The notes beneath the pieces are model-generated. The model saw only the letters and a program-made list of their open reading frames with translations. It did not search any database and was not told the DNA's origin. DNA of 64,000 nt from Fidelibacterota bacterium. Its GTDB lineage: Bacteria > Fidelibacterota > Marinisomatia > Marinisomatales > TCS55. This document shows positions 1-64,000 of this stretch, piece by piece (position 1 is the first letter of the stretch; the number at the start of each line of letters is the position of its first letter). Location of the stretch: positions 1 through 64,000 of the forward strand of contig SCKN01000001.1 in assembly GCA_004124385.1 (NCBI GenBank), in the 5' to 3' direction. The position numbers and the translations under genes were made by a program.

Positions 1-3000
1 ATAACGCCACCGATACCTCACTTACTAAAACAAGCTTAAGCCTGTCCAGCGGCACAGCTTATTATATAAGTGTAAAAGCAACAGATAACGCCGAGAATGA
101 ATCCACAACCATTACGTCAGACGGCGTGACGGTGGATACGGATGGTCCCCTTATTGGTACTGTATTTGATGGTCCCGGGGCCGATATGGATTGGACCAAT
201 TCAGATTCAACCCTTTCTGCCAACTGGAAAGATTTCAGCGATACCTTAAGCGGTATCAATATTTATGAATATGCCATCGGTACGGAAATAGACAGTTTTG
301 CCTTGGTCAATTGGACGTCAGCAGGGTTGGATACATTTTTCGTAGAATCCGATCTCAACTTAATCAGTAGCGAGACATACTATGTGTTTATTAAAGCAAC
401 GGATTATGTTAATAATGAAGGAAGTGTTGCGGCTAGTGATGGTATAATAGTTGATCTCATAATTCCGCTTGTGGGTGATCTCTATGATGGCATAGACGGC
501 GAAGACCAGGATTGGCAATCATCTGACAGTACGTTGTCATTATTCTGGTCCGGCAGTGATTCCCGAGAATTAGATTATTACCAGTATTCAGTAGGCACAG
601 CGTCTGGGGATTCAAATATTGTAGCTTGGACAAGCGCGAGCACCAATACCAGCGTAACCCTCGTAAACGTTGAACTGCTGGAAGAACAGACTTATTATGG
701 TAATGTCCGGGCGGTGGACAGGGCCGGCAACGTTTCCGATGTGGTGTCCAGCGATGGCATTACGATTGACTACACCGCACCAGTAACCGGCTCCGTCAGT
801 GATGGTTTGGGTAAAGATTTAATATTTACAGGCACGGCTGATTCACTGTCTGCCAACTGGTCCGGATTTTCTGATTCGTTCAGCGGAATTCAATATTTTG
901 AATATGCTATCGGTACAACACTCCAGGGCACGGATGTTGTCAGCTGGACACTGAATAATACCGATTCCGCCATGACACACAATGGGTTGACCTTAACAAA
1001 TGGTTCAGCATACTATGTTTCTGTCCGGGCTACAGATTTCGCCGAAAATGTTTCCAATATCGGAAGTTCCAACGGCGTTACTGTTGATATTGAAGTACCC
1101 ATAGCAGGCAGTGTTTTCGATGGGGCAGGGCAGGATGAGGAATGGACAAATTCATACGCTACGCTGGAGAGTAACTGGTCTGGATTTTCAGATCCCGTCA
1201 GTGGAATACAACATTATGAATATGCCATCGGCACAACTTCAGGCGCGACAGATGCCGTTGATTGGACCAACAATGGACTGGCAACATCATTTATTCGGGA
1301 AGATTTAACCCTGCAAAGCGGAACGACGTATTACATTTCTGTGCGGGCCACAGACCTTGTTGAAAATACCAGCGCTGTTGCTACGAGTAACGGTATTACC
1401 GTGGATCAATTCAGCCCTACAGTAAGCGATCCTTTTGATGGTTCTTTAGCGGAAGATATAGACTGGCAGCAGGATAATACTACTCTCGTTTCTGCCTGGC
1501 AGGGGGATGATACAAGGGACATTGCCTATTATGAATATTCCTTTGGTACAGCGCAAGGTGATTCCAACATTGTTGCCTGGACAGACAATGGCACCAATAC
1601 GGATGCCAGCGTCAGCGGTCTGTCGTTAACAAACGGTACAACATACTATACTAATGTCCGCGCCTATGATCTGGCTGGAAACCGTTCCGCAATCGCCATT
1701 AGCGATGGAATCACCATTGATTTTGAACCACCTTCTGCAGGAGAAGTTAATGATGGAGCTAGTGAAGATATTTGGCTATCAAATTCGTTTGAAACGGCTG
1801 GTGCAAATTGGTCTGGCTTTAGCGATGCTTTGAGCGGTATCACTATCTATGAATATGCGTTAGGTTCATCTGTTGGCAGTAATGACATTATAGATTGGAT
1901 AACTGTTGGGGCAGACACGACGTTTGTAGAAAATTCCGGTTTGAGCTTAGAGCATGCTGCATCTTACTATTTTTCTGTCCGCGCCACGGACCTGGTGGAA
2001 AATGTTTCTGCTGTGGCCAGCAGTGACGGCTTTGTGATTGATATTTATCCCGGCCCGCCAACCTTTGTGAGCATGACCTTCGATACAGCATCAGAATTAT
2101 TATCATTAACAGATGACAGGGTAGTGGACATTGTTTTGTCTGAACCTTCCGTCAGTATGGATTACGAAATGACGTCTCTTTTGCCTGTAACTCATGCTTC
2201 TTCATTGGATTCTATTTATATTCAGATTAATCTGACGGCACCCTTTGCCAGTTTGGATACACTTCAATTTTCCATTTTCAATTTGACTGATATGGTTGGA
2301 TTGGATAGTAATTATTCCTTTACCATTTATACAGAAGTGCTAGCCGATTACAATGCAGATGGTTTAATAGATGTAACTGATTTAAATACATTTTCTAATG
2401 CTTGGACATCAGAAGATTACAGCCTGGAGCTTGGCCCTGTTACCGGGACAGTGCCCCATCTGATACCAACACCGGATAATGTATTTGATTTAAGGGATGG
2501 TTTGTCTTTTGCCAGGATGTGGCATTGGTCAAATAATACACCGGCATTATTGCTATCAGATTTAAATCAATATGGACCCCAGCTCGATATACAACAATCC
2601 GGTAAAATACTGGATATAACGCTCACTGAAGATGTCGTATCCGCACAGGTATTGGTTATTTACAATCCAACAAAACTGGCAATAGAAAATACCATTGATT
2701 TATTGAACCAAAACGAGATAATGTTCAAAAGCCACTTTAAAGAAACAGGTAATCTGCTCATTGAAAAAGCGTTTTTGACTGATATACAGGAAAAACACAT
2801 TTCTCTGGAGACGAATTCGTTAGACGAGGAAGATTCCTTTATTTCAATTCAATATACATTCTTGGATCAGTTTAAGAATATCATCGCCCAAGGCTTTATG
2901 TCACAAAAAGTCATCGCTATACCCGATGAATTTGCCTTACATCAGAATTATCCAAACCCATTTAATCCCGTAACCACCATCCAATATGATATTCCGGTAG

Positions 3001-3203
3001 AGACGCATGTGAATCTTATCGTATATGATATTTTAGGCCGGGAAGTCAGAATGCTACTCAATCAAACAGAGCAGCCGGGGTATAAATCAATAAGATGGAA
3101 TGGTAGAAATAACGCTGGTCAAGAAATTAGCGCAGGTATGTATTTTTACAGGCTCGAAACAACCGGGTTTGTTAAAGTGCATAAAATGATTTTACTGAAG
3201 TAG
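1..3203 (+). CDS. Secreted multi-repeat protein with T9SS sorting domain (5' end outside window)
   Basis: The reading frame is open from base 3 without a start, so the N terminus lies upstream. Six full tandem repeats of 105-106 residues begin near 147, 465, 780, 1098, 1416 and 1731, with a partial one before them. Each carries an immunoglobulin/fibronectin-III-like pattern (xVxDG, NWSGFSD, YEYAIGT, YYxSVRATD, SDGITVD). Around 2341-2540 there is a dockerin-like stretch with a DYNADGLIDVTD loop, which could bind calcium. The last ~90 residues (from about 2932) are a T9SS type A sorting domain with NYPNPFNP and a terminal KMILLK, so the protein is probably exported through the outer membrane and attached to the surface or released. 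The role of the repeats (adhesion, or display of a lost N-terminal enzyme) cannot be told from what is here. Confidence 0.85.
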   Translation, partial: NATDTSLTKTSLSLSSGTAYYISVKATDNAENESTTITSDGVTVDTDGPLIGTVFDGPGADMDWTNSDSTLSANWKDFSDTLSGINIYEYAIGTEIDSFALVNWTSAGLDTFFVESDLNLISSETYYVFIKATDYVNNEGSVAASDGIIVDLIIPLVGDLYDGIDGEDQDWQSSDSTLSLFWSGSDSRELDYYQYSVGTASGDSNIVAWTSASTNTSVTLVNVELLEEQTYYGNVRAVDRAGNVSDVVSSDGITIDYTAPVTGSVSDGLGKDLIFTGTADSLSANWSGFSDSFSGIQYFEYAIGTTLQGTDVVSWTLNNTDSAMTHNGLTLTNGSAYYVSVRATDFAENVSNIGSSNGVTVDIEVPIAGSVFDGAGQDEEWTNSYATLESNWSGFSDPVSGIQHYEYAIGTTSGATDAVDWTNNGLATSFIREDLTLQSGTTYYISVRATDLVENTSAVATSNGITVDQFSPTVSDPFDGSLAEDIDWQQDNTTLVSAWQGDDTRDIAYYEYSFGTAQGDSNIVAWTDNGTNTDASVSGLSLTNGTTYYTNVRAYDLAGNRSAIAISDGITIDFEPPSAGEVNDGASEDIWLSNSFETAGANWSGFSDALSGITIYEYALGSSVGSNDIIDWITVGADTTFVENSGLSLEHAASYYFSVRATDLVENVSAVASSDGFVIDIYPGPPTFVSMTFDTASELLSLTDDRVVDIVLSEPSVSMDYEMTSLLPVTHASSLDSIYIQINLTAPFASLDTLQFSIFNLTDMVGLDSNYSFTIYTEVLADYNADGLIDVTDLNTFSNAWTSEDYSLELGPVTGTVPHLIPTPDNVFDLRDGLSFARMWHWSNNTPALLLSDLNQYGPQLDIQQSGKILDITLTEDVVSAQVLVIYNPTKLAIENTIDLLNQNEIMFKSHFKETGNLLIEKAFLTDIQEKHISLETNSLDEEDSFISIQYTFLDQFKNIIAQGFMSQKVIAIPDEFALHQNYPNPFNPVTTIQYDIPVETHVNLIVYDILGREVRMLLNQTEQPGYKSIRWNGRNNAGQEISAGMYFYRLETTGFVKVHKMILLK

Positions 3204-3442
3204 TATTTCAGTACAAATGCGTATAATTATACTATTTATTATTAGGACATTAATCAAACGAAAAACGGAAATATTTAGGACATATTAGTCTGCTGATTCT
3301 ACAAAAATAAATAAATAATCCCTGTCCTAAATTATGAGGTAATGTTATTATTTTCTCATTCATTTCAGTAACAATATTGAGTGAACCTTATTTTAATTCA
3401 GACTGAAAAGCCATAGGTCAATATGTGTAGTTTCCGCCGCTC

Positions 3443-4723
3443 ATGAAGATCAAAATTGTACATGAAAACAGCTTGGGAGCCGAATTGGGTCTCCAACCCG
3501 GAGATAAAATCGAAGCAATCGATAATTCCAGAGTACGGGATATTCTTGATTATAAGTTTAAAATAACGGATGATCAAATTCGCCTTAAAGTTCGCCAAAA
3601 TGGTGAATTGGTGGAATACGACCTGGAAAAGGATGAAGATGATGATTTAGGCTTGGAATTCGAAGATATGCGCATCCGCAAATGTGCCAATGATTGTGTT
3701 TTTTGCTTCGTAGACCAAAATCCTCCGGGAATGCGTAGCGGAATATATTTCCGTGACGGCGATTTCAGAATGTCGTTTCTCCACGGTCATTACATTACGT
3801 TAACCAATATGGGCTGGAAAGAATTAAAACGAGTGGTTGAGCAGCGCTTGACGCCATTGTATATTTCTGTTCATGTCACCGATCCAGATAAACGTCTGGA
3901 ATTATTTCTCTATGGCAAGGATGACAATTTGTTATCCAAGTTCGAATATTTGACTGAAAATGGCATCGAATTGCACTCACAGGTTGTATTATGTCCCACG
4001 TGGAATGACGGCGTTTTCCTGGAGAAAACGATTGCAGATATCCACCAGTATGCGCCCATGGCTCGCAGTATGTCCATCGTTCCGGTCGGATTGACAAAAC
4101 ACCGCGATGGACTCCCATTTATTCCGGCGATTACAACAGAGTATGCAGAAAATGCAATTTCTCTGTATGAAGAGTTTGATAAACGATTTAAACATGCAGA
4201 CGGCAGCCGCTTTTTGGTGTTGAGCGATGAATGGTATCTGCGCGTCGGAAAAGACGTTCCCGGGTGTGAATACTATGATAACATCAACTTGGAAGAGAAT
4301 GGCGTTGGACAAGTACGCGATTTCATTGAAAAGTGGACAGATTTTGACATTCCGATATTCGAAAAAGAAACGCGGATTACTATTGGTTCAGGCAAGCTTA
4401 TTTCGGACACATTTCGCAATTGGTTTATTCCCAAGCTGAATGCTATTCCAAACCTTACTGTGAATTATATAGTGATTGAAAATCATTTCTTCGGTAAAGA
4501 TGAAGTGACAGTAACAGGTCTTTTAACCGCCCAGGATATCATTGATCAGTTAATAGATACGGATTTGGGAGATAAAGTTATTTTTAGCGATCGTATACTA
4601 AATGATGAAGGATCGTTAACCCTGGATGACCAAACATTAGGTGATATCAGTAAAACACTTAAAGTACTACTAGAGATTACAGGTGATTCTCCAGAACAAT
4701 TATTTAATACAATCCGCGGCTAA
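3443..4723 (+). CDS. DUF512 family protein: PDZ-like domain plus radical-SAM-type cysteine cluster
   Basis: This 426-residue protein starts with a PDZ-like domain (about residues 1-60, with GLQPGDKI). A three-cysteine cluster follows, C81-x3-C85-x2-C88 (KCANDCVFCF), the spacing used by radical SAM enzymes to hold a 4Fe-4S cluster, and then the FVDQNPPGMR stretch typical of DUF512 proteins. The substrate of the family is not known to me. It lies 5 bp upstream of der; a DUF512-der pairing is also common in Clostridia, which supports the assignment. No clear Shine-Dalgarno sequence precedes the ATG, but this is the first start that keeps the PDZ domain intact. Confidence 0.85.
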   Translation: MKIKIVHENSLGAELGLQPGDKIEAIDNSRVRDILDYKFKITDDQIRLKVRQNGELVEYDLEKDEDDDLGLEFEDMRIRKCANDCVFCFVDQNPPGMRSGIYFRDGDFRMSFLHGHYITLTNMGWKELKRVVEQRLTPLYISVHVTDPDKRLELFLYGKDDNLLSKFEYLTENGIELHSQVVLCPTWNDGVFLEKTIADIHQYAPMARSMSIVPVGLTKHRDGLPFIPAITTEYAENAISLYEEFDKRFKHADGSRFLVLSDEWYLRVGKDVPGCEYYDNINLEENGVGQVRDFIEKWTDFDIPIFEKETRITIGSGKLISDTFRNWFIPKLNAIPNLTVNYIVIENHFFGKDEVTVTGLLTAQDIIDQLIDTDLGDKVIFSDRILNDEGSLTLDDQTLGDISKTLKVLLEITGDSPEQLFNTIRG

Positions 4724-4728
4724 AAAAT

Positions 4729-6045
4729 ATGTCTGCTCCAGTCATAGCAATAGTCGGCCGGCCCAATGTGGGTAAATCCACATTTTTCAATCGTGTTTTA
4801 CGTCAGCGCAAAGCGATTGTTGATTCCCAGGAAGGCATCACTCGTGATCGTATTTACGGTGAAACTGAATGGTCCGGAAAGCGCATGAGTTTTATCGATA
4901 CCGGCGGATTTATTCCTGAAGATTTGGATATATTTAATGCAGCTGTTCGGGAACATTCCAAACTGGCAATGGGCGAAGCGGATATGGTTCTATTAATGGT
5001 GGACGGACAGGCAAATATGACGTCCAGCGATCAAGTCTTGGCTCAAGCTGTACGGGAAAGCGGAAAACCGCATATACTGATCGTTAATAAATGTGATAAT
5101 TTGAATCAGGATGATCAAGTCTATAGTTTTCATGAATTAGGAATTGAACCGGTTTTACCTATGTCTGCTCTATCCGGACGATATACAGGTGATATTCTTC
5201 AAGTTGTTTATGAAAAATTAAATTTAAGCGAACGAGTCGATGAAGAGGAAGATAATACGGATTTACATTTGGCAATTGTGGGTATGCCCAATGTGGGGAA
5301 ATCCTCATTGTTAAATGCACTGTTACAAAAAGAACAAACTATTGTAACGCCCATCGCCGGTACAACCCGTGATTCCGTTGACACAAAAATGAAATGGTAC
5401 GGCAAGGATATTATTCTCGTAGATACCGCCGGTTTACGCAAGAAGAGTAAGGTAAATGATGCTATTGAGTTTTATAGTACGGTGCGAACGAAACGATCCG
5501 TTGATCACTGCAATGTTGCTTTGGTACTCATCGATGCAGAAAAAGGATTTAACAAGCAAGACAGGTCCATTATTGACCATGTAATCAAAGCGGGAAAGGG
5601 TATCGTCGTTATTGTCAACAAATGGGACTTGATTAAAAAAGACACCCATACCATGGAAGAGAGGAAAGAGTCCATTCGCAATCAATTTCCTATGTTGAAT
5701 GATTTTCCCATTTTATTTGTCTCTGCTCTTACGAAACAGAGAGTATCTGGAATATTGAAAGAAGCTTTTTCTGTTTATGAAAATTATCAACAGGAAATCT
5801 CGACACATAAATTAAATACGTTCCTAGAAAATGCGATCAAAACTCGAAGCGTTCCGGCTGAAAAAGGAAAATTGATCCGTATGAAATTTATTAAGCAAGT
5901 AAGTTCCTCTCCACCGCTATTTGCCTGCTATGCCAATTACCCCAAATTGATTCCCACCCATTATAAGCGTTTTATGGAAAACCAATTAAGAGAAGCCTTT
6001 AATTTTGAGGGTGTTCCCATTCGTTTTTCATTCAGAAAATCTTGA
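4729..6045 (+). CDS. der: GTPase Der (EngA), 50S ribosome assembly
   Basis: The protein has 438 residues and two GTPase domains in tandem, the hallmark of Der. The first P-loop is GRPNVGKS at residues 10-17 with a DTGG switch II; the second is GMPNVGKS with DTAG, and each domain has an NKxD motif (NKCD, NKWD). A KH-like C-terminal domain ends near FSFRKS. Der acts in late maturation of the large ribosomal subunit. The gene follows the DUF512 gene by 5 bp and overlaps the next gene, so the three are probably one transcript. Confidence 0.97.
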   Translation: MSAPVIAIVGRPNVGKSTFFNRVLRQRKAIVDSQEGITRDRIYGETEWSGKRMSFIDTGGFIPEDLDIFNAAVREHSKLAMGEADMVLLMVDGQANMTSSDQVLAQAVRESGKPHILIVNKCDNLNQDDQVYSFHELGIEPVLPMSALSGRYTGDILQVVYEKLNLSERVDEEEDNTDLHLAIVGMPNVGKSSLLNALLQKEQTIVTPIAGTTRDSVDTKMKWYGKDIILVDTAGLRKKSKVNDAIEFYSTVRTKRSVDHCNVALVLIDAEKGFNKQDRSIIDHVIKAGKGIVVIVNKWDLIKKDTHTMEERKESIRNQFPMLNDFPILFVSALTKQRVSGILKEAFSVYENYQQEISTHKLNTFLENAIKTRSVPAEKGKLIRMKFIKQVSSSPPLFACYANYPKLIPTHYKRFMENQLREAFNFEGVPIRFSFRKS

Positions 6046-6665
6046 ATAAGATTCCCATGAGTACAGCTCGTGCTGTTCTCAAAGTAAAACGGTCAGAATT
6101 CAAGGCAATTTTAAAGCCTGTATATACACAAGAAGATTTCCAACATTTCTTAAAACTCATCCGCAAAGAATTTCACAATGCTCATCATATGTGTTGGGCA
6201 TATCGATTGTCTGACACTGGTATGATTGAAAATTCATCTGACAGCGGAGAACCATCAGGATCCGCCGGAATTCCCATTTTAAATGTATTGCGGAGTTCAA
6301 ATGCTGTACAATCAGCCATTGTCGTCGTCCGATATTTTGGCGGCGTTAAATTAGGAAAAAAGGGATTAATCAATGCATATGGATCTGCGGCATTAGCGGT
6401 ATGCCAAGAATCGAAATGGAAGAACTATATTCAGAAGGATGTATATATAATTACCGGTGATTTTAGCCAAGCGGGAAAACTCGAATATTGGTTAAATAAC
6501 CATAGTGGGAAACGGATAAATGAATTATCGATGGATCACTTAATTTGGGAAATAGAAATTCCAGTTATAACGGACTTAAAAGATTTAAGGATTCTTGGTG
6601 TGGACGTAAAAAAAAGAAGCGGACACAACCAAACCAAGGAGGTAACAAGGAGGGAAGTAGGGTAA
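6042..6665 (+). CDS. YigZ/IMPACT family protein (UPF0029)
   Basis: The 207-residue product carries the UPF0029 signature: DSGEPSGSAGIPIL followed by VVVRYFGGVKLGKKGLINAYG. In other organisms IMPACT/YigZ proteins are linked to translation control, but the bacterial biochemical role is unsettled. The first possible start is a TTG at 6042 that overlaps the der stop; an ATG at 6057 is equally possible and would give MSTARAVL. The C terminus is short and basic compared with full-length family members, so the second ferredoxin-like domain looks somewhat reduced. Confidence 0.88.
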   Translation: MNKIPMSTARAVLKVKRSEFKAILKPVYTQEDFQHFLKLIRKEFHNAHHMCWAYRLSDTGMIENSSDSGEPSGSAGIPILNVLRSSNAVQSAIVVVRYFGGVKLGKKGLINAYGSAALAVCQESKWKNYIQKDVYIITGDFSQAGKLEYWLNNHSGKRINELSMDHLIWEIEIPVITDLKDLRILGVDVKKRSGHNQTKEVTRREVG

Positions 6666-6746
6666 TAATACGTGTCCGCTTCAAAGATATATATGCCAAT
6701 AATATTAAAAAGTTTCCAAAAAGTTCTATAAATTGAAAGGATAATT

Positions 6747-7697
6747 ATGAATCCTAAATTTATAATAATACTCGCCTGTCTTTTCTCTGTCCTTTGGGGG
6801 CAATCCCTTCGGGTTGGATTTTGGAATGTGGAAAATTTATTTGACTTGGAGGATGATCCAACCACTCGGGATGAGGAATTTGCTCTAGGTGGAAGAAAAA
6901 ATGTTACTCAGGAAATTTATGATCTTAAATTAAAAAATTGTTCATACGTTTTGGCTGACCTGAATGCGGATGTTCTGGGACTTTGTGAAGTAGAAAACTA
7001 CTTTGTATTGGATGAACTCAATGATGCCTTTACTGGCAGAGATTATAAGATTATTCATTATGATTCACCGGATAGTCGAGGAATTGATAATGCACTTTTA
7101 TATGATCCGAATGTATTTAATGTGCTATCAAGTACGCCCATTCAAAATATGCTTCCCGATGGAAATTTGACTCGGGATATCTTATATGTGAAAGGTGAAT
7201 ATGCCGGATACACACTGCATATTTTTGTAAATCACTGGCCGTCGAATTACGGCGGAAAGAAAAAAGCGATTCCCAAACGCCGTTCCACAGCACGTTTGCT
7301 GGCAAATGAAGTTGCGAAATTGTTATCCGAAGATCCAGATGCAGACATTTTGCTTATGGGCGATTTCAATGAAGATCCAACCGATGATAATGTGCGTATA
7401 TTAAAATCTGTAAATATGACCAGTATGATGGCATCTATGATGGGGCAACGCAAAGTCGGTACATATGTGTATAAAGGTGTAGATTATTTTATGGATCAAA
7501 TTATTATCAGTGATGGTCTGAATGATGACAAGGGATTAATTGCCGGAAAAGCGCAGATTTTGGATAAGCCGTTCTATCGTCAGCAGGAGGGAGATTATGC
7601 TCATTATCCATTTCGGTTCTGGGCAGGAAATAAACTACTTGGTGGTTATTCAGATCATTTGGCTGTGTATGTGGAAATACTGAAAGTCTCTGAATAA
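6747..7697 (+). CDS. Secreted endonuclease/exonuclease/phosphatase (EEP) family protein
   Basis: A signal peptide (residues about 1-19, ending in LWGQS) is followed by an EEP fold. Visible motifs are FWNVENLFD at the N terminus, a CEVENY metal-binding glutamate, GDFNEDP with the catalytic Asp and Asn, and a C-terminal YSDHLAV with the catalytic Asp-His pair. The family cleaves phosphodiesters in nucleic acids, lipids or small molecules; the substrate here is unknown. A strong ribosome-binding site (GAAAGGA) precedes the ATG. It has no T9SS domain, so it is probably periplasmic. Confidence 0.88.
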   Translation: MNPKFIIILACLFSVLWGQSLRVGFWNVENLFDLEDDPTTRDEEFALGGRKNVTQEIYDLKLKNCSYVLADLNADVLGLCEVENYFVLDELNDAFTGRDYKIIHYDSPDSRGIDNALLYDPNVFNVLSSTPIQNMLPDGNLTRDILYVKGEYAGYTLHIFVNHWPSNYGGKKKAIPKRRSTARLLANEVAKLLSEDPDADILLMGDFNEDPTDDNVRILKSVNMTSMMASMMGQRKVGTYVYKGVDYFMDQIIISDGLNDDKGLIAGKAQILDKPFYRQQEGDYAHYPFRFWAGNKLLGGYSDHLAVYVEILKVSE

Positions 7698-7815
7698 CAT
7701 ATTTTTTTTAATTTTTACCTGATTATGATTGTAGTTTTTTTAAAAGTTAATTATTCAGTCATAAAACTACGATTACAGATACATAATATTTTATTTTAAA
7801 ATTTACAAATAAAAG

Positions 7816-7831
7816 GCGGGGCTCGCCCCGC
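7816..7831 (-). terminator. Second hairpin terminator behind tRNA-fMet
   Basis: A GC-rich inverted repeat (GCGGGG, 4-base loop, CCCCGC) is followed on the minus strand by CTTTT. It sits behind the first terminator of the initiator tRNA and probably backs it up. Confidence 0.55.
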
Positions 7832-7838
7832 GTAATGA

Positions 7839-7870
7839 AAAAGCCCTTTGCAAAAAAGCAAAGGGCTTTT
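7839..7870 (-). terminator. Rho-independent terminator of tRNA-fMet
   Basis: A perfect 13-bp stem (AAAAGCCCTTTGC with GCAAAGGGCTTTT) closes a 6-base loop. On the minus strand it lies just after the tRNA 3' end and ends in a T run. The symmetry means it could also stop plus-strand transcription from the EEP gene. Confidence 0.85.
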
Positions 7871-7875
7871 GATTG

Positions 7876-7949
<74 letters not shown>

Positions 7950-8108
7950 ATCATTAATTCTTTGGGTTAAAAACAGGACGCAAAATTAATTCAAACAAAG
8001 TGCCTTTGCAATGGGGAAAGATGAAGAAACCTTATTATTTTTAACAGTACTCTGATTCTTTAGATGTCAGTTAATTTCTACCATGAAAACTGATATTGGA
8101 GATAGAGA

Positions 8109-9338
8109 ATGAGTAAAGTCACCTTCCGATTAATAATAATAAACATCTTTTTATCTACGGCTTTTGCTAATTTTGAAAAAGAGTTGCAAACACAGTTGAT
8201 ATTGGCAGAACCCGGCGATACAATTACTTTAGATGAAGGACGATTTGAGATATTGGGAACTCTATCTATGGAAGGGAAGGAAAATATCGTTATACGTGGA
8301 GCTGGAATGGATCAAACAATCTTATCCTTTTCCAATCAGATTGAAGGAGCTCAAGGGTTGAGCATTACGAACTGTAAGCGTATCATATTGGAAAATTTTA
8401 CCATTCAAAATACAATTGGCGATGGAATTAAAGTACAATATACAGATGGAATTGTATTTCGAAATATAAAAGCAGAATGGACCGGTGGACCAAAAGAAAC
8501 GAATGGAGCGTATGGATTATATCCGGTACAATGCAGTAATGTGCTCATCGAACATTCTATGTCTATCGGAGCATCTGATGCAGGTTTATATGTGGGGCAA
8601 TCAAAAAATATTATTGTGCGAAATTCTGAAGTGTACCATAATGTGGCTGGGATTGAGATTGAAAATTCGATTAATGCGGATGTATACAATAATTATGCTC
8701 ACGATAATACTGGGGGAATTTTGATATTTGATTTGCCGGACTTAATACAGAAATCGGGAAAAAATGTGCGAATTTTTAACAACCTAATTGAAAATAATAA
8801 TTTGGATAATTTTGCGCCAGAAGGGAATATTGTGGGTCAAGTACCTCCGGGTACAGGCATTATGGTTATGGCAGTGGAAAAGGTGGAGATATTTAAAAAT
8901 ACGATTCGTAATAATAAAACAGCCGGGACAACGATCGTGAGTTATTTTATAACAGAGGAAGCCATTGAAGATTCTCTTTACAATCCTTACACAGCTTCTA
9001 TTTATATACATGATAATATCTACGAGAGAGAATCGCAACTACCTACCTTAAATCATGATATTGGAGTATTGTTGGCATTACGCTTTCGATGCCATGTGCC
9101 CGATATTATTTACGACGGCATGCCCGATCCACGCTATGCTAATGCTGATGGACAGATTCCGGCTGATCGAAGACTGTGTCTTGAAAATAATTTAAATGCA
9201 GGATACGTGAATCTTGATATTTCTAAAAACTTTAACAAATGGTACAGCCCATTTATCGCTTCATTCTCTACAGATAAAGATGAATGCAACTGCAGTCAAA
9301 CACCAATATCTGCTGTAAAACTAAACATAATCGAATAG
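8109..9338 (+). CDS. Secreted right-handed parallel beta-helix protein (TIGR03805-like)
   Basis: The 409-residue product has a signal peptide (about 20 residues, ending AFANF) and then regular beta-helix turns rich in N, I and V, such as ENFTIQNTIGDGIKV and NSEVYHNVAGIEIENS, as in NosD-like and pectate-lyase-like folds. Established knowledge: one beta-helix family (TIGR03805) occurs in two-gene pairs with a cytochrome family (SO2930/TIGR03806), and the next gene here matches that partner. The helix may bind or cleave a polysaccharide, but no catalytic residues are identifiable. The ATG is preceded by TTGGAGATAGAG, a good ribosome-binding site. Confidence 0.85.
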   Translation: MSKVTFRLIIINIFLSTAFANFEKELQTQLILAEPGDTITLDEGRFEILGTLSMEGKENIVIRGAGMDQTILSFSNQIEGAQGLSITNCKRIILENFTIQNTIGDGIKVQYTDGIVFRNIKAEWTGGPKETNGAYGLYPVQCSNVLIEHSMSIGASDAGLYVGQSKNIIVRNSEVYHNVAGIEIENSINADVYNNYAHDNTGGILIFDLPDLIQKSGKNVRIFNNLIENNNLDNFAPEGNIVGQVPPGTGIMVMAVEKVEIFKNTIRNNKTAGTTIVSYFITEEAIEDSLYNPYTASIYIHDNIYERESQLPTLNHDIGVLLALRFRCHVPDIIYDGMPDPRYANADGQIPADRRLCLENNLNAGYVNLDISKNFNKWYSPFIASFSTDKDECNCSQTPISAVKLNIIE

Positions 9339-10384
9339 CCTTGTTGTCTCTTCGCTCGATTGTATGCGTAATTATCATATCCGGCGTTTGTGCGGGGAAT
9401 GGCATAATGGAATACGCAAAACCAAACTTGTCTGATTATGGATTTTTCAAGATACCCATGAAAAATCAGGAACCGGTAGCAGGAATCTTGCCTTTCGGTA
9501 TCGCTACAGAATTATTTTCTGACTACGCAGAAAAACTGCGTTTTATTCAAGTTCCGGTAAATATGAAGATATCAGTTCAAGCTGATAACACGTTATTGTT
9601 TCCAATTGGAACCACTTTTATAAAAACATTTTATTATTTCGTAGATAAATATCAGCCAGAATTAGGACGGCGTTTAATAGAAACTCGTCTGCTTATGAAC
9701 ACAATCGATGGTTGGCTGGCATTTCCATATATTTGGAATGAGGAACAGTCCGATGCAGTATTGGCTATTGCCGGTGATCGGATGCAAGTTGATTGGATCA
9801 ATGAACATGGAGAATCAATGGATATTCTTTATAGTGTACCCAATGTGAATCAGTGTAAAGGGTGTCATGTTTACGAAAATAAATTAAAACCCATAGGCCC
9901 TAAAATTCGAAATTTGAATATGGACTATATGTACTCTGATGGTTCCATGAATCAATTAATTAAATGGGAATCTTCAGGAATACTGTCCAACTTGTCGGAG
10001 ATTGCACACTTGCCTCGGACTGCAAAAGCTAATGACTTTAATGAAACTTTAAATGGCCGAGCCAGAGCTTGGATTGATATAAATTGTGCACATTGTCATC
10101 GTAAGGGCGGGCCGGCGGAAACGTCTGGATTATTTCTCGAATTGGAACAGAAAAATCTTCGTGCTTTGGGCGTGATGAAACCTCCTATTGCGGCAGGAAG
10201 AGGAACTAGTAAATTCAAATATACTATAGTGCCTGGAGAGCCTGAAAAATCAATCATGCTTTATCGCATCCGTTCTACCGATCCTGGAATTATGATGCCT
10301 GAATTGGGTCGTAGATTAACCCATATGGAAGGAGCGGAATTGGTGAGAGAATGGATCAAAGCAATGCCAAAATCCGGAAAGTAA
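9284..10384 (+). CDS. SO2930-family diheme c-type cytochrome
   Basis: Two CxxCH heme-binding motifs are present: CKGCH at about residue 191 and CAHCH at about residue 268, with a late MMPELGRR that could give a methionine ligand. A hydrophobic stretch (SIVCVIIISGVCAG) near residues 24-40 looks like a signal peptide. The ATG at 9284 overlaps the beta-helix gene by 55 bp and has a weak ribosome-binding site; a TTG near 9341 is an alternative start giving a tidier signal peptide. Overlap and family pairing suggest that both proteins act together outside the inner membrane, perhaps in an oxidative reaction on a polymer, which is inference. Confidence 0.85.
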   Translation: MQLQSNTNICCKTKHNRIALLSLRSIVCVIIISGVCAGNGIMEYAKPNLSDYGFFKIPMKNQEPVAGILPFGIATELFSDYAEKLRFIQVPVNMKISVQADNTLLFPIGTTFIKTFYYFVDKYQPELGRRLIETRLLMNTIDGWLAFPYIWNEEQSDAVLAIAGDRMQVDWINEHGESMDILYSVPNVNQCKGCHVYENKLKPIGPKIRNLNMDYMYSDGSMNQLIKWESSGILSNLSEIAHLPRTAKANDFNETLNGRARAWIDINCAHCHRKGGPAETSGLFLELEQKNLRALGVMKPPIAAGRGTSKFKYTIVPGEPEKSIMLYRIRSTDPGIMMPELGRRLTHMEGAELVREWIKAMPKSGK

Positions 10385-10389
10385 ATAGG

Positions 10390-10670
10390 GTGTATAAGCA
10401 GGGTATTATTTTACTCGCATTATTACTGTTCAGTATGCAGTGCGAAAAAGCACCATCTGAAAAAGAGGATGATGAACAGATTCTAGCGAGGGTTGGCTCA
10501 TCGGTAATAACTATCGATAAATTTCGTAATAATTATGAGTTTGGTTTTGCCCATTTAAAACCAAAAAAAATTCTAAAAAACACTATTTAGTGTATATGAT
10601 TAATGAAAAATTGTTTGCGGATGACTGTGCCGATTGTAGATGCTTTCTGGGGATGGGAAAAATAAAATGA
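10390..10670 (+). pseudogene. Decayed PpiC/SurA-like lipoprotein gene (frameshifted and truncated)
   Basis: A GTG at 10390 gives a lipoprotein-like N terminus (LLLFSMQCEK) and then ARVGSSVITIDKFRNNYEF, which resembles the start of SurA/parvulin-type prolyl isomerases. The frame stops at 10590. If one base is added in the A run at 10563-10570, the next frame continues sensibly (HYLVYMINEKLFADD) up to a stop at 10670. The isomerase domain is absent. So the gene is both frameshifted and cut short. The A8 run makes a sequencing error possible for the frameshift, but not for the missing domain. Confidence 0.65.
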
Positions 10671-10727
10671 TTTCCTCGAATCAAAACTCTTAAGTAATCT
10701 GTATATACTAGATTGTACAAAATTGAT

Positions 10728-11906
10728 ATGAAAAAAATAAAAATATGTCTGTTATTAATGTCCGTTTGTTTTGGTCAACTGACATTGACTCATGATGGTA
10801 TAATCAGAGAATATTATGTTTCGTATCCAGACAGTGCCACAGAACCTTGCCCACTGGTTATAAATATGCACGGCTTTGGCAGCAATGCATTAGAGCAACT
10901 GTATTATTCTGAAATGGATAATGTTGCCCTTGGGATGAATATTGCAGTTGTCTATCCGGAAGGGATTAGCAACGCTTGGAATGTGGGTGCTATCTGGAAC
11001 ATTAGCAATGCAAATGATATTGGTTTTATTAGTGCATTGATTGATTCTGTAGCTGACGATTTTAATATTGATCTAGATAGGGTGTATGCCTGTGGTATGT
11101 CTAATGGTGGTTATATGGCTTATGAACTTGCCTGCGAACTTTCAGATAAAATTGCTGCATTTGGTTCCGTGACAGGCAACTTTATGCTCAATTCAGATCA
11201 GACCTGTGATGCTGACAGGGATATTCCCTTTATTCATTTACATGGGACGGATGATTTAACCGTACCATATACCTACTCTTGGGATTGGTCCATGTATGTT
11301 GGGGAATCTATAGACTATTGGCGGGGTGTGAATAATCTTGAATATGAATTGATTGAAGTTTTACCGGACACGGATGCATCAGACAACACAACTGTTGAAA
11401 AGTATACGTATTATAGTACTTCTTCATCAACACAATTTGTTCATTTCAAAGTGATTGGTGGCGGACATCAATGGTTTGGTTCCAGTATTTCTGATTTGGA
11501 TTGGGTCATTAATTCATTAGGATACAGTAATCATGAAATAAATACAAATACGGAGTTGATTGATTTCTTTATGAATTACAGGTTATCAGATTTTCTGTCA
11601 ACGGATGAAATTGCAGATGTGTTGCCGACTGATTTTATTTTACACCAAAACTACCCGAACCCATTTAATCCAGAAACAACAATACGGTATGAATTACCGG
11701 AATACAGTTTTGTTAACATTATTATTTATGACATGCTGGGCAAGGAAGTGAAAGTTCTAGTAAGCGGAGAACAAGCGATTGGTAAGCACGAGGTTAAGTG
11801 GAATGGAACGAATAAACTTGGCCATTCTGTTTCTGCTGGAGTGTATTTTTACACTGTATCCGCCGGTGACAAAGTGCAAACCGGGAAAATGATTTTACTT
11901 AAATAA
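10728..11906 (+). CDS. Secreted PHB-depolymerase/feruloyl-esterase-like hydrolase with T9SS domain
   Basis: The start is taken as ATG 10728 (a TTG lies 15 bp upstream in frame), giving a signal peptide that ends CFGQL. The alpha/beta-hydrolase part shows the oxyanion-hole region NMHGFGS, a nucleophile elbow GMSNGG, an acid in HGTDDLTVPY and the catalytic His in GGGHQWFG, in the order seen in LpqC/poly(3-hydroxybutyrate) depolymerases. Residues from about 11635 form a T9SS type A sorting domain (NYPNPFNP to KMILLK), so the enzyme is exported to the surface or medium. The substrate could be a polyester or a feruloylated polysaccharide. Confidence 0.87.
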   Translation: MKKIKICLLLMSVCFGQLTLTHDGIIREYYVSYPDSATEPCPLVINMHGFGSNALEQLYYSEMDNVALGMNIAVVYPEGISNAWNVGAIWNISNANDIGFISALIDSVADDFNIDLDRVYACGMSNGGYMAYELACELSDKIAAFGSVTGNFMLNSDQTCDADRDIPFIHLHGTDDLTVPYTYSWDWSMYVGESIDYWRGVNNLEYELIEVLPDTDASDNTTVEKYTYYSTSSSTQFVHFKVIGGGHQWFGSSISDLDWVINSLGYSNHEINTNTELIDFFMNYRLSDFLSTDEIADVLPTDFILHQNYPNPFNPETTIRYELPEYSFVNIIIYDMLGKEVKVLVSGEQAIGKHEVKWNGTNKLGHSVSAGVYFYTVSAGDKVQTGKMILLK

Positions 11907-11971
11907 ACACTGTCATCTTGAATCCTGGAATATATGTGAGGGTGGGTTCAGGAGCTCAATCAATCAACCAA

Positions 11972-13609
11972 TCATTTCACGTAAACATCTTTTCCATCAA
12001 CAACAGTTCTGATTACATGTGTATTCAAAATATCATCTGGATTAATGACTCGAAGGTCTTTAGATAAAACTACAAAATCCGCCAGTTTCCCCGTTTCCAG
12101 TGTCCCAAGTTTATCTTCCTGGAATCCGGCATAAGCACTATTAATAGTATAGCAGCGTAAAGCATCTTCTACAGAAATCTTTTCATTTGGATACCAACCG
12201 TCTGGGTTTTTGCCATCACGTGTTTTACGTGTAACAGCTGTAAATATGCCCATCAACGGATCCAATGTCGTCACTGTCCAGTCAGAGCCAAATGTAAGCG
12301 TGGCACCGTCATCAAGCAATGATTTGAAAATGTACGTCCCTTCCAAAATGCTGTCATCCACGCGCTTATAGGCCCAGGCAGCGTCGTCATAAATACTGGT
12401 TGGCTGCATGGATGCGATAACGCCATTGGCGCTGAAGCGCTTCATGTCTTGGGGAGTTAGATGCTGGGCATGTTCAACTCTGGGTCGTCGATCTCTTTCA
12501 CCATGTTCTTTTTTGATTGCATCAAATTCATCCAAAATCCATTCATTAGCTCGTGTACCGATGGCATGAACGGCAATCTGAATATTTGCTTTATCCACTT
12601 CACGGAGGATTTTTCGAAATTCAACAGTATCAGTTGCAACCACTAATCCTTTTGTTTTTGGATCATCTTTGTATGGATCGTGCATCCACGCAGTTCGAGA
12701 GCCCAACGAACCATCCATCATTGCTTTCATACCATTCCAACGAAGTTTGTCATCTCCAAAACCGTTATCATCATTATATTTAATAATTTTTTTCCAATTT
12801 GTATACCAGGGCAAAGCATAAATGCGTAGAGTTAGTTTTTCTTTGTTTCGTGCATATGTTTGTAAATCCTCCCAAGAACACATATCGTGGATTTGAGTTA
12901 CGCCAATGGAAGCGGCATAAGACATGGCTTTTTGCAGTGCTGCATCCATTTCTTCGGGGGAATTTTCAGGAATAAATGGCGAGATCAATCCCATAGCTTC
13001 ATCCCGGAGAATTCCAGTCGGTGTACCATTTTTATTTTTTGCAATCAATCCACCAGGAGGATTCGGAGTTTTGCTGGTAATTCCGGCTAACTCCAGCGCT
13101 TTGGAGTTAGCCAATGCCATATGACCATCCAGCCGTCCCAGGAAAACGGGGATATCTGCAGTGAAACTATCAATCCATTCTTTGGTTGGCAATACACCGC
13201 CCCACATTTCATGATCCCAATCACCGCCTTGAACCCATTCACCAGGTGAAATATGTTGAACATACTCCTTTATGCGATTGATAAAATCATTTTTACTGGA
13301 TACATCACGCAAATTGATACTCATAATCTGAAATCCGCCGCTTATAAAATGAGTGTGATTATCGATAAATCCTGGCACAACAAATTCTCCCTTCAGATCA
13401 AACATTTCAGTTTTGGGACTTTGGAGTGATGTATAATGAATTCCTACGGCTAATATTTCATTTCCTTTTACAGCAATGAATTCAGCGCTAGGACGGTTTG
13501 GGTTTCCAGTCCAGATATTACCGTTGTAATAAATCTTATCGGCAAATTGGTTTTGCTCACAAGCGGTTAAGCAAAATATAATGAGTAAATATATTGTTCG
13601 AATTTTCAT
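11972..13609 (-). CDS. Amidohydrolase lipoprotein, YtcJ-like
   Basis: From ATG 13609 the product has 545 residues and begins with a lipoprotein signal (IIFCLTACEQN); an upstream ATG at 13642 is possible but would bury the signal. Amidohydrolase marks are FIDNHTH (metal ligands), DGSLGSRTAW, HAIGTRANEW, RVEHAQHL and TFGSDWTV. This is the YtcJ/AepA branch of metal-dependent amidohydrolases, whose natural substrates are mostly unknown. The ribosome-binding site AGGTG lies 5 bp upstream. It is convergent with the esterase gene and divergent from uvrB. Confidence 0.9.
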   Translation of the reverse strand: MKIRTIYLLIIFCLTACEQNQFADKIYYNGNIWTGNPNRPSAEFIAVKGNEILAVGIHYTSLQSPKTEMFDLKGEFVVPGFIDNHTHFISGGFQIMSINLRDVSSKNDFINRIKEYVQHISPGEWVQGGDWDHEMWGGVLPTKEWIDSFTADIPVFLGRLDGHMALANSKALELAGITSKTPNPPGGLIAKNKNGTPTGILRDEAMGLISPFIPENSPEEMDAALQKAMSYAASIGVTQIHDMCSWEDLQTYARNKEKLTLRIYALPWYTNWKKIIKYNDDNGFGDDKLRWNGMKAMMDGSLGSRTAWMHDPYKDDPKTKGLVVATDTVEFRKILREVDKANIQIAVHAIGTRANEWILDEFDAIKKEHGERDRRPRVEHAQHLTPQDMKRFSANGVIASMQPTSIYDDAAWAYKRVDDSILEGTYIFKSLLDDGATLTFGSDWTVTTLDPLMGIFTAVTRKTRDGKNPDGWYPNEKISVEDALRCYTINSAYAGFQEDKLGTLETGKLADFVVLSKDLRVINPDDILNTHVIRTVVDGKDVYVK

Positions 13610-13737
13610 TAAATCACCTATTTTCTTTAAATGAGGGTTCACAATCTATTTAATTAAATCATTAAAATCCATTAAGGAAAAAAAACTTCACTCTCTGCCA
13701 TTGTATTGTATTTATTAATAGAGGTAAATTTGCCGTT

Positions 13738-15738
13738 ATGGCAGAGTTTAAAGTCCATTCAGAGTTTACACCTCAAGGAGATCAACCCCAGGCAATCGCC
13801 AGTTTGGTAGAGGGATTGAACCGCAATGATTCGTATCAAACACTTTTGGGCGTTACGGGCAGTGGTAAAACGTATACCATGGCAAAAGTGATTGAAGAAG
13901 TTCAAAGACCAACGCTGATTATTTCCCATAACAAAACATTGGCTGCCCAGCTTTATGGCGAATTCAAATCACTGTTCCCGGATAATGCAGTGGAATTTTT
14001 TATAAGTTATTACGATTACTATCAGCCGGAAGCTTATATGCCGGTCACGGATACATTCATTGAAAAAGACATGTCCGTGAATGAGGAAATCGATAAACTG
14101 CGTCTTAAAACAACCGGCGCTCTCATGGAGCGAAACGATGTGATTGTAGTGAGTTCTGTTTCCTGTATTTATGGTTTAGGCTCTCCGGATGATTATAAAG
14201 ATCAAGTTGTTCATTTAAAACGCGGCGATCAATTTAACCGTAAATCATTTTTAAAGAACCTGGTGAATATTCATTATGCCCGGAATGATACCACCTTTGA
14301 GCGCAGCACATTTCGCGTCCATGGGGATGTAGTTGAAGTGCACTTGGCGTATGAGGATGTGGGCATCCGCATTGAAATGTTTGGAACGGAAGTGGAAAAG
14401 ATTACGCGATTTGTTCCGTTGACCGGTGAAATCATTCGAGAAATGGATGCGGACTTCATTTATCCCGGAAAACATTTTGTTACGGATCAGAAAACAATTA
14501 ACCGCATTGTCGTAGAAATTCGCAAGGAACTCCATGAGCGACTGGAATTTCTACGATACCACGATAAATTATTAGAAGCACAACGATTGGAACAGCGCAC
14601 CAACTTTGATCTGGAAATGATGGTGGAAATTGGTTATTGCTCCGGCATTGAAAATTATTCCCGTTACTTTGCCGGACGAAAACCGGGTGAACGTCCGTTT
14701 ACGCTCATTGATTTTTTCCCAGATAATTTTTTAACAATTTTGGATGAATCCCATGTAAGTCTGCCGCAAATAAAAGGTATGTATAATGGCGATCGTGGAC
14801 GGAAAACGGTGTTAGTGGAACATGGCTTTCGCCTTCCCAGCGCTTTGGATAATCGTCCGTTGAAGATTGAAGAATTCATGAAATTACAGAATCAAATCGT
14901 TTTTGCGTCGGCAACTCCAGCCGATCGAGAATTGGAATTGTGTAATGGAGTTGTTGTGGAGCAGATGATTCGTCCCACAGGACTTTTGGATCCTATTGTG
15001 GATGTGCGGGGAACAGGTGGGCAAATTGACGATCTTATTGGAGAAATTCGTTCTCGCTCCAAAAAGAATGAACGTGTGTTAGTGACAACAATCACCAAGC
15101 GTATGGCAGAAGATTTGACTGAATATTTGCGTGGATTGAATATGCGAGTTCGTTATCTACACAGCGATGTTGCCACATTGGAGCGCGTCCAGATTTTGCG
15201 TGATTTACGCTTGGGAGAATTCGATGTATTGGTGGGTATTAATCTATTGCGAGAAGGGTTGGATTTACCGGAAGTGTCGTTGGTGGCAGTGCTGGATGCT
15301 GATAAGCAGGGATTTTTACGTTCCCGTAGTTCTCTCATGCAAGTGGCCGGTCGTGCGGCGCGTCATAAAGGGGGCAAAGTGATTCTTTACGGCGATAAAG
15401 TCACTGATGCTATGAACTATTTAATCACGGAAACAAAGCGCCGCCGTAAAGTACAGGAAACATTTAATAAGAAGCACGGTATTACACCCAAAACCATTTA
15501 CAAGTCGGTGGACAATATTATGCAGACCACTGTGGTGGCGGACAATTATTCTGAACAAAGATATGATACAAAATTTAAGCGTAAAGGGTCGGATTTTGAC
15601 GAATTGGACAAGCAGATGGCTGTAGAAATTATGCGCCAAGAAATGCTGGAAGCGGCGGAAAATTTGGAATTCGAAAAAGCAGCTCATTTGCGGGATGAAA
15701 TCGCTAAAATGGAAAAAGAATTGGAGAAAAGTTTTTGA
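13738..15738 (+). CDS. uvrB: UvrABC excision nuclease subunit B
   Basis: This 666-residue protein has the usual length of UvrB. Motifs in order: Walker A GVTGSGKT (residues 38-45), the damage-probing beta-hairpin region YYDYYQPEAY, DESH helicase motif II, the C-terminal helicase half with GINLLREGLD and QVAGRAAR, and a terminal UVR domain (LEFEKAAHLRDEI) that contacts UvrC. It acts in nucleotide excision repair. No lexA-type operator was recognised in the 128-bp spacer to the divergent amidohydrolase gene. Confidence 0.98.
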   Translation: MAEFKVHSEFTPQGDQPQAIASLVEGLNRNDSYQTLLGVTGSGKTYTMAKVIEEVQRPTLIISHNKTLAAQLYGEFKSLFPDNAVEFFISYYDYYQPEAYMPVTDTFIEKDMSVNEEIDKLRLKTTGALMERNDVIVVSSVSCIYGLGSPDDYKDQVVHLKRGDQFNRKSFLKNLVNIHYARNDTTFERSTFRVHGDVVEVHLAYEDVGIRIEMFGTEVEKITRFVPLTGEIIREMDADFIYPGKHFVTDQKTINRIVVEIRKELHERLEFLRYHDKLLEAQRLEQRTNFDLEMMVEIGYCSGIENYSRYFAGRKPGERPFTLIDFFPDNFLTILDESHVSLPQIKGMYNGDRGRKTVLVEHGFRLPSALDNRPLKIEEFMKLQNQIVFASATPADRELELCNGVVVEQMIRPTGLLDPIVDVRGTGGQIDDLIGEIRSRSKKNERVLVTTITKRMAEDLTEYLRGLNMRVRYLHSDVATLERVQILRDLRLGEFDVLVGINLLREGLDLPEVSLVAVLDADKQGFLRSRSSLMQVAGRAARHKGGKVILYGDKVTDAMNYLITETKRRRKVQETFNKKHGITPKTIYKSVDNIMQTTVVADNYSEQRYDTKFKRKGSDFDELDKQMAVEIMRQEMLEAAENLEFEKAAHLRDEIAKMEKELEKSF

Positions 15739-15767
15739 TGGAAAATATAATAAAAACCCCTCTTCAA

Positions 15768-15855
15768 TTCTCCCCTATTACAGGGGAGAAGGATTCTTCT
15801 ACGAAAATATACAATTTATAAAAACTGATGTGTTTCCCCTGTCATAGGGGAAACA
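15768..15855. repeat. Paired hairpin element between uvrB and galE
   Basis: Two short palindromes lie 40 bp apart: 15768-15790 (TTCTCCCCT, 5-base loop, AGGGGAGAA) and 15831-15855 (TGTTTCCCCT, 5-base loop, AGGGGAAACA). An outer ACCCCT/AGGGGT pair (15756 and 15859) could close the whole unit. The AGGGG-type stems resemble those at 32555-32633, so this is probably a dispersed palindromic repeat rather than a site specific to uvrB or galE. Confidence 0.6.
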
Positions 15856-15892
15856 CAAAGGGGTATTGTAAACAAGAGGATGAAATAAGTTT

Positions 15893-16870
15893 ATGAAAGT
15901 TTTAGTAACAGGCGGAGCAGGATATATTGGTTCCCATGTAGTCTTGGATTTGATTGATGCCGGGTATGACGTCGTCATTTTAGATGATATGTCTTTAGGC
16001 TGTGTGGAAAATATACACGATAAAGCTGAATTCGTCGAAGGCAGTACGCTTGATGAAGCAATGTTGGATGAAGTGCTGGCAAAAAATATGGATGCTGTGA
16101 TACACTTGGCCGCATTCAAAGCAGCCGGGGAATCCATGACGAATCCGGAGAAATATTCCCGTAATAATCTCAATGGAACCACGAATGTATTGAATGCTAT
16201 GATGAAACATAACGTAATGACTTTTGTTTTTTCATCTACAGCAGCAGTGTACGGTTATCCTGAATATTTACCCGTGGACGAAGCGCACCCATTAAAACCC
16301 ATCAATTATTACGGATATACAAAATTAGCCATCGAAGATATGCTTAAATGGTATGACCAGCTTAAAGGATTAAAATATGCGGCATTGCGCTATTTCAATG
16401 CTGCCGGTTATGATGTAAATGGTAATATATTTGGATTGGAAAGAAATCCCCAGAATTTGCTGCCTATTGTAATGGAAGTGGCGTCCGGTCAGCGTAAAAC
16501 AATGAACGTATTTGGTGATGATTATGATACAGAGGATGGTACCGGAGTACGGGATTATATTCACGTGAATGACCTTGCTTTAGCTCATGTTCAGGCGTTG
16601 GAGTTTTTACAGGAAAACAATTCATTTACGGTCAATCTCGCTACAGGCGAAGGTTATTCGGTATTAGATGTTATCAAAGAATCGGAAATAGTTTCTGGTA
16701 AACACATAGATTATAATGTGGTTGATCGACGTCCGGGGGATCCAGCCAAACTCATTGCAACATCCAAGCAGGCGGGAGATCTTTTGGGCTGGGAAGCAAA
16801 ATATTCTGATCTGAAAACCATTTTAGAAAGCATGTGGAACGTATACAATCCGGAGGTAAAACATGATTGA
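15893..16870 (+). CDS. galE: UDP-glucose 4-epimerase
   Basis: The 325-residue SDR protein has the NAD-binding motif GGAGYIGSH at the N terminus, a catalytic YGYTK (YxxxK), FSSTAAVYG, RYFNAAG and RDYIHVNDLA, all typical of GalE. It interconverts UDP-glucose and UDP-galactose for glycan synthesis. The last 44 bp of the gene are repeated at 21051-21094, where they again run into the start of a gene; this suggests that galE was originally directly coupled to the sigma-54 activator now 4.2 kb away. Confidence 0.96.
   Translation: MKVLVTGGAGYIGSHVVLDLIDAGYDVVILDDMSLGCVENIHDKAEFVEGSTLDEAMLDEVLAKNMDAVIHLAAFKAAGESMTNPEKYSRNNLNGTTNVLNAMMKHNVMTFVFSSTAAVYGYPEYLPVDEAHPLKPINYYGYTKLAIEDMLKWYDQLKGLKYAALRYFNAAGYDVNGNIFGLERNPQNLLPIVMEVASGQRKTMNVFGDDYDTEDGTGVRDYIHVNDLALAHVQALEFLQENNSFTVNLATGEGYSVLDVIKESEIVSGKHIDYNVVDRRPGDPAKLIATSKQAGDLLGWEAKYSDLKTILESMWNVYNPEVKHD
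16827..16870 (+). repeat. Direct repeat, copy 1 (galE tail)
   Basis: Bases 16827-16861 are identical to 21051-21085 (35 bp). After one mismatch, eight further bases match (ATGATTGA). The two copies bracket the two T9SS cargo genes at 16888-21034. Confidence 0.9.
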
Positions 16871-16887
16871 AATATTGGGTAATTAAA

Positions 16888-18393
16888 ATGGGTATTTTAA
16901 AAAACATCTTTGTATTGACTTTAATGTATTCTGTACTCTTCCCTCAATCTTTCAATACATATCTCATGGGGTATATGCAAGGAAATTATCAATATCCACC
17001 AAATGCTCCCAATTATGTTGGTGATGAATTTGGGAAAAGACTTGCTGCAGGTGATATAAATGGTGATGGTTACGATGACTTAGCTGTTTTTTCATTTTAT
17101 ACTTCAACTGGATTACTATCAGGTGAAGTAGATGTATTTTTTGGGAGTAGTCCATTTGATACAATCCCAGATATAACATTAAAAGGAGAATACGATCTTC
17201 AATTATTTGGAAGTGGTATATTAATGAATGGTGATTATAACAGCGATGGAGTAAATGACTTAGTTATTGGGGTCGTTGGACAAAATGATGATAGAGGTCT
17301 TGTGAAGATATTTTTTGGAGGTTCGCCATTTGATACAACTGCAGATCTTATTTTTCAAGAGAACGGCAATATAAATGCCTATTTTGGGTCTGATCTTGCT
17401 TCCGTAGATTTTAATAGTGACGGTTATGACGACCTTTTGGTAGGCGCACCCAATGATAGAGACGTTTTTCTTTACTTTGGCGGTGCTGATATGGATACAG
17501 TTGCTGATGGTGTATTCCACAGACTGTTTTGGTCTTTAAATACAGCCGGTGATTTTAATAATGATGGATACGAAGATTTTATTACAAGTGGAAATAATTG
17601 GTCGCATCTATATTATGGCGGGGATACTGTTAATACAGATGTTAATTTAATTTTCCATGCAAGTGGTGATATAGAGGCTAATGACTATAATGGTGATAGT
17701 TTCGTAGACTTGTATTTTAGTCTTACTGGAATATTTTTAGGAGGTGAAATACCGGATACAACGTTAGATATAACAGCACCGGTAGAATTCAGAGGGAATC
17801 CGGCTGCCGGTAAATATAATATGGATGGCTTTTCAGACTTGATTTTAGGTCAATCAGGTAATGGATGTGGAGTTGTTTATCTTCATTTGGGGAATAATCC
17901 CATGAATAATATACCAGACGGGTATTTCTATGATACAGGATGTGGAAAATTGGGTTATAGAACAGCAGCTGGTGATTTCAATGGGGACGGTGCAGATGAT
18001 ATGGCTTTTAGTGAACGTTGGTATCAAAATTATTTTGAATTTTGGCCGGATTATAAAATAGGGCGAGTATATGTATTTTCTGGTGATACGACAAGTCTTT
18101 CAGTGTCAGAAGATGTGCCTACATTAAGTCAGGATTTCAGGCTTTTTGATCCATATCCCAATCCGTTTAATGCAGTGGTAACTATACCTTTTGAGTTGGA
18201 TAATAACAGTTATGTTATTGCACGGTTATTTGATATAAAAGGCAGACTTGTAGATGTGTTTATCAATGAAGAAAAAACAGCGGGCTTTTATGAGTTTACT
18301 TATCAAGCTAATACAATACCTACAGGGGTGTATTTTATTCGATTTACAACCAATACAGGATCTGATGTGAAGAAAATAATATTACTAAAATAA
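16888..18393 (+). CDS. FG-GAP/VCBS repeat protein with T9SS sorting domain
   Basis: Start taken at ATG 16888 (signal peptide ending LFPQSFN); a TTG at 16867 overlapping galE is less likely. The 501-residue product contains about seven FG-GAP-type repeats with calcium-loop motifs such as DINGDGYDDLAV, DYNSDGVNDLVI, DFNSDGYDDLLV and DFNGDGADDMAF, which in integrin-alpha-like proteins form a beta-propeller. From about 18151 a T9SS domain follows (PYPNPFNA to KKIILLK). It probably serves as a surface or extracellular binding protein. It is the first gene of a segment bracketed by a direct repeat of the galE tail. Confidence 0.87.
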   Translation: MGILKNIFVLTLMYSVLFPQSFNTYLMGYMQGNYQYPPNAPNYVGDEFGKRLAAGDINGDGYDDLAVFSFYTSTGLLSGEVDVFFGSSPFDTIPDITLKGEYDLQLFGSGILMNGDYNSDGVNDLVIGVVGQNDDRGLVKIFFGGSPFDTTADLIFQENGNINAYFGSDLASVDFNSDGYDDLLVGAPNDRDVFLYFGGADMDTVADGVFHRLFWSLNTAGDFNNDGYEDFITSGNNWSHLYYGGDTVNTDVNLIFHASGDIEANDYNGDSFVDLYFSLTGIFLGGEIPDTTLDITAPVEFRGNPAAGKYNMDGFSDLILGQSGNGCGVVYLHLGNNPMNNIPDGYFYDTGCGKLGYRTAAGDFNGDGADDMAFSERWYQNYFEFWPDYKIGRVYVFSGDTTSLSVSEDVPTLSQDFRLFDPYPNPFNAVVTIPFELDNNSYVIARLFDIKGRLVDVFINEEKTAGFYEFTYQANTIPTGVYFIRFTTNTGSDVKKIILLK

Positions 18394-18409
18394 ACTGAAT
18401 GATAATTTT

Positions 18410-21034
18410 ATGAGACAAACCAAACCAAATATAAAAATACTTCTAATTTTCAATTTGCTGTTCAACTTATTAATGGCACAAGAATCCTTTTTCCCTATCA
18501 TTTCCTGGGGTTACCCAACTGACACAAGTTATTATCCCATTCTTGATGAGGAAGGGTTTGATGATATATTAAATGCAAACTTTAACGGTGCTTTGGGCTG
18601 GTTTAAATATCCTTCATCCAATATAACAGTCCCTTTTGATTCTGCAGAGAGCAAAGGACTGCATTTAATTAATTCACAAATTTACTGGCCTCAGGCAGAG
18701 GGACAGTATACTGTTTATGAACCAGATAAAAATAGATTAGATGAATATTATCCCTTCCCTCATTTTGATACTACAAATGTAGTCGGTCGAACGGTAAGAG
18801 AAGATCTTACAAGCAACGAATTTGCTTGGTCAGTAGATGATGATATAGATAATGCCGGATATGTAGTTCGGGGATTAAAAAGGCCATTTAACAGGGAGCA
18901 ACAAGTTATAAGACCTGGCCATCAGGATTATGATCCATTGCATTTTTATGCAGATATCAGATTTAAAATGGATGATATCACTGGAGTACATGCTTCTGAT
19001 ACAGTTTTGATTGCAAAAGTTGTCCGAATTAGACCCACTGCCAGTGATTCTATTTTAAAAGAAAAGGTCATTTTATTCCAGGAAGTATTAGACAGCGGTT
19101 CAGTATATAGCTTTAAAAACTACAGGATACACTTTACAGTAGCGAGCGCTGGGAATGTCAATGTTTTAGATAATAGTGATAGTCTGGATTATCAAATATA
19201 CTGGAATGGCAGGGGAGATTTAAGTATAGACAATATTACTACTATGGATACCATTTACCATGATTTTACACAGGGCTTGTTTAATACTGCAATCGATAAC
19301 AAAATAAATACATATGAGAGTTATGGAGCAGATAAAACATTGTTACGCTGGTATTTGCGGGATGAACCCCATCGTGATATGTTTGAAGCCAACAAGATGT
19401 TGAATTACTATATACAGAATCGTTCTTCTGTAGGCAGTTTTCAATCCATGCCTATGAAACCACAAAACCTCATACCATATATGAAGGAATTTGTAGGCAG
19501 GATCAATCCTCAAGAACTTGTGTATCATGCGTATCCTTTTAAGGTAAATACAGAGACAGATGCTTTATCAATTAATACTTCCTTTGATCAGGCGTTAGCC
19601 TTATTTGATTCAGTAAGACAAAAAGCATATGATGTAGGGATTCCATTGTGGCTTATACCACAAATGCACCAATTTTATAATAATAGTGGGCAAGTATTAC
19701 GTTATCCGACAAATAATGAAATGAGAGCCCAGGTTTATCTAAATCTCTGTTATGCTCCTGCAGGATTTCTATATTTTCTTTATGCAACCAAAATTGATGT
19801 ACATATTGATTCTTTAGCTTCCAGATCCTTGAATAATGGTTTAACAAATTATGAATCATCTCATGAAGCGTATCTGGCATCTGAAATGACAACGAATTGG
19901 TCAGGAAGTACTGGATTGGTATGGTTTGATCCGAATTACGGTTCAAATGGTAGTTGGCGTAAAGTAGAAACTGATCCAGCAAATAATGATACTTTATGGA
20001 ATGCTGTACAGGATATAAATAAAGAACTGCAGGCACTTTCTAATGTATTGGTAAAAATGGATTTTGTGAGATCATTTTCTTCAGAGAATGTGCAAAATGC
20101 TGGTGATGATTTAATATCAGATATTTCTTCCAATACGTTCAATACTGCTTATGTACACGTGGGACATTTAACACATAAAGTTACAGGTGAAGATTATTTT
20201 TATTTGGTAAATAAACGATGTTTGTCAAATGAATCTCAAACTGTCACTGTCTCATTTTCTACACCGGGATTAAAGATTGAAGATATGTTGGCCTCACGTA
20301 TGGAGGAGGATTCCAGTTATGTTAATTATACATCTCTCAGCACAAATCAAAATACATTTACAGTAACATTGCAGCCAGGAGAAGGCAGATTATTTAGAAT
20401 TGACTCAAACAATCCATCCAGACCAACAGGATTTAAAGTAACTGGAACGCCAGGGCAAAATCCTTTATTATCTTGGAATAAAAGTCCTGATGATGATGTT
20501 ATTGGTCATTCAATCTTTCGAAAATTACCTTCTGGTAATTATGTGTATTTAACTACCGTTTACGATACGACAAAATTTAGAGATATGGAAATTACTATTT
20601 CTAGTAATCGAAATGATCCAGTTGCGCGGTATTTTGTAAGGGCAATTGATGTATTTGAACAGGAGTCTATAAATTCTATTACACGGTGGGTGCGTTATAA
20701 TGGAGGTCTTCAAAGGTTAATTGATCAAGGGATACCGGATTCTTATTTACTATTTCCAAATCATCCCAACCCCTTCAACCCTGTAACAACCATCAAATAC
20801 GCACTCCCTGAACAAAGCAATGTTCAATTGACCATATTTGATTTATTAGGCAGAAAAATAAACACCCTCAAAAACAATACAGAAGATGCGGGATGGTATT
20901 CCATTAAATGGGATGGAACAGATGAAAATGGAAAGCCACTTTCATCGGGGATGTATATTATCAAAATGTCTACTCAATCGCTGGAGAGTCAAGAAATATT
21001 TACACAATCACAGAAAGTGGTGTTAATGAAATGA
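18410..21034 (+). CDS. Large secreted protein with T9SS domain, possible TIM-barrel glycosidase-like N-terminal part
   Basis: The product has 874 residues. A signal peptide ends near LLMAQES. The first ~550 residues resemble glycoside-hydrolase-like barrels in general character (WYLRDEPHRDMF with a possible acidic active-site pair, later LVYHAYPF and PLWLIPQMHQF), but I cannot assign a family. Residues ~665-760 look like a fibronectin type III domain (PTGFKVTGTPG... YFVRAIDVFEQES). A T9SS domain (from about 20743, HPNPFNPVTT) ends the protein. It follows the FG-GAP gene by 16 bp, so the two are probably co-transcribed and may act together. Confidence 0.75.
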   Translation: MRQTKPNIKILLIFNLLFNLLMAQESFFPIISWGYPTDTSYYPILDEEGFDDILNANFNGALGWFKYPSSNITVPFDSAESKGLHLINSQIYWPQAEGQYTVYEPDKNRLDEYYPFPHFDTTNVVGRTVREDLTSNEFAWSVDDDIDNAGYVVRGLKRPFNREQQVIRPGHQDYDPLHFYADIRFKMDDITGVHASDTVLIAKVVRIRPTASDSILKEKVILFQEVLDSGSVYSFKNYRIHFTVASAGNVNVLDNSDSLDYQIYWNGRGDLSIDNITTMDTIYHDFTQGLFNTAIDNKINTYESYGADKTLLRWYLRDEPHRDMFEANKMLNYYIQNRSSVGSFQSMPMKPQNLIPYMKEFVGRINPQELVYHAYPFKVNTETDALSINTSFDQALALFDSVRQKAYDVGIPLWLIPQMHQFYNNSGQVLRYPTNNEMRAQVYLNLCYAPAGFLYFLYATKIDVHIDSLASRSLNNGLTNYESSHEAYLASEMTTNWSGSTGLVWFDPNYGSNGSWRKVETDPANNDTLWNAVQDINKELQALSNVLVKMDFVRSFSSENVQNAGDDLISDISSNTFNTAYVHVGHLTHKVTGEDYFYLVNKRCLSNESQTVTVSFSTPGLKIEDMLASRMEEDSSYVNYTSLSTNQNTFTVTLQPGEGRLFRIDSNNPSRPTGFKVTGTPGQNPLLSWNKSPDDDVIGHSIFRKLPSGNYVYLTTVYDTTKFRDMEITISSNRNDPVARYFVRAIDVFEQESINSITRWVRYNGGLQRLIDQGIPDSYLLFPNHPNPFNPVTTIKYALPEQSNVQLTIFDLLGRKINTLKNNTEDAGWYSIKWDGTDENGKPLSSGMYIIKMSTQSLESQEIFTQSQKVVLMK

Positions 21035-21050
21035 TGGATTATTTAATTAA

Positions 21051-21094
21051 AAAGCATGTGGAACGTATACAATCCGGAGGTAAAATATGATTGA
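21051..21094 (+). repeat. Direct repeat, copy 2 (galE tail in front of the sigma-54 activator gene)
   Basis: This copy carries the last 14 codons of galE with its stop, although no galE body precedes it, and contains the ribosome-binding site (GGAGG) and ATG of the next gene. It is 35/35 identical to 16827-16861 and then has one mismatch in 9 bases. Confidence 0.9.
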
Positions 21095-22298
21095 TCTGGA
21101 TCGATTGCAAAAAACAACGGGCATTATCGGGAATTCCGATGCCATAAAACAGGCACTGGAAATGATGGGCCAGGTTGCCCCAGTGGATATTTCCGTGCTG
21201 GTTACAGGCGAGTCCGGCACAGGTAAGGAAATGGTGGCCAAAGGTCTCCATAAATTCAGCAAACGGGCAAAATATGAAATGGTCACCGTCAATTGCGGAG
21301 CCATTCCCGTTGGCATCATTGAAAGTGAATTATTCGGACATAAAAAAGGCGCATATACCGGCGCCGGTGATGACCGCAAAGGCTATTTCGAAACGGCGGA
21401 CAAAGGGACCATCTTCCTGGACGAAATTGGTGAAACGCCTTTGGAAACACAGGTTAAACTACTTCGTGTATTGGAGTCCGGGGAATTCATGCGCGTGGGG
21501 GATTCCCAAACACGGCGGACGGATGTTCGTATTTTGGCAGCAACGAATAAAGATTTAAGTGATTTGGTCCAGCAGGGGAAATTTCGCCAGGATTTGTTTT
21601 TTCGATTAAAAACGGTAACGGTGAATATACCGCCGCTGCGCCAGCGCATTGAAGACTTGTCACTTTTGGTGGAGCGCTTTGCACTGGAATTCACCCGCAG
21701 TAATGATATTCCCTATCGGGGATTCATGCCGGAAGCCATCCGTCGTATGAAACAATACGATTGGCCGGGGAATGTTCGGGAATTGAAGAATTTTGTGGAA
21801 AGTATTCTGGTCATGGAAAAAGGCGAGCGCATTACAGTGGACATGGTGGAATATAAATTGGGAATGTCTCAACCGATGGGTCAAAACCAAAATCTGCCCA
21901 TGCTCATTCAGCAATCTCCGGAGCAGGCGGAACGTGAATTGATTTTGCGTCAGCTTTTATTGCTCCGCCAGGACGTGGAAACAATCAAGGCCATGATGGG
22001 GCAGGGCGGAGCTGCCGTTCAACCGGTGCCATTTTATCAAGGCGGGGATGTGAGCGATTTACCGAAAGAAATGCAGATTGATGAAAATAGCCACCATAGC
22101 ATTCGCGATGCTGCTATTGGGGATATGAATTTGGAAGAACTGGAAAAAGAAGCCATTTCCCGGACATTACAGCATTTTAATAATAATCGTCGAACTGCAG
22201 CGAAATCTTTGGGCATGAGCGAACGGACACTTTATCGGAAGATTGATCAATATGATCTTGGCCGTAAGATTAAACGGTCGAATGGAAATAATGGTTGA
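21087..22298 (+). CDS. Sigma-54-dependent transcription activator without receiver domain
   Basis: The 403-residue protein opens almost directly with an AAA+ domain: Walker A GESGTGKE (41-48), the sigma-54-contacting GAYTGA loop (88-93, a GAFTGA variant), Walker B IFLDEIGE and a sensor region AATNKDL. The C terminus has a Fis-type helix-turn-helix (NNRRTAAKSLGMSERTLYRKI). There is no N-terminal receiver or PAS domain, so activity is probably set by expression or a partner. The start has a perfect GGAGG 7 bases upstream, lying inside the galE-tail repeat. It is followed by lptE with a 1-bp gap, an order I recall from other FCB bacteria. Confidence 0.93.
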   Translation: MIDLDRLQKTTGIIGNSDAIKQALEMMGQVAPVDISVLVTGESGTGKEMVAKGLHKFSKRAKYEMVTVNCGAIPVGIIESELFGHKKGAYTGAGDDRKGYFETADKGTIFLDEIGETPLETQVKLLRVLESGEFMRVGDSQTRRTDVRILAATNKDLSDLVQQGKFRQDLFFRLKTVTVNIPPLRQRIEDLSLLVERFALEFTRSNDIPYRGFMPEAIRRMKQYDWPGNVRELKNFVESILVMEKGERITVDMVEYKLGMSQPMGQNQNLPMLIQQSPEQAERELILRQLLLLRQDVETIKAMMGQGGAAVQPVPFYQGGDVSDLPKEMQIDENSHHSIRDAAIGDMNLEELEKEAISRTLQHFNNNRRTAAKSLGMSERTLYRKIDQYDLGRKIKRSNGNNG

Positions 22299-22299
22299 T

Positions 22300-22872
22300 A
22301 TGAAAAAATATCCACAATACCGTTTCTTTTTACTTCTTACTTTATCCTTCTTCCTTATAACGGGATGCATGTTCTACTCCATGGCCGGTTCTATTCCGCC
22401 GCACATTAAAAGTATTGCCATTCCCCTCGTGGAAAACCAGACAGCAGAATTCGCCATGGCGGAAACGGTAACAGATCATTTAGTCTCCAAGTTTACGAAA
22501 GAAAATATTTTGCGTGTGACGGATGAGAAGAGTGCTGATTCTATTATGAAAGGTGTAATTTTGAAGGTGGATGATGGGCCGTATACGTACAGCAAACAGG
22601 AGGCGGTGACGGAATATCGTTTTACGGTAAGTATGAAAATGGAATGGCTGGATGTTGCCAATGATAAGGTATTGCTGACAAAACAATACTCCGGCTGGGG
22701 CGCCTATGGTTTAAGCGGCGACATCAGTACGGATGGAATTGATAATGACGGCGACGGAGCCATCGACGGCGATGATATTGATGAGATTGGCGATCCTCGG
22801 GAATTTGCCACAAAAGTGGCTGTAGAAAAAATTGCAGAAGACGTTTTGAACGATATTTTAACATCATGGTAA
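22300..22872 (+). CDS. LptE-like LPS-assembly lipoprotein
   Basis: From ATG 22300 (22291 is also possible) the product has 190 residues with a lipoprotein signal (FFLITGCMFYS) and the family start SIPPHIKSIAIPLVENQTAEF. LptE plugs the LptD barrel that inserts lipopolysaccharide in the outer membrane. Near the C terminus (residues ~145-168) there is an unusual acidic stretch (DGIDNDGDGAIDGDDIDE) like a thrombospondin-3/calcium loop, which ordinary LptE proteins lack. LptD is not in the window. Confidence 0.78.
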   Translation: MKKYPQYRFFLLLTLSFFLITGCMFYSMAGSIPPHIKSIAIPLVENQTAEFAMAETVTDHLVSKFTKENILRVTDEKSADSIMKGVILKVDDGPYTYSKQEAVTEYRFTVSMKMEWLDVANDKVLLTKQYSGWGAYGLSGDISTDGIDNDGDGAIDGDDIDEIGDPREFATKVAVEKIAEDVLNDILTSW

Positions 22873-22880
22873 ACATACTG

Positions 22881-22960
22881 CCAAGAAGACTCAAAGACAC
22901 AAAGACACAAAGATTTTAAATATAGAAATGTTATTTCTTTGTGACTTTGTGCCTTCGTGG
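22881..22960. repeat. Imperfect inverted repeat of CAAAGACA/CTTTGTG units
   Basis: The left arm (22881-22912) has three CAAAGACA-type units and the right arm (22937-22960) three CTTTGTG-type units, about 24 bp apart. It matches in style the CTTTGCG repeats at 24784 and 25141. It separates lptE from asnS and could form a hairpin in the transcript. Confidence 0.6.
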
Positions 22961-22980
22961 TTAAAAATAGAAAGGATAAT

Positions 22981-24273
22981 ATGAGTAAAGTAACGATTAA
23001 AAATTTAAAAAATCACGTAGATGAGAAAGTGACCCTCAACGGTTGGTTATATAACAAACGCTCTATCGGCAAGGTATGGTTTCTCATCCTGCGGGACGGC
23101 AGCGGCATAGCTCAATGCGTGGTCGTTAAAGGGGAAGTGGCCGATGACATTTTCGATTTGGAGCAAACACTCACTCAAGAATCATCTGTGTCCGTAACGG
23201 GTTTGGTTAAAGAAGAGCCTCGTTCTGTGGGCGGCTATGAGATTGGAGTGACAAAAGTGGAGGTGCACCAAGTCGCCGAAGAATATCCTATTTCGCACAA
23301 AGAACACGGCACATCCTTTTTGATGGATAATCGCCATCTCTGGCTGCGCTCCAAGCGGCAAACCGCCATTTTAAAAGTGAGACATCAGACCATCAAGGCG
23401 GCACGGGATTTCTTTGACAATAATGGTTTTACATTGGTGGATACACCCATTTTCACTGCCAACGCCTGCGAAGGAACTTCCAATTTGTTTGCCGTGGATT
23501 ATTTTGAGCGTTCGGCTTATTTAACCCAGAGTGGTCAGCTTTATTCCGAAGCAACGGCAGCGGCATTTGGAAAAGTCTATTGTTTCGGTCCCACATTCCG
23601 TGCGGAGAAATCCAAGACTCGTCGCCATTTAACTGAATTCTGGATGGTAGAGCCGGAAATGGCCTATTGCAATCTGGACGAGAATATGGAATTGGCAGAG
23701 CAATTTGTGGAATATGTCGTGCAGTGGTGTTTAGAGAATTGCAAGGAAGAATTGGACATCCTGGAACGAGATACATCCAAACTGGAAAATGTGAAAGCGC
23801 CCTTTCCGCGGATTACTTATGATGAAGCAGCAAAAATTCTAGCGGATAACGGTGCGGATTTTACGTACGGTTCTGATTTTGGCGGAACGGACGAAACAAT
23901 CATTTCTGAACAGTTTGATCGTCCTGTCATGGTTCATCGTTGGCCTGCGGAGATTAAAGCATTTTACATGAAACGCGATGCCGATAACGATAACCTGGCT
24001 CTGGGCGTGGATATGCTGGCTCCCGAAGGCTATGGTGAAATCATTGGCGGCGGTCAGCGTGAAGATGATTTAGCCATTTTGGAAGGCCGCATCAAAGAAC
24101 ATGAATTGGATATGAAGGATTTCAGTTGGTATTTGGATCTGCGGAAATATGGTTCCGTACCCCATTCCGGTTTTGGTTTAGGCATCGAACGGACCGTGGC
24201 CTGGATCACCGGCAGTAAACATATCCGGGAGACGATACCTTTCCCGCGGACATTGGCGAGGTTGGAGCCTTAA
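22981..24273 (+). CDS. asnS: Asparaginyl-tRNA synthetase
   Basis: From ATG 22981 (ribosome-binding site GAAAGGA) the protein has 430 residues. An OB-fold anticodon-binding domain ([18 protein letters not shown]) is followed by a class II catalytic core with motif 2 [19 protein letters not shown] and motif 3 [15 protein letters not shown]; the sequence [12 protein letters not shown] fits AsnS rather than AspS. The ORF could extend 8 codons upstream, but this would start inside the repeat and lack a ribosome-binding site. Confidence 0.95.
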
Positions 24274-24729
24274 TTGTCCTTCAATAAAACACGCATTTCC
24301 ATTTTTGGCGGCAGAGACATTACAGACAGCATTTATGATGATGCCTATGAACTGGGTAAGCTTTTGGCGAAGGAAGGCTACCTTGTCTATTGTGGAGGCG
24401 GAAACGGTGTTATGGAAGCGGTATCCAAAGGTGTCAATGAAGACGGCGGTACCATCGTCGGAGTATTAAAAGGCGATACATTGGAAGAAATGAACGATTA
24501 TATTTCTATTCCATTAGCCACAAATATGGGCATTACGAGAAATGCATTATTGGCGTATAACTGCGATGTTGCGGTGGCAGTCAGTGGAAAATATGGAACA
24601 TTATCTGAAATTGCTTTTGCCATGCAATTGGAAAAACCTGTGATTGGGCTCCATAGCTGGAATCTGGAAAATTTAAAAAATGTTAATACACCAAATGAAG
24701 TTATTCAATTTATTAAAGAGAATACTTAA
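24274..24729 (+). CDS. TIGR00725-like SLOG/LOG-fold protein
   Basis: The 151-residue protein starts at a TTG directly after the asnS stop, with GGAG 8 bases upstream; no other start keeps the N-terminal strand ISIFGGRDIT. The nucleotide-binding pattern CGGGNGVMEAVSKGV and GKYGTLSEIAFA place it in the SLOG superfamily near LOG cytokinin-activating and DprA-like proteins. Its substrate is unknown. It may share the asnS transcript. Confidence 0.8.
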   Translation: MSFNKTRISIFGGRDITDSIYDDAYELGKLLAKEGYLVYCGGGNGVMEAVSKGVNEDGGTIVGVLKGDTLEEMNDYISIPLATNMGITRNALLAYNCDVAVAVSGKYGTLSEIAFAMQLEKPVIGLHSWNLENLKNVNTPNEVIQFIKENT

Positions 24730-24783
24730 AGTAAAACATGAATAATAATTCACACCAAAGTTTAAATATATTTGGGCTTTTAA

Positions 24784-24821
24784 TTTTATATTTTCTCTGC
24801 GTCTTTGCGTCTTTGCGGCTA
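24784..24821. repeat. CTTTGCG intergenic repeat, copy A
   Basis: Three CTTTGCG-like units end in CTTTGCGGCTA directly in front of the acylphosphatase gene. A near-identical copy lies at 25141-25180 in front of nadE, also ending at the following gene's start region. Confidence 0.75.
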
Positions 24822-24829
24822 TGTGTAAG

Positions 24830-25102
24830 ATGAAGGCATTCAAAGCAACAGTGTCCGGTAAAGTCCAGGGAGTCTGGTTTCGTGGCTCCACTCGCGATGA
24901 AGCGAATAAGCACAATCTTGTGGGCTGGATAAAGAATATGCCCGATGGTTCTGTATATTTAGAAGCAGAAGGTGAGGAAGAAAATTTGAAAAAATTTGAA
25001 AAATGGCTCAATATTGGTTCGTCTAATTCTTGCGTAGAAAATGTCGAGATTGAGTGGATTGAACCAGCAGAAGATTTTTCTAACTTTGATATACAATGGT
25101 AA
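24830..25102 (+). CDS. acyP: Acylphosphatase
   Basis: The 90-residue product from ATG 24830 has the standard family length and the signature GKVQGVWFRGST with the catalytic Arg, followed by GWIKNMPDGSVYLEAEG with the catalytic Asn. It hydrolyses acyl phosphates such as 1,3-bisphosphoglycerate or carbamoyl phosphate. An ATG three codons upstream (24821) abuts the repeat and is the less likely start. Confidence 0.93.
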   Translation: MKAFKATVSGKVQGVWFRGSTRDEANKHNLVGWIKNMPDGSVYLEAEGEEENLKKFEKWLNIGSSNSCVENVEIEWIEPAEDFSNFDIQW

Positions 25103-25140
25103 ACTTTAAAATAACAACCACACAGACTCAATGTCTTTTA

Positions 25141-25180
25141 ATTTTGTATTCTCTTTGCGCCTTTGCGCCTTTGCGGCTAC
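25141..25180. repeat. CTTTGCG intergenic repeat, copy B
   Basis: Units CTTTGCGC, CTTTGCGC and CTTTGCGGCTA repeat the pattern of copy A 350 bp away. An open frame through it (FSLRLCAFAAT) joins nadE in phase but is repeat-derived and not part of the enzyme. Confidence 0.75.
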
Positions 25181-25187
25181 GTTTAAA

Positions 25188-26804
25188 ATGAAGATCGCCC
25201 TCTGCCAAGTCAATCCTACCGTTGGAGCATTAGATGCCAATAAAGAGCTCATTCTTTCAAAATATAGAGAAGCTATAGAAGGCGGCGCTGATATAGTAGT
25301 ATTTCCTGAAATGGTTATTACAGGATATCCTGTAGCTGATTTATTGTACGAGGATGGATTTGTGGAAGAAAATATGGTCGTCTTGGGTGAGATTGCTGAA
25401 AAAGCGACAGTCCCATTGATTTTGGGCTATATTCACAAGGAAAACGGAGATTTATTCAATTCCGCAGCTGTATGTATACACGGAAAACAAATTTACCGAT
25501 ACGATAAAATATTATTACCAACATACGATGTGTTTGACGAACACCGCTATTTCACAGCCGGAACTGATCTGGGTTTATGCGAAGTTGAAATTAACGGGGA
25601 AACAGTCAAGCTTGGATTGGAAATATGTGAGGACCTTTGGGATGAGAATTATGATCGGAAGGTTACAGCAGAATTAAAAGCAGCCGGCTCTGAATGCATC
25701 ATCAATATTTCTGCTTCGCCTTATCATGAATTGCGCTTGAATGAACGACTAGGCCTTGTACGTAACAAAGTGCAGGAAACCCATATTCCGTTTTATTACT
25801 GCAATCTTGTTGGCGCCCAAGACGAACTCATTTTCGACGGCCAGTCATTAGCATTAAATGGTTTTGGAGAGTTGATTGGAGTCGGCAAAATATTTACAGA
25901 AGAAATCATTTATGCGGATTCTGAATCTTTTACTAGAATTGAACTCCCTCATGAAGATCGGGAGGGGGAAATGTATCATGCTCTCGTTTTGGGTGTAAAA
26001 GACTATTTTAAAAAAACGGGACATAAGTCAGCCGTCATCGGTTTAAGCGGTGGAATCGATTCATCGCTGGTGGCGTGTATTGTCGTGGATGCCCTCGGCA
26101 AAGATAATGTCCATGGCGTGTCCATGCCGTCGGTATTTTCCAGTGAGCACAGCAAAGATGATGCACGACAATTAGCTGAAAATCTTGGCATTGATTATCA
26201 AACAATTACTATTCATGAGATTGTGGATGAATACGAAAAAACGCTCCAATCTCATTTTGAAAATACGGACCGGGATGTGGCAGAGGAAAATATTCAGGCA
26301 CGGGTTCGGGGGAATTTGCTCATGGCCTTGTCCAATAAGCATCACTGGCTGGTGTTGTCCACGGGAAATAAGACAGAATTGGCGTTGGGATACTGTACAC
26401 TGTACGGCGATATGAGCGGGGGACTGGCTGTGATTTCGGATTTGTCCAAAACGGATGTGTATGGCGTGTCCAGGCGGGTGAATAAACATGCCGGTTTTGA
26501 ACGTATTCCGGAAAACTGTATTTCTAAACCGCCATCGGCAGAACTGGCTCCCGATCAAGTGGATCCCTTTGATTATGATGAGGTCAGCCCGTTGGTGGAT
26601 GCCATTGTGGAAGATCGCAAATCACTGGCGCAATTGACAGCAGATGGACATGATGAAGAATTAGTGGAAAGTTTGTACCAGAAAATTAGAATTAACGAAT
26701 ACAAGCGCCGCCAGGCAGCACCGGGAATTCGCTTAACCAAAAAAGCATTCGGTACCGGCAGACGTATGCCCATTGTGAATCACTATCGAGGAAAGAAATC
26801 GTGA
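25188..26804 (+). CDS. nadE: Glutamine-dependent NAD+ synthetase
   Basis: From ATG 25188 the protein has 538 residues in two domains: an N-terminal nitrilase-type glutaminase (VFPEMVITGYP, KILLPTYDVFDE, LGLEICEDLW with the catalytic Cys) and a C-terminal NAD synthase domain with the P-loop GLSGGIDSSLVA and STGNKTELALGY. It makes NAD from deamido-NAD, ATP and glutamine. The start is chosen because upstream codons in the same frame are repeat sequence. It overlaps the next gene by 4 bp (GTGA). Confidence 0.97.
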   Translation: MKIALCQVNPTVGALDANKELILSKYREAIEGGADIVVFPEMVITGYPVADLLYEDGFVEENMVVLGEIAEKATVPLILGYIHKENGDLFNSAAVCIHGKQIYRYDKILLPTYDVFDEHRYFTAGTDLGLCEVEINGETVKLGLEICEDLWDENYDRKVTAELKAAGSECIINISASPYHELRLNERLGLVRNKVQETHIPFYYCNLVGAQDELIFDGQSLALNGFGELIGVGKIFTEEIIYADSESFTRIELPHEDREGEMYHALVLGVKDYFKKTGHKSAVIGLSGGIDSSLVACIVVDALGKDNVHGVSMPSVFSSEHSKDDARQLAENLGIDYQTITIHEIVDEYEKTLQSHFENTDRDVAEENIQARVRGNLLMALSNKHHWLVLSTGNKTELALGYCTLYGDMSGGLAVISDLSKTDVYGVSRRVNKHAGFERIPENCISKPPSAELAPDQVDPFDYDEVSPLVDAIVEDRKSLAQLTADGHDEELVESLYQKIRINEYKRRQAAPGIRLTKKAFGTGRRMPIVNHYRGKKS

Positions 26805-27223
26805 AAAAATTCATCTTTATATTATTGATCGGGATTGTTTTTCCCCAGGAGAGAACGCCGGCAGATTTCTGGTACGGATTGGAAGAAGCAGAAAAAGTAT
26901 CGTTTGTAAATGGCGCATATTCTGCCACGTCAGCTATGAAAAGCCACCATCAGCGTCAAGTGAAAGAACAATATCTAGGAAATGATAATTGGGTACGTCC
27001 TTATTTTATTGATCGTTATTACGAAATTATTGATGAACATATTTCAAGAAATGTCGAGGGGCATATCGATATTATTTCCAAGGCAATGGATGCCTTTTAT
27101 TCCAATTCGGATAATTCCAATATTCCAGTTATGGAAGCCATTCGCATTGTGTCCATGGTTCAGGATGAAAAAGGTAAAAAAGCAAATTTGTATTTATTAA
27201 AAGCTCAAAAAAAGTATGACTAG
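26801..27223 (+). CDS. Small secreted protein of unknown function
   Basis: The 140-residue product starts at a GTG overlapping the nadE stop. A signal peptide (FIFILLIGIVFPQ) precedes a mostly alpha-helical mature part with aromatic and charged residues (ADFWYGLEEAEKVSFVNGAY, WVRPYFIDRYYEII). I do not recognise a family. The tight overlap suggests co-translation with nadE. Expected location is the periplasm. Confidence 0.7.
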   Translation: MKKFIFILLIGIVFPQERTPADFWYGLEEAEKVSFVNGAYSATSAMKSHHQRQVKEQYLGNDNWVRPYFIDRYYEIIDEHISRNVEGHIDIISKAMDAFYSNSDNSNIPVMEAIRIVSMVQDEKGKKANLYLLKAQKKYD

Positions 27224-27289
27224 TAAATTCTTGCCGCACCTAGATTCTCACCCATTTATTGAGGAAGAAAAGAAGAGTTCAAATATTTT

Positions 27290-27316
27290 CCCCACATATA
27301 TAGAAGTGGGGTTTTT
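27290..27316 (+). terminator. Rho-independent terminator after the nadE operon
   Basis: A 6-bp G/C stem (CCCCAC with GTGGGG) and a 10-base loop are followed by TTTTT. It ends the run that begins at asnS and separates it from lepA. Confidence 0.8.
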
Positions 27317-27364
27317 ATTCAACTTCTACCAATTCAATATTTAGTTCATATTAGATAACAAATA

Positions 27365-29167
27365 ATGTCCACAGACCATATACGCAATTTTTGTATCATC
27401 GCTCATATTGACCATGGCAAATCCACTCTTGCCGATCGTCTTTTAGAGGAAACGCACACACTTTCCAAAAAGCAGATGAAAGCGCAGGTCCTAGACAGTA
27501 TGGACCTTGAGCGTGAGCGGGGGATTACCATCAAAAGCCATCCCATCCAGATGCATTATAATCACAGCGATGGACAGGAATACATTTTAAATTTAATTGA
27601 CACTCCCGGCCATGTGGACTTTTCCTATGAAGTCAGCCGTTCGCTGGCAGCGTGTGAAGGTGCTTTATTATTGGTGGATGCCGCCCAGGGTGTGGAGGCA
27701 CAAACGGTGAGTAATACTTATTTGGCGATTGATAATAATCTGGCTCTCATTCCAGTTATAAACAAGATTGATCTTCCCAGTGCTCGCATCGAAGAAGTAA
27801 CTGATCAATTAGTGGAACTAATAGGTTGTAATCGAGATGAAGTTGTTTTAACCAGCGCAAAAAGCGGTGCTGGTATTGAAGAAATTTTTGAATCTATAAT
27901 CAACCGAATTCCTGCACCAAAAAATAATGATAGAAAACCTCTACGAGCATTGATTTTTGATTCTGTGTACGACAATTATAAAGGTGCTATTCCTTATATA
28001 CGCGTGATGGATGGGGTATTGAAGCCCGGTTCTCGCGCAAGATTCTTTGCCCATAATCATGAATATGATGTATCGGAAGTTGGTCATTTTGTTTTGGATC
28101 AAATAAAAGCCAATGAACTACGCTCCGGCGACGTGGGATATGTACTGGCAAGCATTCGAGATGTGAACCATGTCCGCCCAGGTGACACGTTGACCAGTAA
28201 AGAAAATTCGGCAACAGAAGCTTTGCCAGGTTACAAACAAATTCAGCCCATGGTTTTTTCAGGATTATATCCTTCGGACAGTGATGATTATGAACAGCTG
28301 CGTACTGCACTGGATAAGCTTAAATTAAACGATGCATCGCTTATATTTGAACCTGAAACGAGTGAGGCGTTGGGGTTTGGATTTCGCTGTGGATTTTTAG
28401 GGCTGCTTCATATGGAAATTATCCAAGAACGCTTGGAAAGGGAATTTGATTTGGCTTTAGTTACCACATCACCCAATGTCAGTTACAAGTTGGTATTAAA
28501 AGATGGTAAAGAACTGGAAGTGCATACTCCAGCAGATATGCCTGAATCTGGTCGAATTCTAGATATAAATGAACCCTTTGTTTCTGCAGAAATCATTACT
28601 CCCAAAGAATACATTGGCAGTTTGATGAAACTTTGTCAGAAAAAAAGGGGTATTTATGTTAATACAGATTATTTAACAAAAGATAAGGCCCAGCTTCATT
28701 ATCATCTTCCTTTGGCAGAAATTATTTTCGATTTTTTCGATAAACTGAAATCGGTTTCCAAAGGCTACGCATCTCTGGATTATACTTTTTTAGAATATCG
28801 TTCGGGGAATTTAAAAAAACTGGATATACTTCTTTCTGGAGAGCCCGTAGACGCTTTGTCGATAATTACCCATGCAGATAATGCATTTCATCAGGGACAA
28901 GCATTATGTTCAAAGCTGAAAGAGCTAATTCCCCAGCAATTATTTGAAGTAACGATTCAAGCATCGTTAGGAACAAAGATTATTTCACGATCAACTGTAA
29001 AGGCATTACGGAAAAATGTGACAGCCAAATGTTACGGTGGTGATATTACCCGTAAACGCAAACTATGGGAAAAACAAAAACAGGGGAAAAAACGTATGAA
29101 AAAAGTGGGTAAAGTGGAAATTCCCCAGGAAGCATTATTGGCAGTATTACAAATCGATAATGATTAA
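27365..29167 (+). CDS. lepA: Elongation factor 4 (LepA), ribosome back-translocase
   Basis: The 600-residue length is standard for LepA. The GTPase core shows AHIDHGKS, DTPGHVDFSYEVSRSL and NKIDLPSA; the LepA-specific C-terminal domain is present (SLGTKIISRSTVKALRKNVTAKCYGGDITRKRKLWEKQKQ region, given here by its core KCYGGDITRKRKL). It acts on stalled ribosomes. It sits alone behind a terminator. Confidence 0.97.
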   Translation: MSTDHIRNFCIIAHIDHGKSTLADRLLEETHTLSKKQMKAQVLDSMDLERERGITIKSHPIQMHYNHSDGQEYILNLIDTPGHVDFSYEVSRSLAACEGALLLVDAAQGVEAQTVSNTYLAIDNNLALIPVINKIDLPSARIEEVTDQLVELIGCNRDEVVLTSAKSGAGIEEIFESIINRIPAPKNNDRKPLRALIFDSVYDNYKGAIPYIRVMDGVLKPGSRARFFAHNHEYDVSEVGHFVLDQIKANELRSGDVGYVLASIRDVNHVRPGDTLTSKENSATEALPGYKQIQPMVFSGLYPSDSDDYEQLRTALDKLKLNDASLIFEPETSEALGFGFRCGFLGLLHMEIIQERLEREFDLALVTTSPNVSYKLVLKDGKELEVHTPADMPESGRILDINEPFVSAEIITPKEYIGSLMKLCQKKRGIYVNTDYLTKDKAQLHYHLPLAEIIFDFFDKLKSVSKGYASLDYTFLEYRSGNLKKLDILLSGEPVDALSIITHADNAFHQGQALCSKLKELIPQQLFEVTIQASLGTKIISRSTVKALRKNVTAKCYGGDITRKRKLWEKQKQGKKRMKKVGKVEIPQEALLAVLQIDND

Positions 29168-29287
29168 TACAGTGTAAAAGTTTAAAAGTGTTTAAGTATT
29201 ATAGTTTTCAAGTGTTAAATAAAATACCAATCAATCTCGTCTGCCGAAAGAACGTAAGCAGGCAAACATCCAATCATTTGTTTTTAA

Positions 29288-30016
29288 ATGTCTAAACAAG
29301 ACACATCGTATTGGTCAGAAACCCATTCTCCGTTATACAGTTTTGTATTTACGCTGCCTTTGTTCATTTTATATGAATTGGGTATGCTATTTTTATCAAT
29401 GGATGACATTTTTGTTTTGCGCAATGGTGCTGATGTTCTTATGCGCCAGGTGCTGGGCGTATTTGGTGTGTATGGTGCTTATGGGTTCAGTGCCACATTC
29501 ATGGTAGGATTTATTATTGCATTCTTACGCCAAAAGAAGCATTTAAAATCTATGGTCGTTCGTGGGGAATATTTGTTAAATATGTTTTTTGAAAGTGTTT
29601 TATACAGTGCATTGTTATTTGTTTTACTCGGATTTTTTCAAACATTTTTAATGTCGCCGGCTTCCAAACAGTTATTCCAGCAAATTGTCTTGTCATTGGG
29701 TGCCGGGATTTATGAAGAATTTGTTTTCAGGGTCGTAATGATTACCGGTATTGCTTCTTTGTTGGGATTCGTATTTCAATGGGAAGCAACAGCAAAGAAC
29801 GCTGGAGGTGTTTTGATAGCTGCGGGTATTTTTTCCATGTTTCATTTTGTTGGAGAGTTTGGTGATAATTTTTCATTTAATTTATTTATGATCCGTTTTC
29901 TTGCTGGAATATTGTTGGGATTAGTTTATGCGTTTCGAGGGTTTGGAATTGCTGCGTATACTCATGCAATGTATGATTTAGTTGTATTAACCGTTATAAC
30001 GACGAGTGATTCATGA
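29288..30016 (+). CDS. CPBP family intramembrane metalloprotease
   Basis: This polytopic 242-residue membrane protein has about six to seven hydrophobic segments. The CPBP/Abi motifs are visible: YEEFVFR (EExxxR) in the middle, FSMFHFVGEFGD with a metal-binding His, and a final AAYTHAMYDL. Family members cleave prenylated or other membrane proteins or act as scaffold proteins. It begins the long envelope-related run that continues to 43155, and the next gene overlaps its stop by 4 bp. The ATG lies 120 bp after lepA. Confidence 0.85.
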   Translation: MSKQDTSYWSETHSPLYSFVFTLPLFILYELGMLFLSMDDIFVLRNGADVLMRQVLGVFGVYGAYGFSATFMVGFIIAFLRQKKHLKSMVVRGEYLLNMFFESVLYSALLFVLLGFFQTFLMSPASKQLFQQIVLSLGAGIYEEFVFRVVMITGIASLLGFVFQWEATAKNAGGVLIAAGIFSMFHFVGEFGDNFSFNLFMIRFLAGILLGLVYAFRGFGIAAYTHAMYDLVVLTVITTSDS

Positions 30017-30858
30017 AAAAAATAAAATTGATGAGTCTTTTTTTATCGATTTTCAGATTAATAAATGCTGAACAATATCTCGATGCAGTCAATGTAAATT
30101 TGTTTCCAGAATATTATTATAGTGGCGTTATGGTCGAAATGGAAGCTGTTATTGTAGCTGATTCAGAGTCGGAGATAATTTCATTATCATTACCAGCTGA
30201 AGCCGATTCTGTATTTTTTATCGGTGGAATTCCCAACCCCAACAGTGAAGTTATCCCCTTAACTATTTTAAAAGGTGCACCATATTCTCATGTTGAGTTT
30301 AGTGCAGCACATGATCAGTTCAGGCTCTTTGTGTTTTACAATCCTTTTGACAGCGGCTATGAAAAATATTTCCGATGGTCAATGGGTACTAATATAGCCA
30401 TGAAAAATGTTCATTATTCGGTGCAGGTTCCTGTTATGGCCGAACAATTTGTTGTATCGAGAGACATCTCTTCAGAAGAAAGAGATCAGCATGGTATTAT
30501 ATTTAAAAGTATCCATATAGGTGAAATTTCTGGAGGCACTGTAGTGTCGCTTGATGTATCTTATATTAATTCCAGCGGTCAAACGACAATGGAATATCTG
30601 CGAACCCAGTTGGAACAACCTCAAGTACAAAGCCCGGAACCTGTGGTTGAACATTCCAAGCCGAAAAGACATACTCTACTCTTATGGGAACCACTTGCCA
30701 TCCTCGGTGTTTTATCCATCATTATTGGTCTAATGTATTATTCATCAAATAAAAATACGCATTACTCAAAAGAGAATAGGAACTTCTGCAGAAGCTGTGG
30801 GAGCAAACTTAATTTCATCGACACATTTTGTGCAAACTGTGGAGAAAAAAAATCATGA
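30013..30858 (+). CDS. Membrane-anchored protein with C-terminal zinc ribbon
   Basis: The 281-residue product has an N-terminal signal sequence (LFLSIFRLINAEQ), a beta-rich extracytoplasmic domain of about 190 residues, a transmembrane helix (LAILGVLSIIIGLMYYSS) and a cytoplasmic zinc ribbon with two CxxC knuckles (CRSCGSK, CANCGEK). The domain order recalls carboxypeptidase-regulatory or sensor-type anchors, but I cannot name a family. It overlaps its neighbours at both ends (ATGA junctions), so it is translated with lgt. Confidence 0.75.
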   Translation: MKKIKLMSLFLSIFRLINAEQYLDAVNVNLFPEYYYSGVMVEMEAVIVADSESEIISLSLPAEADSVFFIGGIPNPNSEVIPLTILKGAPYSHVEFSAAHDQFRLFVFYNPFDSGYEKYFRWSMGTNIAMKNVHYSVQVPVMAEQFVVSRDISSEERDQHGIIFKSIHIGEISGGTVVSLDVSYINSSGQTTMEYLRTQLEQPQVQSPEPVVEHSKPKRHTLLLWEPLAILGVLSIIIGLMYYSSNKNTHYSKENRNFCRSCGSKLNFIDTFCANCGEKKS

Positions 30859-31667
30859 TTCCTGTACTTTTTGAACTGGGCCCCATAAAAATTTATTCAT
30901 TCGGATTTATGCTGGTAGTTGCATTTTATAGTTGTTTCTATCTATTGCAAAAAGATATGAAGCGTTTGGGTTATGAAGTACAAATAGCATCTGATATGGT
31001 TTTTGCAGCTGCATTAGGTGGTATTCTCGGATCGAAACTATATTATTTAATAGAAAATTATGAACGTGTGATTGATGACCCCATGGGCATGATATTCAGT
31101 GGATCCGGATTAGTTTTTCTAGGTGGACTCATGGGCGGAACGTTGGGAGTGACACTTGTTCTGCGGAAAAATAATCTGCCCTGGTTCAAATTTGCAGACA
31201 TTGTAGCTCCCTTATTGATTTTAGGTTATTCCATCGGCAGAATAGGCTGTTTTCTTGTGGGAGATGATTATGGGGTTCCGACTCATTTGCCTTGGGGTGT
31301 CGCATTCGAAAATGGACTTCCGCCGTCAACGTATCGTGTGTTTGATTTGAATTATCCTTGGGTCGATTTAACTGGATTTGAACCAGGATTACTAACAGTG
31401 CACCCAACACAATTATATGAAATCGCCATGGGATTGGCTATTTTCGCATTTTTATGGAATAGACGCAATCATGTTAAGGTTGTAGGCAGTTTGTTCTTTA
31501 CATACCTTATTTTGGCCGGGATTGAACGGTTTGTTATTGAATTCATCCGTACAAATGACCACTATTTGCTTGACCTGACCGGATCACAATTGATTTCGGT
31601 CATCATGATCATTATCGGTTCAACTGCTTTGATTCGGCCTTTTTCTACACCAACATCAAATACATAA
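30855..31667 (+). CDS. lgt: Prolipoprotein diacylglyceryl transferase
   Basis: From ATG 30855 (overlapping the previous stop as ATGA) the protein has 270 residues and several membrane segments. The Lgt signature GYSIGRIGCFLVGDDYG, with the catalytic Arg, and HPTQLYE are present. It transfers diacylglycerol to the lipobox Cys of prelipoproteins, consistent with the many lipoproteins encoded nearby. The in-frame extension upstream to 30828 would run through the zinc ribbon gene and is rejected. Confidence 0.95.
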   Translation: MIPVLFELGPIKIYSFGFMLVVAFYSCFYLLQKDMKRLGYEVQIASDMVFAAALGGILGSKLYYLIENYERVIDDPMGMIFSGSGLVFLGGLMGGTLGVTLVLRKNNLPWFKFADIVAPLLILGYSIGRIGCFLVGDDYGVPTHLPWGVAFENGLPPSTYRVFDLNYPWVDLTGFEPGLLTVHPTQLYEIAMGLAIFAFLWNRRNHVKVVGSLFFTYLILAGIERFVIEFIRTNDHYLLDLTGSQLISVIMIIIGSTALIRPFSTPTSNT

Positions 31668-31674
31668 ACGTTTG

Positions 31675-32496
31675 ATGAAACGCTTGCTTGCCTTCCTTGG
31701 GCTGATGGCGGCGTGTTTGGCCCAGGATCCTTTATTTTTAATTAAGGATTTCAATCTATCACAGATAATAGAAGATGATTTTACGCCACAGCGCATAGCT
31801 GCACTGGGCGATGACCGTTTTGTTCTCCTCGATCAAAATTCTAATGAACTTGTACTAATCAGCGCCGGAGAAATTCTTCGTCGAACGGGTGGTTTTGGTC
31901 AGGGTGGGGAATCATTTACAGAACCAGTAGATTTGACCGTTCACAACCTACAAATATGGGTATGTGATCGTTATGAAAATGCATTAAAACGGTTTGATTA
32001 TAAACTCAATTTCTTGGGTGTTGATCATATTTTTTCAAATGAGTATGACTCATTTTTACCAGATTTAATTACGGCTGATCCCTTTGGAAAAGTGCTTGTC
32101 TTTTCTCAACAATATGGGCAACTCTTGTCCTTAGATAATTCAAACCAATCACTCATAGATTTAAATCAATATGGAATGGAGGGAGGATGCACGATTGATT
32201 TAAAAACGGATAATTATGGAAATATTGCACTATTATCCTGCGAAAATGAAATAACCTTATTCAATCGATTTGGTAGAAAATCGAAAATGTCCCTCGTCCA
32301 CATTAAAGATCCCATTCAAATTCTCACTTGGTCAAATAACTGGGTTGTTATTAATAGCATGGGTGAAATAGAATCAACCAACGGGAAAGTAAATGTTTTA
32401 CCTCTACGTGAGGATGAAACTGTTTTGGATGGAGATGTGTATTTTGAACACATCATCATTTTGACTGACCAGCGTATTTTAGTGATAAAAAAGTGA
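31675..32496 (+). CDS. Secreted beta-propeller-like protein (6-bladed/NHL type)
   Basis: The 273-residue product has a signal peptide (LAFLGLMAACLAQD). It then shows repeating blade-like units such as RIAALGDDRFVLLDQNSNELVLI, split here as GDDRFVLLDQN and GNIALLSCENEITLFN, with IWVCDRYENALKRFD in between, as in NHL/6-bladed propellers. No enzymatic residues are evident; a binding or scaffold role next to the outer-membrane protein genes is likely. A TTG directly before the ATG is an alternative start. Confidence 0.7.
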   Translation: MKRLLAFLGLMAACLAQDPLFLIKDFNLSQIIEDDFTPQRIAALGDDRFVLLDQNSNELVLISAGEILRRTGGFGQGGESFTEPVDLTVHNLQIWVCDRYENALKRFDYKLNFLGVDHIFSNEYDSFLPDLITADPFGKVLVFSQQYGQLLSLDNSNQSLIDLNQYGMEGGCTIDLKTDNYGNIALLSCENEITLFNRFGRKSKMSLVHIKDPIQILTWSNNWVVINSMGEIESTNGKVNVLPLREDETVLDGDVYFEHIIILTDQRILVIKK

Positions 32497-32518
32497 AGAG
32501 ATTGTTCCGAAAAGGTCT

Positions 32519-32692
32519 AATTGGGCTGAAGCCTAATTTATTACGAATCTCCAACCCTCACCTAAAGGTGAGGGTAAAAGCAGAAAGAGTTAATATTAAC
32601 GAAAAACAGTTACCCTGTCCTTTAGGACGGGGTTTGTGGAAAAGCTCTAGGATTGAGGGGTTTTCCCGCCTGCCGGACGGGCAGGAACCCCT
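32519..32692. repeat. Cluster of four hairpins between the propeller and outer-membrane protein genes
   Basis: The 214-bp spacer holds four inverted repeats in a row: about 32519-32538 (ATTGGGCT/AGCCTAAT, one G-T), 32555-32574 (CCCTCACCT/AGGTGAGGG), 32612-32633 (ACCCTGTCC/GGACGGGGT) and 32656-32692 (AGGGGTT, inner CCTGCC/GGCAGG, AACCCCT). A short open frame through it is repeat sequence. Such arrays are usually mobile palindromic elements and may act as mRNA processing or attenuation sites within the operon. Confidence 0.7.
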
Positions 32693-32710
32693 TTTGGAGT
32701 GGACGTTATA

Positions 32711-35700
32711 GTGAAATATTTTATAATAATTTTTCTTCTAGTTACGAATCTTTTACACGGACAAAGCGAGGTAAGCAGTGATGTATTGATCAGTAAAAAA
32801 GATACGTCTAAAATAATATTTCCAAACGTTTATGGTCCACTGTATTTGCATTTTCCCAAAATGGACTCATTACTCATTGTAGAAGAGGATACAACTATAA
32901 TTAAAAAACAATTACCTCCAAACTATAGGAATGATCACGTATTGTCAACTGGATCTGTATATCGATCATTTGCAATTTCTCCTTTGGGTGGCTCTGAATT
33001 TACTGGTGGATTACGAATACAAATCCAAGGACAGTTAAGTGAATCCATGCAAGTGAGCGGTGTGCTCTCGGATGAATCATCGCCCATCCAGCCGGAAGGA
33101 AATACGCAATCATTGGATGAAATTGACCAAGTGTACCTGCAAATATCCCATCCTCAATTTCAAATGAATGCTGGCGATATTGATTTGATATATCAGAATG
33201 GTAAATATATGAATATCAGCAAAAGGCTTATTGGATTAAAGAATAACTTTAACGTAGGAAAATGGACAGGTTCGGCTGTTTATGCACGTTCAAAAGGGCA
33301 TTATAGACAAATAGAGATCAAAGGAAGCGATGGTAAGCAAGGTCCATATTTTCTTGATTCAAAATCTGGAAACCGAAATATCATCGTTCAAGCGGGAACG
33401 GAAAGAGTATGGTTAAATGGTCAAAAACTGACTCGAGGAGAAAACCACGATTATATTATCGATTATTCAACAGCAGAAGTTCATTTTACACCCATTCATT
33501 TAATTCATTCAGATACCGATATTTTAATTGAATACCAGTATTCAGATTTTCAATATGCACAAAGTGTTGCCGGCGGCACTATGGAACGAAAATTCGGAGG
33601 AAAAGGTGAAATTTCATTTTCGTGGCTGAATGAATCAGATCAAATCCAAAATTCAGTCCTGAATTTATCTGACGATGAAATTGAGCTATTGAATTTATCA
33701 GGAGATGCAACTGCCCTATTTTCTGGAGCTGTGTCTAATGCTGACGGCGATTATATTTATGTGGGCAGGGAATATTATGAATACACTCCGGATAAAACAA
33801 TCCAGAGCGACCGATATTCAGTAACATTCACAAATGATAATGAAACGGGAGAATACCGGCGATTAATTACCAGTACCGGCGAAATTTATTATGAATTTGT
33901 TCAGTTAATAGACAGAGAACAATATGATGATCTCTATAGTTCCATGAAACAGGTCATCAGTCCAAAAGGGCACCAGCTTTTCGAAATATCCGGAGATTAT
34001 CAATTATCTGAAAATACAGTATTGGATTTTTCCACAGCCGTTTCAGATGTCGATCAAAATCGATTATCTTCAAAAAATGATGATGACAATACTGGTCTCG
34101 CATATACACTTGTTTTATCAAATAATAAAATTGATATTTCAGAAATAGTGCGAATGCGGTATACACTATCTAGTTGGCAACAGGACGATCGCTTCGAAGC
34201 TATGCAGCGTGACAGATCTGCTATGTTTTACCAAGACTGGAATGTGCAGCCGTTGCTAAATGTAGCGGAAAATCATCACGCCATTGAAGCGGGTGTAGAA
34301 ATAGAAAATGTAGGAAATGGTTCAGTGACTGCTTCTAGATATACGTATGGTGAACGATCATTTAATCGCTTCCATAGTTCTTTTTCCGGCGGTGTTAGAT
34401 ATATGCCATTTGTGAGTGCAACGCTAAATGATATTTCTGCAAATAGAGGCTATTTCAGACAGCGAACATTGATGTTTGATCTTTTACCTGGAAATTTACA
34501 CCCATTCTATAAATTTGATTATGAAGAACAGGAAGCTCATCATCGTTTTGATCATCAAACTGTGGGGATAAAATATGCCAAAGACCGCTGGGAAATAGCT
34601 TTGGGAGTCGGGGAGCGGTTCGACTATGCAGAAATGGATTCTACGAAGGCCGGGTTAGAATTATCAGCTGAAGGTATTTTTGGTTCTTTGGACATAAAAG
34701 GCCTTAAGAAAAGTGGCTGGACACAAGAGATTACAGTGCGCCGACGTATTAAAAATGACATTCAAAATAATAACGATTATAATTTTACGTTGGCACGACT
34801 TCGCTCATCATTTCGCCGGACGACGCATCCCATCCGATGGGATATGAAAACAACTATAGAAGAGACATTTACTGAAACGCGGGCTTTGGTCTACGATTCA
34901 GTCGGTATCGGTTTGGGTGATTTTCGATATGATGCACAATTCAACGAATACGTCAGCGATCCCAATGGCGAATATATTGCTTATACGATTTTTACAGGTG
35001 ATCGCCACCCTACAACAAAGCTGGATGGGTTGCAGTTATTTGAAATTGATTTTAGTAAAACACATTATCAGTTACTCAAGGATTTTTCGTTAAGATCTGA
35101 ATTGAGATCGACCATTGAAGGACAGATTTGGTCTGCAACTTCATTTGTATACCCCGTTTTAGGAGATACGGCTATTTCGAAATCCAAGTGGTCCTTGCGA
35201 AATGAATTAGTTTATAAACCGTTAAAAATGAAAAAAATGATCAAAGTGTGGCATAAAAAATTTAGGAATCTTGATGGTTTGGACAGTAGGGGGCACGATT
35301 TAAAACAAAGCGTTGAAGCTGGCATAGAATACAGAAAAACCATTTTCAAAAATTTTACTATGGAATATCGCTGGAAGTATCATAATGATAAGATTGAATC
35401 GACTGTTTCTGAATTGCGGGAGCGCAGTGTGAGTGGTCATTGGATCGAGGGTACAGCAAAAATCAGGGTCGACCAGTGGCAATTTGATATGGGAATGAAA
35501 TATGGTATAGATAATGGTTTTATTCGTAAGCAGGCATTTGATGCTGATGCAGTGAGTTTAAATACAAATATTTTGAAATTTGTGGGAAATCGCGGCCGTA
35601 TTCAATCTCGATTTGAATGGTACAAAACAACTGTATCTGATAAACTGGATTATCTCCCGCCGGAATCATTGAACGGATTAGCAAAGGGAATTACGTTACG

Positions 35701-35827
35701 TTCAAACATTCAGGGGCAATGGATGTTGGGCAGGGGCTTTTCACTCAATCTTTCCATGAATTATATTTTGGATCAGCGCTATAAAAATTTCCTGACATTT
35801 AATGGAGAAGTACGTGCGTATTTCTAA
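32711..35827 (+). CDS. Giant outer-membrane beta-barrel-like protein
   Basis: From GTG 32711 (GGAG 11 bases upstream; a GTG at 32699 has no ribosome-binding site) the protein has 1038 residues. A signal peptide ends LLHGQSE. The middle contains a conserved-looking unit, AGTERVWLNGQKLTRGENHD then YIIDYSTAEVHFTP, which I have seen in large surface proteins of FCB bacteria. The remainder is alternating aromatic/charged beta strands ending with an aromatic residue (VRAYF), as expected for an outer-membrane barrel. No family name can be given with certainty; it may be a transport or assembly pore. It overlaps the next gene. Confidence 0.75.
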   Translation: MKYFIIIFLLVTNLLHGQSEVSSDVLISKKDTSKIIFPNVYGPLYLHFPKMDSLLIVEEDTTIIKKQLPPNYRNDHVLSTGSVYRSFAISPLGGSEFTGGLRIQIQGQLSESMQVSGVLSDESSPIQPEGNTQSLDEIDQVYLQISHPQFQMNAGDIDLIYQNGKYMNISKRLIGLKNNFNVGKWTGSAVYARSKGHYRQIEIKGSDGKQGPYFLDSKSGNRNIIVQAGTERVWLNGQKLTRGENHDYIIDYSTAEVHFTPIHLIHSDTDILIEYQYSDFQYAQSVAGGTMERKFGGKGEISFSWLNESDQIQNSVLNLSDDEIELLNLSGDATALFSGAVSNADGDYIYVGREYYEYTPDKTIQSDRYSVTFTNDNETGEYRRLITSTGEIYYEFVQLIDREQYDDLYSSMKQVISPKGHQLFEISGDYQLSENTVLDFSTAVSDVDQNRLSSKNDDDNTGLAYTLVLSNNKIDISEIVRMRYTLSSWQQDDRFEAMQRDRSAMFYQDWNVQPLLNVAENHHAIEAGVEIENVGNGSVTASRYTYGERSFNRFHSSFSGGVRYMPFVSATLNDISANRGYFRQRTLMFDLLPGNLHPFYKFDYEEQEAHHRFDHQTVGIKYAKDRWEIALGVGERFDYAEMDSTKAGLELSAEGIFGSLDIKGLKKSGWTQEITVRRRIKNDIQNNNDYNFTLARLRSSFRRTTHPIRWDMKTTIEETFTETRALVYDSVGIGLGDFRYDAQFNEYVSDPNGEYIAYTIFTGDRHPTTKLDGLQLFEIDFSKTHYQLLKDFSLRSELRSTIEGQIWSATSFVYPVLGDTAISKSKWSLRNELVYKPLKMKKMIKVWHKKFRNLDGLDSRGHDLKQSVEAGIEYRKTIFKNFTMEYRWKYHNDKIESTVSELRERSVSGHWIEGTAKIRVDQWQFDMGMKYGIDNGFIRKQAFDADAVSLNTNILKFVGNRGRIQSRFEWYKTTVSDKLDYLPPESLNGLAKGITLRSNIQGQWMLGRGFSLNLSMNYILDQRYKNFLTFNGEVRAYF

Positions 35828-37172
35828 ATACATACTTATCATTGTTGCACAAATGGCTTTTGGTCAGGATGCTGTTATAACAGTTGATGGCGAAATGGTG
35901 CCAATCAACGGGCGATCTTCCATAATATCACAGTTTGATTCGCTTCTTGTAGAAAAAGGCGAATTTGGAGGTATTTTAACGCTGGTTGATTTTGATCCTT
36001 CGCCGGGAGCATTGTTTAATTATCAAACTCATAATGATCGTAAAACAATAGATGAAATATTATTCAAAAATAATATGAGTGTAAATACGCCTGTTTTACT
36101 GCAAATATTTTCAAATTTGACGAAAGCGTATTCCTATGAATCTGCACAAACGATTGTCAATAAATTGCGCACCGGTTATCCATTTATACCTCAAAATTTA
36201 CATTTTATTTATGGTTTAATGAAAAATGACAGGTTGGGAGTACTTGTTGATTTTAATCCGGAATTTAACAGTTATTTTTCTGGTATTGCTGGAGCGGGTC
36301 GACAAGATGAACGTAAGTGGAATATTGCAGGTGAAATCGACATTCATCTGGAGAATACATGGCATACTGCAAATATAACGGATTTGGTTTGGAAGCGAAA
36401 TGGTGAGGATTCACAATATATTCTTTTCAAACACGAGGAGCCGTATTTAGTTGGTTTACCCTTTGGGGCAAAGATCGAGTTGATACAGGATTTGAGAAAC
36501 AGGGAATATATGTATACAAACTCCAGCGGAGCTTTTTCAATGCAATTAGGACCGAGAGGAAAATGGTATTTTGGAGGTGGTCAGGAATCCATCAAGCCAA
36601 CTGCATTGGGCGATTCGCTGTGGATTGAACCATTTGAAGTGCGAACGTTTAATGTCGAGTATTTTAGTGATGGCCGAAATGACAGATGGCTGCCGACGAA
36701 TGGATTTTTTCTGAACATGAAATCACAAACTGGGATAGAAAACACATCCAATCAAAATGATAATTTGGTTGCTCGAATTCAGCTTCATTTTGAAGAATTC
36801 ATAACTCTTTCTCATAGTGCAGCTTTAAGAATCAAGTATTGGAATGGTCTTGTCTGGAATAAGGATAATGACATACACGTAGGCCAAAAAATTCGTTACG
36901 GCGGTATGAATACATTTCGTGGATATCAGGAAGATATTTTTGCCAGTGATATCATCAATATTTTTAGTCTTGATGCATTATATACACCGACTAAACAATT
37001 TCAACTATTCGCCTTTGGTGATATGTCCATTCCCACCATTCCCATGTCTTTGGGGTTCGGCTTTCGCCAACGTTCTGCAAATTCTGTTATGGAAGTTAAT
37101 TTTGGCTGGCCCACGGATGAAGCTTTTTCCAGGGGAAAAGTTCATGTTAAATTTACAAGTTTGTTAGATTGA
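35814..37172 (+). CDS. Omp85/BamA-TamA-like outer-membrane protein
   Basis: GTG 35814 with GGAGAAG just upstream gives a signal peptide (ILIIVAQMAFGQ) and 452 residues. A short N-terminal region of POTRA-like length is followed by a C-terminal barrel with the FRGY motif (GGMNTFRGYQED), equivalent to the VRGF/Y lock of Omp85 proteins. Family members insert or export proteins across the outer membrane. Its start lies inside the end of the giant outer-membrane protein gene, so the two are co-translated and may form a pair. Confidence 0.78.
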   Translation: MRISKYILIIVAQMAFGQDAVITVDGEMVPINGRSSIISQFDSLLVEKGEFGGILTLVDFDPSPGALFNYQTHNDRKTIDEILFKNNMSVNTPVLLQIFSNLTKAYSYESAQTIVNKLRTGYPFIPQNLHFIYGLMKNDRLGVLVDFNPEFNSYFSGIAGAGRQDERKWNIAGEIDIHLENTWHTANITDLVWKRNGEDSQYILFKHEEPYLVGLPFGAKIELIQDLRNREYMYTNSSGAFSMQLGPRGKWYFGGGQESIKPTALGDSLWIEPFEVRTFNVEYFSDGRNDRWLPTNGFFLNMKSQTGIENTSNQNDNLVARIQLHFEEFITLSHSAALRIKYWNGLVWNKDNDIHVGQKIRYGGMNTFRGYQEDIFASDIINIFSLDALYTPTKQFQLFAFGDMSIPTIPMSLGFGFRQRSANSVMEVNFGWPTDEAFSRGKVHVKFTSLLD

Positions 37173-37176
37173 TAAA

Positions 37177-38181
37177 ATGAGACGATCACTAATCATACTC
37201 AATACCGCCATGCTACTTTTCTTAATGAGTTGCGGGAAACCATTATCGAAAGGTGCTGATGATGAATTGATGGTATTGACTGCAGTAGAAGACAGAACTG
37301 AAGCACTGAAAATTTTAACTAAAATTTTCAGTGATACTTTATTTACTCCTTCTCCTGAACCTTATTATAAAACCAAGTTTATCAAACCGGAAGACATGGA
37401 AAAAGTGCGACATCATCCCAATCTCATCGCCATTTCAATCAATGATGATCTGACAAATCCTGCAACACGTTTGGTGAAACAGATGCTGCCTAATAAAACG
37501 TACATCACTTCAAAAAATAGCAATCCGTTTATTTTGACACATGAACCTTACTCATCATTACAAACTATGTTAGTCATTAATGGAAGTTCTATAGATACGA
37601 TTATAGCAGCAGCAAAAATACATGGTCAAAAAATATATGAAAAATTTGAACAGCAGTTTGTTAATAGGCAGAGCAGATTTTTATTTAAACGAGCACGAAA
37701 AGAAGAAATGGAACAAAATGTGCTTAAAAAACATGGTTTCAGTTTGCAGATTCCTTGGGGATTTACAATAGTACAGGACAGTGTTGAAACCAGTACATAC
37801 TGGATCGGTCGAGAGGAACCATTTCGATGGCTAGTTGTTCATTGGAAAGAAGGAATGGTCATAAAAGATATTAAAGATGCTGAACGTTTTTCTCGTGAAA
37901 TTCCCCAGAAAATTTATGGACATATCAAATATATTGATTACAAATTCAAAATTAAACCCACGATGTTCAATGATTGGTCGGGTTGGCGTATAACTGGTTT
38001 GTGGGAATCATTGGAAGAAGCTCAGGGCGGACCCTTTATTGCATATACGTTTTATGACGGTATTTCAGATAGAACGTATTATATCCATGTTTTGATTTAT
38101 AATCCCGGCGGAGACAAGTATTTACTTTTAAGACAATTGGATATTATTGCCAATACTTTTTATGTAGAAGAATCGTCATGA
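37177..38181 (+). CDS. DUF4837 family lipoprotein
   Basis: The 334-residue product has a lipoprotein signal (LLFLMSCGK) and, at the C terminus, the pattern GGPFIAYTFYDGISDRTYYI and LLRQLDIIANTF, which fits DUF4837 proteins known from Bacteroidetes-related bacteria. The role of the family is unknown; it is usually found with envelope genes. It overlaps the RmlD-like gene by 4 bp. Confidence 0.75.
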   Translation: MRRSLIILNTAMLLFLMSCGKPLSKGADDELMVLTAVEDRTEALKILTKIFSDTLFTPSPEPYYKTKFIKPEDMEKVRHHPNLIAISINDDLTNPATRLVKQMLPNKTYITSKNSNPFILTHEPYSSLQTMLVINGSSIDTIIAAAKIHGQKIYEKFEQQFVNRQSRFLFKRARKEEMEQNVLKKHGFSLQIPWGFTIVQDSVETSTYWIGREEPFRWLVVHWKEGMVIKDIKDAERFSREIPQKIYGHIKYIDYKFKIKPTMFNDWSGWRITGLWESLEEAQGGPFIAYTFYDGISDRTYYIHVLIYNPGGDKYLLLRQLDIIANTFYVEESS

Positions 38182-39041
38182 AAAAAATATTGATAACAGG
38201 CGCATTTGGTCAATTAGGCGCATCGCTTCAATTAAATAACTATAATATTATTCGAACGAACATTATTCTACAAGATGATCAAGAGCATTTTAAAGTGCTT
38301 GATATAACCAATGAAGAACAGGTAAATGCCCTTCTGGAAAAAGAAAAACCGGATGTAATTATTCATTTAGCAGCCATGACAAATGTGGATGGGTGTGAAC
38401 GCAATCCAAATCAAGCGCAACTTATTAATGTTCTAGGGACTGAAAATCTATTAAATCACTTCACTGGTAAATTTATATTCGTTTCATCTGATTATGTTTT
38501 TGATGGAGAAGATGGACCTTATACTGAAGATGATGATGTCAATCCTATCAATGTTTACGGCAAAACAAAACTGGAAGGAGAGGCGAGTGTCCGCAAATTA
38601 TCTAATGATTGGGTGATTTTGCGTACAAACATTGTTTGGAATATCGGTGGAAATTTTAAGGCAAGTTTTGCCGATTGGGTAGTAGATGAATTACAAAGCA
38701 ATAGACATATTCGAATTGTCACTGATCAATGGAATAATCCGGCATGGACAGTAGATTTAGGTAACATAATTGAAACATTGATTCAACATGATGCAAATGG
38801 TCTATATCATCATGGAAGTTCACGCATAATAAATCGCTATGATTTTGCATGTATGATTGCTAATGTTTATGAATTGAACTCATCATTGATTGAACCGATA
38901 ACAACAAAAGAATTGAACCAATCTGCACAACGACCGTTAAAATGCGGATTGATTACGAAAAAGTTAGAAAATGATTTTAATTTTACACCTTCAAAAACCA
39001 TATCAGACATAAAAGCAGCCAAGTATCAAACAGAATTATGA
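38178..39041 (+). CDS. RmlD-like dTDP-4-dehydrorhamnose reductase / SDR sugar reductase
   Basis: The 287-residue protein has a GAFGQLGASL nucleotide-binding loop, HLAAMTNVDGCERNP, SSDYVFDGEDGPYTE and the catalytic YGKTKLEGE, all typical of RmlD. It would make an activated deoxysugar for a surface glycan, in line with the glycosyltransferases downstream. No rmlA, rmlB or rmlC lies in the window, so the exact sugar is open. Confidence 0.88.
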   Translation: MKKILITGAFGQLGASLQLNNYNIIRTNIILQDDQEHFKVLDITNEEQVNALLEKEKPDVIIHLAAMTNVDGCERNPNQAQLINVLGTENLLNHFTGKFIFVSSDYVFDGEDGPYTEDDDVNPINVYGKTKLEGEASVRKLSNDWVILRTNIVWNIGGNFKASFADWVVDELQSNRHIRIVTDQWNNPAWTVDLGNIIETLIQHDANGLYHHGSSRIINRYDFACMIANVYELNSSLIEPITTKELNQSAQRPLKCGLITKKLENDFNFTPSKTISDIKAAKYQTEL

Positions 39042-39754
39042 AAACACTCATTATTTCCCCAACGTATAATGAAAGCAAAAATATTGCTAGCCTTGTAGAA
39101 CATGTGTTTACACTGGATGAAAACTATCATTTACTCATTGTCGATGATAATTCTCCTGATGGTACTGCTGATCATGTAGAAAAACTCCAACAGCGTTATA
39201 AAAATTTACATTTGGCAAAACGCCCGGGGAAAGCCGGTCTTGGTACAGCCTATAAATTTGGATTTAAATGGGCGTTGGAACGTGATTATGATATCATAGT
39301 GCAGATGGACGCAGATGGCTCTCACGATGCAAATGAAATTCCGTCTATGATACGTGGTTTAGAGAAATATGATGTCATCATCGGAAGTCGATATGTACAT
39401 GGTGTCAGTGTTGTTAATTGGCCGATTCGCCGTTTAATCTTAAGTTATGGAGCAAATGTTTATTCGAGAGTTATTACGGGTTTGCCGGTTAAAGATGCTA
39501 CGGGTGGATTTAAATCGTGGAAGCGTGAAGTTTTGGCAAGTATTGATATCGATTCTGTGAAATCTCAAGGATATTCATTTCAGATTGAAATGAATTTTCG
39601 TGCTTGGCAAAAAGGGTTTTCCATTAATGAACATCCTATCATTTTTATCGATCGTACAGTAGGCGAATCCAAAATGTCCAAGGCAATAATGATTGAAGCT
39701 ATTTTTATGGTTTGGCGATTACGTATTTGGAAAATATTTGGATGGCATAAATAA
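39038..39754 (+). CDS. Polyprenol monophosphomannose synthase-like glycosyltransferase (GT2)
   Basis: The 238-residue enzyme has the GT2 start ISPTYNESKNI, VDDNSPDGTAD, MDADGSHDANEI (DxD) and VIGSRYVHG, then NWPIRRLILSYGANVYSR and GLPVKDATGGFKSW, the classic Dpm1/Ppm1 pattern. It lacks C-terminal membrane helices, like soluble Dpm1-type enzymes. It makes polyprenyl-phosphate-linked sugar for protein or glycan modification outside the inner membrane. It overlaps rmlD by 4 bp. Confidence 0.92.
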   Translation: MKTLIISPTYNESKNIASLVEHVFTLDENYHLLIVDDNSPDGTADHVEKLQQRYKNLHLAKRPGKAGLGTAYKFGFKWALERDYDIIVQMDADGSHDANEIPSMIRGLEKYDVIIGSRYVHGVSVVNWPIRRLILSYGANVYSRVITGLPVKDATGGFKSWKREVLASIDIDSVKSQGYSFQIEMNFRAWQKGFSINEHPIIFIDRTVGESKMSKAIMIEAIFMVWRLRIWKIFGWHK

Positions 39755-39755
39755 T

Positions 39756-41804
39756 ATGAACCCAAAAGTTTCTGTCCTTATTGTCAGCTATAATGTAAAA
39801 GAATACGTTGATCATGCAATCGATTCAATCATGCGATCAAGTGTAGATGATTATGAAATTATCCTTGTGGACAATAATTCCTTCGATGGTACTGTAGATT
39901 ATATTAAACATTCATATCCTGAAGTAAACGTTATTGCTAATCAGGAAAATGTTGGGTTTGGTAAAGCAGTCAATCAGGCAGCAGATGTGGCATCAGGAGA
40001 GTATTTCCTTATTATAAATCCGGACACGGTTATTCAAGAAAATACAATTAGCACATTACTGAATTACATGGAACAGAATGAAAAAGTGGGCATGGTTGGT
40101 CCAAAAATTCTTAATTCTGATGGAACGTTGCAGGCGGCGTGTAAACGATCTTTTCCTACTTTAAAAGTGGCTATTCCAAAATTACTTGGATTCGATAGAG
40201 TATTTCCAACTTCCAAATGGGCGGGAAAATATAATCTTACATATCTTGATCCCGACCAGGTTAATCCGGTTGATGCGATCAGCGGTTCATGTATGTTTAT
40301 TCGCGAGAAATTATTTCAAGACTTGAGCGGGTTTGATGAGCATTTTTTCATGTATGGAGAGGATTTAGACATATGCTATCGAATATGGCAATCTGGATTA
40401 GAAGTCCATTATGTGCCCACGACGCAAATAATACATTATCAGGGTGAATCAGTCAAATCAGCTCCTTTTGACAGTATAAATGCTTTTTATAATGCAATGA
40501 TACTTTTTGCTGATAAACATTTTTCAACGAGTCAGGGGTTTTTGACAAAATGGGCAATCCGTTTTGGAATATCCATTAGAAAATTCATGACACTAATGGG
40601 TGAAATACGTTCTCAAATTATATCTGTATTTTTTGATTCTGTTGTAGTTTTGTGTGCATTTTTAATTGCGATTCCATTCAAGTTTGATCACTTTGAACCT
40701 ATAGAAATGAGCGGTGGACTTGTTCCTGGTGTTTATATTCTTTTTTGGATTTCGGTCGGAGCACTATTTCAACTGTATTCCCGATATATTTTATCCTACA
40801 CACGTGCAATCCTATCTTCGTTGACCGGATTTTTTCTGGCAGTTGCTTTTACATATTTCTTTAAACAATATGCATTCTCCAGGTTGGTTATCATTTTGGC
40901 GACAATCATTATTACACTGTTTATTCCAGGTTGGCGTGTTTTGGTCCATTACCTAATGTCCCGCGGATTTTTACGACCCATTAAGGAAAAGCACAATATT
41001 CTTTTCACCCGTAAGACAGCCATCATTGGTTCTGACAGAGAGGGGATACGTATTGCAAATCACATATTAAAACGATTTGATACTGGCCTCGATGTGGTGG
41101 GATTTGTAGACACTCATCCGAGAGATGATGAATTGCCCTTACAATTTTTAGGTAATATTGCCGAATTAAAAGGAGTCGTTAAAACACATGCAATTCGTGA
41201 ATTAATTTTTTCAAATACTGCTTTTTCCAACGAAGAAATTCTCAATATAATGGATTCTACAAAAGAAATGCGATTAACATACAGAATGGTACCTCGTCAT
41301 CAGGATATTTTATTAGGAAAAGCGTCAATCGAGGAAATTGGTGAATATTCTTTTGTTAATATTGAATACACGTTATTCAATCGACTCCATACTATCACAA
41401 AACGTTTGTTTGACACATGTATAGCATCTGCATTATTGATTCTATTTTCTCCGATCATTTTATTGAGGAGTTTAGGAAGCTTGCCGAAAAAAGTTGAATT
41501 TTGGGGTCAGGATCACAATCGTTTTTATGGAAGAGTATTTAATAGTAAATATGGATTTATCCATGATCTTCCCTTGCTTTGGTCAATTGTTACTGGAAAA
41601 ATGAGTCTGGTAGGTTCATCAATGATCTCTACAGATGAAAATGACCCAAATTTAATTTGCATGCCGGGACTTACTGGGTTGGAACGGTTAAGAAATGTTA
41701 AGTTCACAGAACAAGACAGGCGGTTGTTGGACCATTATTACGTTCAAAATCAAAGCGTATCATTTGATATTGAAATTTTAGTCAAAACGGTGTTTAACGG
41801 ATAA
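39756..41804 (+). CDS. GT2 glycosyltransferase fused to a degenerate polyprenyl-phosphate sugar-1-phosphate transferase
   Basis: From ATG 39756 the protein has 682 residues. Residues ~1-290 are a rhamnosyltransferase-like GT2 ([37 protein letters not shown]). Then come several membrane helices and a CoA-binding-like Rossmann domain ([18 protein letters not shown]), as in WbaP/WcaJ-type enzymes. The C-terminal catalytic domain keeps the membrane helix ([20 protein letters not shown]) and MSLVGS, but the usual KFRSM segment is missing and the catalytic SLDELPQ reads FIHDLPL, so the nucleophile Asp is His. The transferase part is probably inactive or altered. It overlaps accA by 1 bp (TAATG). 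Confidence 0.82.
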
Positions 41805-42760
41805 TGAAAGATTATTATTTAGAATTCGAAAAACCTCTTAAGCTGATCGATGAAGAGATTATTGAATTGGAAACGAGTGAGGATCCTGATTCGCATCGAA
41901 CTGAAATAGAAAATTTAATTAAAAAACGAGTTGGTGAATTAGAAAAAATATTTTCTAGTTTAACTCGTTGGCAGCGTGTCCAATTAGCTCGACATCCCCA
42001 ACGTCCTTTCAGTTTGGATTATATTAATAAAATGGCTCCCGATTTTGTGGAACTACATGGAGATCGACATTATGGTGATGATCCAGCTTTAGTGGGAGGA
42101 TTCGGTTCAATAGATGGACAAACAGTTATGTTTATAGGCCAGCAAAAAGGTCGCAATACCAAAGAAAATCTTTTCCGTAATTTTGGAATGATGCGCCCGG
42201 AAGGATATCGTAAAGCGTATCGCTTGATGAAATTGGCAGAAAAATTCAATGTACCTGTTGTATCATTAATTGATACTCCCGGTGCTTATCCTGGTATAGG
42301 TGCAGAAGAAAGAGGCCAAGGGGAAGCAATTGCCAAAAATATAATGGAAATGTCAAGATTGAAAGTCCCCATTTTGGTTATTATAATTGGTGAAGGAGCA
42401 AGCGGTGGCGCATTGGGTATAGGTGTCTGTGATCGTATGCTTATGCTGGAAAATACGTGGTATTCTGTTATTAGCCCCGAAGGGTGTGCTTCAATTTTAT
42501 GGCGTGATGCTAGTCAAGCATCGGTTGCTGCAGATGCTATGAAAGTCACTCCTAATGATTTAATGGAGATTGGAATTTGTGATCGAATCGTTGCAGAACC
42601 ACTGGGTGGAGCTCATCGATGGCAGGATGAAATGGTAGGTATTTTAAAATCAGTCATTCTTGAAGAACTCAAGGAACTGCGGCAAATTGATCCCAATTCA
42701 TTTTTGGATAAACGAATCGAACGATATGACGTCATGGGTGTTTTTACAGAATCAGCGTGA
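41804..42760 (+). CDS. accA: Acetyl-CoA carboxylase carboxyltransferase subunit alpha
   Basis: The 318-residue length and motifs fit Acc[62 protein letters not shown] and [12 protein letters not shown]. It forms malonyl-CoA for fatty-acid synthesis together with AccD, which is not in the window. It ends with a GTGA overlap into the thioesterase gene. Confidence 0.97.
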
Positions 42761-43155
42761 TTTCTTTCGATTATTCTACCAAAGTCTATTATAAAGACAT
42801 TGATCAGATGGGTGTTGTTTATTATACTCGATATTTAGAGTATTTTGAAGCTGCTCGTACAGAATTACTCAAATCCATTGGAGTTGTTGTAACTGATATT
42901 GAAAATGAAGGATTCTTTTTACCTGTAATATCAGCGCATTGTGATTATAAGCAGGGTGCTAAATTTGAAGATGAAATTATAGTGCGGACATGTATTAGGG
43001 AATTACCAAGAGCTCGCATGAAGATTGAGTATGAAGTCGTAAAAAATGATGCTGTATTAGCAATTGGTTACACTCTGCACGGTTTTACTGATCATCAAGG
43101 TAAAGCTAAACGCCCTCCGAAATCATTTCAGCAGGTCATGCAGAAATATTTTTAA
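42757..43155 (+). CDS. YbgC/4-hydroxybenzoyl-CoA-type acyl-CoA thioesterase
   Basis: The 132-residue hotdog protein has the signature [21 protein letters not shown] with the catalytic Asp, and the usual family length. It hydrolyses acyl-CoA or acyl-ACP; YbgC relatives sit with Tol-Pal or lipid genes. It ends the long plus-strand run and is convergent with a methyltransferase gene, the stops overlapping by 4 bp, with no terminator hairpin between. Confidence 0.92.
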
Positions 43156-43763
43156 CTTTTTTCAGCTCTAAATAAATAAATCCCATCACCATCTTCTTCG
43201 AACGTTTCTAATTTAACATTAACTAAACCTGCTCTTTTAATTTCTTCAATAACCAATGTTGGTTTTGAAAGTGGTCCTTCACTGTGACCACAAGAATCTC
43301 CGGAAACGATTTCATCACTAATAATTAAACGTCCGCGTGGTTTAAGTACTCGTAATATTTCTGCGAGTCCTTTTTTGTAATCATTCCAATGATGAAGTGA
43401 GTTGATAGCAATGCAGATTGTTTTTGAATCATTTTCAATTGGTAAATTTTCAGCAGATCCTAATAAATATTCTAATTGCACGATAGATGAGGGTGTGTTT
43501 TCTGTTGCAATGCGAATCATAGCTGAAGTTGGATCCATTCCAATAATAGTTCCTTCAGTAATAATTTTCGCTGCCTCTCTGCATGCTGATCCGCTACCGC
43601 AACCAATTTCTAGCAAATGTTCATCCTGTTTTAATTTTGCATTCTTTATGGTTAATGCATTTGAAATATGATCGCCAAATTCTGCTGCATACCATTCTGC
43701 GGTCTTGTCATCCCAAATAGGAGTATTTTGATCGTGATTATCATGATTATCATGATAATTCAT
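43152..43763 (-). CDS. SAM-dependent class I methyltransferase
   Basis: The 203-residue product has the SAM-binding motif LEIGCGSGSACRE, acidic GMDPTSAM, SAENLPIEND and NSLHHWNDYKKGLAEILRVLKPRG, a Methyltransf_11-type pattern. The substrate is unknown. The N terminus has a DNHDNHD run from a 9-bp tandem DNA repeat (TGATTATCA), so the first few residues may be variable or the true start may lie slightly further in. It follows the DMT transporter with a 4-bp overlap. Confidence 0.82.
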   Translation of the reverse strand: MNYHDNHDNHDQNTPIWDDKTAEWYAAEFGDHISNALTIKNAKLKQDEHLLEIGCGSGSACREAAKIITEGTIIGMDPTSAMIRIATENTPSSIVQLEYLLGSAENLPIENDSKTICIAINSLHHWNDYKKGLAEILRVLKPRGRLIISDEIVSGDSCGHSEGPLSKPTLVIEEIKRAGLVNVKLETFEEDGDGIYLFRAEKS

Positions 43764-44638
43764 TTAGGTCGTTTATTTATTAAGTAAACTGCAAACAAAG
43801 CTAATAAACTTCCAATTGTTATGGAATAGGTTAGTTTTTCATCCAACAAAATGATAGCAAAAAGCATGGCTGTAACTGGAACAGTGAAAATAAAAGCACT
43901 GGCTTTTTGAGGGCCTAATCGAACAGATGCCAAGAAATAAACGGTTGTACCAAACGCCATTGAACCAATTGCCAATAACATCATATTTAACCAGAATATC
44001 CAATCAAAATGAAAAACGGACAATAATGGCTGGTCCATTGCAAAAAATAAACTCATCAAACTGGCAATACAAAAAGACCAAAAACTGTAAGGAATAAATG
44101 GTAAAATATCTTTAGATCGAGATGTGATTAAAGTAACTGTCGCCCAAGATAAAGATGCCATCAAAAAATGAATATTTCCACTCTGAAAAAGGAGTGATAA
44201 ATCCATTCGCCATATTTCGATGATTAAACCACCGCCAATTAATCCAAGAATCATTCCGTAGATATCTTTTTTATATAATCGAATTTTGTAAAGAATAGCA
44301 GCTAAAATAGCAGTATTAATTGGATTTAAAGTTGTAACTAATACTCCCCCTGCACCAGCCAGACCAACTTGTGTTCCCTTGAAATAAAAATAATTATAAG
44401 ACGTCATAAATATGGCATTCAAAGCAATGAATCGAAAACTTTTAATATTTAAGGAAAAACTATTTTTTGTATAATAAACAATGGGAGCAAAGGATAAGGT
44501 AGCAATAGTGAATCGCCAAAACATCATGAGCTGTGCATCTCCATAATAACCCAATATTTTGGCATTTGTCCAAGATAATCCCCAAACCGCCATGGCTATT
44601 AAGGTCGCTATGTAAAGCTTGGTATTGCTGGAGTCCAT
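43760..44638 (-). CDS. EamA/DMT-superfamily transporter
   Basis: The 292-residue protein has ten hydrophobic segments and the two EamA repeats, the first with MAVWGLSWTNAKILG and the second with ASLSWATVTLITS. Drug/metabolite transporters of this type export amino acids or other small metabolites. Its place behind leucine-degradation genes suggests a related metabolite, but this is inference. It starts 18 bp after the carboxylase gene. Confidence 0.88.
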   Translation of the reverse strand: MDSSNTKLYIATLIAMAVWGLSWTNAKILGYYGDAQLMMFWRFTIATLSFAPIVYYTKNSFSLNIKSFRFIALNAIFMTSYNYFYFKGTQVGLAGAGGVLVTTLNPINTAILAAILYKIRLYKKDIYGMILGLIGGGLIIEIWRMDLSLLFQSGNIHFLMASLSWATVTLITSRSKDILPFIPYSFWSFCIASLMSLFFAMDQPLLSVFHFDWIFWLNMMLLAIGSMAFGTTVYFLASVRLGPQKASAFIFTVPVTAMLFAIILLDEKLTYSITIGSLLALFAVYLINKRPK

Positions 44639-44656
44639 TAAGTAGAGTAAGGAAAA

Positions 44657-46258
44657 TCACATCCTGAAAACAGGAAAATTATGATCTGGAATCGGCGAGT
44701 TTGCAACCGCTTTTAAAGCAATAGAAAGTATATGCCGAGTTTCAATTGGTAATATTACACCATCATCCCAAAGCCGAGCACTTGCGTAATATGGATGACC
44801 CTCCAATTCATACTTTTCAAGAATAGGATTACGCACATTATCCCATTCTTCAGAACTCATTTTTTCACCTTTTAATTTTAATTGATCTTTTTTAACTGTT
44901 GCTAAAACATCAGCAGCTTGAACGCCGCCCATTACTGAAATACGGGCATTGGGCCACATCCAAAGGAATCTAGGTTGATAAGCTCTGCCAGCCATTGCAT
45001 AATTACCTGCTCCAAAACTACCACCGATAACTATGGTCATTTTGGGTACATTAGCTGTTGCTACCGCTTGTACTAGTTTTGCACCATCCTTGGCGATTCC
45101 GCCTTGCTCTGCGTTTTTACCAACCATAAAACCCGTAATGTTTTGCAGGAATAAAATCGGCAATTTCCGTTGGCAGCACAATTCCACGAAATGGGCACCT
45201 TTTAAGGATGTTGCGCTAAAAAGAACACCATTATTGGCGATAATACCCAAAGGTATTCCTTCAATTTTTGCAAATCCGGTTACAAGTGTTTTTCCATAGT
45301 CTGCTTTGAATTCCTGAAATTCAGATGCATCTACTATACGAGCAATAATTTCATGAACGTCAAATGGTGTACGATGGTCCTTTGTAAGGATTCCCATGAT
45401 TTCCTGTGCATCATAATTTGGATCTGAAAACGATTCTATGGATAATTTTTCTTTGTGTGGAAAATGATCTATGATATTTCTACAAATGGCAAGAGCGTCT
45501 TCATCATCTTCAGCAAAATGATCTGCAACACCACTAATTCGGGTATGCATTTTAGCCCCGCCTAGTTCTTCTGGAGTTGCATCCTGACCAATGGCTGCTT
45601 TAACCAAAGGTGGGCCTCCTAAAAATATTGTACCTGTTTTATTAACAATAATTGCTTCGTCACTCATTGCAGGAACATACGCGCCACCAGCAGTACAAGA
45701 ACCCATTACAACAGCAATTTGCGGGATCCCTTTTGCACTCATGTTAGCTTGATTGTAAAAAATACGGCCGAAATGTTCTTTATCCGGGAACACTTCATCT
45801 TGTTTGGGTAAAAATGCTCCACCACTATCAACGAGATAAATACAGGGGAGATTATTTTCTAAAGCTATTTCTTGGGCTCGAAGATGTTTTTTAACCGTTA
45901 GTGGATAGTATGTTCCGCCTTTAACAGTTGCGTCATTTGCAACGACTATACATTGTCGTCCAGCAACATTTATTAAGCCTGTGATTATTCCTGCAGCAGG
46001 CACGTAATCATCATAGACTTCATGGGCTGCGAGTTCAGAAAATTCCAGGAAGAATGTATCTTCATCCTTCAATAAATCTATACGTGCACGGGCGGTCAGT
46101 TTACCCCGCTTTTGATGCTTTTCTATTCGATGTTGCGGACCCATTTTTCTGATTTTTTCTAATAATGACGTCAGATTTAAAGATAAGTCCGTATGGAATG
46201 ATGAACGTTCTTTATACTGATCTGAATCTGTTTTTATTTTTGTTTTAATAATACTCAT
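44657..46258 (-). CDS. Methylcrotonoyl-CoA carboxylase beta subunit (carboxyltransferase)
   Basis: The 533-residue protein is a full-length biotin-dependent carboxyltransferase: [61 protein letters not shown] and [16 protein letters not shown] match methylcrotonyl-CoA carboxylase beta (LiuB/MccB), which carboxylates 3-methylcrotonyl-CoA in leucine breakdown. The context (HMG-CoA lyase and a hydratase directly upstream) supports this. No biotin-carboxylase alpha subunit occurs in the window. Confidence 0.9.
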
Positions 46259-46261
46259 AAA

Positions 46262-47155
46262 TTAATTTAAATATGTTTGTATTAATTTGGAAGCTTCAGA
46301 TAATTTTTTCTCTTTAATTCCCGTTTTAATTCCTAATTCCTGACAAAGTTTTATTACGGAGTCTGTACTTATATTTCCGGAAGCTCCGGGTGCAAAAGGG
46401 CAACCGCCAATTCCTCCAGCACTTGAATCAAATGAAGTGATACCATATTCCATACCTACTTTGATATTTTCCAGTGCATGATTGTATGTATCATGGAAAT
46501 GCAAGGAAAACCGATTCGCATTATATTCTGATAAAATTATTTTCAGTGTTTTCTTTACATCCTCTGAAGTTGCTTTACCAATCGTATCACCTAATGAAAT
46601 TTCTTCAACTCCAAGTTCAAAAAGTGAATTGATGATTGGTAAAACAGTTTCAGCAGGAATATTTCCTTCATAAGGGCATGCCCAAACGGTAGAAATATAG
46701 GCGCGAACTCGTAAAGAATTTTCTTGAAATGATGATTTCATATCTTCTATTCGCTTGATGCTGTCTGTTATACTGCAGTTTGTATTTTTTAGAGAAAATG
46801 TTTCACTAGCTGCAGTAAAAACAGCTACAGATGAATAATCTGCATCCAAGGCCATATCTAATCCATACACATTTGGAACTAAAGCAGTATAAATAATGTG
46901 AGAATCCCGAATAATTTTATCCGAAACTTCTTGTGCATCAGCTAATTGGGGGATCCATTTTGGAGAGACAAAACTGGTCACTTCTATCTCTGATAATTTT
47001 GCATCAGAAAGTATGTTTATAAATTGGATTTTTGCATTGGTGGGTATGTGTTGATCAATATTTTGCAAACCATCGCGTGGGCCTACTTCCACTATGCGAA
47101 TTGCAGGAGGTAGGGAGCTCAATTTATTTTGCCCAATGAGGAAGTCTTTTTTCAA
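46262..47155 (-). CDS. Hydroxymethylglutaryl-CoA lyase
   Basis: The 297-residue TIM-barrel enzyme shows VEVGPRDGLQNI (Arg-Asp catalytic start), TSFVSPKWIPQLAD, SLGDTIGKA, HFHDTYNHAL with metal-binding His residues and the signature GGIGGCPFAPGASGNISTD with the catalytic Cys. It splits HMG-CoA into acetyl-CoA and acetoacetate, the last step of leucine degradation. Its start overlaps the upstream hydratase gene by 32 bp. Confidence 0.95.
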   Translation of the reverse strand: MKKDFLIGQNKLSSLPPAIRIVEVGPRDGLQNIDQHIPTNAKIQFINILSDAKLSEIEVTSFVSPKWIPQLADAQEVSDKIIRDSHIIYTALVPNVYGLDMALDADYSSVAVFTAASETFSLKNTNCSITDSIKRIEDMKSSFQENSLRVRAYISTVWACPYEGNIPAETVLPIINSLFELGVEEISLGDTIGKATSEDVKKTLKIILSEYNANRFSLHFHDTYNHALENIKVGMEYGITSFDSSAGGIGGCPFAPGASGNISTDSVIKLCQELGIKTGIKEKKLSEASKLIQTYLN

Positions 47156-47885
47156 GAAAAGCTGTCAATCCTTCCTGGCCTTCCTTTGAAGAGCGTAAAT
47201 CAGCAATCAATTCAGCCGAATGTGTATTGTCCATATTACGGCAATATTCTTTGAATTTTGAAACAGCTTGAGGACTGGCTTTCAGTAGTTGATTTGTAAC
47301 TGATTCTGTTAATTCATCCACTTCACTTTCTTTAACTGTATAATGGACAAGACCAATCTCGCTGGCATATTTACCATCAAATCTTTCACCGGATATACCT
47401 AAAGCTCGGAAGTGGGAATTGCCAATTTTTTTAACCGTAAATGGCCCAATGACTGCCGGAATTATTCCTATGAGAACTTCACTTAAACAAAAAGAGGTAT
47501 TTTCGGCGGCAACGACAATATCACAAACAGTACACAGTCCAAAACCACCGCCGTATGCATGGCCATGTACTTTACCAATAACAGGTTTAGAGCAATTATC
47601 TACTGCTAAATACATGTCCAAAAGTTTGTTTCCCGAAGCAACATTTTCATTCCAATTCATTTGTCCCATGGCTCGCATATCTTCTAAATCTACACCAGCA
47701 GAAAAAGAGGGGCCATTGCCAGACAAAATGATAACCCGAATATTTGGGTCCTGATGTAGTTCGTTGAATACATCCGTAATTTCTTGAATCATGGTCGTAT
47801 TCATAGCATTACGAACTTCGGGTCGGTTCATAGAAACGGTGGCTATTCTGCCATTTAAGCTAATCTGTAATGTTTTGAAACTCAT
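47124..47885 (-). CDS. Enoyl-CoA hydratase family, probable methylglutaconyl-CoA hydratase
   Basis: The 253-residue crotonase has MNRPEVRNAMNTTM, SGNGPSFSAGVDLEDM (oxyanion hole) and VHGHAYGGGFGLCTVCD; the hydratase glutamate region reads LSEVLIGIIPAVIGPF. Family members are hard to separate by sequence, but the neighbours HMG-CoA lyase and MCC beta point to 3-methylglutaconyl-CoA hydratase (LiuC). It is the first gene of the minus-strand operon 47885 to 43152. Confidence 0.85.
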   Translation of the reverse strand: MSFKTLQISLNGRIATVSMNRPEVRNAMNTTMIQEITDVFNELHQDPNIRVIILSGNGPSFSAGVDLEDMRAMGQMNWNENVASGNKLLDMYLAVDNCSKPVIGKVHGHAYGGGFGLCTVCDIVVAAENTSFCLSEVLIGIIPAVIGPFTVKKIGNSHFRALGISGERFDGKYASEIGLVHYTVKESEVDELTESVTNQLLKASPQAVSKFKEYCRNMDNTHSAELIADLRSSKEGQEGLTAFLEKRLPHWAK

Positions 47886-47957
47886 TTACTCATCATAAAA
47901 TATATATTAAAACCCATGGGCATAATTTGCTTTCTTCATTAATGATTACCAAGTAAT

Positions 47958-47986
47958 AAAAAAGGGCACCATCAGCACCCTTTTTT
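47958..47986 (-). terminator. Rho-independent terminator of the PpiD-like gene
   Basis: A 9-bp stem (AAAAAAGGG with CCCTTTTTT) encloses a loop of about 11 bases and gives a T run on the minus strand, 20 bp after the stop of the PpiD-like gene. It separates this gene from the leucine operon. Confidence 0.75.
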
Positions 47987-48005
47987 AAAATGATATATTT
48001 CTATA

Positions 48006-49850
48006 TCAATAATAATATTTTCGATTATCAATAATGTCTGCTTCAGCTTTCAATTCGGTTAACCATGTATTAAATGTTTCTTCCTGAGCATTATTTATTA
48101 ATGTAGAGTAGATACTAACTTCTTTATTTTGAAAATCAGAAGAATCAAAGGATGCAACAGCTAACAACTTAACGATGGTATAACCCCGAGCTGTTTCCAA
48201 AGGTCCTACAACATCTCCTATTTCACTATTCATCAACGCACCAATGAGTGTATGACTGCGGCCAATGGAATTAAAACCTCTGGCTAATTTTTTCTTATCC
48301 GTAGCTACAAGCTCTAATCTTCTATCATCAGAAACAAGATCAGTGAATGATGCTCCATTATCTACTTTAGATTTGATCTCTGTTGCTAAATCAAGAGCAG
48401 CTGTTTTTTGATTTTCTGATGTAACTTTTCTTGATACTTGATTTTTAACATCTTCTAATGGTTTTGTACCGGGGGGGATGATTGAATCCAAAACAGCAAC
48501 AATATAAAAGTTATCATTTTCCAATCGGTCAGAAACAGAGCCTATTTCAGTTTGATCATTAAACGCAAACTGAACAACATCACGTAGAAATCCAACCCCC
48601 GGAACCGAAATAGATAATGATTCTAAATGAATTGCTTTTTGTGCCTCAACTTTGTGAGTATCCAAAGCAGCTTCAAAACCATAATCTTCAGCATCGTAAC
48701 TAAATCGAGTCGCTTGTCGCCTTAATGATTCCCGTGTTTGAGAACCCATATTAATTTTTAAGAGAATATGAGACGCATTTAATTCGTCTTTACCATTCTT
48801 CTGACGCTTATCATGAACCTTAATGATATGATATCCAAAACGGCTTAATACCGGTCCAATAATATCTCCAGCATTTGTTGCAAAAGCTGCCTCTTCAAAT
48901 TGCGGAACCATTTGACCTTTTCCAAACCAACCAAGATTTCCTCCACGGCCTGAATCTGGTGTTGCTTGATTGCCGGGATCTTCGGTTAATTGATTAGCCA
49001 ACTTTGCAAAGTCCGAACCTGTATTTAAGTCCGTAATGATTTCCAAAGCTTCTTCTTTGACTCTGGCAGTATCCGATTTAGCTGGGCCTTTTTTCCAACT
49101 TACATAACGAATATTTCGCGTTTCATCTTTTGAAAATAATTTAAGGTCAGCAAAATACGCTAGCTGAATTTCTTCTTCTGTTGGTTCAGCTATATCATCC
49201 TTTAGTTTTAAACCGATAACATGTATTCCTTCAATTGTATAGGCAACATTTTCTTTAATATAGTTTTTACGTACATCATGATTGGTTACAATAACACTGG
49301 AAGCAATGAATTGTTGAAGTTTATAATTTGGTACATATGTGTTTTTCATAAACTGTTCAATTTGAACCCATTCATTCCCCTGTGGATTATTAATTGCCTG
49401 TTCATACTTTGCTCTATCAAAAACACCATCTGTTAAAAAAGTAGGATTTTGTAATAGAAACGGGGGTGGATTATTCCGTAGGTGATATAAGATTTCATCG
49501 TCAGAGGCGATTAATTCCAGTTCATCAATTTTTTGATAGAGTAATATATCTTGAACATAATTATCCCATACTTCATTTCGAATATCATGCATTTGTCTTT
49601 CATCTAATTCCTGCCCATTTGAACGGTATTGCTCCATACGCTGGTTTACAGCACGCATAAATTCATCGGGTGTAATGCGAGTACCATCAACCACGCCTAT
49701 TGCATCGGCAGGATTAACACGCCCGAAGATTTCGTCAATGATATTAGCGCCACCGACTAAACCGCCGATGGTCATACTCAATAAGAATAAAATAAGAAGC
49801 ATCCACAAAACAAAGTGCATGCGATTTCGCATTAATGTCATTAAAGCCAT
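48006..49850 (-). CDS. PpiD/SurA-like membrane-anchored peptidyl-prolyl isomerase
   Basis: The 614-residue protein has one N-terminal transmembrane anchor (HFVLWMLLILFLLSMTIGGL), a SurA-N-type chaperone part (GVVDGTRITPDEFMRAV) and one clear parvulin domain (LTEDPGNQATPDSGRGGNLGWF start, here seen as DSGRGGNLGWFGKGQM and FGYHIIKVHDKR) plus a second degenerate one near the C terminus (RLENDNFYIVAVLD onwards). It probably folds exported proteins at the inner membrane. It is divergent from the glycosylase gene across 194 bp. Confidence 0.88.
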   Translation of the reverse strand: MALMTLMRNRMHFVLWMLLILFLLSMTIGGLVGGANIIDEIFGRVNPADAIGVVDGTRITPDEFMRAVNQRMEQYRSNGQELDERQMHDIRNEVWDNYVQDILLYQKIDELELIASDDEILYHLRNNPPPFLLQNPTFLTDGVFDRAKYEQAINNPQGNEWVQIEQFMKNTYVPNYKLQQFIASSVIVTNHDVRKNYIKENVAYTIEGIHVIGLKLKDDIAEPTEEEIQLAYFADLKLFSKDETRNIRYVSWKKGPAKSDTARVKEEALEIITDLNTGSDFAKLANQLTEDPGNQATPDSGRGGNLGWFGKGQMVPQFEEAAFATNAGDIIGPVLSRFGYHIIKVHDKRQKNGKDELNASHILLKINMGSQTRESLRRQATRFSYDAEDYGFEAALDTHKVEAQKAIHLESLSISVPGVGFLRDVVQFAFNDQTEIGSVSDRLENDNFYIVAVLDSIIPPGTKPLEDVKNQVSRKVTSENQKTAALDLATEIKSKVDNGASFTDLVSDDRRLELVATDKKKLARGFNSIGRSHTLIGALMNSEIGDVVGPLETARGYTIVKLLAVASFDSSDFQNKEVSIYSTLINNAQEETFNTWLTELKAEADIIDNRKYYY

Positions 49851-50044
49851 AATTTTCCTGTTTTCATAATTATTTAAATGTATAAAACGTATTATTTAGT
49901 TTTAGAAGCCGGCGAATTTAATTTTCTTAAGAAAGGAAACAAAGCACTACCGACATGAATTATAGCGCAGTAAACTTTATGGTGCAAATAGTAAAAGACG
50001 TTAACATCTTCGTATACCGTCATTTATTTATAAATTAAAAATTG

Positions 50045-50770
50045 ATGAACAGTAAACATCCAACGAGTGAAATACATCCATTATTACAGGGCAATAGTAA
50101 ATTTACAGCGCTATATCGTGAAGTTGTTTCCTGTAATTTGTGCCAAAGAATAGTTGATTTTAGAACTAGAATAGCAAATGAAAAGCGTAAACAGTTTATA
50201 GATTGGACATATTGGGGGAAGGGAGTACCCGGTTATGGTGACATTAACGGGGAATTATTACTGGTAGGATTAGCACCGGCAGCTCATGGGGGGAACCGCA
50301 CAGCTCGAGTCTTCACAGGAGATAAGTCTGCAGATTTTTTAATTATGTGTTTGTACGAAGCCGGTTTGGCTAATCAACCCAATTCTGATTCATTGGACGA
50401 TGGATTGGAACTGTTTAATACATTTATGACACCTGTTTTGAAATGCGTTCCACCTCAAGACAAACCAACGGCAGAGGAGTTGAAAAATTGTTCTTCATTT
50501 TTTAATCGAGAAATTGAATTGTTAAAAAATGTTAAAGTAATTTTAGCATTGGGTAAAATTGGATTCGATGGATGCCTAAAATATTATCGTCAATTTTATG
50601 ATTTTAAAATGAAAGATTATCCGTTTGGTCATGATGTATCTTATATTTTACCAAATGGAATAATTTTGAAAGGGTCGTATCATCCAAGCCCTAGAAATGT
50701 GAATACGGGTCGATTGAATAAAGAAATGATGCTAAAATTATTAAAGGAGTTACCCATTAATGGAACGTGA
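50045..50770 (+). CDS. Uracil-DNA glycosylase, family 5 (UDGb)-like
   Basis: The 241-residue protein has motif 1 GLAPAAHGGNRTARVFTGD and motif 2 HPSPRNVNTGRL, the pattern of family 5 (UdgB) rather than family 4. Four cysteines (CNLC, VLKC, NC) could hold the usual 4Fe-4S cluster. It removes uracil and related lesions from DNA. A TTG before the ATG is an alternative start. It overlaps the next gene by 11 bp. Confidence 0.9.
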   Translation: MNSKHPTSEIHPLLQGNSKFTALYREVVSCNLCQRIVDFRTRIANEKRKQFIDWTYWGKGVPGYGDINGELLLVGLAPAAHGGNRTARVFTGDKSADFLIMCLYEAGLANQPNSDSLDDGLELFNTFMTPVLKCVPPQDKPTAEELKNCSSFFNREIELLKNVKVILALGKIGFDGCLKYYRQFYDFKMKDYPFGHDVSYILPNGIILKGSYHPSPRNVNTGRLNKEMMLKLLKELPINGT

Positions 50771-51977
50771 TTTTCAAATTACTGTCTGGGGAGCTACCGG
50801 TTTTACCGGACAAATCGTTACAGAATACCTGCATAAAAATTATGGAAATGAAATTCGCTGGGCAATTGCCGGACGAAGTATTGAAAAACTACAATCAGTA
50901 AAAAATAAACTGCAGCTCAACGATTCAGTAGAATGTTTAGTTGGCGACAGCTTTGATGAAAAATCGTTGCAAACAATAACGTCCAGAACTGATGTAATTA
51001 TATCAACAGTAGGTCCATATGCTCTTTATGGTAAAGCAATGGTTAATGTATGCGTAGAATCCAAAACTGATTATTGTGACCTCACAGGTGAAATTCCATT
51101 TGTGAAAAATTCTATCGATGCATTTCATGAAAAAGCAAAAGCGAATGAAGTAAAGATCGTTCACTCATGCGGGTATGATTCTATTCCATCTGATATTGGA
51201 TGTTTACTTTTGCAGGAAAAGGCCGTGGAGAAATATGGAAAGCCAGCATCCAATGTGAAACTGTTTGTGATGGGCACTAAAGGGACGTTTAGCGGTGGTA
51301 CGGTAGCCAGTATGATCAATCTTATGAAGGAAGCAAAAAATCCCGCAAAACGTAAAATTCAAAGTGATCCATATATTTTATGTAATGATGTGATTGATGG
51401 AATGCCTAATCAGAAAATTCAGAATTTTACCTGGTATGATCCCCGGATAGAAAAATGGACAGCTCCTTTTATAATGGCTCGGTTCAATTCACGAATTGTT
51501 TTCCGTACGAATGATCTTTCCAATTATCAATATGGAAGGGATTTTGTTTACGATGAAGGACTCGCAGTCGGTTATGGGATGAAAGGCAAATTTCGTGGAG
51601 CAATACTCATGGTAGCTATAGGCATTTTTATTAAACTAATGTCAATGTCATGCACTCGATCCCTTCTACAAAAAACAGTATTGCCCAAACCGGGGGAAGG
51701 GCCATCCAGAGCAGATCGGGAAAGTGGTTATTTTAAGGTAAAAATTATTGGAGAAAATGAGGAAGGTGAGAATAGGACAACTGTGATTATATCGAATACG
51801 AATGATCCTGGTTATGGAAGTACATCAATTATGCTAGCTGAATCGGCATTGTGTTTAGCATTGGACAAAAATGATCTTCCCCATGAATATGGCGTTGTAA
51901 CAACAGCGATGGCTATGGGTACGACAATAGCTGATCGTTTAAAAAAAGCGGGTTTCAATATTTCAGTATCTGATTAA
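50760..51977 (+). CDS. Saccharopine-dehydrogenase-like NAD(P)-binding oxidoreductase
   Basis: The 405-residue protein starts with a Rossmann loop (VWGATGFTGQIV), AIAGRSIEKL and TVGPYALYGKAMVNVC, then YCDLTGE, the pattern of the saccharopine-dehydrogenase-like and trans-acting enoyl reductase group. A hydrophobic stretch (ILMVAIGIFIKLMSM) sits near residue 285, as in eukaryotic SCCPDH proteins. The true substrate is unknown; a lipid-related role is likely. Confidence 0.83.
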   Translation: MERDFQITVWGATGFTGQIVTEYLHKNYGNEIRWAIAGRSIEKLQSVKNKLQLNDSVECLVGDSFDEKSLQTITSRTDVIISTVGPYALYGKAMVNVCVESKTDYCDLTGEIPFVKNSIDAFHEKAKANEVKIVHSCGYDSIPSDIGCLLLQEKAVEKYGKPASNVKLFVMGTKGTFSGGTVASMINLMKEAKNPAKRKIQSDPYILCNDVIDGMPNQKIQNFTWYDPRIEKWTAPFIMARFNSRIVFRTNDLSNYQYGRDFVYDEGLAVGYGMKGKFRGAILMVAIGIFIKLMSMSCTRSLLQKTVLPKPGEGPSRADRESGYFKVKIIGENEEGENRTTVIISNTNDPGYGSTSIMLAESALCLALDKNDLPHEYGVVTTAMAMGTTIADRLKKAGFNISVSD

Positions 51978-52004
51978 ATTCACGCCGCATTTTATTCATC
52001 TAAT

Positions 52005-52077
52005 GGGGCCATAGCTCAGTTGGGAGAGCGCCTGAATGGCATTCAGGAGGTCGTCGGTTCGATCCCGTCTGGCTCCA
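52005..52077 (+). tRNA. tRNA-Ala (anticodon GGC)
   Basis: The 73-nt cloverleaf starts GGGGCCA and ends TGGCTCC plus discriminator A. The anticodon loop is ATGGCAT (GGC, Ala) and the T loop TTCGATC. The third acceptor pair is G-U, the identity mark of tRNA-Ala. One T-stem pair is mismatched (T opposite T). CCA is not encoded. Confidence 0.96.
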
Positions 52078-52125
52078 CACATTAAAATGTCGCCCTATTG
52101 ATATTTATTATAAGATAAAAAAAAT

Positions 52126-53181
52126 ATGAAAAATATATCCATCTTATTTTTCTATTTATTAGTAGTTGGTTGTGAAGTGGAAAATGATAATAATGACTTA
52201 AACTACGACTCAAACTGGGAAACATTACCAGCTCCAGTTGCGCCTGATTCCATGGTTAAGCATGATGATGTCTTTTTTGTGAATGAACAAAAAGGATGGC
52301 TCGTAACCAGGAATGGCCAGATATATAATACCCTCGATGGCGGCGAATCATGGAATCTCCAATTTGAAGATGATATTTATTGGCGCTGCGTTGGTTTCGC
52401 AGATGAACTACACGGCTGGGCAGGAAACAAGTTGGGCGATAACGGCAAACTTCTATACCAGACCACTGACGGCGGTGAAAATTGGTCAATGGTGAATAAT
52501 ATTGCCGAGCCGGTACCTCACGGTTTATGCGGTATTTTTGTTTATAATAGTAATATTATTAATGCCTGCGGCAGGATTTACGGACCGGGTGTTTTTATCC
52601 GCAGTGAAGATGGCGGAGCGAACTGGACTTCATTGGATTTGAATGATGTGGCAGAAATGCTCATTGACCTCTATTTCTGGGATGAGTTAAACGGCATTAT
52701 TGTGGGCGGTACATCAGGCGGGTTTGATGATTCCCATGCTATTATATTGCGCACCGAAGATGGCGGAATAAATTGGAATGTAATTTATGAAGGTAATCGG
52801 GATGGAGAATGGTGCTGGAAGATCTCTTTCCCCACGCCGGATATAGGATATGTTTCCATACAAACCGGATTGTGGGGTGTCGCCGTTGATGAATATTTTC
52901 TTAAAACAACTGACGGCGGAAATACATGGTCAGAGCATGTATTTTATACGGCTGGGCAAAGTGCAGAATTTGGTGGTTACTCTACTCAGGGTATCGGTTT
53001 TATAAATAAAGATATCGGCTGGATGGGCAGTTATGTTAAACAACCGACTCTGATGACTTTAGATGGAGGTGTAACATGGTCTGAATCGGATTTTGGTGCG
53101 CACGTTAACCGCATCAGGTTTTTATCAAATAATCTGGGATATGCTTCCGGAAAAACTGTGTATAAGTATGCGTCTGATTAA
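52126..53181 (+). CDS. Ycf48/BNR-repeat beta-propeller lipoprotein
   Basis: The 351-residue product has a lipoprotein signal (LLVVGCEVEN) and about six Ycf48-type blades with Asp-box-like cores: TLDGGESWNLQF, TTDGGENWSMV, SEDGGANWTSL, TEDGGINWNVI, TTDGGNTWSEH and TLDGGVTWSES. Such propellers bind proteins or glycans; this one is probably at the outer membrane. It is not linked to photosynthesis here. Confidence 0.85.
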   Translation: MKNISILFFYLLVVGCEVENDNNDLNYDSNWETLPAPVAPDSMVKHDDVFFVNEQKGWLVTRNGQIYNTLDGGESWNLQFEDDIYWRCVGFADELHGWAGNKLGDNGKLLYQTTDGGENWSMVNNIAEPVPHGLCGIFVYNSNIINACGRIYGPGVFIRSEDGGANWTSLDLNDVAEMLIDLYFWDELNGIIVGGTSGGFDDSHAIILRTEDGGINWNVIYEGNRDGEWCWKISFPTPDIGYVSIQTGLWGVAVDEYFLKTTDGGNTWSEHVFYTAGQSAEFGGYSTQGIGFINKDIGWMGSYVKQPTLMTLDGGVTWSESDFGAHVNRIRFLSNNLGYASGKTVYKYASD

Positions 53182-53262
53182 ATGAATTTGTAATATATTT
53201 CCTGGCATCAGATTTATCAAATTTTTAGTGTAATACATATCCTAGGAAAATTAACTACATAT

Positions 53263-54984
53263 ATGCAAAGAATCCCGATTTTATTATTCGTTACATTTAT
53301 ATCATTTAACTGCGCTTCTCTTAAAACAACGCAGGAAGCAAAACCCCATTTGAGCACCGGACTGTCAAACCCTGTTGAGCATGATACTTATCCGGAACTA
53401 ACAGAACGTAACCGCCTAATGGGGCAACTATCCCCGGAGCGCACCTGTTATAATGTAAGCAATTATGATCTGAACCTGGATATTGATGTGGAAAACAAAA
53501 CCATTTCCGGATACAATATGATTACCGCATTAGCTATTAATGATTTTTCACAACTGCAAATTGATTTAGGCGAAGATATGAAAATTGATCGTATCGAATA
53601 CGATGATAATATCTTGCAATACACACGAAATAAAGATGCCGTATTTGTTGAATTTCCAACTATGACTTTGGGAACAGAATTTTCATTTACTGTCCATTTT
53701 AATGGAACTCCCCGTGTAGCTCCGCGACCGCCCTGGGAGGACGGCTTCGTTTGGGATAAGGACAAAGCCGGTCGAGATTTTATTGCTGTAACGAGCGAAG
53801 GATTGGGCGCCAGTCATTGGTGGCCATGTAAAGATCATATTTCCGATGAGCCAAATACTATGTCCATCAATATAACGGTGCCCTCTGAATTAATGTGTAT
53901 TTCCAATGGACAATTGAAAGAAATAAACGAATTGGAAAATGGCAAAACTGAATATCGATGGTTCGTGAATAATCCCATCAATAATTATAATATATCAGTG
54001 AATATTGGTCATTATGCTGTTATTAAAGATACGATTCATTCCCTTGGAGAAGTCAGAGATGCAACCTATTATGTTTTGGATTACAATGAAGAAGTGGCTC
54101 GTGAACATTTCAAGGAAGCCCGGACTGTAATACGAGCATTGGAGCATTATTTTGGACCCTATCAATGGTGGGACGATGGATATAAGTTAGTTCAAGCTCC
54201 TTACCTCGGAATGGAACATCAAACAGCGGTTACGTATGGTAACGGTTTTCGCAATTATGATAAATCAAAATCCAGAAATATTTATGGATTCATTGATTAT
54301 ATCACCCTCCATGAAACCGCACATGAATGGTGGGGGAACAGCATAACAGCCTGTGATCCGGCCGATGTATGGATACATGAAGGATTCGGCACATATTCTG
54401 AAGTTCTATATGTTGAATATTTAATGGGATATGATTTAAGTATCGATTTTCTATTACAAAAACGAAAACACATCGGAAATAAAAAAGCTATTGTGGGGCC
54501 AAGGAATCAGAATTATTGGGGTTTTAGTGATGCGTATGCTAAAGGAGCCTGGATTATTCATACTCTCCGTAATGTCATTGATGACGATGAATTATTCTTT
54601 GCTACGCTAAAAGGGTTTGCAGTTGATAACGCAAAAGGGATTGTTTGTACCGAAGACGTTCGAGATTATTTTTCCGATAAAACCGATATAGATTTTACCA
54701 AATTCTTTGATCAATATTTATTCAACCGTAAAGTACCCATTTTGGAATATGCACAGGAAAACGGAAAATTTTACTATCGCTGGGTTGATGGTATAAATGG
54801 TTTTGATATGCCGATAAATATTCTGGTCAATAAATCAGAAATACGTATATATCCAGAAAAAATTGCCCAAAGCATTGATATTCCTGAGTATGCCACTGTA
54901 GAATTGAAAGACTGGGAATACTTAATTATTAAAAAAGAGAATAGTAGTTTATTACCCGGTTCTGTAATTAGCAGTAGTAATTAA
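53263..54984 (+). CDS. M1 family metallopeptidase (aminopeptidase N-like) lipoprotein
   Basis: The 573-residue protein has a lipoprotein signal (FISFNCASL). The substrate-binding motif is GMEHQT (GxMEN variant), and the zinc site is H350-E-T-A-H354 with E373, exactly the HExxH-x18-E spacing of M1 enzymes. It removes N-terminal residues from peptides at the periplasmic face. The protein ends soon after the catalytic domain, shorter than APN. Confidence 0.93.
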   Translation: MQRIPILLFVTFISFNCASLKTTQEAKPHLSTGLSNPVEHDTYPELTERNRLMGQLSPERTCYNVSNYDLNLDIDVENKTISGYNMITALAINDFSQLQIDLGEDMKIDRIEYDDNILQYTRNKDAVFVEFPTMTLGTEFSFTVHFNGTPRVAPRPPWEDGFVWDKDKAGRDFIAVTSEGLGASHWWPCKDHISDEPNTMSINITVPSELMCISNGQLKEINELENGKTEYRWFVNNPINNYNISVNIGHYAVIKDTIHSLGEVRDATYYVLDYNEEVAREHFKEARTVIRALEHYFGPYQWWDDGYKLVQAPYLGMEHQTAVTYGNGFRNYDKSKSRNIYGFIDYITLHETAHEWWGNSITACDPADVWIHEGFGTYSEVLYVEYLMGYDLSIDFLLQKRKHIGNKKAIVGPRNQNYWGFSDAYAKGAWIIHTLRNVIDDDELFFATLKGFAVDNAKGIVCTEDVRDYFSDKTDIDFTKFFDQYLFNRKVPILEYAQENGKFYYRWVDGINGFDMPINILVNKSEIRIYPEKIAQSIDIPEYATVELKDWEYLIIKKENSSLLPGSVISSSN

Positions 54985-55028
54985 ATTTTTTGTTTGTGTA
55001 ATTTTAATGTAAATCATGGATAACAGAA

Positions 55029-55169
55029 ATGGACAGTAACAATTTTAAAGCACTTTTTCAAGTATTGAGCAGTGAGCAACAAATTCTTATGCGTACGGAT
55101 CAGAAAGCGGAAAATCATACGTATCTGAAGACCTTAAAAAATGGTCATATAAAGGAGACATCCCCTTAA
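55029..55169 (+). CDS. Possible small protein, 46 residues, unknown
   Basis: A short frame starts at ATG 55029 and stops 1 bp before the next gene's ATG. The product (MDSNNFKALFQVLSSEQQ and on) is mostly helical and charged. No signal peptide is seen. A GGAG inside its end (55154) could serve as ribosome-binding site of the EEP gene. It may be a real small gene or a leader; evidence is weak. The rest of the spacer 54985-55170 shows nothing else. Confidence 0.3.
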   Translation: MDSNNFKALFQVLSSEQQILMRTDQKAENHTYLKTLKNGHIKETSP

Positions 55170-55170
55170 A

Positions 55171-56913
55171 ATGATTTTCAAAACCGCTTTCTTGACGGTC
55201 ATAATTTCTTCGTTCATATTTGCTGGTCATCCAATAACAATTGATGGTTTGTTTGACGATTGGGATGAAGTTGATATAAGCTATTCAGATAGTCAGGGCG
55301 ATGGCGCAGACGCCGATTTTGCAGTTATCAAGATCACGTACGATAATGATTTTCTGTTCATCTATTTCAATTTCCATGATGGAGAATACCTAATGCAGGA
55401 TTGGAATGAATTTCACTTGTACATCGATGCGGATAATGATACAACAACTGGTTATTACATTAATGGTATAGGAGCTGAATTGGACTGGTTATTTGGTGAT
55501 CGTTCGGGATCCTATTATATAATGGATGGAATCATTGATATATACCAAAATGATTTAACATTGCGCATGGCGCCAACCATTACCAATCATGAATTTGAAA
55601 TTTGTATCTCCAGGAACAGTAATGTGCTCACAATGGATGGTACTCAAGTTTTAGTGGAAGGAAAAGTCATCCTGACAGATACGGGACAGAATGCTGATCA
55701 AATACCTGATGAAAATGGGGGTATTAGTTTTTCAATCGGCGAAGATTACATTATGCCGCCTACACCTATAACATTTGATAAAAGGGATGAAACGGATATC
55801 CGGCTGGTTACACATAATGTGTGGAATTCAAGCATGATGGACCCAAATTATCAAGAACACTTTCGACGAATCTATCAAGCATTAGATCCTGACATTGTGG
55901 CACTCCAGGAAATGTATGAGAATACAAACCAGCTGCACAGCTTATTCAATGACTGGTTTCCTGATGAGCAATGGTATGTCAGCAGTCAATTCCGTGATAA
56001 TATCATTATATCAAAATATCCGGTTTTGGAGGAGGACTATTTCACTTCATCAGAACGAACGATGGTGGCGCTTCTGAATACGGACGATGAATTAGGCAGC
56101 GACCTCATTATCTTCAATTCACATTTAGCCTGCTGCGATAATGATGAAAGCCGGCAATACGATGCAGATGAATTTGTATCCAATTGGAGAGATTGGCGCG
56201 AGAATGGTAATGGTCCTTTTAGTATGGATGAAAATACTCCTTTTGTCTATGTGGGCGATTTCAATTTGGTGGGTTATCGGCAGCAGCTTACGACATTTAC
56301 CGAAGGAGATATTGAAGATGAAAATACGTTTGGAGATGATTATAATCTAGATTGGGACAATACGCCTATTGCAGATTTATTTTCACGTCACTCTCATAAC
56401 CGCATGGGCTATACCTGGCGTTGGGATAACAGTTCATTCAGTCCTGGTAAACTGGATTATATTTTATACACGGATAGCGTTTTGGATACCAGCAAGCATT
56501 TTGTCTTTAACACGTTAACAATGGATTCGGCTTCCCTGGCAGAATATGGCCTAGAAGAAATGGATAGCTATAATTCATCGGATCATTCACCAAGAGTTTT
56601 GGATATTAAAATAGCGAATGTTGTGGGAATTGGTGAATCAATTGTGCCTACGACCATTAATGTTTCCGCTCCATATCCTAACCCATTTAATCCCCAAACT
56701 GTAATACAAATTCACCTTGATAAGAATACTCATTTACAGGTAGATGTTTATGATGTAAATGGACGATTTATTAGGCAGCTTGCAAATGAAAATTTTCAAA
56801 GCGGTATTCATGAGATAGCATTCATTAATGATGGTTTATCCAGTGGATTATATTTTATTAAAATACATAATGGTGCATTTCATCGTACATTTAAAGTACT
56901 ACTCTTAAAATAA
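55171..56913 (+). CDS. Secreted EEP-family hydrolase with N-terminal CBM9-like domain and T9SS domain
   Basis: The 580-residue protein has a signal peptide (ISSFIFAGHP), then a domain beginning ITIDGLFDDWDEV with LYIDADNDTTTGY, typical of CBM9-like/DOMON-like modules (residues ~20-190). The EEP domain follows (IRLVTHNVWNSS, DIVALQEMYEN, YVGDFNLVGY, SSDHSPRVLD), so phosphodiesterase or DNase activity is expected. From about 56671 a T9SS sorting domain (PYPNPFNPQT to FKVLLLK) ends it. It is the secreted counterpart of the EEP enzyme at 6747. It overlaps the SUI1 gene by 1 bp. Confidence 0.9.
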   Translation: MIFKTAFLTVIISSFIFAGHPITIDGLFDDWDEVDISYSDSQGDGADADFAVIKITYDNDFLFIYFNFHDGEYLMQDWNEFHLYIDADNDTTTGYYINGIGAELDWLFGDRSGSYYIMDGIIDIYQNDLTLRMAPTITNHEFEICISRNSNVLTMDGTQVLVEGKVILTDTGQNADQIPDENGGISFSIGEDYIMPPTPITFDKRDETDIRLVTHNVWNSSMMDPNYQEHFRRIYQALDPDIVALQEMYENTNQLHSLFNDWFPDEQWYVSSQFRDNIIISKYPVLEEDYFTSSERTMVALLNTDDELGSDLIIFNSHLACCDNDESRQYDADEFVSNWRDWRENGNGPFSMDENTPFVYVGDFNLVGYRQQLTTFTEGDIEDENTFGDDYNLDWDNTPIADLFSRHSHNRMGYTWRWDNSSFSPGKLDYILYTDSVLDTSKHFVFNTLTMDSASLAEYGLEEMDSYNSSDHSPRVLDIKIANVVGIGESIVPTTINVSAPYPNPFNPQTVIQIHLDKNTHLQVDVYDVNGRFIRQLANENFQSGIHEIAFINDGLSSGLYFIKIHNGAFHRTFKVLLLK

Positions 56914-57236
56914 TGGGTAAAAAATCTAAAGTCGTTTTTTCAACGAATCCTGATTATCTAGACGAAGTAATTAAAAATGTAGATACACTACCAAAAGAAG
57001 AGCAGCAATTACGTGTTTGGTTAAAGCGATTGGGAGGCGGAAGATTGCTAACGGTGGTGAAAGAGTTTGTAGGTGCCGATGATGAATTGCTCTCATTGGG
57101 AAAGGTGTTAAAAACGAAATGCAGTTCAGGTGGTACGGTAAAGAATGGTGAAATTCTAATTCAGGGTGACCATCGGGACAAAATTGTGAACCTTCTAAAC
57201 GAAAAAGGATATAAAGCAAAAGCCAGTGGAGGATAA
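56913..57236 (+). CDS. SUI1/YciH family translation factor
   Basis: The 107-residue protein has the eIF1/SUI1 fold pattern: LRVWLKRLGGGRLLTVVKEF, LLSLGKVLKTKCSSGGTVKNGEI and IQGDHRDKIVNLLNEKGY. Bacterial YciH proteins are thought to influence start-codon choice or stress translation. The start overlaps the upstream stop (TAATG). It directly precedes the candidate selenoprotein gene. Confidence 0.92.
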   Translation: MGKKSKVVFSTNPDYLDEVIKNVDTLPKEEQQLRVWLKRLGGGRLLTVVKEFVGADDELLSLGKVLKTKCSSGGTVKNGEILIQGDHRDKIVNLLNEKGYKAKASGG

Positions 57237-57280
57237 GAAGATTCTTCCGGCATAAATATAAATTTCTCTAAATTCAAATC

Positions 57281-58468
57281 ATGAATATACTTAAAAATAC
57301 ATTATTTCTTCTGCTGGGCTTAAGTCTGGTGAATTGCGGAAAACCGGCAAAAACCGGCAATGTTACCATGATGGTCACTGCAAATGTCCGCGGTCAACTT
57401 GATCCCTGCGGCTGAAAAAAGAATCCTCTGGGCGGTCTGTCCAGGAAATCAGTATACATAAATAATTTTCGTAAGGAAAAGGGTATCGATCCAATAATTT
57501 TGGATGCGGGTGATGCGTTTTTTGCTTCTGCAATTCTAGCAAATCAGAATGCTGATGGCGATAAACTTCAGGCAAAAGGATTATTGAAAGGCTATGAAAA
57601 AATTGGATGTGATGCCTTGAATGTTGGCGGTTTTGATCTGGCCGCAGGAAAGGAATTTCTAATGTCTCTTTCTGAAGGATCTTCAATTCCATTTATTTCA
57701 GCAAATTTGACGGATACTAATGATAATCTATTATTTCCTGCTCAAGTCATTATAGAACGCAGCGGTTTTAAGATTGGCGTTACCGGCTTTAGTGATCTTA
57801 TTCCTCAACATATTGATGATGTCAAAAAACGTCCTTATGTGGAATCAGTCAATAAAGTGATTGCAGAAATGAAGTCAGCGGTAGATTATGTTGTGCTGCT
57901 TGCAAACGTTGAACGAAAAAAAGTAAATGGATTAGTGGCAAATTTTCCGGATGCTGATTATATTTTCATCAGCCGCGATACACAACGAACTCGACCTACA
58001 ATAAAACAAGTTGATGGAGGCCCTTATGTATATTCAAGCGGCGTGCAGGGCAAATATTTAACAATGGTCAATATTTCATTAGATGATGTAAGTCAGCCTA
58101 TTGTTGATATTTCTACTGCTACAGGAAAAATCACATCCATTAATCAGCGTTTAGAGAAACTGCAGAAAAAAGATCCAGTCAGAACAATTGAAGAAATGTA
58201 TGCTGATAAACCGAACGTATTGAAACTGGTTAGTGATTATCGTCAGCAATTGGTTAAATACGAAACCATCATGGCAGATGCCATTAATACGACTCAATAT
58301 GAAAGTATTCCTTTAAGCAAGGCTGTGGGTGAAGATGCCGAACTCTTGGCATTCGTTGATGAAACATTGGCTACATGTTCAGCGTTACGTAAAAAAAATA
58401 TCAAATTATCTAAAAATATAATCAAGCCTAAATCAGGCCCTCTCAAAAAGACAATCAGCATTAATTAA
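57281..58468 (+). CDS. Candidate selenoprotein: UshA/metallophosphoesterase-like lipoprotein with in-frame TGA (Sec45)
   Basis: An ATG at 57281 opens a lipoprotein (LGLSLVNCGKP) that runs 44 codons to TGA 57413-57415 and continues in the same frame to TAA at 58468 (395 residues in all). The TGA lies in DPCG[TGA]KKNPLGGLSRK; as I recall the family, this position is Cys (PCGC...GGLARR). Later parts follow the 5'-nucleotidase layout (IILDAGDAFF, ALNVGGFDLAAG, PFISANLTD), but the metal ligands of the first and GNHE motifs are missing, so it is unlikely to be a phosphatase. A SECIS-like hairpin follows the TGA. Three base pairs separate its stop from the rhodanese gene. The alternative is a nonsense mutation or sequencing error. 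Confidence 0.75.
57416..57449 (+). promoter_or_regulatory. Possible bacterial SECIS element
   Basis: Directly after the TGA, CTGG (57428-57431) pairs with CCAG (57441-57444), extended by C57426-G57445 across a bulged T, around the 9-base loop GCGGTCTGT. The loop begins with G and starts 16 bases after the TGA, at the near limit of the spacing known for bacterial SECIS elements (about 16-37). The stem is short, so support is moderate. Confidence 0.5.
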
Positions 58469-58470
58469 TT

Positions 58471-58935
58471 ATGCTCCGCGTTCCCTTGAACCAAATACTG
58501 GTGATCATTGTACTTTCGCTCGTTGTCGGTTTTTTTGTAAATATTATTCGTTCAGATAGTATTCCACTTTTGGCAAAAGAAATGTCCATAACCAAGAATC
58601 TCGATGAAATTTCGGGTGAACCTGTTGCAATTTCATTGTTACAGGCTAAAACGCTGTTTGATAAAGGTGTCGTATTTGTGGATGCTCGGGGAGAAGAATA
58701 TTTTGCTGACGGCCATATACAAAATTCATGGAACAGTGGATTTTTCATGGAACTGATGTTCAAACTGGATTCAGCACAAACGAAGTCAGGCCTAGTTGTT
58801 TTATACTGCGGTGAAGATGAATGTGGTTCCAGTGAAGAATTAGCGGATGATTTATATAACGAAGGTTTTTCAAAATTATTTGTATTTAAAGGTGGTTGGC
58901 AGGAATGGAATGAAGCTGGATATCCCGTTGAATGA
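58471..58935 (+). CDS. Membrane-anchored rhodanese-like protein
   Basis: The 154-residue protein has one N-terminal transmembrane helix (ILVIIVLSLVVGFFVNII) and a rhodanese domain with VVFVDARGEEYFADGHIQNS (CH2A-like) and an active-site loop YCGEDECGSSEELA, whose first Cys would carry the persulfide. It faces the periplasm if the anchor is a signal anchor. It lies 2 bp behind the candidate selenoprotein gene and overlaps the MauE/DoxX gene as ATGA, so the three probably act together in thiol or sulfur transfer. Confidence 0.9.
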   Translation: MLRVPLNQILVIIVLSLVVGFFVNIIRSDSIPLLAKEMSITKNLDEISGEPVAISLLQAKTLFDKGVVFVDARGEEYFADGHIQNSWNSGFFMELMFKLDSAQTKSGLVVLYCGEDECGSSEELADDLYNEGFSKLFVFKGGWQEWNEAGYPVE

Positions 58936-59381
58936 GTAATGAAATGAAAAATATGATGGTGATGATTTGCCGTATTTTCCTGGGCTTTATGTTCATTTAT
59001 GCCAGTTTGGATAAAATTGCGAATCCTGAAGAATTTGCAAAACAAATAGGCTATTATAAAGTACTGCCGTTTGGTATCGAGAATATATTAGGTATTATTT
59101 TACCTTGGACTGAATTAATCGTTGGTGTGTGCTTGATTGCCGGATTATTGGTTGATGGTGCAGCATTATTGAGCATTATTATGATGCTTGTGTTTATTTT
59201 AGCAATTTCCCAAGCAATGCTTCGGGGCATCGATATCACCTGCGGTTGTTTTAAAGTGAGTGCCGATAGTGATAAACTGGGTCTGGATACCATTATTCGT
59301 GATATCATATTTTTTGTTATGAGTATGATCGTATTGAACCGCCAGGAAAGAAAGTTTGAATTCCTGCCGAAATCCGATTGA
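58932..59381 (+). CDS. MauE/DoxX family membrane protein
   Basis: The 149-residue protein has four hydrophobic helices and the pattern GFMFIYASLDKIANPEEFA and LPWTELIVGVCLIAGL, as in MauE/DoxX. A DITCGCFKVSADSD stretch at the third-fourth helix turn offers a CxC redox pair facing the periplasm. MauE takes part in disulfide formation in methylamine dehydrogenase; this protein may pass electrons to or from the rhodanese and the selenoprotein-like lipoprotein. Confidence 0.87.
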   Translation: MSNEMKNMMVMICRIFLGFMFIYASLDKIANPEEFAKQIGYYKVLPFGIENILGIILPWTELIVGVCLIAGLLVDGAALLSIIMMLVFILAISQAMLRGIDITCGCFKVSADSDKLGLDTIIRDIIFFVMSMIVLNRQERKFEFLPKSD

Positions 59382-59422
59382 TAGGTCAATTATAAAACTG
59401 TAATTTTGCACCCCGATTTCAT

Positions 59423-59479
<57 letters not shown>

Positions 59480-59495
<16 letters not shown>

Positions 59496-59588
59496 CAACA
59501 AAAGCCTTCTTTTAAAGGAAGGCTTTATCATTTATGTACTATTTTTATATTTTATTCTCTGAAAGAAGAGATCGTTATTATTATGGAT
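59480..59588 (+). repeat. Direct repeat at tRNA-Gly, copy 1
   Basis: 109 bp covering the tRNA T loop and 3' acceptor strand, the terminator and the first 55 bp of the GIY-YIG gene. It matches 59824-59932 with one mismatch (59515 A against 59859 C), offset 344 bp. Confidence 0.92.
59501..59526 (+). terminator. Terminator hairpin behind tRNA-Gly
   Basis: AAAGCCTTC pairs with GAAGGCTTT across an 8-base loop. A second copy with one changed loop base lies at 59845-59870 within the duplicated segment. Confidence 0.75.
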
Positions 59589-59791
59589 ATTCATCAAATG
59601 TTGACGTTCGTCTTGTCCGACATAATGAAGGTTGGTCCAAATCCACAAAATCCGGAATACCTTGGAAATTAGTGTACTTTGAAAAATATTCTACTAAAAG
59701 TGAAGCAATCAAAAGGGAAATTGAATTAAAAGGTTGGAAGAACAAAAAGCTGGTTGAGAATTTAATTGAAAATTGGAAAATAATAAATTAA
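59534..59791 (+). CDS. GIY-YIG nuclease superfamily protein
   Basis: The 85-residue protein has YYFYILFSERRDRYYYGYSS (the GIY-YIG core as YIL...YYG), RLVRHNEG and a final EIELKGWKNKK, typical of the small UvrC/YhbQ-like single-domain group with about 80-100 residues. Its substrate is unknown; such genes are frequent, mobile and often sit beside tRNA or rRNA genes. The start of the gene is repeated 344 bp downstream. Confidence 0.9.
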   Translation: MYYFYILFSERRDRYYYGYSSNVDVRLVRHNEGWSKSTKSGIPWKLVYFEKYSTKSEAIKREIELKGWKNKKLVENLIENWKIIN

Positions 59792-59823
59792 ACTAATGTG
59801 GATGTCGTCCCGATGAATCGGGA

Positions 59824-59932
59824 AACCTCGTCTCTCGCTCAACAAAAGCCTTCTTTTACAGGAAGGCTTTATCATTTATGTACTATTTTTATATTTTATT
59901 CTCTGAAAGAAGAGATCGTTATTATTATGGAT
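59824..59932 (+). repeat. Direct repeat at tRNA-Gly, copy 2
   Basis: Second copy of the tRNA-end/terminator/GIY-YIG-start segment. A further 10 bp (59798-59807) match 59462-59471 of the tRNA; between the matches a 16-bp palindrome (TCCCGATGAATCGGGA, 59808-59823) replaces 8 bp of the T arm. Confidence 0.9.
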
Positions 59933-59970
59933 TTATACTCAACAAGTGGAATAGGGATTATAATATATAA
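59878..59970 (+). pseudogene. Truncated second copy of the GIY-YIG gene
   Basis: A frame of 30 codons repeats the first 18 residues of the GIY-YIG protein (MYYFYILFSERRDRYYYG), then runs into unrelated sequence and stops. The rest of the spacer up to 60129 contains a G-rich hairpin (ACCCCCAT at 59991 with ATGGGGGG at 60010) and no gene. Confidence 0.7.
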
Positions 59971-60129
59971 CACATAATCAACCAAAGTTGACCCCCATGC
60001 CCGCAATTGATGGGGGGGGTAGGGTCGCATAGATATTGCGCACACCCATTCTGCAATAATTTTTTAAAATTCACATATTGTCCTTCTTTGTATATTCCTA
60101 CCTATGTTATATACGGAGTTTACTTTTAA

Positions 60130-60462
60130 ATGAGAGGAACGGAAGCTCAATCACGCATAAAGATTAATCGACTTCTGGAAGATGCAGGCTGGCGATTCTT
60201 TAATGATGAGAATGGTAGAGCCAACATCCAGCTTGAGCAGGGTGTAACAATTACTACCCAAGAAATTGATGCTCTTGGAGAAGATTTTGAAAATAATCAT
60301 CAAGGTTATATCGATTTTCTTCTGTTAAATGAAAATAGCAGACCATTAGTTGTTCTTGAGGCTAAACGTGAGGAGAAAAATCCATTAGATGGAAAAGAAC
60401 AGGCACGTGAATATGCCAAATCTATTATTGAATTATTAATTAATCGAGAAATAATAATCTAG
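60130..60462 (+). pseudogene. Truncated type I restriction endonuclease (HsdR) N-terminal fragment
   Basis: The 110-residue product starts MRGTEAQSRIKINRLLEDAGW and carries a PD-(D/E)xK nuclease core: GYIDFLLL with the Asp and VVLEAKRE with the E-x-K pair. This is the N-terminal nuclease domain of HsdR-type proteins, which normally exceed 700 residues with a helicase behind. No helicase, specificity or methylase genes follow; the frame ends shortly after the nuclease core (LLINREIII). It is therefore a remnant, or at most a lone nuclease domain. Confidence 0.72.
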
Positions 60463-60466
60463 CATA

Positions 60467-61603
60467 ATGAAATTAAAGATTTGTTTTCCATATTTTTTCC
60501 ATGCATATCATGCCTATCATAGTGCTCCAATAGGATTCGAATTGTCAAGATTAGATCCGGACCTTGAGATTAAATTTATCACGACAACCAAAAATACATA
60601 TGATCTATTAAATAAAATCGGTTCCTACTATAAAAATCATCGATGTTCTGTACATTTATTACCGTCAAAATTTTATGATTATTATCAACGGTTTTCATAT
60701 AGTCAAATTCCTTCTCCCAAGAGAATGATCAAGAGATATGCAAAGCAATTCAAACAGATGGATGTAATTATAGATACTAATTTTCTGAGCCTGAGATTAA
60801 AACAATTAAATCATAATAATGTCACGAAATATATACTGGCTTATCACGGAGCAGGAGACCGTAACCGCGAATTCTCTAAGCATCTAAAACGAATTGATTT
60901 CTTTTTATTATGTGGACCTAAAAGATTTAGAAAGTTGAATGATATGGGATACTTGGATAGAGAAAATTGGGCTTATTTTGGATATCCCAAATTTGATATA
61001 GCACAAAAAGAAACTATAACAAGGTCAGAATTATTCAATAATCAAAAACCAATTGTATTATATAATCCTCACTTTGAACCTCACTTGACATCATGGTTCG
61101 ATTGGGGTGGGAACATTCTTGATTACTTTGCATTATCGGAACAATATAATCTGATTTTTGCGCCACATGTTGAATTGAAGGGTCGTTCAAACCCAAGATT
61201 ATCACTTAATAAATATGCAAAAACCCCAAACATACATATAGACTTTGGAAGTCATTCATCGATAGATATGACCTATACAAAAATGGCCGATTTATATATT
61301 GGCGATGTTAGTAGTCAAATCGTTGAGTATTTAGTTCACCCACGTCCGTGTGTATTTCTAAATAATAATAAAATTTCCTGGAAAGAGAATTCACATTATC
61401 TTCATTGGAAATTGGGTCCTGTTATAGATCAAATATCGCAATTAGATAATACAATTAAGGATTCGTTTAGGTCTCATAAACAATTTTATTCAACACAGAT
61501 AGAATATTTCAATGATTCAATTCAATTAACAGATACCCCTTCTGGAATACGTGGCGCTCAGTCAGTTATCAATTTTTTAAAAAGAACGTTTCATGATCAT
61601 TAA
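60467..61603 (+). CDS. TagB/CDP-glycerol glycerophosphotransferase-like protein
   Basis: The 378-residue protein resembles the CDP-glycerol:glycerophosphotransferase (TagB/TagF) GT-B group: ILAYHGAGDRNREF, FFLLCGPKRF, WAYFGYPKFD, VLYNPHFEP and the C-terminal ADLYIGDVSSQIVEYL with RPCVFLN. It could add a polyol phosphate or sugar to a surface glycan. The initial methionine-rich start (CFPYFFHAYHAYH) lacks a signal peptide. It lies 4 bp behind the HsdR fragment in the island beside tRNA-Gly and may be acquired. Confidence 0.6.
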   Translation: MKLKICFPYFFHAYHAYHSAPIGFELSRLDPDLEIKFITTTKNTYDLLNKIGSYYKNHRCSVHLLPSKFYDYYQRFSYSQIPSPKRMIKRYAKQFKQMDVIIDTNFLSLRLKQLNHNNVTKYILAYHGAGDRNREFSKHLKRIDFFLLCGPKRFRKLNDMGYLDRENWAYFGYPKFDIAQKETITRSELFNNQKPIVLYNPHFEPHLTSWFDWGGNILDYFALSEQYNLIFAPHVELKGRSNPRLSLNKYAKTPNIHIDFGSHSSIDMTYTKMADLYIGDVSSQIVEYLVHPRPCVFLNNNKISWKENSHYLHWKLGPVIDQISQLDNTIKDSFRSHKQFYSTQIEYFNDSIQLTDTPSGIRGAQSVINFLKRTFHDH

Positions 61604-61629
61604 TCAATATTTTTCGATCTCAAATCAAA

Positions 61630-61725
61630 ATGGGTGATACATTCCATTCAGATAAAAAGACTCAAAAAGCTGATCAAGTAAAACAAACTGTTGAACAATT
61701 GATTGCACAAGGATCAAAAGTATAA
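61630..61725 (+). CDS. Possible small ORF, 31 residues
   Basis: ATG 61630 to TAA 61725 encodes a short, charged peptide (MGDTFHSDKKTQKADQVKQ and on). No family is recognised and no clear ribosome-binding site is seen. It could be a fragment of a decayed gene in front of the orphan T9SS tail. Confidence 0.2.
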   Translation: MGDTFHSDKKTQKADQVKQTVEQLIAQGSKV

Positions 61726-61734
61726 GTTTTTGAT

Positions 61735-62067
61735 ATGGCAAATATTTCCCCTTTTAAAGGCTGGCGGTACAATATTGAGCTGATCCCGACTGTCTTTGCC
61801 CTCCTTCAAAACTATCCCAACCCATTCAACCCAGTTACAACCTTACGTTATGATTTGCCAGAGCAGTCTACTGTGAATATTATCATTTACGATATGTTGG
61901 GCAGACAGGTTAGAACACTGCTAAACCAAACCCAAGATGCTGGCTTTAAGTCGGTGATATGGGATGCTACCAATGACTACGGTAAGCCTGTGAGTGTTGG
62001 TGTGTATCTATACAAAATACAGGCTGGAGAGTTTGTCCAGACCAGGAAGATGGTGCTGTTGAAATAA
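61735..62067 (+). pseudogene. Orphan T9SS type A sorting domain
   Basis: The 110-residue frame is almost only a sorting domain: NYPNPFNPVTTLRYDLPEQ, IYDMLGRQVRTLL, WDATNDYGKPVSVGVYLYK and a terminal RKMVLLK. There is no signal peptide and no passenger domain, so the product cannot be exported as it stands. It is very likely the tail of a deleted cargo gene, an alternative being a cassette tail left by recombination among cargo genes. Confidence 0.75.
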
Positions 62068-62089
62068 CCCCCACCCAAAGGATTTAAGC

Positions 62090-62122
62090 AAGAGCCCCGC
62101 AGTAGCGGGGCTCTTTGTTTTG
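62090..62122 (+). terminator. Rho-independent terminator
   Basis: AAGAGCCCCGC and GCGGGGCTCTT form an 11-bp stem with a 4-base loop, followed by TGTTTTG. It closes the island and lies 46 bp in front of the M28 peptidase gene. Confidence 0.85.
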
Positions 62123-62167
62123 TGCTATATTCATACCTGTTATTTACGCATAAATCAACCAGGGATC

Positions 62168-63517
62168 ATGAAGAAAGTTTTACTTTACATAGCTATAATA
62201 TCTACATTTCTGTCAGCCGGAGAGATTGCTGATCAGTACGGCGCTGCTGCTGAAAAGATCATCCAAGCTGCATTAGAAAATGAGGCAGGCTTTGAGCGCC
62301 TGGCAGAACTTTGTGATACATTTGGACCGCGATTTACAGGTTCACAAAATCTAGAAGATGCCATTGACTGGATTCTAAAAAAGATGGAGGAAGATGGTTT
62401 ATCCAATGTCCATGGAGAAAAAGTGAAGGTGCCCCGCTGGGTACGTGGAAATGAATCACTTGAGTTACTTACTCCCCATAAAAAAGAAATGCATATTTTG
62501 GGTTTAGGCGGAAGTGTAGGAACGCCTAAAAAAGGAATCAGGGGAGATGTATTTGTGGTGAGCAGTTTTGATAACCTTGAAGCCAATGCTGACAAAGCAA
62601 AAGGGAAGATTGTTCTTTTCAATGTACCCTTTACGTCCTACAGAGAAACTGTTCAATATCGTCGAAGTGGAGCGATCGCCGCTTCTAATGCAGGTGCATT
62701 GGCCAGTCTGATACGATCTGTTGGTCCTTATTCCATGAACACACCTCATACCGGGAATATGAGTTATGAAGATGGAGTGCGGAAAATTCCCCATGCTGCA
62801 ATTACATTGGAAGATGCATCCATGTTTCAGCGCATCCAGGATAGAGGTGGAAAGATTATTGTAAAGTTGAAAATGGATGCCCATTATATTCCTGATGGCT
62901 GGAGCAGAAATGTTGTTGCAGAATTGCGTGGTTCCGAATTTCCCGATGAAGTTATCGTTATGGGTGGACATATCGATTCCTGGGATGTGGGACAGGGTGC
63001 TATGGATGATGGCGGGGGATGTCTGGCTGCTTGGGAAGCATTGCGAATAATCAAAAAATTAGGTTTACAGCCCAAACGGACAATTCGTGTTGTTTTGTGG
63101 ACCAATGAGGAAAATGGAATCAGAGGTGGAAATGCCTATCGTGATGCACACCGGGATGAATTAGCTGATCATATTTTGGCAATAGAGTCCGATGCGGGTG
63201 TTTTTAGTCCACAAGGATTTGGTTTTACAGGCTCGGATGCAGCTCGTACAATTGTGAAGGAAATTGCTAAATTATTAGAGCCCATCGGTTCCAATGTAAT
63301 CGGTGAAAGCGGCGGCGGAGCCGATATTGGCCCCATTATGCGTGAGGGCGTTCCCGGAATGGGATTGAATGTAGATAGATCAAAGTATTTTTGGTATCAT
63401 CATACCAATGCAGATGCCATCGATAAATTAGATCAAGATGAATTTAACCGCTGTGTTGCCACGATGGCTATCATGGCATATGTTGTAGCAGATATGGATG
63501 AAAGATTACCACGATAA
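62168..63517 (+). CDS. M28-family peptidase (carboxypeptidase Q-like), secreted
   Basis: ATG 62168 (ribosome-binding site AGGGA) gives 449 residues with a signal peptide (IAIISTFLSAGE). Zinc-ligand motifs of the M28 family are present: GGHIDSWDVGQGAMDDGGG, WTNEENGIRGG and ESDAGVFSP, with a late HHTNADAIDKLD. A PA-like insert lies at about residues 115-200. It cleaves small peptides in the periplasm or outside. A longer frame from 62120 would cover the terminator and is rejected. Confidence 0.92.
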   Translation: MKKVLLYIAIISTFLSAGEIADQYGAAAEKIIQAALENEAGFERLAELCDTFGPRFTGSQNLEDAIDWILKKMEEDGLSNVHGEKVKVPRWVRGNESLELLTPHKKEMHILGLGGSVGTPKKGIRGDVFVVSSFDNLEANADKAKGKIVLFNVPFTSYRETVQYRRSGAIAASNAGALASLIRSVGPYSMNTPHTGNMSYEDGVRKIPHAAITLEDASMFQRIQDRGGKIIVKLKMDAHYIPDGWSRNVVAELRGSEFPDEVIVMGGHIDSWDVGQGAMDDGGGCLAAWEALRIIKKLGLQPKRTIRVVLWTNEENGIRGGNAYRDAHRDELADHILAIESDAGVFSPQGFGFTGSDAARTIVKEIAKLLEPIGSNVIGESGGGADIGPIMREGVPGMGLNVDRSKYFWYHHTNADAIDKLDQDEFNRCVATMAIMAYVVADMDERLPR

Positions 63518-63653
63518 TGCAAACACAAAACAAACTATTTTAATGACTTAGAGAAGTATCCTAAGTCCTATAAACAAAAAATGACCCCAAAAAACATTCT
63601 GTCCGTTTTTCTTTATTCTTTATTTTGGGTTTAAATCAAGTATATTCAATGCT

Positions 63654-64000
63654 ATGGCTAAACTAAAAAATAACAACAGATCAAAGATTCCCGGTGGTTA
63701 TCATTCCGATGATACAGGAAAGCGGATCACATGGATCGAGAAAAAGACAGGTTTCAATTACAAAGATATGCCGGTTAATAAATCCGAAGAGCTTAAGGGT
63801 ATAATAGAAAACCATATTGGGTATATGAAAATACCAATGGCGATCGCTGGCCCTCTGCAGTTGGATGGTCATTATGCAAAAGGTGAATTTTTTGTCCCCA
63901 TCTGTACTCTGGAAGGTACCCTGGCTATTTCCATGACCCGTGGCATGTATGCCTCTTCTCTTTCCGGTGGAATTCGGGTCCGCCATGTAAAACAGGAATT
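63654..64000 (+). CDS. Hydroxymethylglutaryl-CoA reductase (3' end outside window)
   Basis: From ATG 63654 the frame runs off the window. The N-terminal HMG-CoA-binding pattern is clear: ENHIGYMKIPMAIAGPL followed by VPICTLEGTLAISMTRG, with the catalytic Glu in TLEG. The enzyme makes mevalonate for isoprenoids, so the organism may use the mevalonate pathway. The N-terminal ~40 residues are soluble, without membrane anchors. The 136-bp spacer before it shows no clear promoter or hairpin. Confidence 0.88.
   Translation, partial: MAKLKNNNRSKIPGGYHSDDTGKRITWIEKKTGFNYKDMPVNKSEELKGIIENHIGYMKIPMAIAGPLQLDGHYAKGEFFVPICTLEGTLAISMTRGMYASSLSGGIRVRHVKQE

Follow-up and report, generated by a model that had tools for sequence, protein, structure and literature searches.

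The UGA at position 57413 of the window, the 64,000-nucleotide stretch of DNA analyzed here, very probably specifies selenocysteine (Sec) in a protein of the UshA-like family. The gene is a genuine selenoprotein of a known kind, in a shorter lineage variant that falls below the curated family cut-off, and a clean member of a catalogued selenoprotein family. Its lost phosphoesterase residues, its kept Cys/Sec pair and the repeated presence of rhodanese and MauE genes beside it provide a concrete, testable functional lead for a family that has no assigned function. The features concerned are listed in Table 1.

Table 1. Features of the UshA-like selenoprotein locus (window coordinates).
Feature	Position	Strand	Remarks
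UshA-like selenoprotein gene	57281..58468	+	395 aa when TGA codon 45 is counted as an amino acid (predicted Sec)
In-frame TGA, predicted Sec45 of the PCGU motif	57413..57415	+	Cys43 lies two residues upstream
SECIS-like hairpin	57428..57444	+	stem CUGGGC/GUCCAG; apical loop GGUCU, 57434-57438
Rhodanese, membrane-anchored, with YCxxxxC active-site loop	58471..58935	+	conserved partner gene
MauE/DoxX-type membrane protein with CGC motif	58932..59381	+	conserved partner gene

Reading frame and conservation of the TGA/Cys site

From its ATG to the TAA that closes it, the gene is a single frame interrupted by one TGA, in the context DPCG[TGA]KKNPLGG, exactly as an earlier sequence-only reading of the window had described. 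The N-terminus is lipoprotein-like, with a lipoprotein signal that places Cys at residue 19 (LSLVNC19), and the remainder comprises only the N-terminal metallophosphoesterase-type domain of the 5'-nucleotidase family. The identical TGA is found in dozens of assemblies, among them independent metagenome-assembled and single-cell genomes; sequencing error at this position is therefore excluded, and an assembly error was rejected as its source.

Of 245 genomes in the phylum, 235 gave a match in the family search, and most of the strong matches have exactly one in-frame TGA. When 99 homologues are aligned, this site shows 89 Sec codons, nine Cys codons and one misaligned row that also reads PCGU, bringing the total for TGA to 90/99 against 9/99 for Cys. 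The statement in the sequence-only reading that homologues carry Cys here holds for these nine, with TGA in all the others. Farther afield, a homologue from Calditrichaeota has TGA followed by the same hairpin, and two proteobacterial homologues have Cys. The coding-like sequence that the sequence-only reading saw around the TGA was upheld as well: in dozens of genera the frame is kept both before and after it, and downstream of the TGA, substitutions between close relatives concentrate at third codon positions, as expected for coding sequence. Neighboring genes use ordinary stops, TGA among them (58935, 59381), and a TTG start is present at 57500, as would suit a true stop that leaves either a pseudogene or two separate genes; this is nevertheless highly improbable and was rejected, contradicted by the conserved frame and by a TGA that is itself either kept or replaced by Cys.

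Scanning genome contigs with an alignment of the family as the query recovered 33 loci, whereas the same scan with a single UshA-like protein gave no match, and a plasmid search for the gene matched only an ordinary nucleotidase. Nearly all named relatives from the contig scan are Candidatus Neomarinimicrobiota/Marinimicrobia, and the UshA-like protein of the closest relatives is 76-77% identical over its whole length; the host of the gene is Candidatus Neomarinimicrobiota.

Selenocysteine machinery and the SECIS-like hairpin

The sequence-only reading had tied its case for Sec to the presence of the decoding machinery in the same genome, and all of it is there. The source genome (2.09 Mb in 11 contigs, 96.8% complete) encodes SelA (445 bits) and SelB (363 bits, above cut-off), whose genes adjoin on contig 1, together with SelD (410 bits) and a tRNA-Sec that scores above the gathering threshold and has the anticodon TCA (UCA in RNA). 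SelD of this genome is a selenoprotein too, with one in-frame TGA in SHGSG[TGA]ACK (L018:1501-2424 = G000:C11:16125-17048).

Downstream of the TGA, 57428-57433 pairs with 57439-57444 in a 6-bp stem, and counting from the U of UGA, the apical loop begins at +21. The GC hairpin with a G-starting loop that had been noted from the letters of the window is real, but its reported spacing of 16 nt is not: the TGA triplet is separated from the 6-bp stem by 12 nt, or by 11 nt if an extra U-G pair is included. Folding of the window hairpin as a single sequence gave a weak signal (z = -1.2), a scan of the source genome for TGA-N18-GGTCT found the motif to be no rarer than chance, and the Rfam models of bacterial SECIS elements gave no match. 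Since the single-sequence fold and the genome scan are at chance level, it is the comparison of homologues that carries the case for a SECIS element, and the hairpin owes its significance to conservation across homologues rather than to the window sequence alone.

That conservation is extensive. The loop GGUCU follows 87 of the 89 Sec codons examined compared to two of nine Cys codons, and among those 89 GGUCU loci it lies at +21 in 87 and at +18 in two. The codon for Gly51 is GGC in every Sec gene (56/56); at other conserved glycines, all four codons are in use. Across 35 distinct hairpins with a five-base loop, 94.8% of stem cells are paired. Doubly changed stem cells number 16 compared to 3.5 in shuffles that ignore relatedness (0/500), and the pairing signal is likewise lost when the stem partner is shifted by one to three columns. 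The stem covaries at synonymous sites: one of its positions, with a third codon position on either side of the pair, shows all six standard pair types. A second group of homologues has a hairpin with a six-base loop.

The locus thus combines the marks of a bacterial selenoprotein gene, namely, a UGA flanked before and after by conserved coding sequence, homologues with Cys in its place, a SECIS hairpin just downstream with a conserved loop, and a genome with SelA, SelB, SelD and tRNA-Sec. With the machinery complete, the TGA/Cys site conserved and the TGA repeated across assemblies, the reading of this UGA as Sec that was first made from the window's sequence is strongly supported. Decoding would proceed through SelB and tRNA-Sec by way of an fdhF-type SECIS hairpin within the coding sequence. 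Genome-wide reassignment of TGA (code 4 or 25) would likewise yield an in-frame TGA, but its probability is negligible and it was rejected, given that neighboring genes end in TGA, that the genome has the full Sec system and the gene a SECIS hairpin, and that homologues have Cys at the site and not Trp or Gly.

The UshA-like family is almost universal in Neomarinimicrobiota, with the Cys form in genomes without SelA. No SelA above cut-off was found in the streamlined genomes of family f9 or in family f23. Eleven genomes without SelA above cut-off that gave a family match (89-99% complete) were checked; 10 have a stop-free gene. Nine of the 10 show Cys at the site, in most cases with the GGC-GGT-CT codons missing, and the motif search gave no reading for the tenth, L199. 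In the eleventh, G066 (91% complete), SelA was not detected, yet the TGA form is kept. Conversely, Cys forms also occur in some SelA-positive genomes (L101, L103, L108), and the association between SelA and Sec is therefore not strict in that direction. In the SelA-positive L023/L108 (G197), the Cys form is still followed by the hairpin codons GGC-GGT-CTT-GCC, which looks like a recent change from Sec to Cys.

Family assignment and gene neighborhood

Among profile families, the protein best matches NCBIfam NF041198, named "UshA-like (seleno)protein" (197.4 bits, E = 3.6e-58), at a score below its curated cut-off of 275 bits. The match covers model positions 5-387 of 519, leaving about 130 C-terminal model positions missing. 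A score above 275 bits is reached in one of the 245 phylum genomes, and NF041198 is nonetheless the best family by far, matched by 62/62 members (best E = 2.9e-74) together with the PCG[U/C] motif. Because nearly all UshA-like genes score below the curated cut-off, we suggest that standard annotation cuts them short or leaves them without a name. The family is listed with the motif CxU in reviews (PMC13188914, PMC9312934), and a count in Global Ocean Sampling (GOS) data gave 76 forms with Sec and 92 with Cys (PMC2398784). An AlphaFold model of the protein is confident (pLDDT 93.9, pTM 0.88) and matches 5'-nucleotidases in the PDB (Foldseek E about 1e-18, TM 0.60).

Two genes lie directly downstream of the UshA-like gene in the window: one for a rhodanese that has a single membrane segment at its N-terminus and, overlapping it by 4 bases, the MauE gene. 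Most of the sampled families f1-f15 have the pair directly downstream as well, f16, f18 and f19 have it upstream, and the cysteine motifs of both proteins are preserved in nearly all sampled neighborhoods. That the trio is kept through a change of gene order argues for a functional link. The partners are not obligatory, since f9, f20 and most of the phylum's deeper lineages lack them next to the gene. Where present, these neighbors hint that the protein takes part in sulfur or redox chemistry beyond the cell membrane.

Other features of the neighborhood vary. A SUI1/YciH-like translation initiation factor gene (56913-57236) lies directly upstream of the UshA-like gene, an order that recurs in many relatives. 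One genome (L063, G079:C53) has a second Sec-type copy without the rhodanese/MauE pair. In three streamlined f9 genomes (L087:5488-5988, L105, L088), a PepSY_TM membrane protein gene directly precedes the Cys form, without rhodanese or MauE; as it was seen in these three genomes only, PepSY_TM was rejected as a general partner.

Loss of the metal site and proposed role

The dimetal ligands and catalytic residues of UshA, whose identities are established from its structure, have largely disappeared from this family. Across 62 members aligned to 1ush, there is no conservation at the equivalents of D41, H43, N116, H117, D120, H217, H252 and Q254 (the last three were located by reading the UshA alignment), and the equivalent of the bridging D84 is mostly kept (Asp in 47/62). 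Cys43 and Cys/Sec45 are present in 62/62 and are the sole invariant reactive residues; from the alignment we infer where this pair sits relative to the former metal site. The C-terminal substrate-binding domain of UshA-type 5'-nucleotidases is missing from the short product, and matches to sequences of solved structures cover the N-terminal domain. With the two-metal and catalytic residues lost, nucleotidase activity is most likely absent: the loss of residues is observed, and the loss of activity is what we infer from it. The sequence-only reading was thus right in calling the protein UshA-like as to fold and family (NF041198, 5'-nucleotidase fold), and any implication of a UshA-type enzyme did not hold. 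The protein is probably a pseudo-phosphoesterase with the Cys-x-Sec pair as its reactive center.

We tentatively propose that the protein serves in periplasmic thiol/selenol redox chemistry or in a persulfide relay rather than as a nucleotidase. The gene is predicted to encode a lipid-anchored, extracytoplasmic selenoprotein; Cys43 and Sec45 would form a selenosulfide redox center, and this center could pass electrons or sulfane sulfur to and from two co-encoded proteins, the rhodanese (CxxxxC) and MauE (CGC). We speculate that a metallophosphoesterase fold may have been converted into a Cys-x-Sec protein that works with rhodanese and MauE in a three-component selenium/sulfur relay at the inner membrane, not previously described. 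In the titles, abstracts and targeted passages of the open-access literature, we found no description of such a module under Marinimicrobia selenoproteins or under an association of rhodanese, MauE and a selenoprotein. Within that same literature and to that depth, neither the loss of metal-site residues nor the rhodanese-MauE association was found described, and both are additions made here.

Alternatively, the protein could perform SoxB-like chemistry on thiosulfate or other sulfur compounds, with Sec as the sulfur carrier. SoxB is a two-manganese thiosulfohydrolase of 5'-nucleotidase-type fold; it is among the best non-self families, and a rhodanese gene adjoins. We consider this role unlikely, as the metal ligands are lost and no SoxB above cut-off is present in the genome, which offers merely a weak match at nucleotidase level. 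Less likely still is a retained UshA-type metal-dependent nucleotidase or phosphoesterase with CxU as an accessory or regulatory site. The fold, the profile match to 5'-nucleotidases and the mostly kept Asp84 equivalent fit such an enzyme, but every metal ligand apart from that Asp, and the His/Asp dyad of catalysis too, has been replaced by variable residues, and the C-terminal domain is gone.

The proposed Cys-x-Sec protein shares individual traits with several known systems. Its SECIS-like hairpin has the same apical loop, GGUCU, as that of E. coli fdhF, and its distance from the U of UGA, 21 nt, is exactly the same there, but the stem sequence differs. It resembles SoxB in fold and profile and possibly through a link to sulfur chemistry, yet has no metal site. 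UshA-like (seleno)protein family 2 (NF049981) is a Sec-containing family of the same superfamily with CxxU as its listed motif, not CxU, and the window protein scores only 30 bits against its cut-off of 140. With E. coli UshA and CD73 it has the N-terminal fold in common and lacks the dimetal ligands, the catalytic dyad and the C-terminal domain, with CxU present instead. Its closest counterpart is UshA_like_PCGU (NF041198), with which it shares the PCGU motif, the fold and the alternation of Sec and Cys, and from which it differs in being shorter and below the cut-off.
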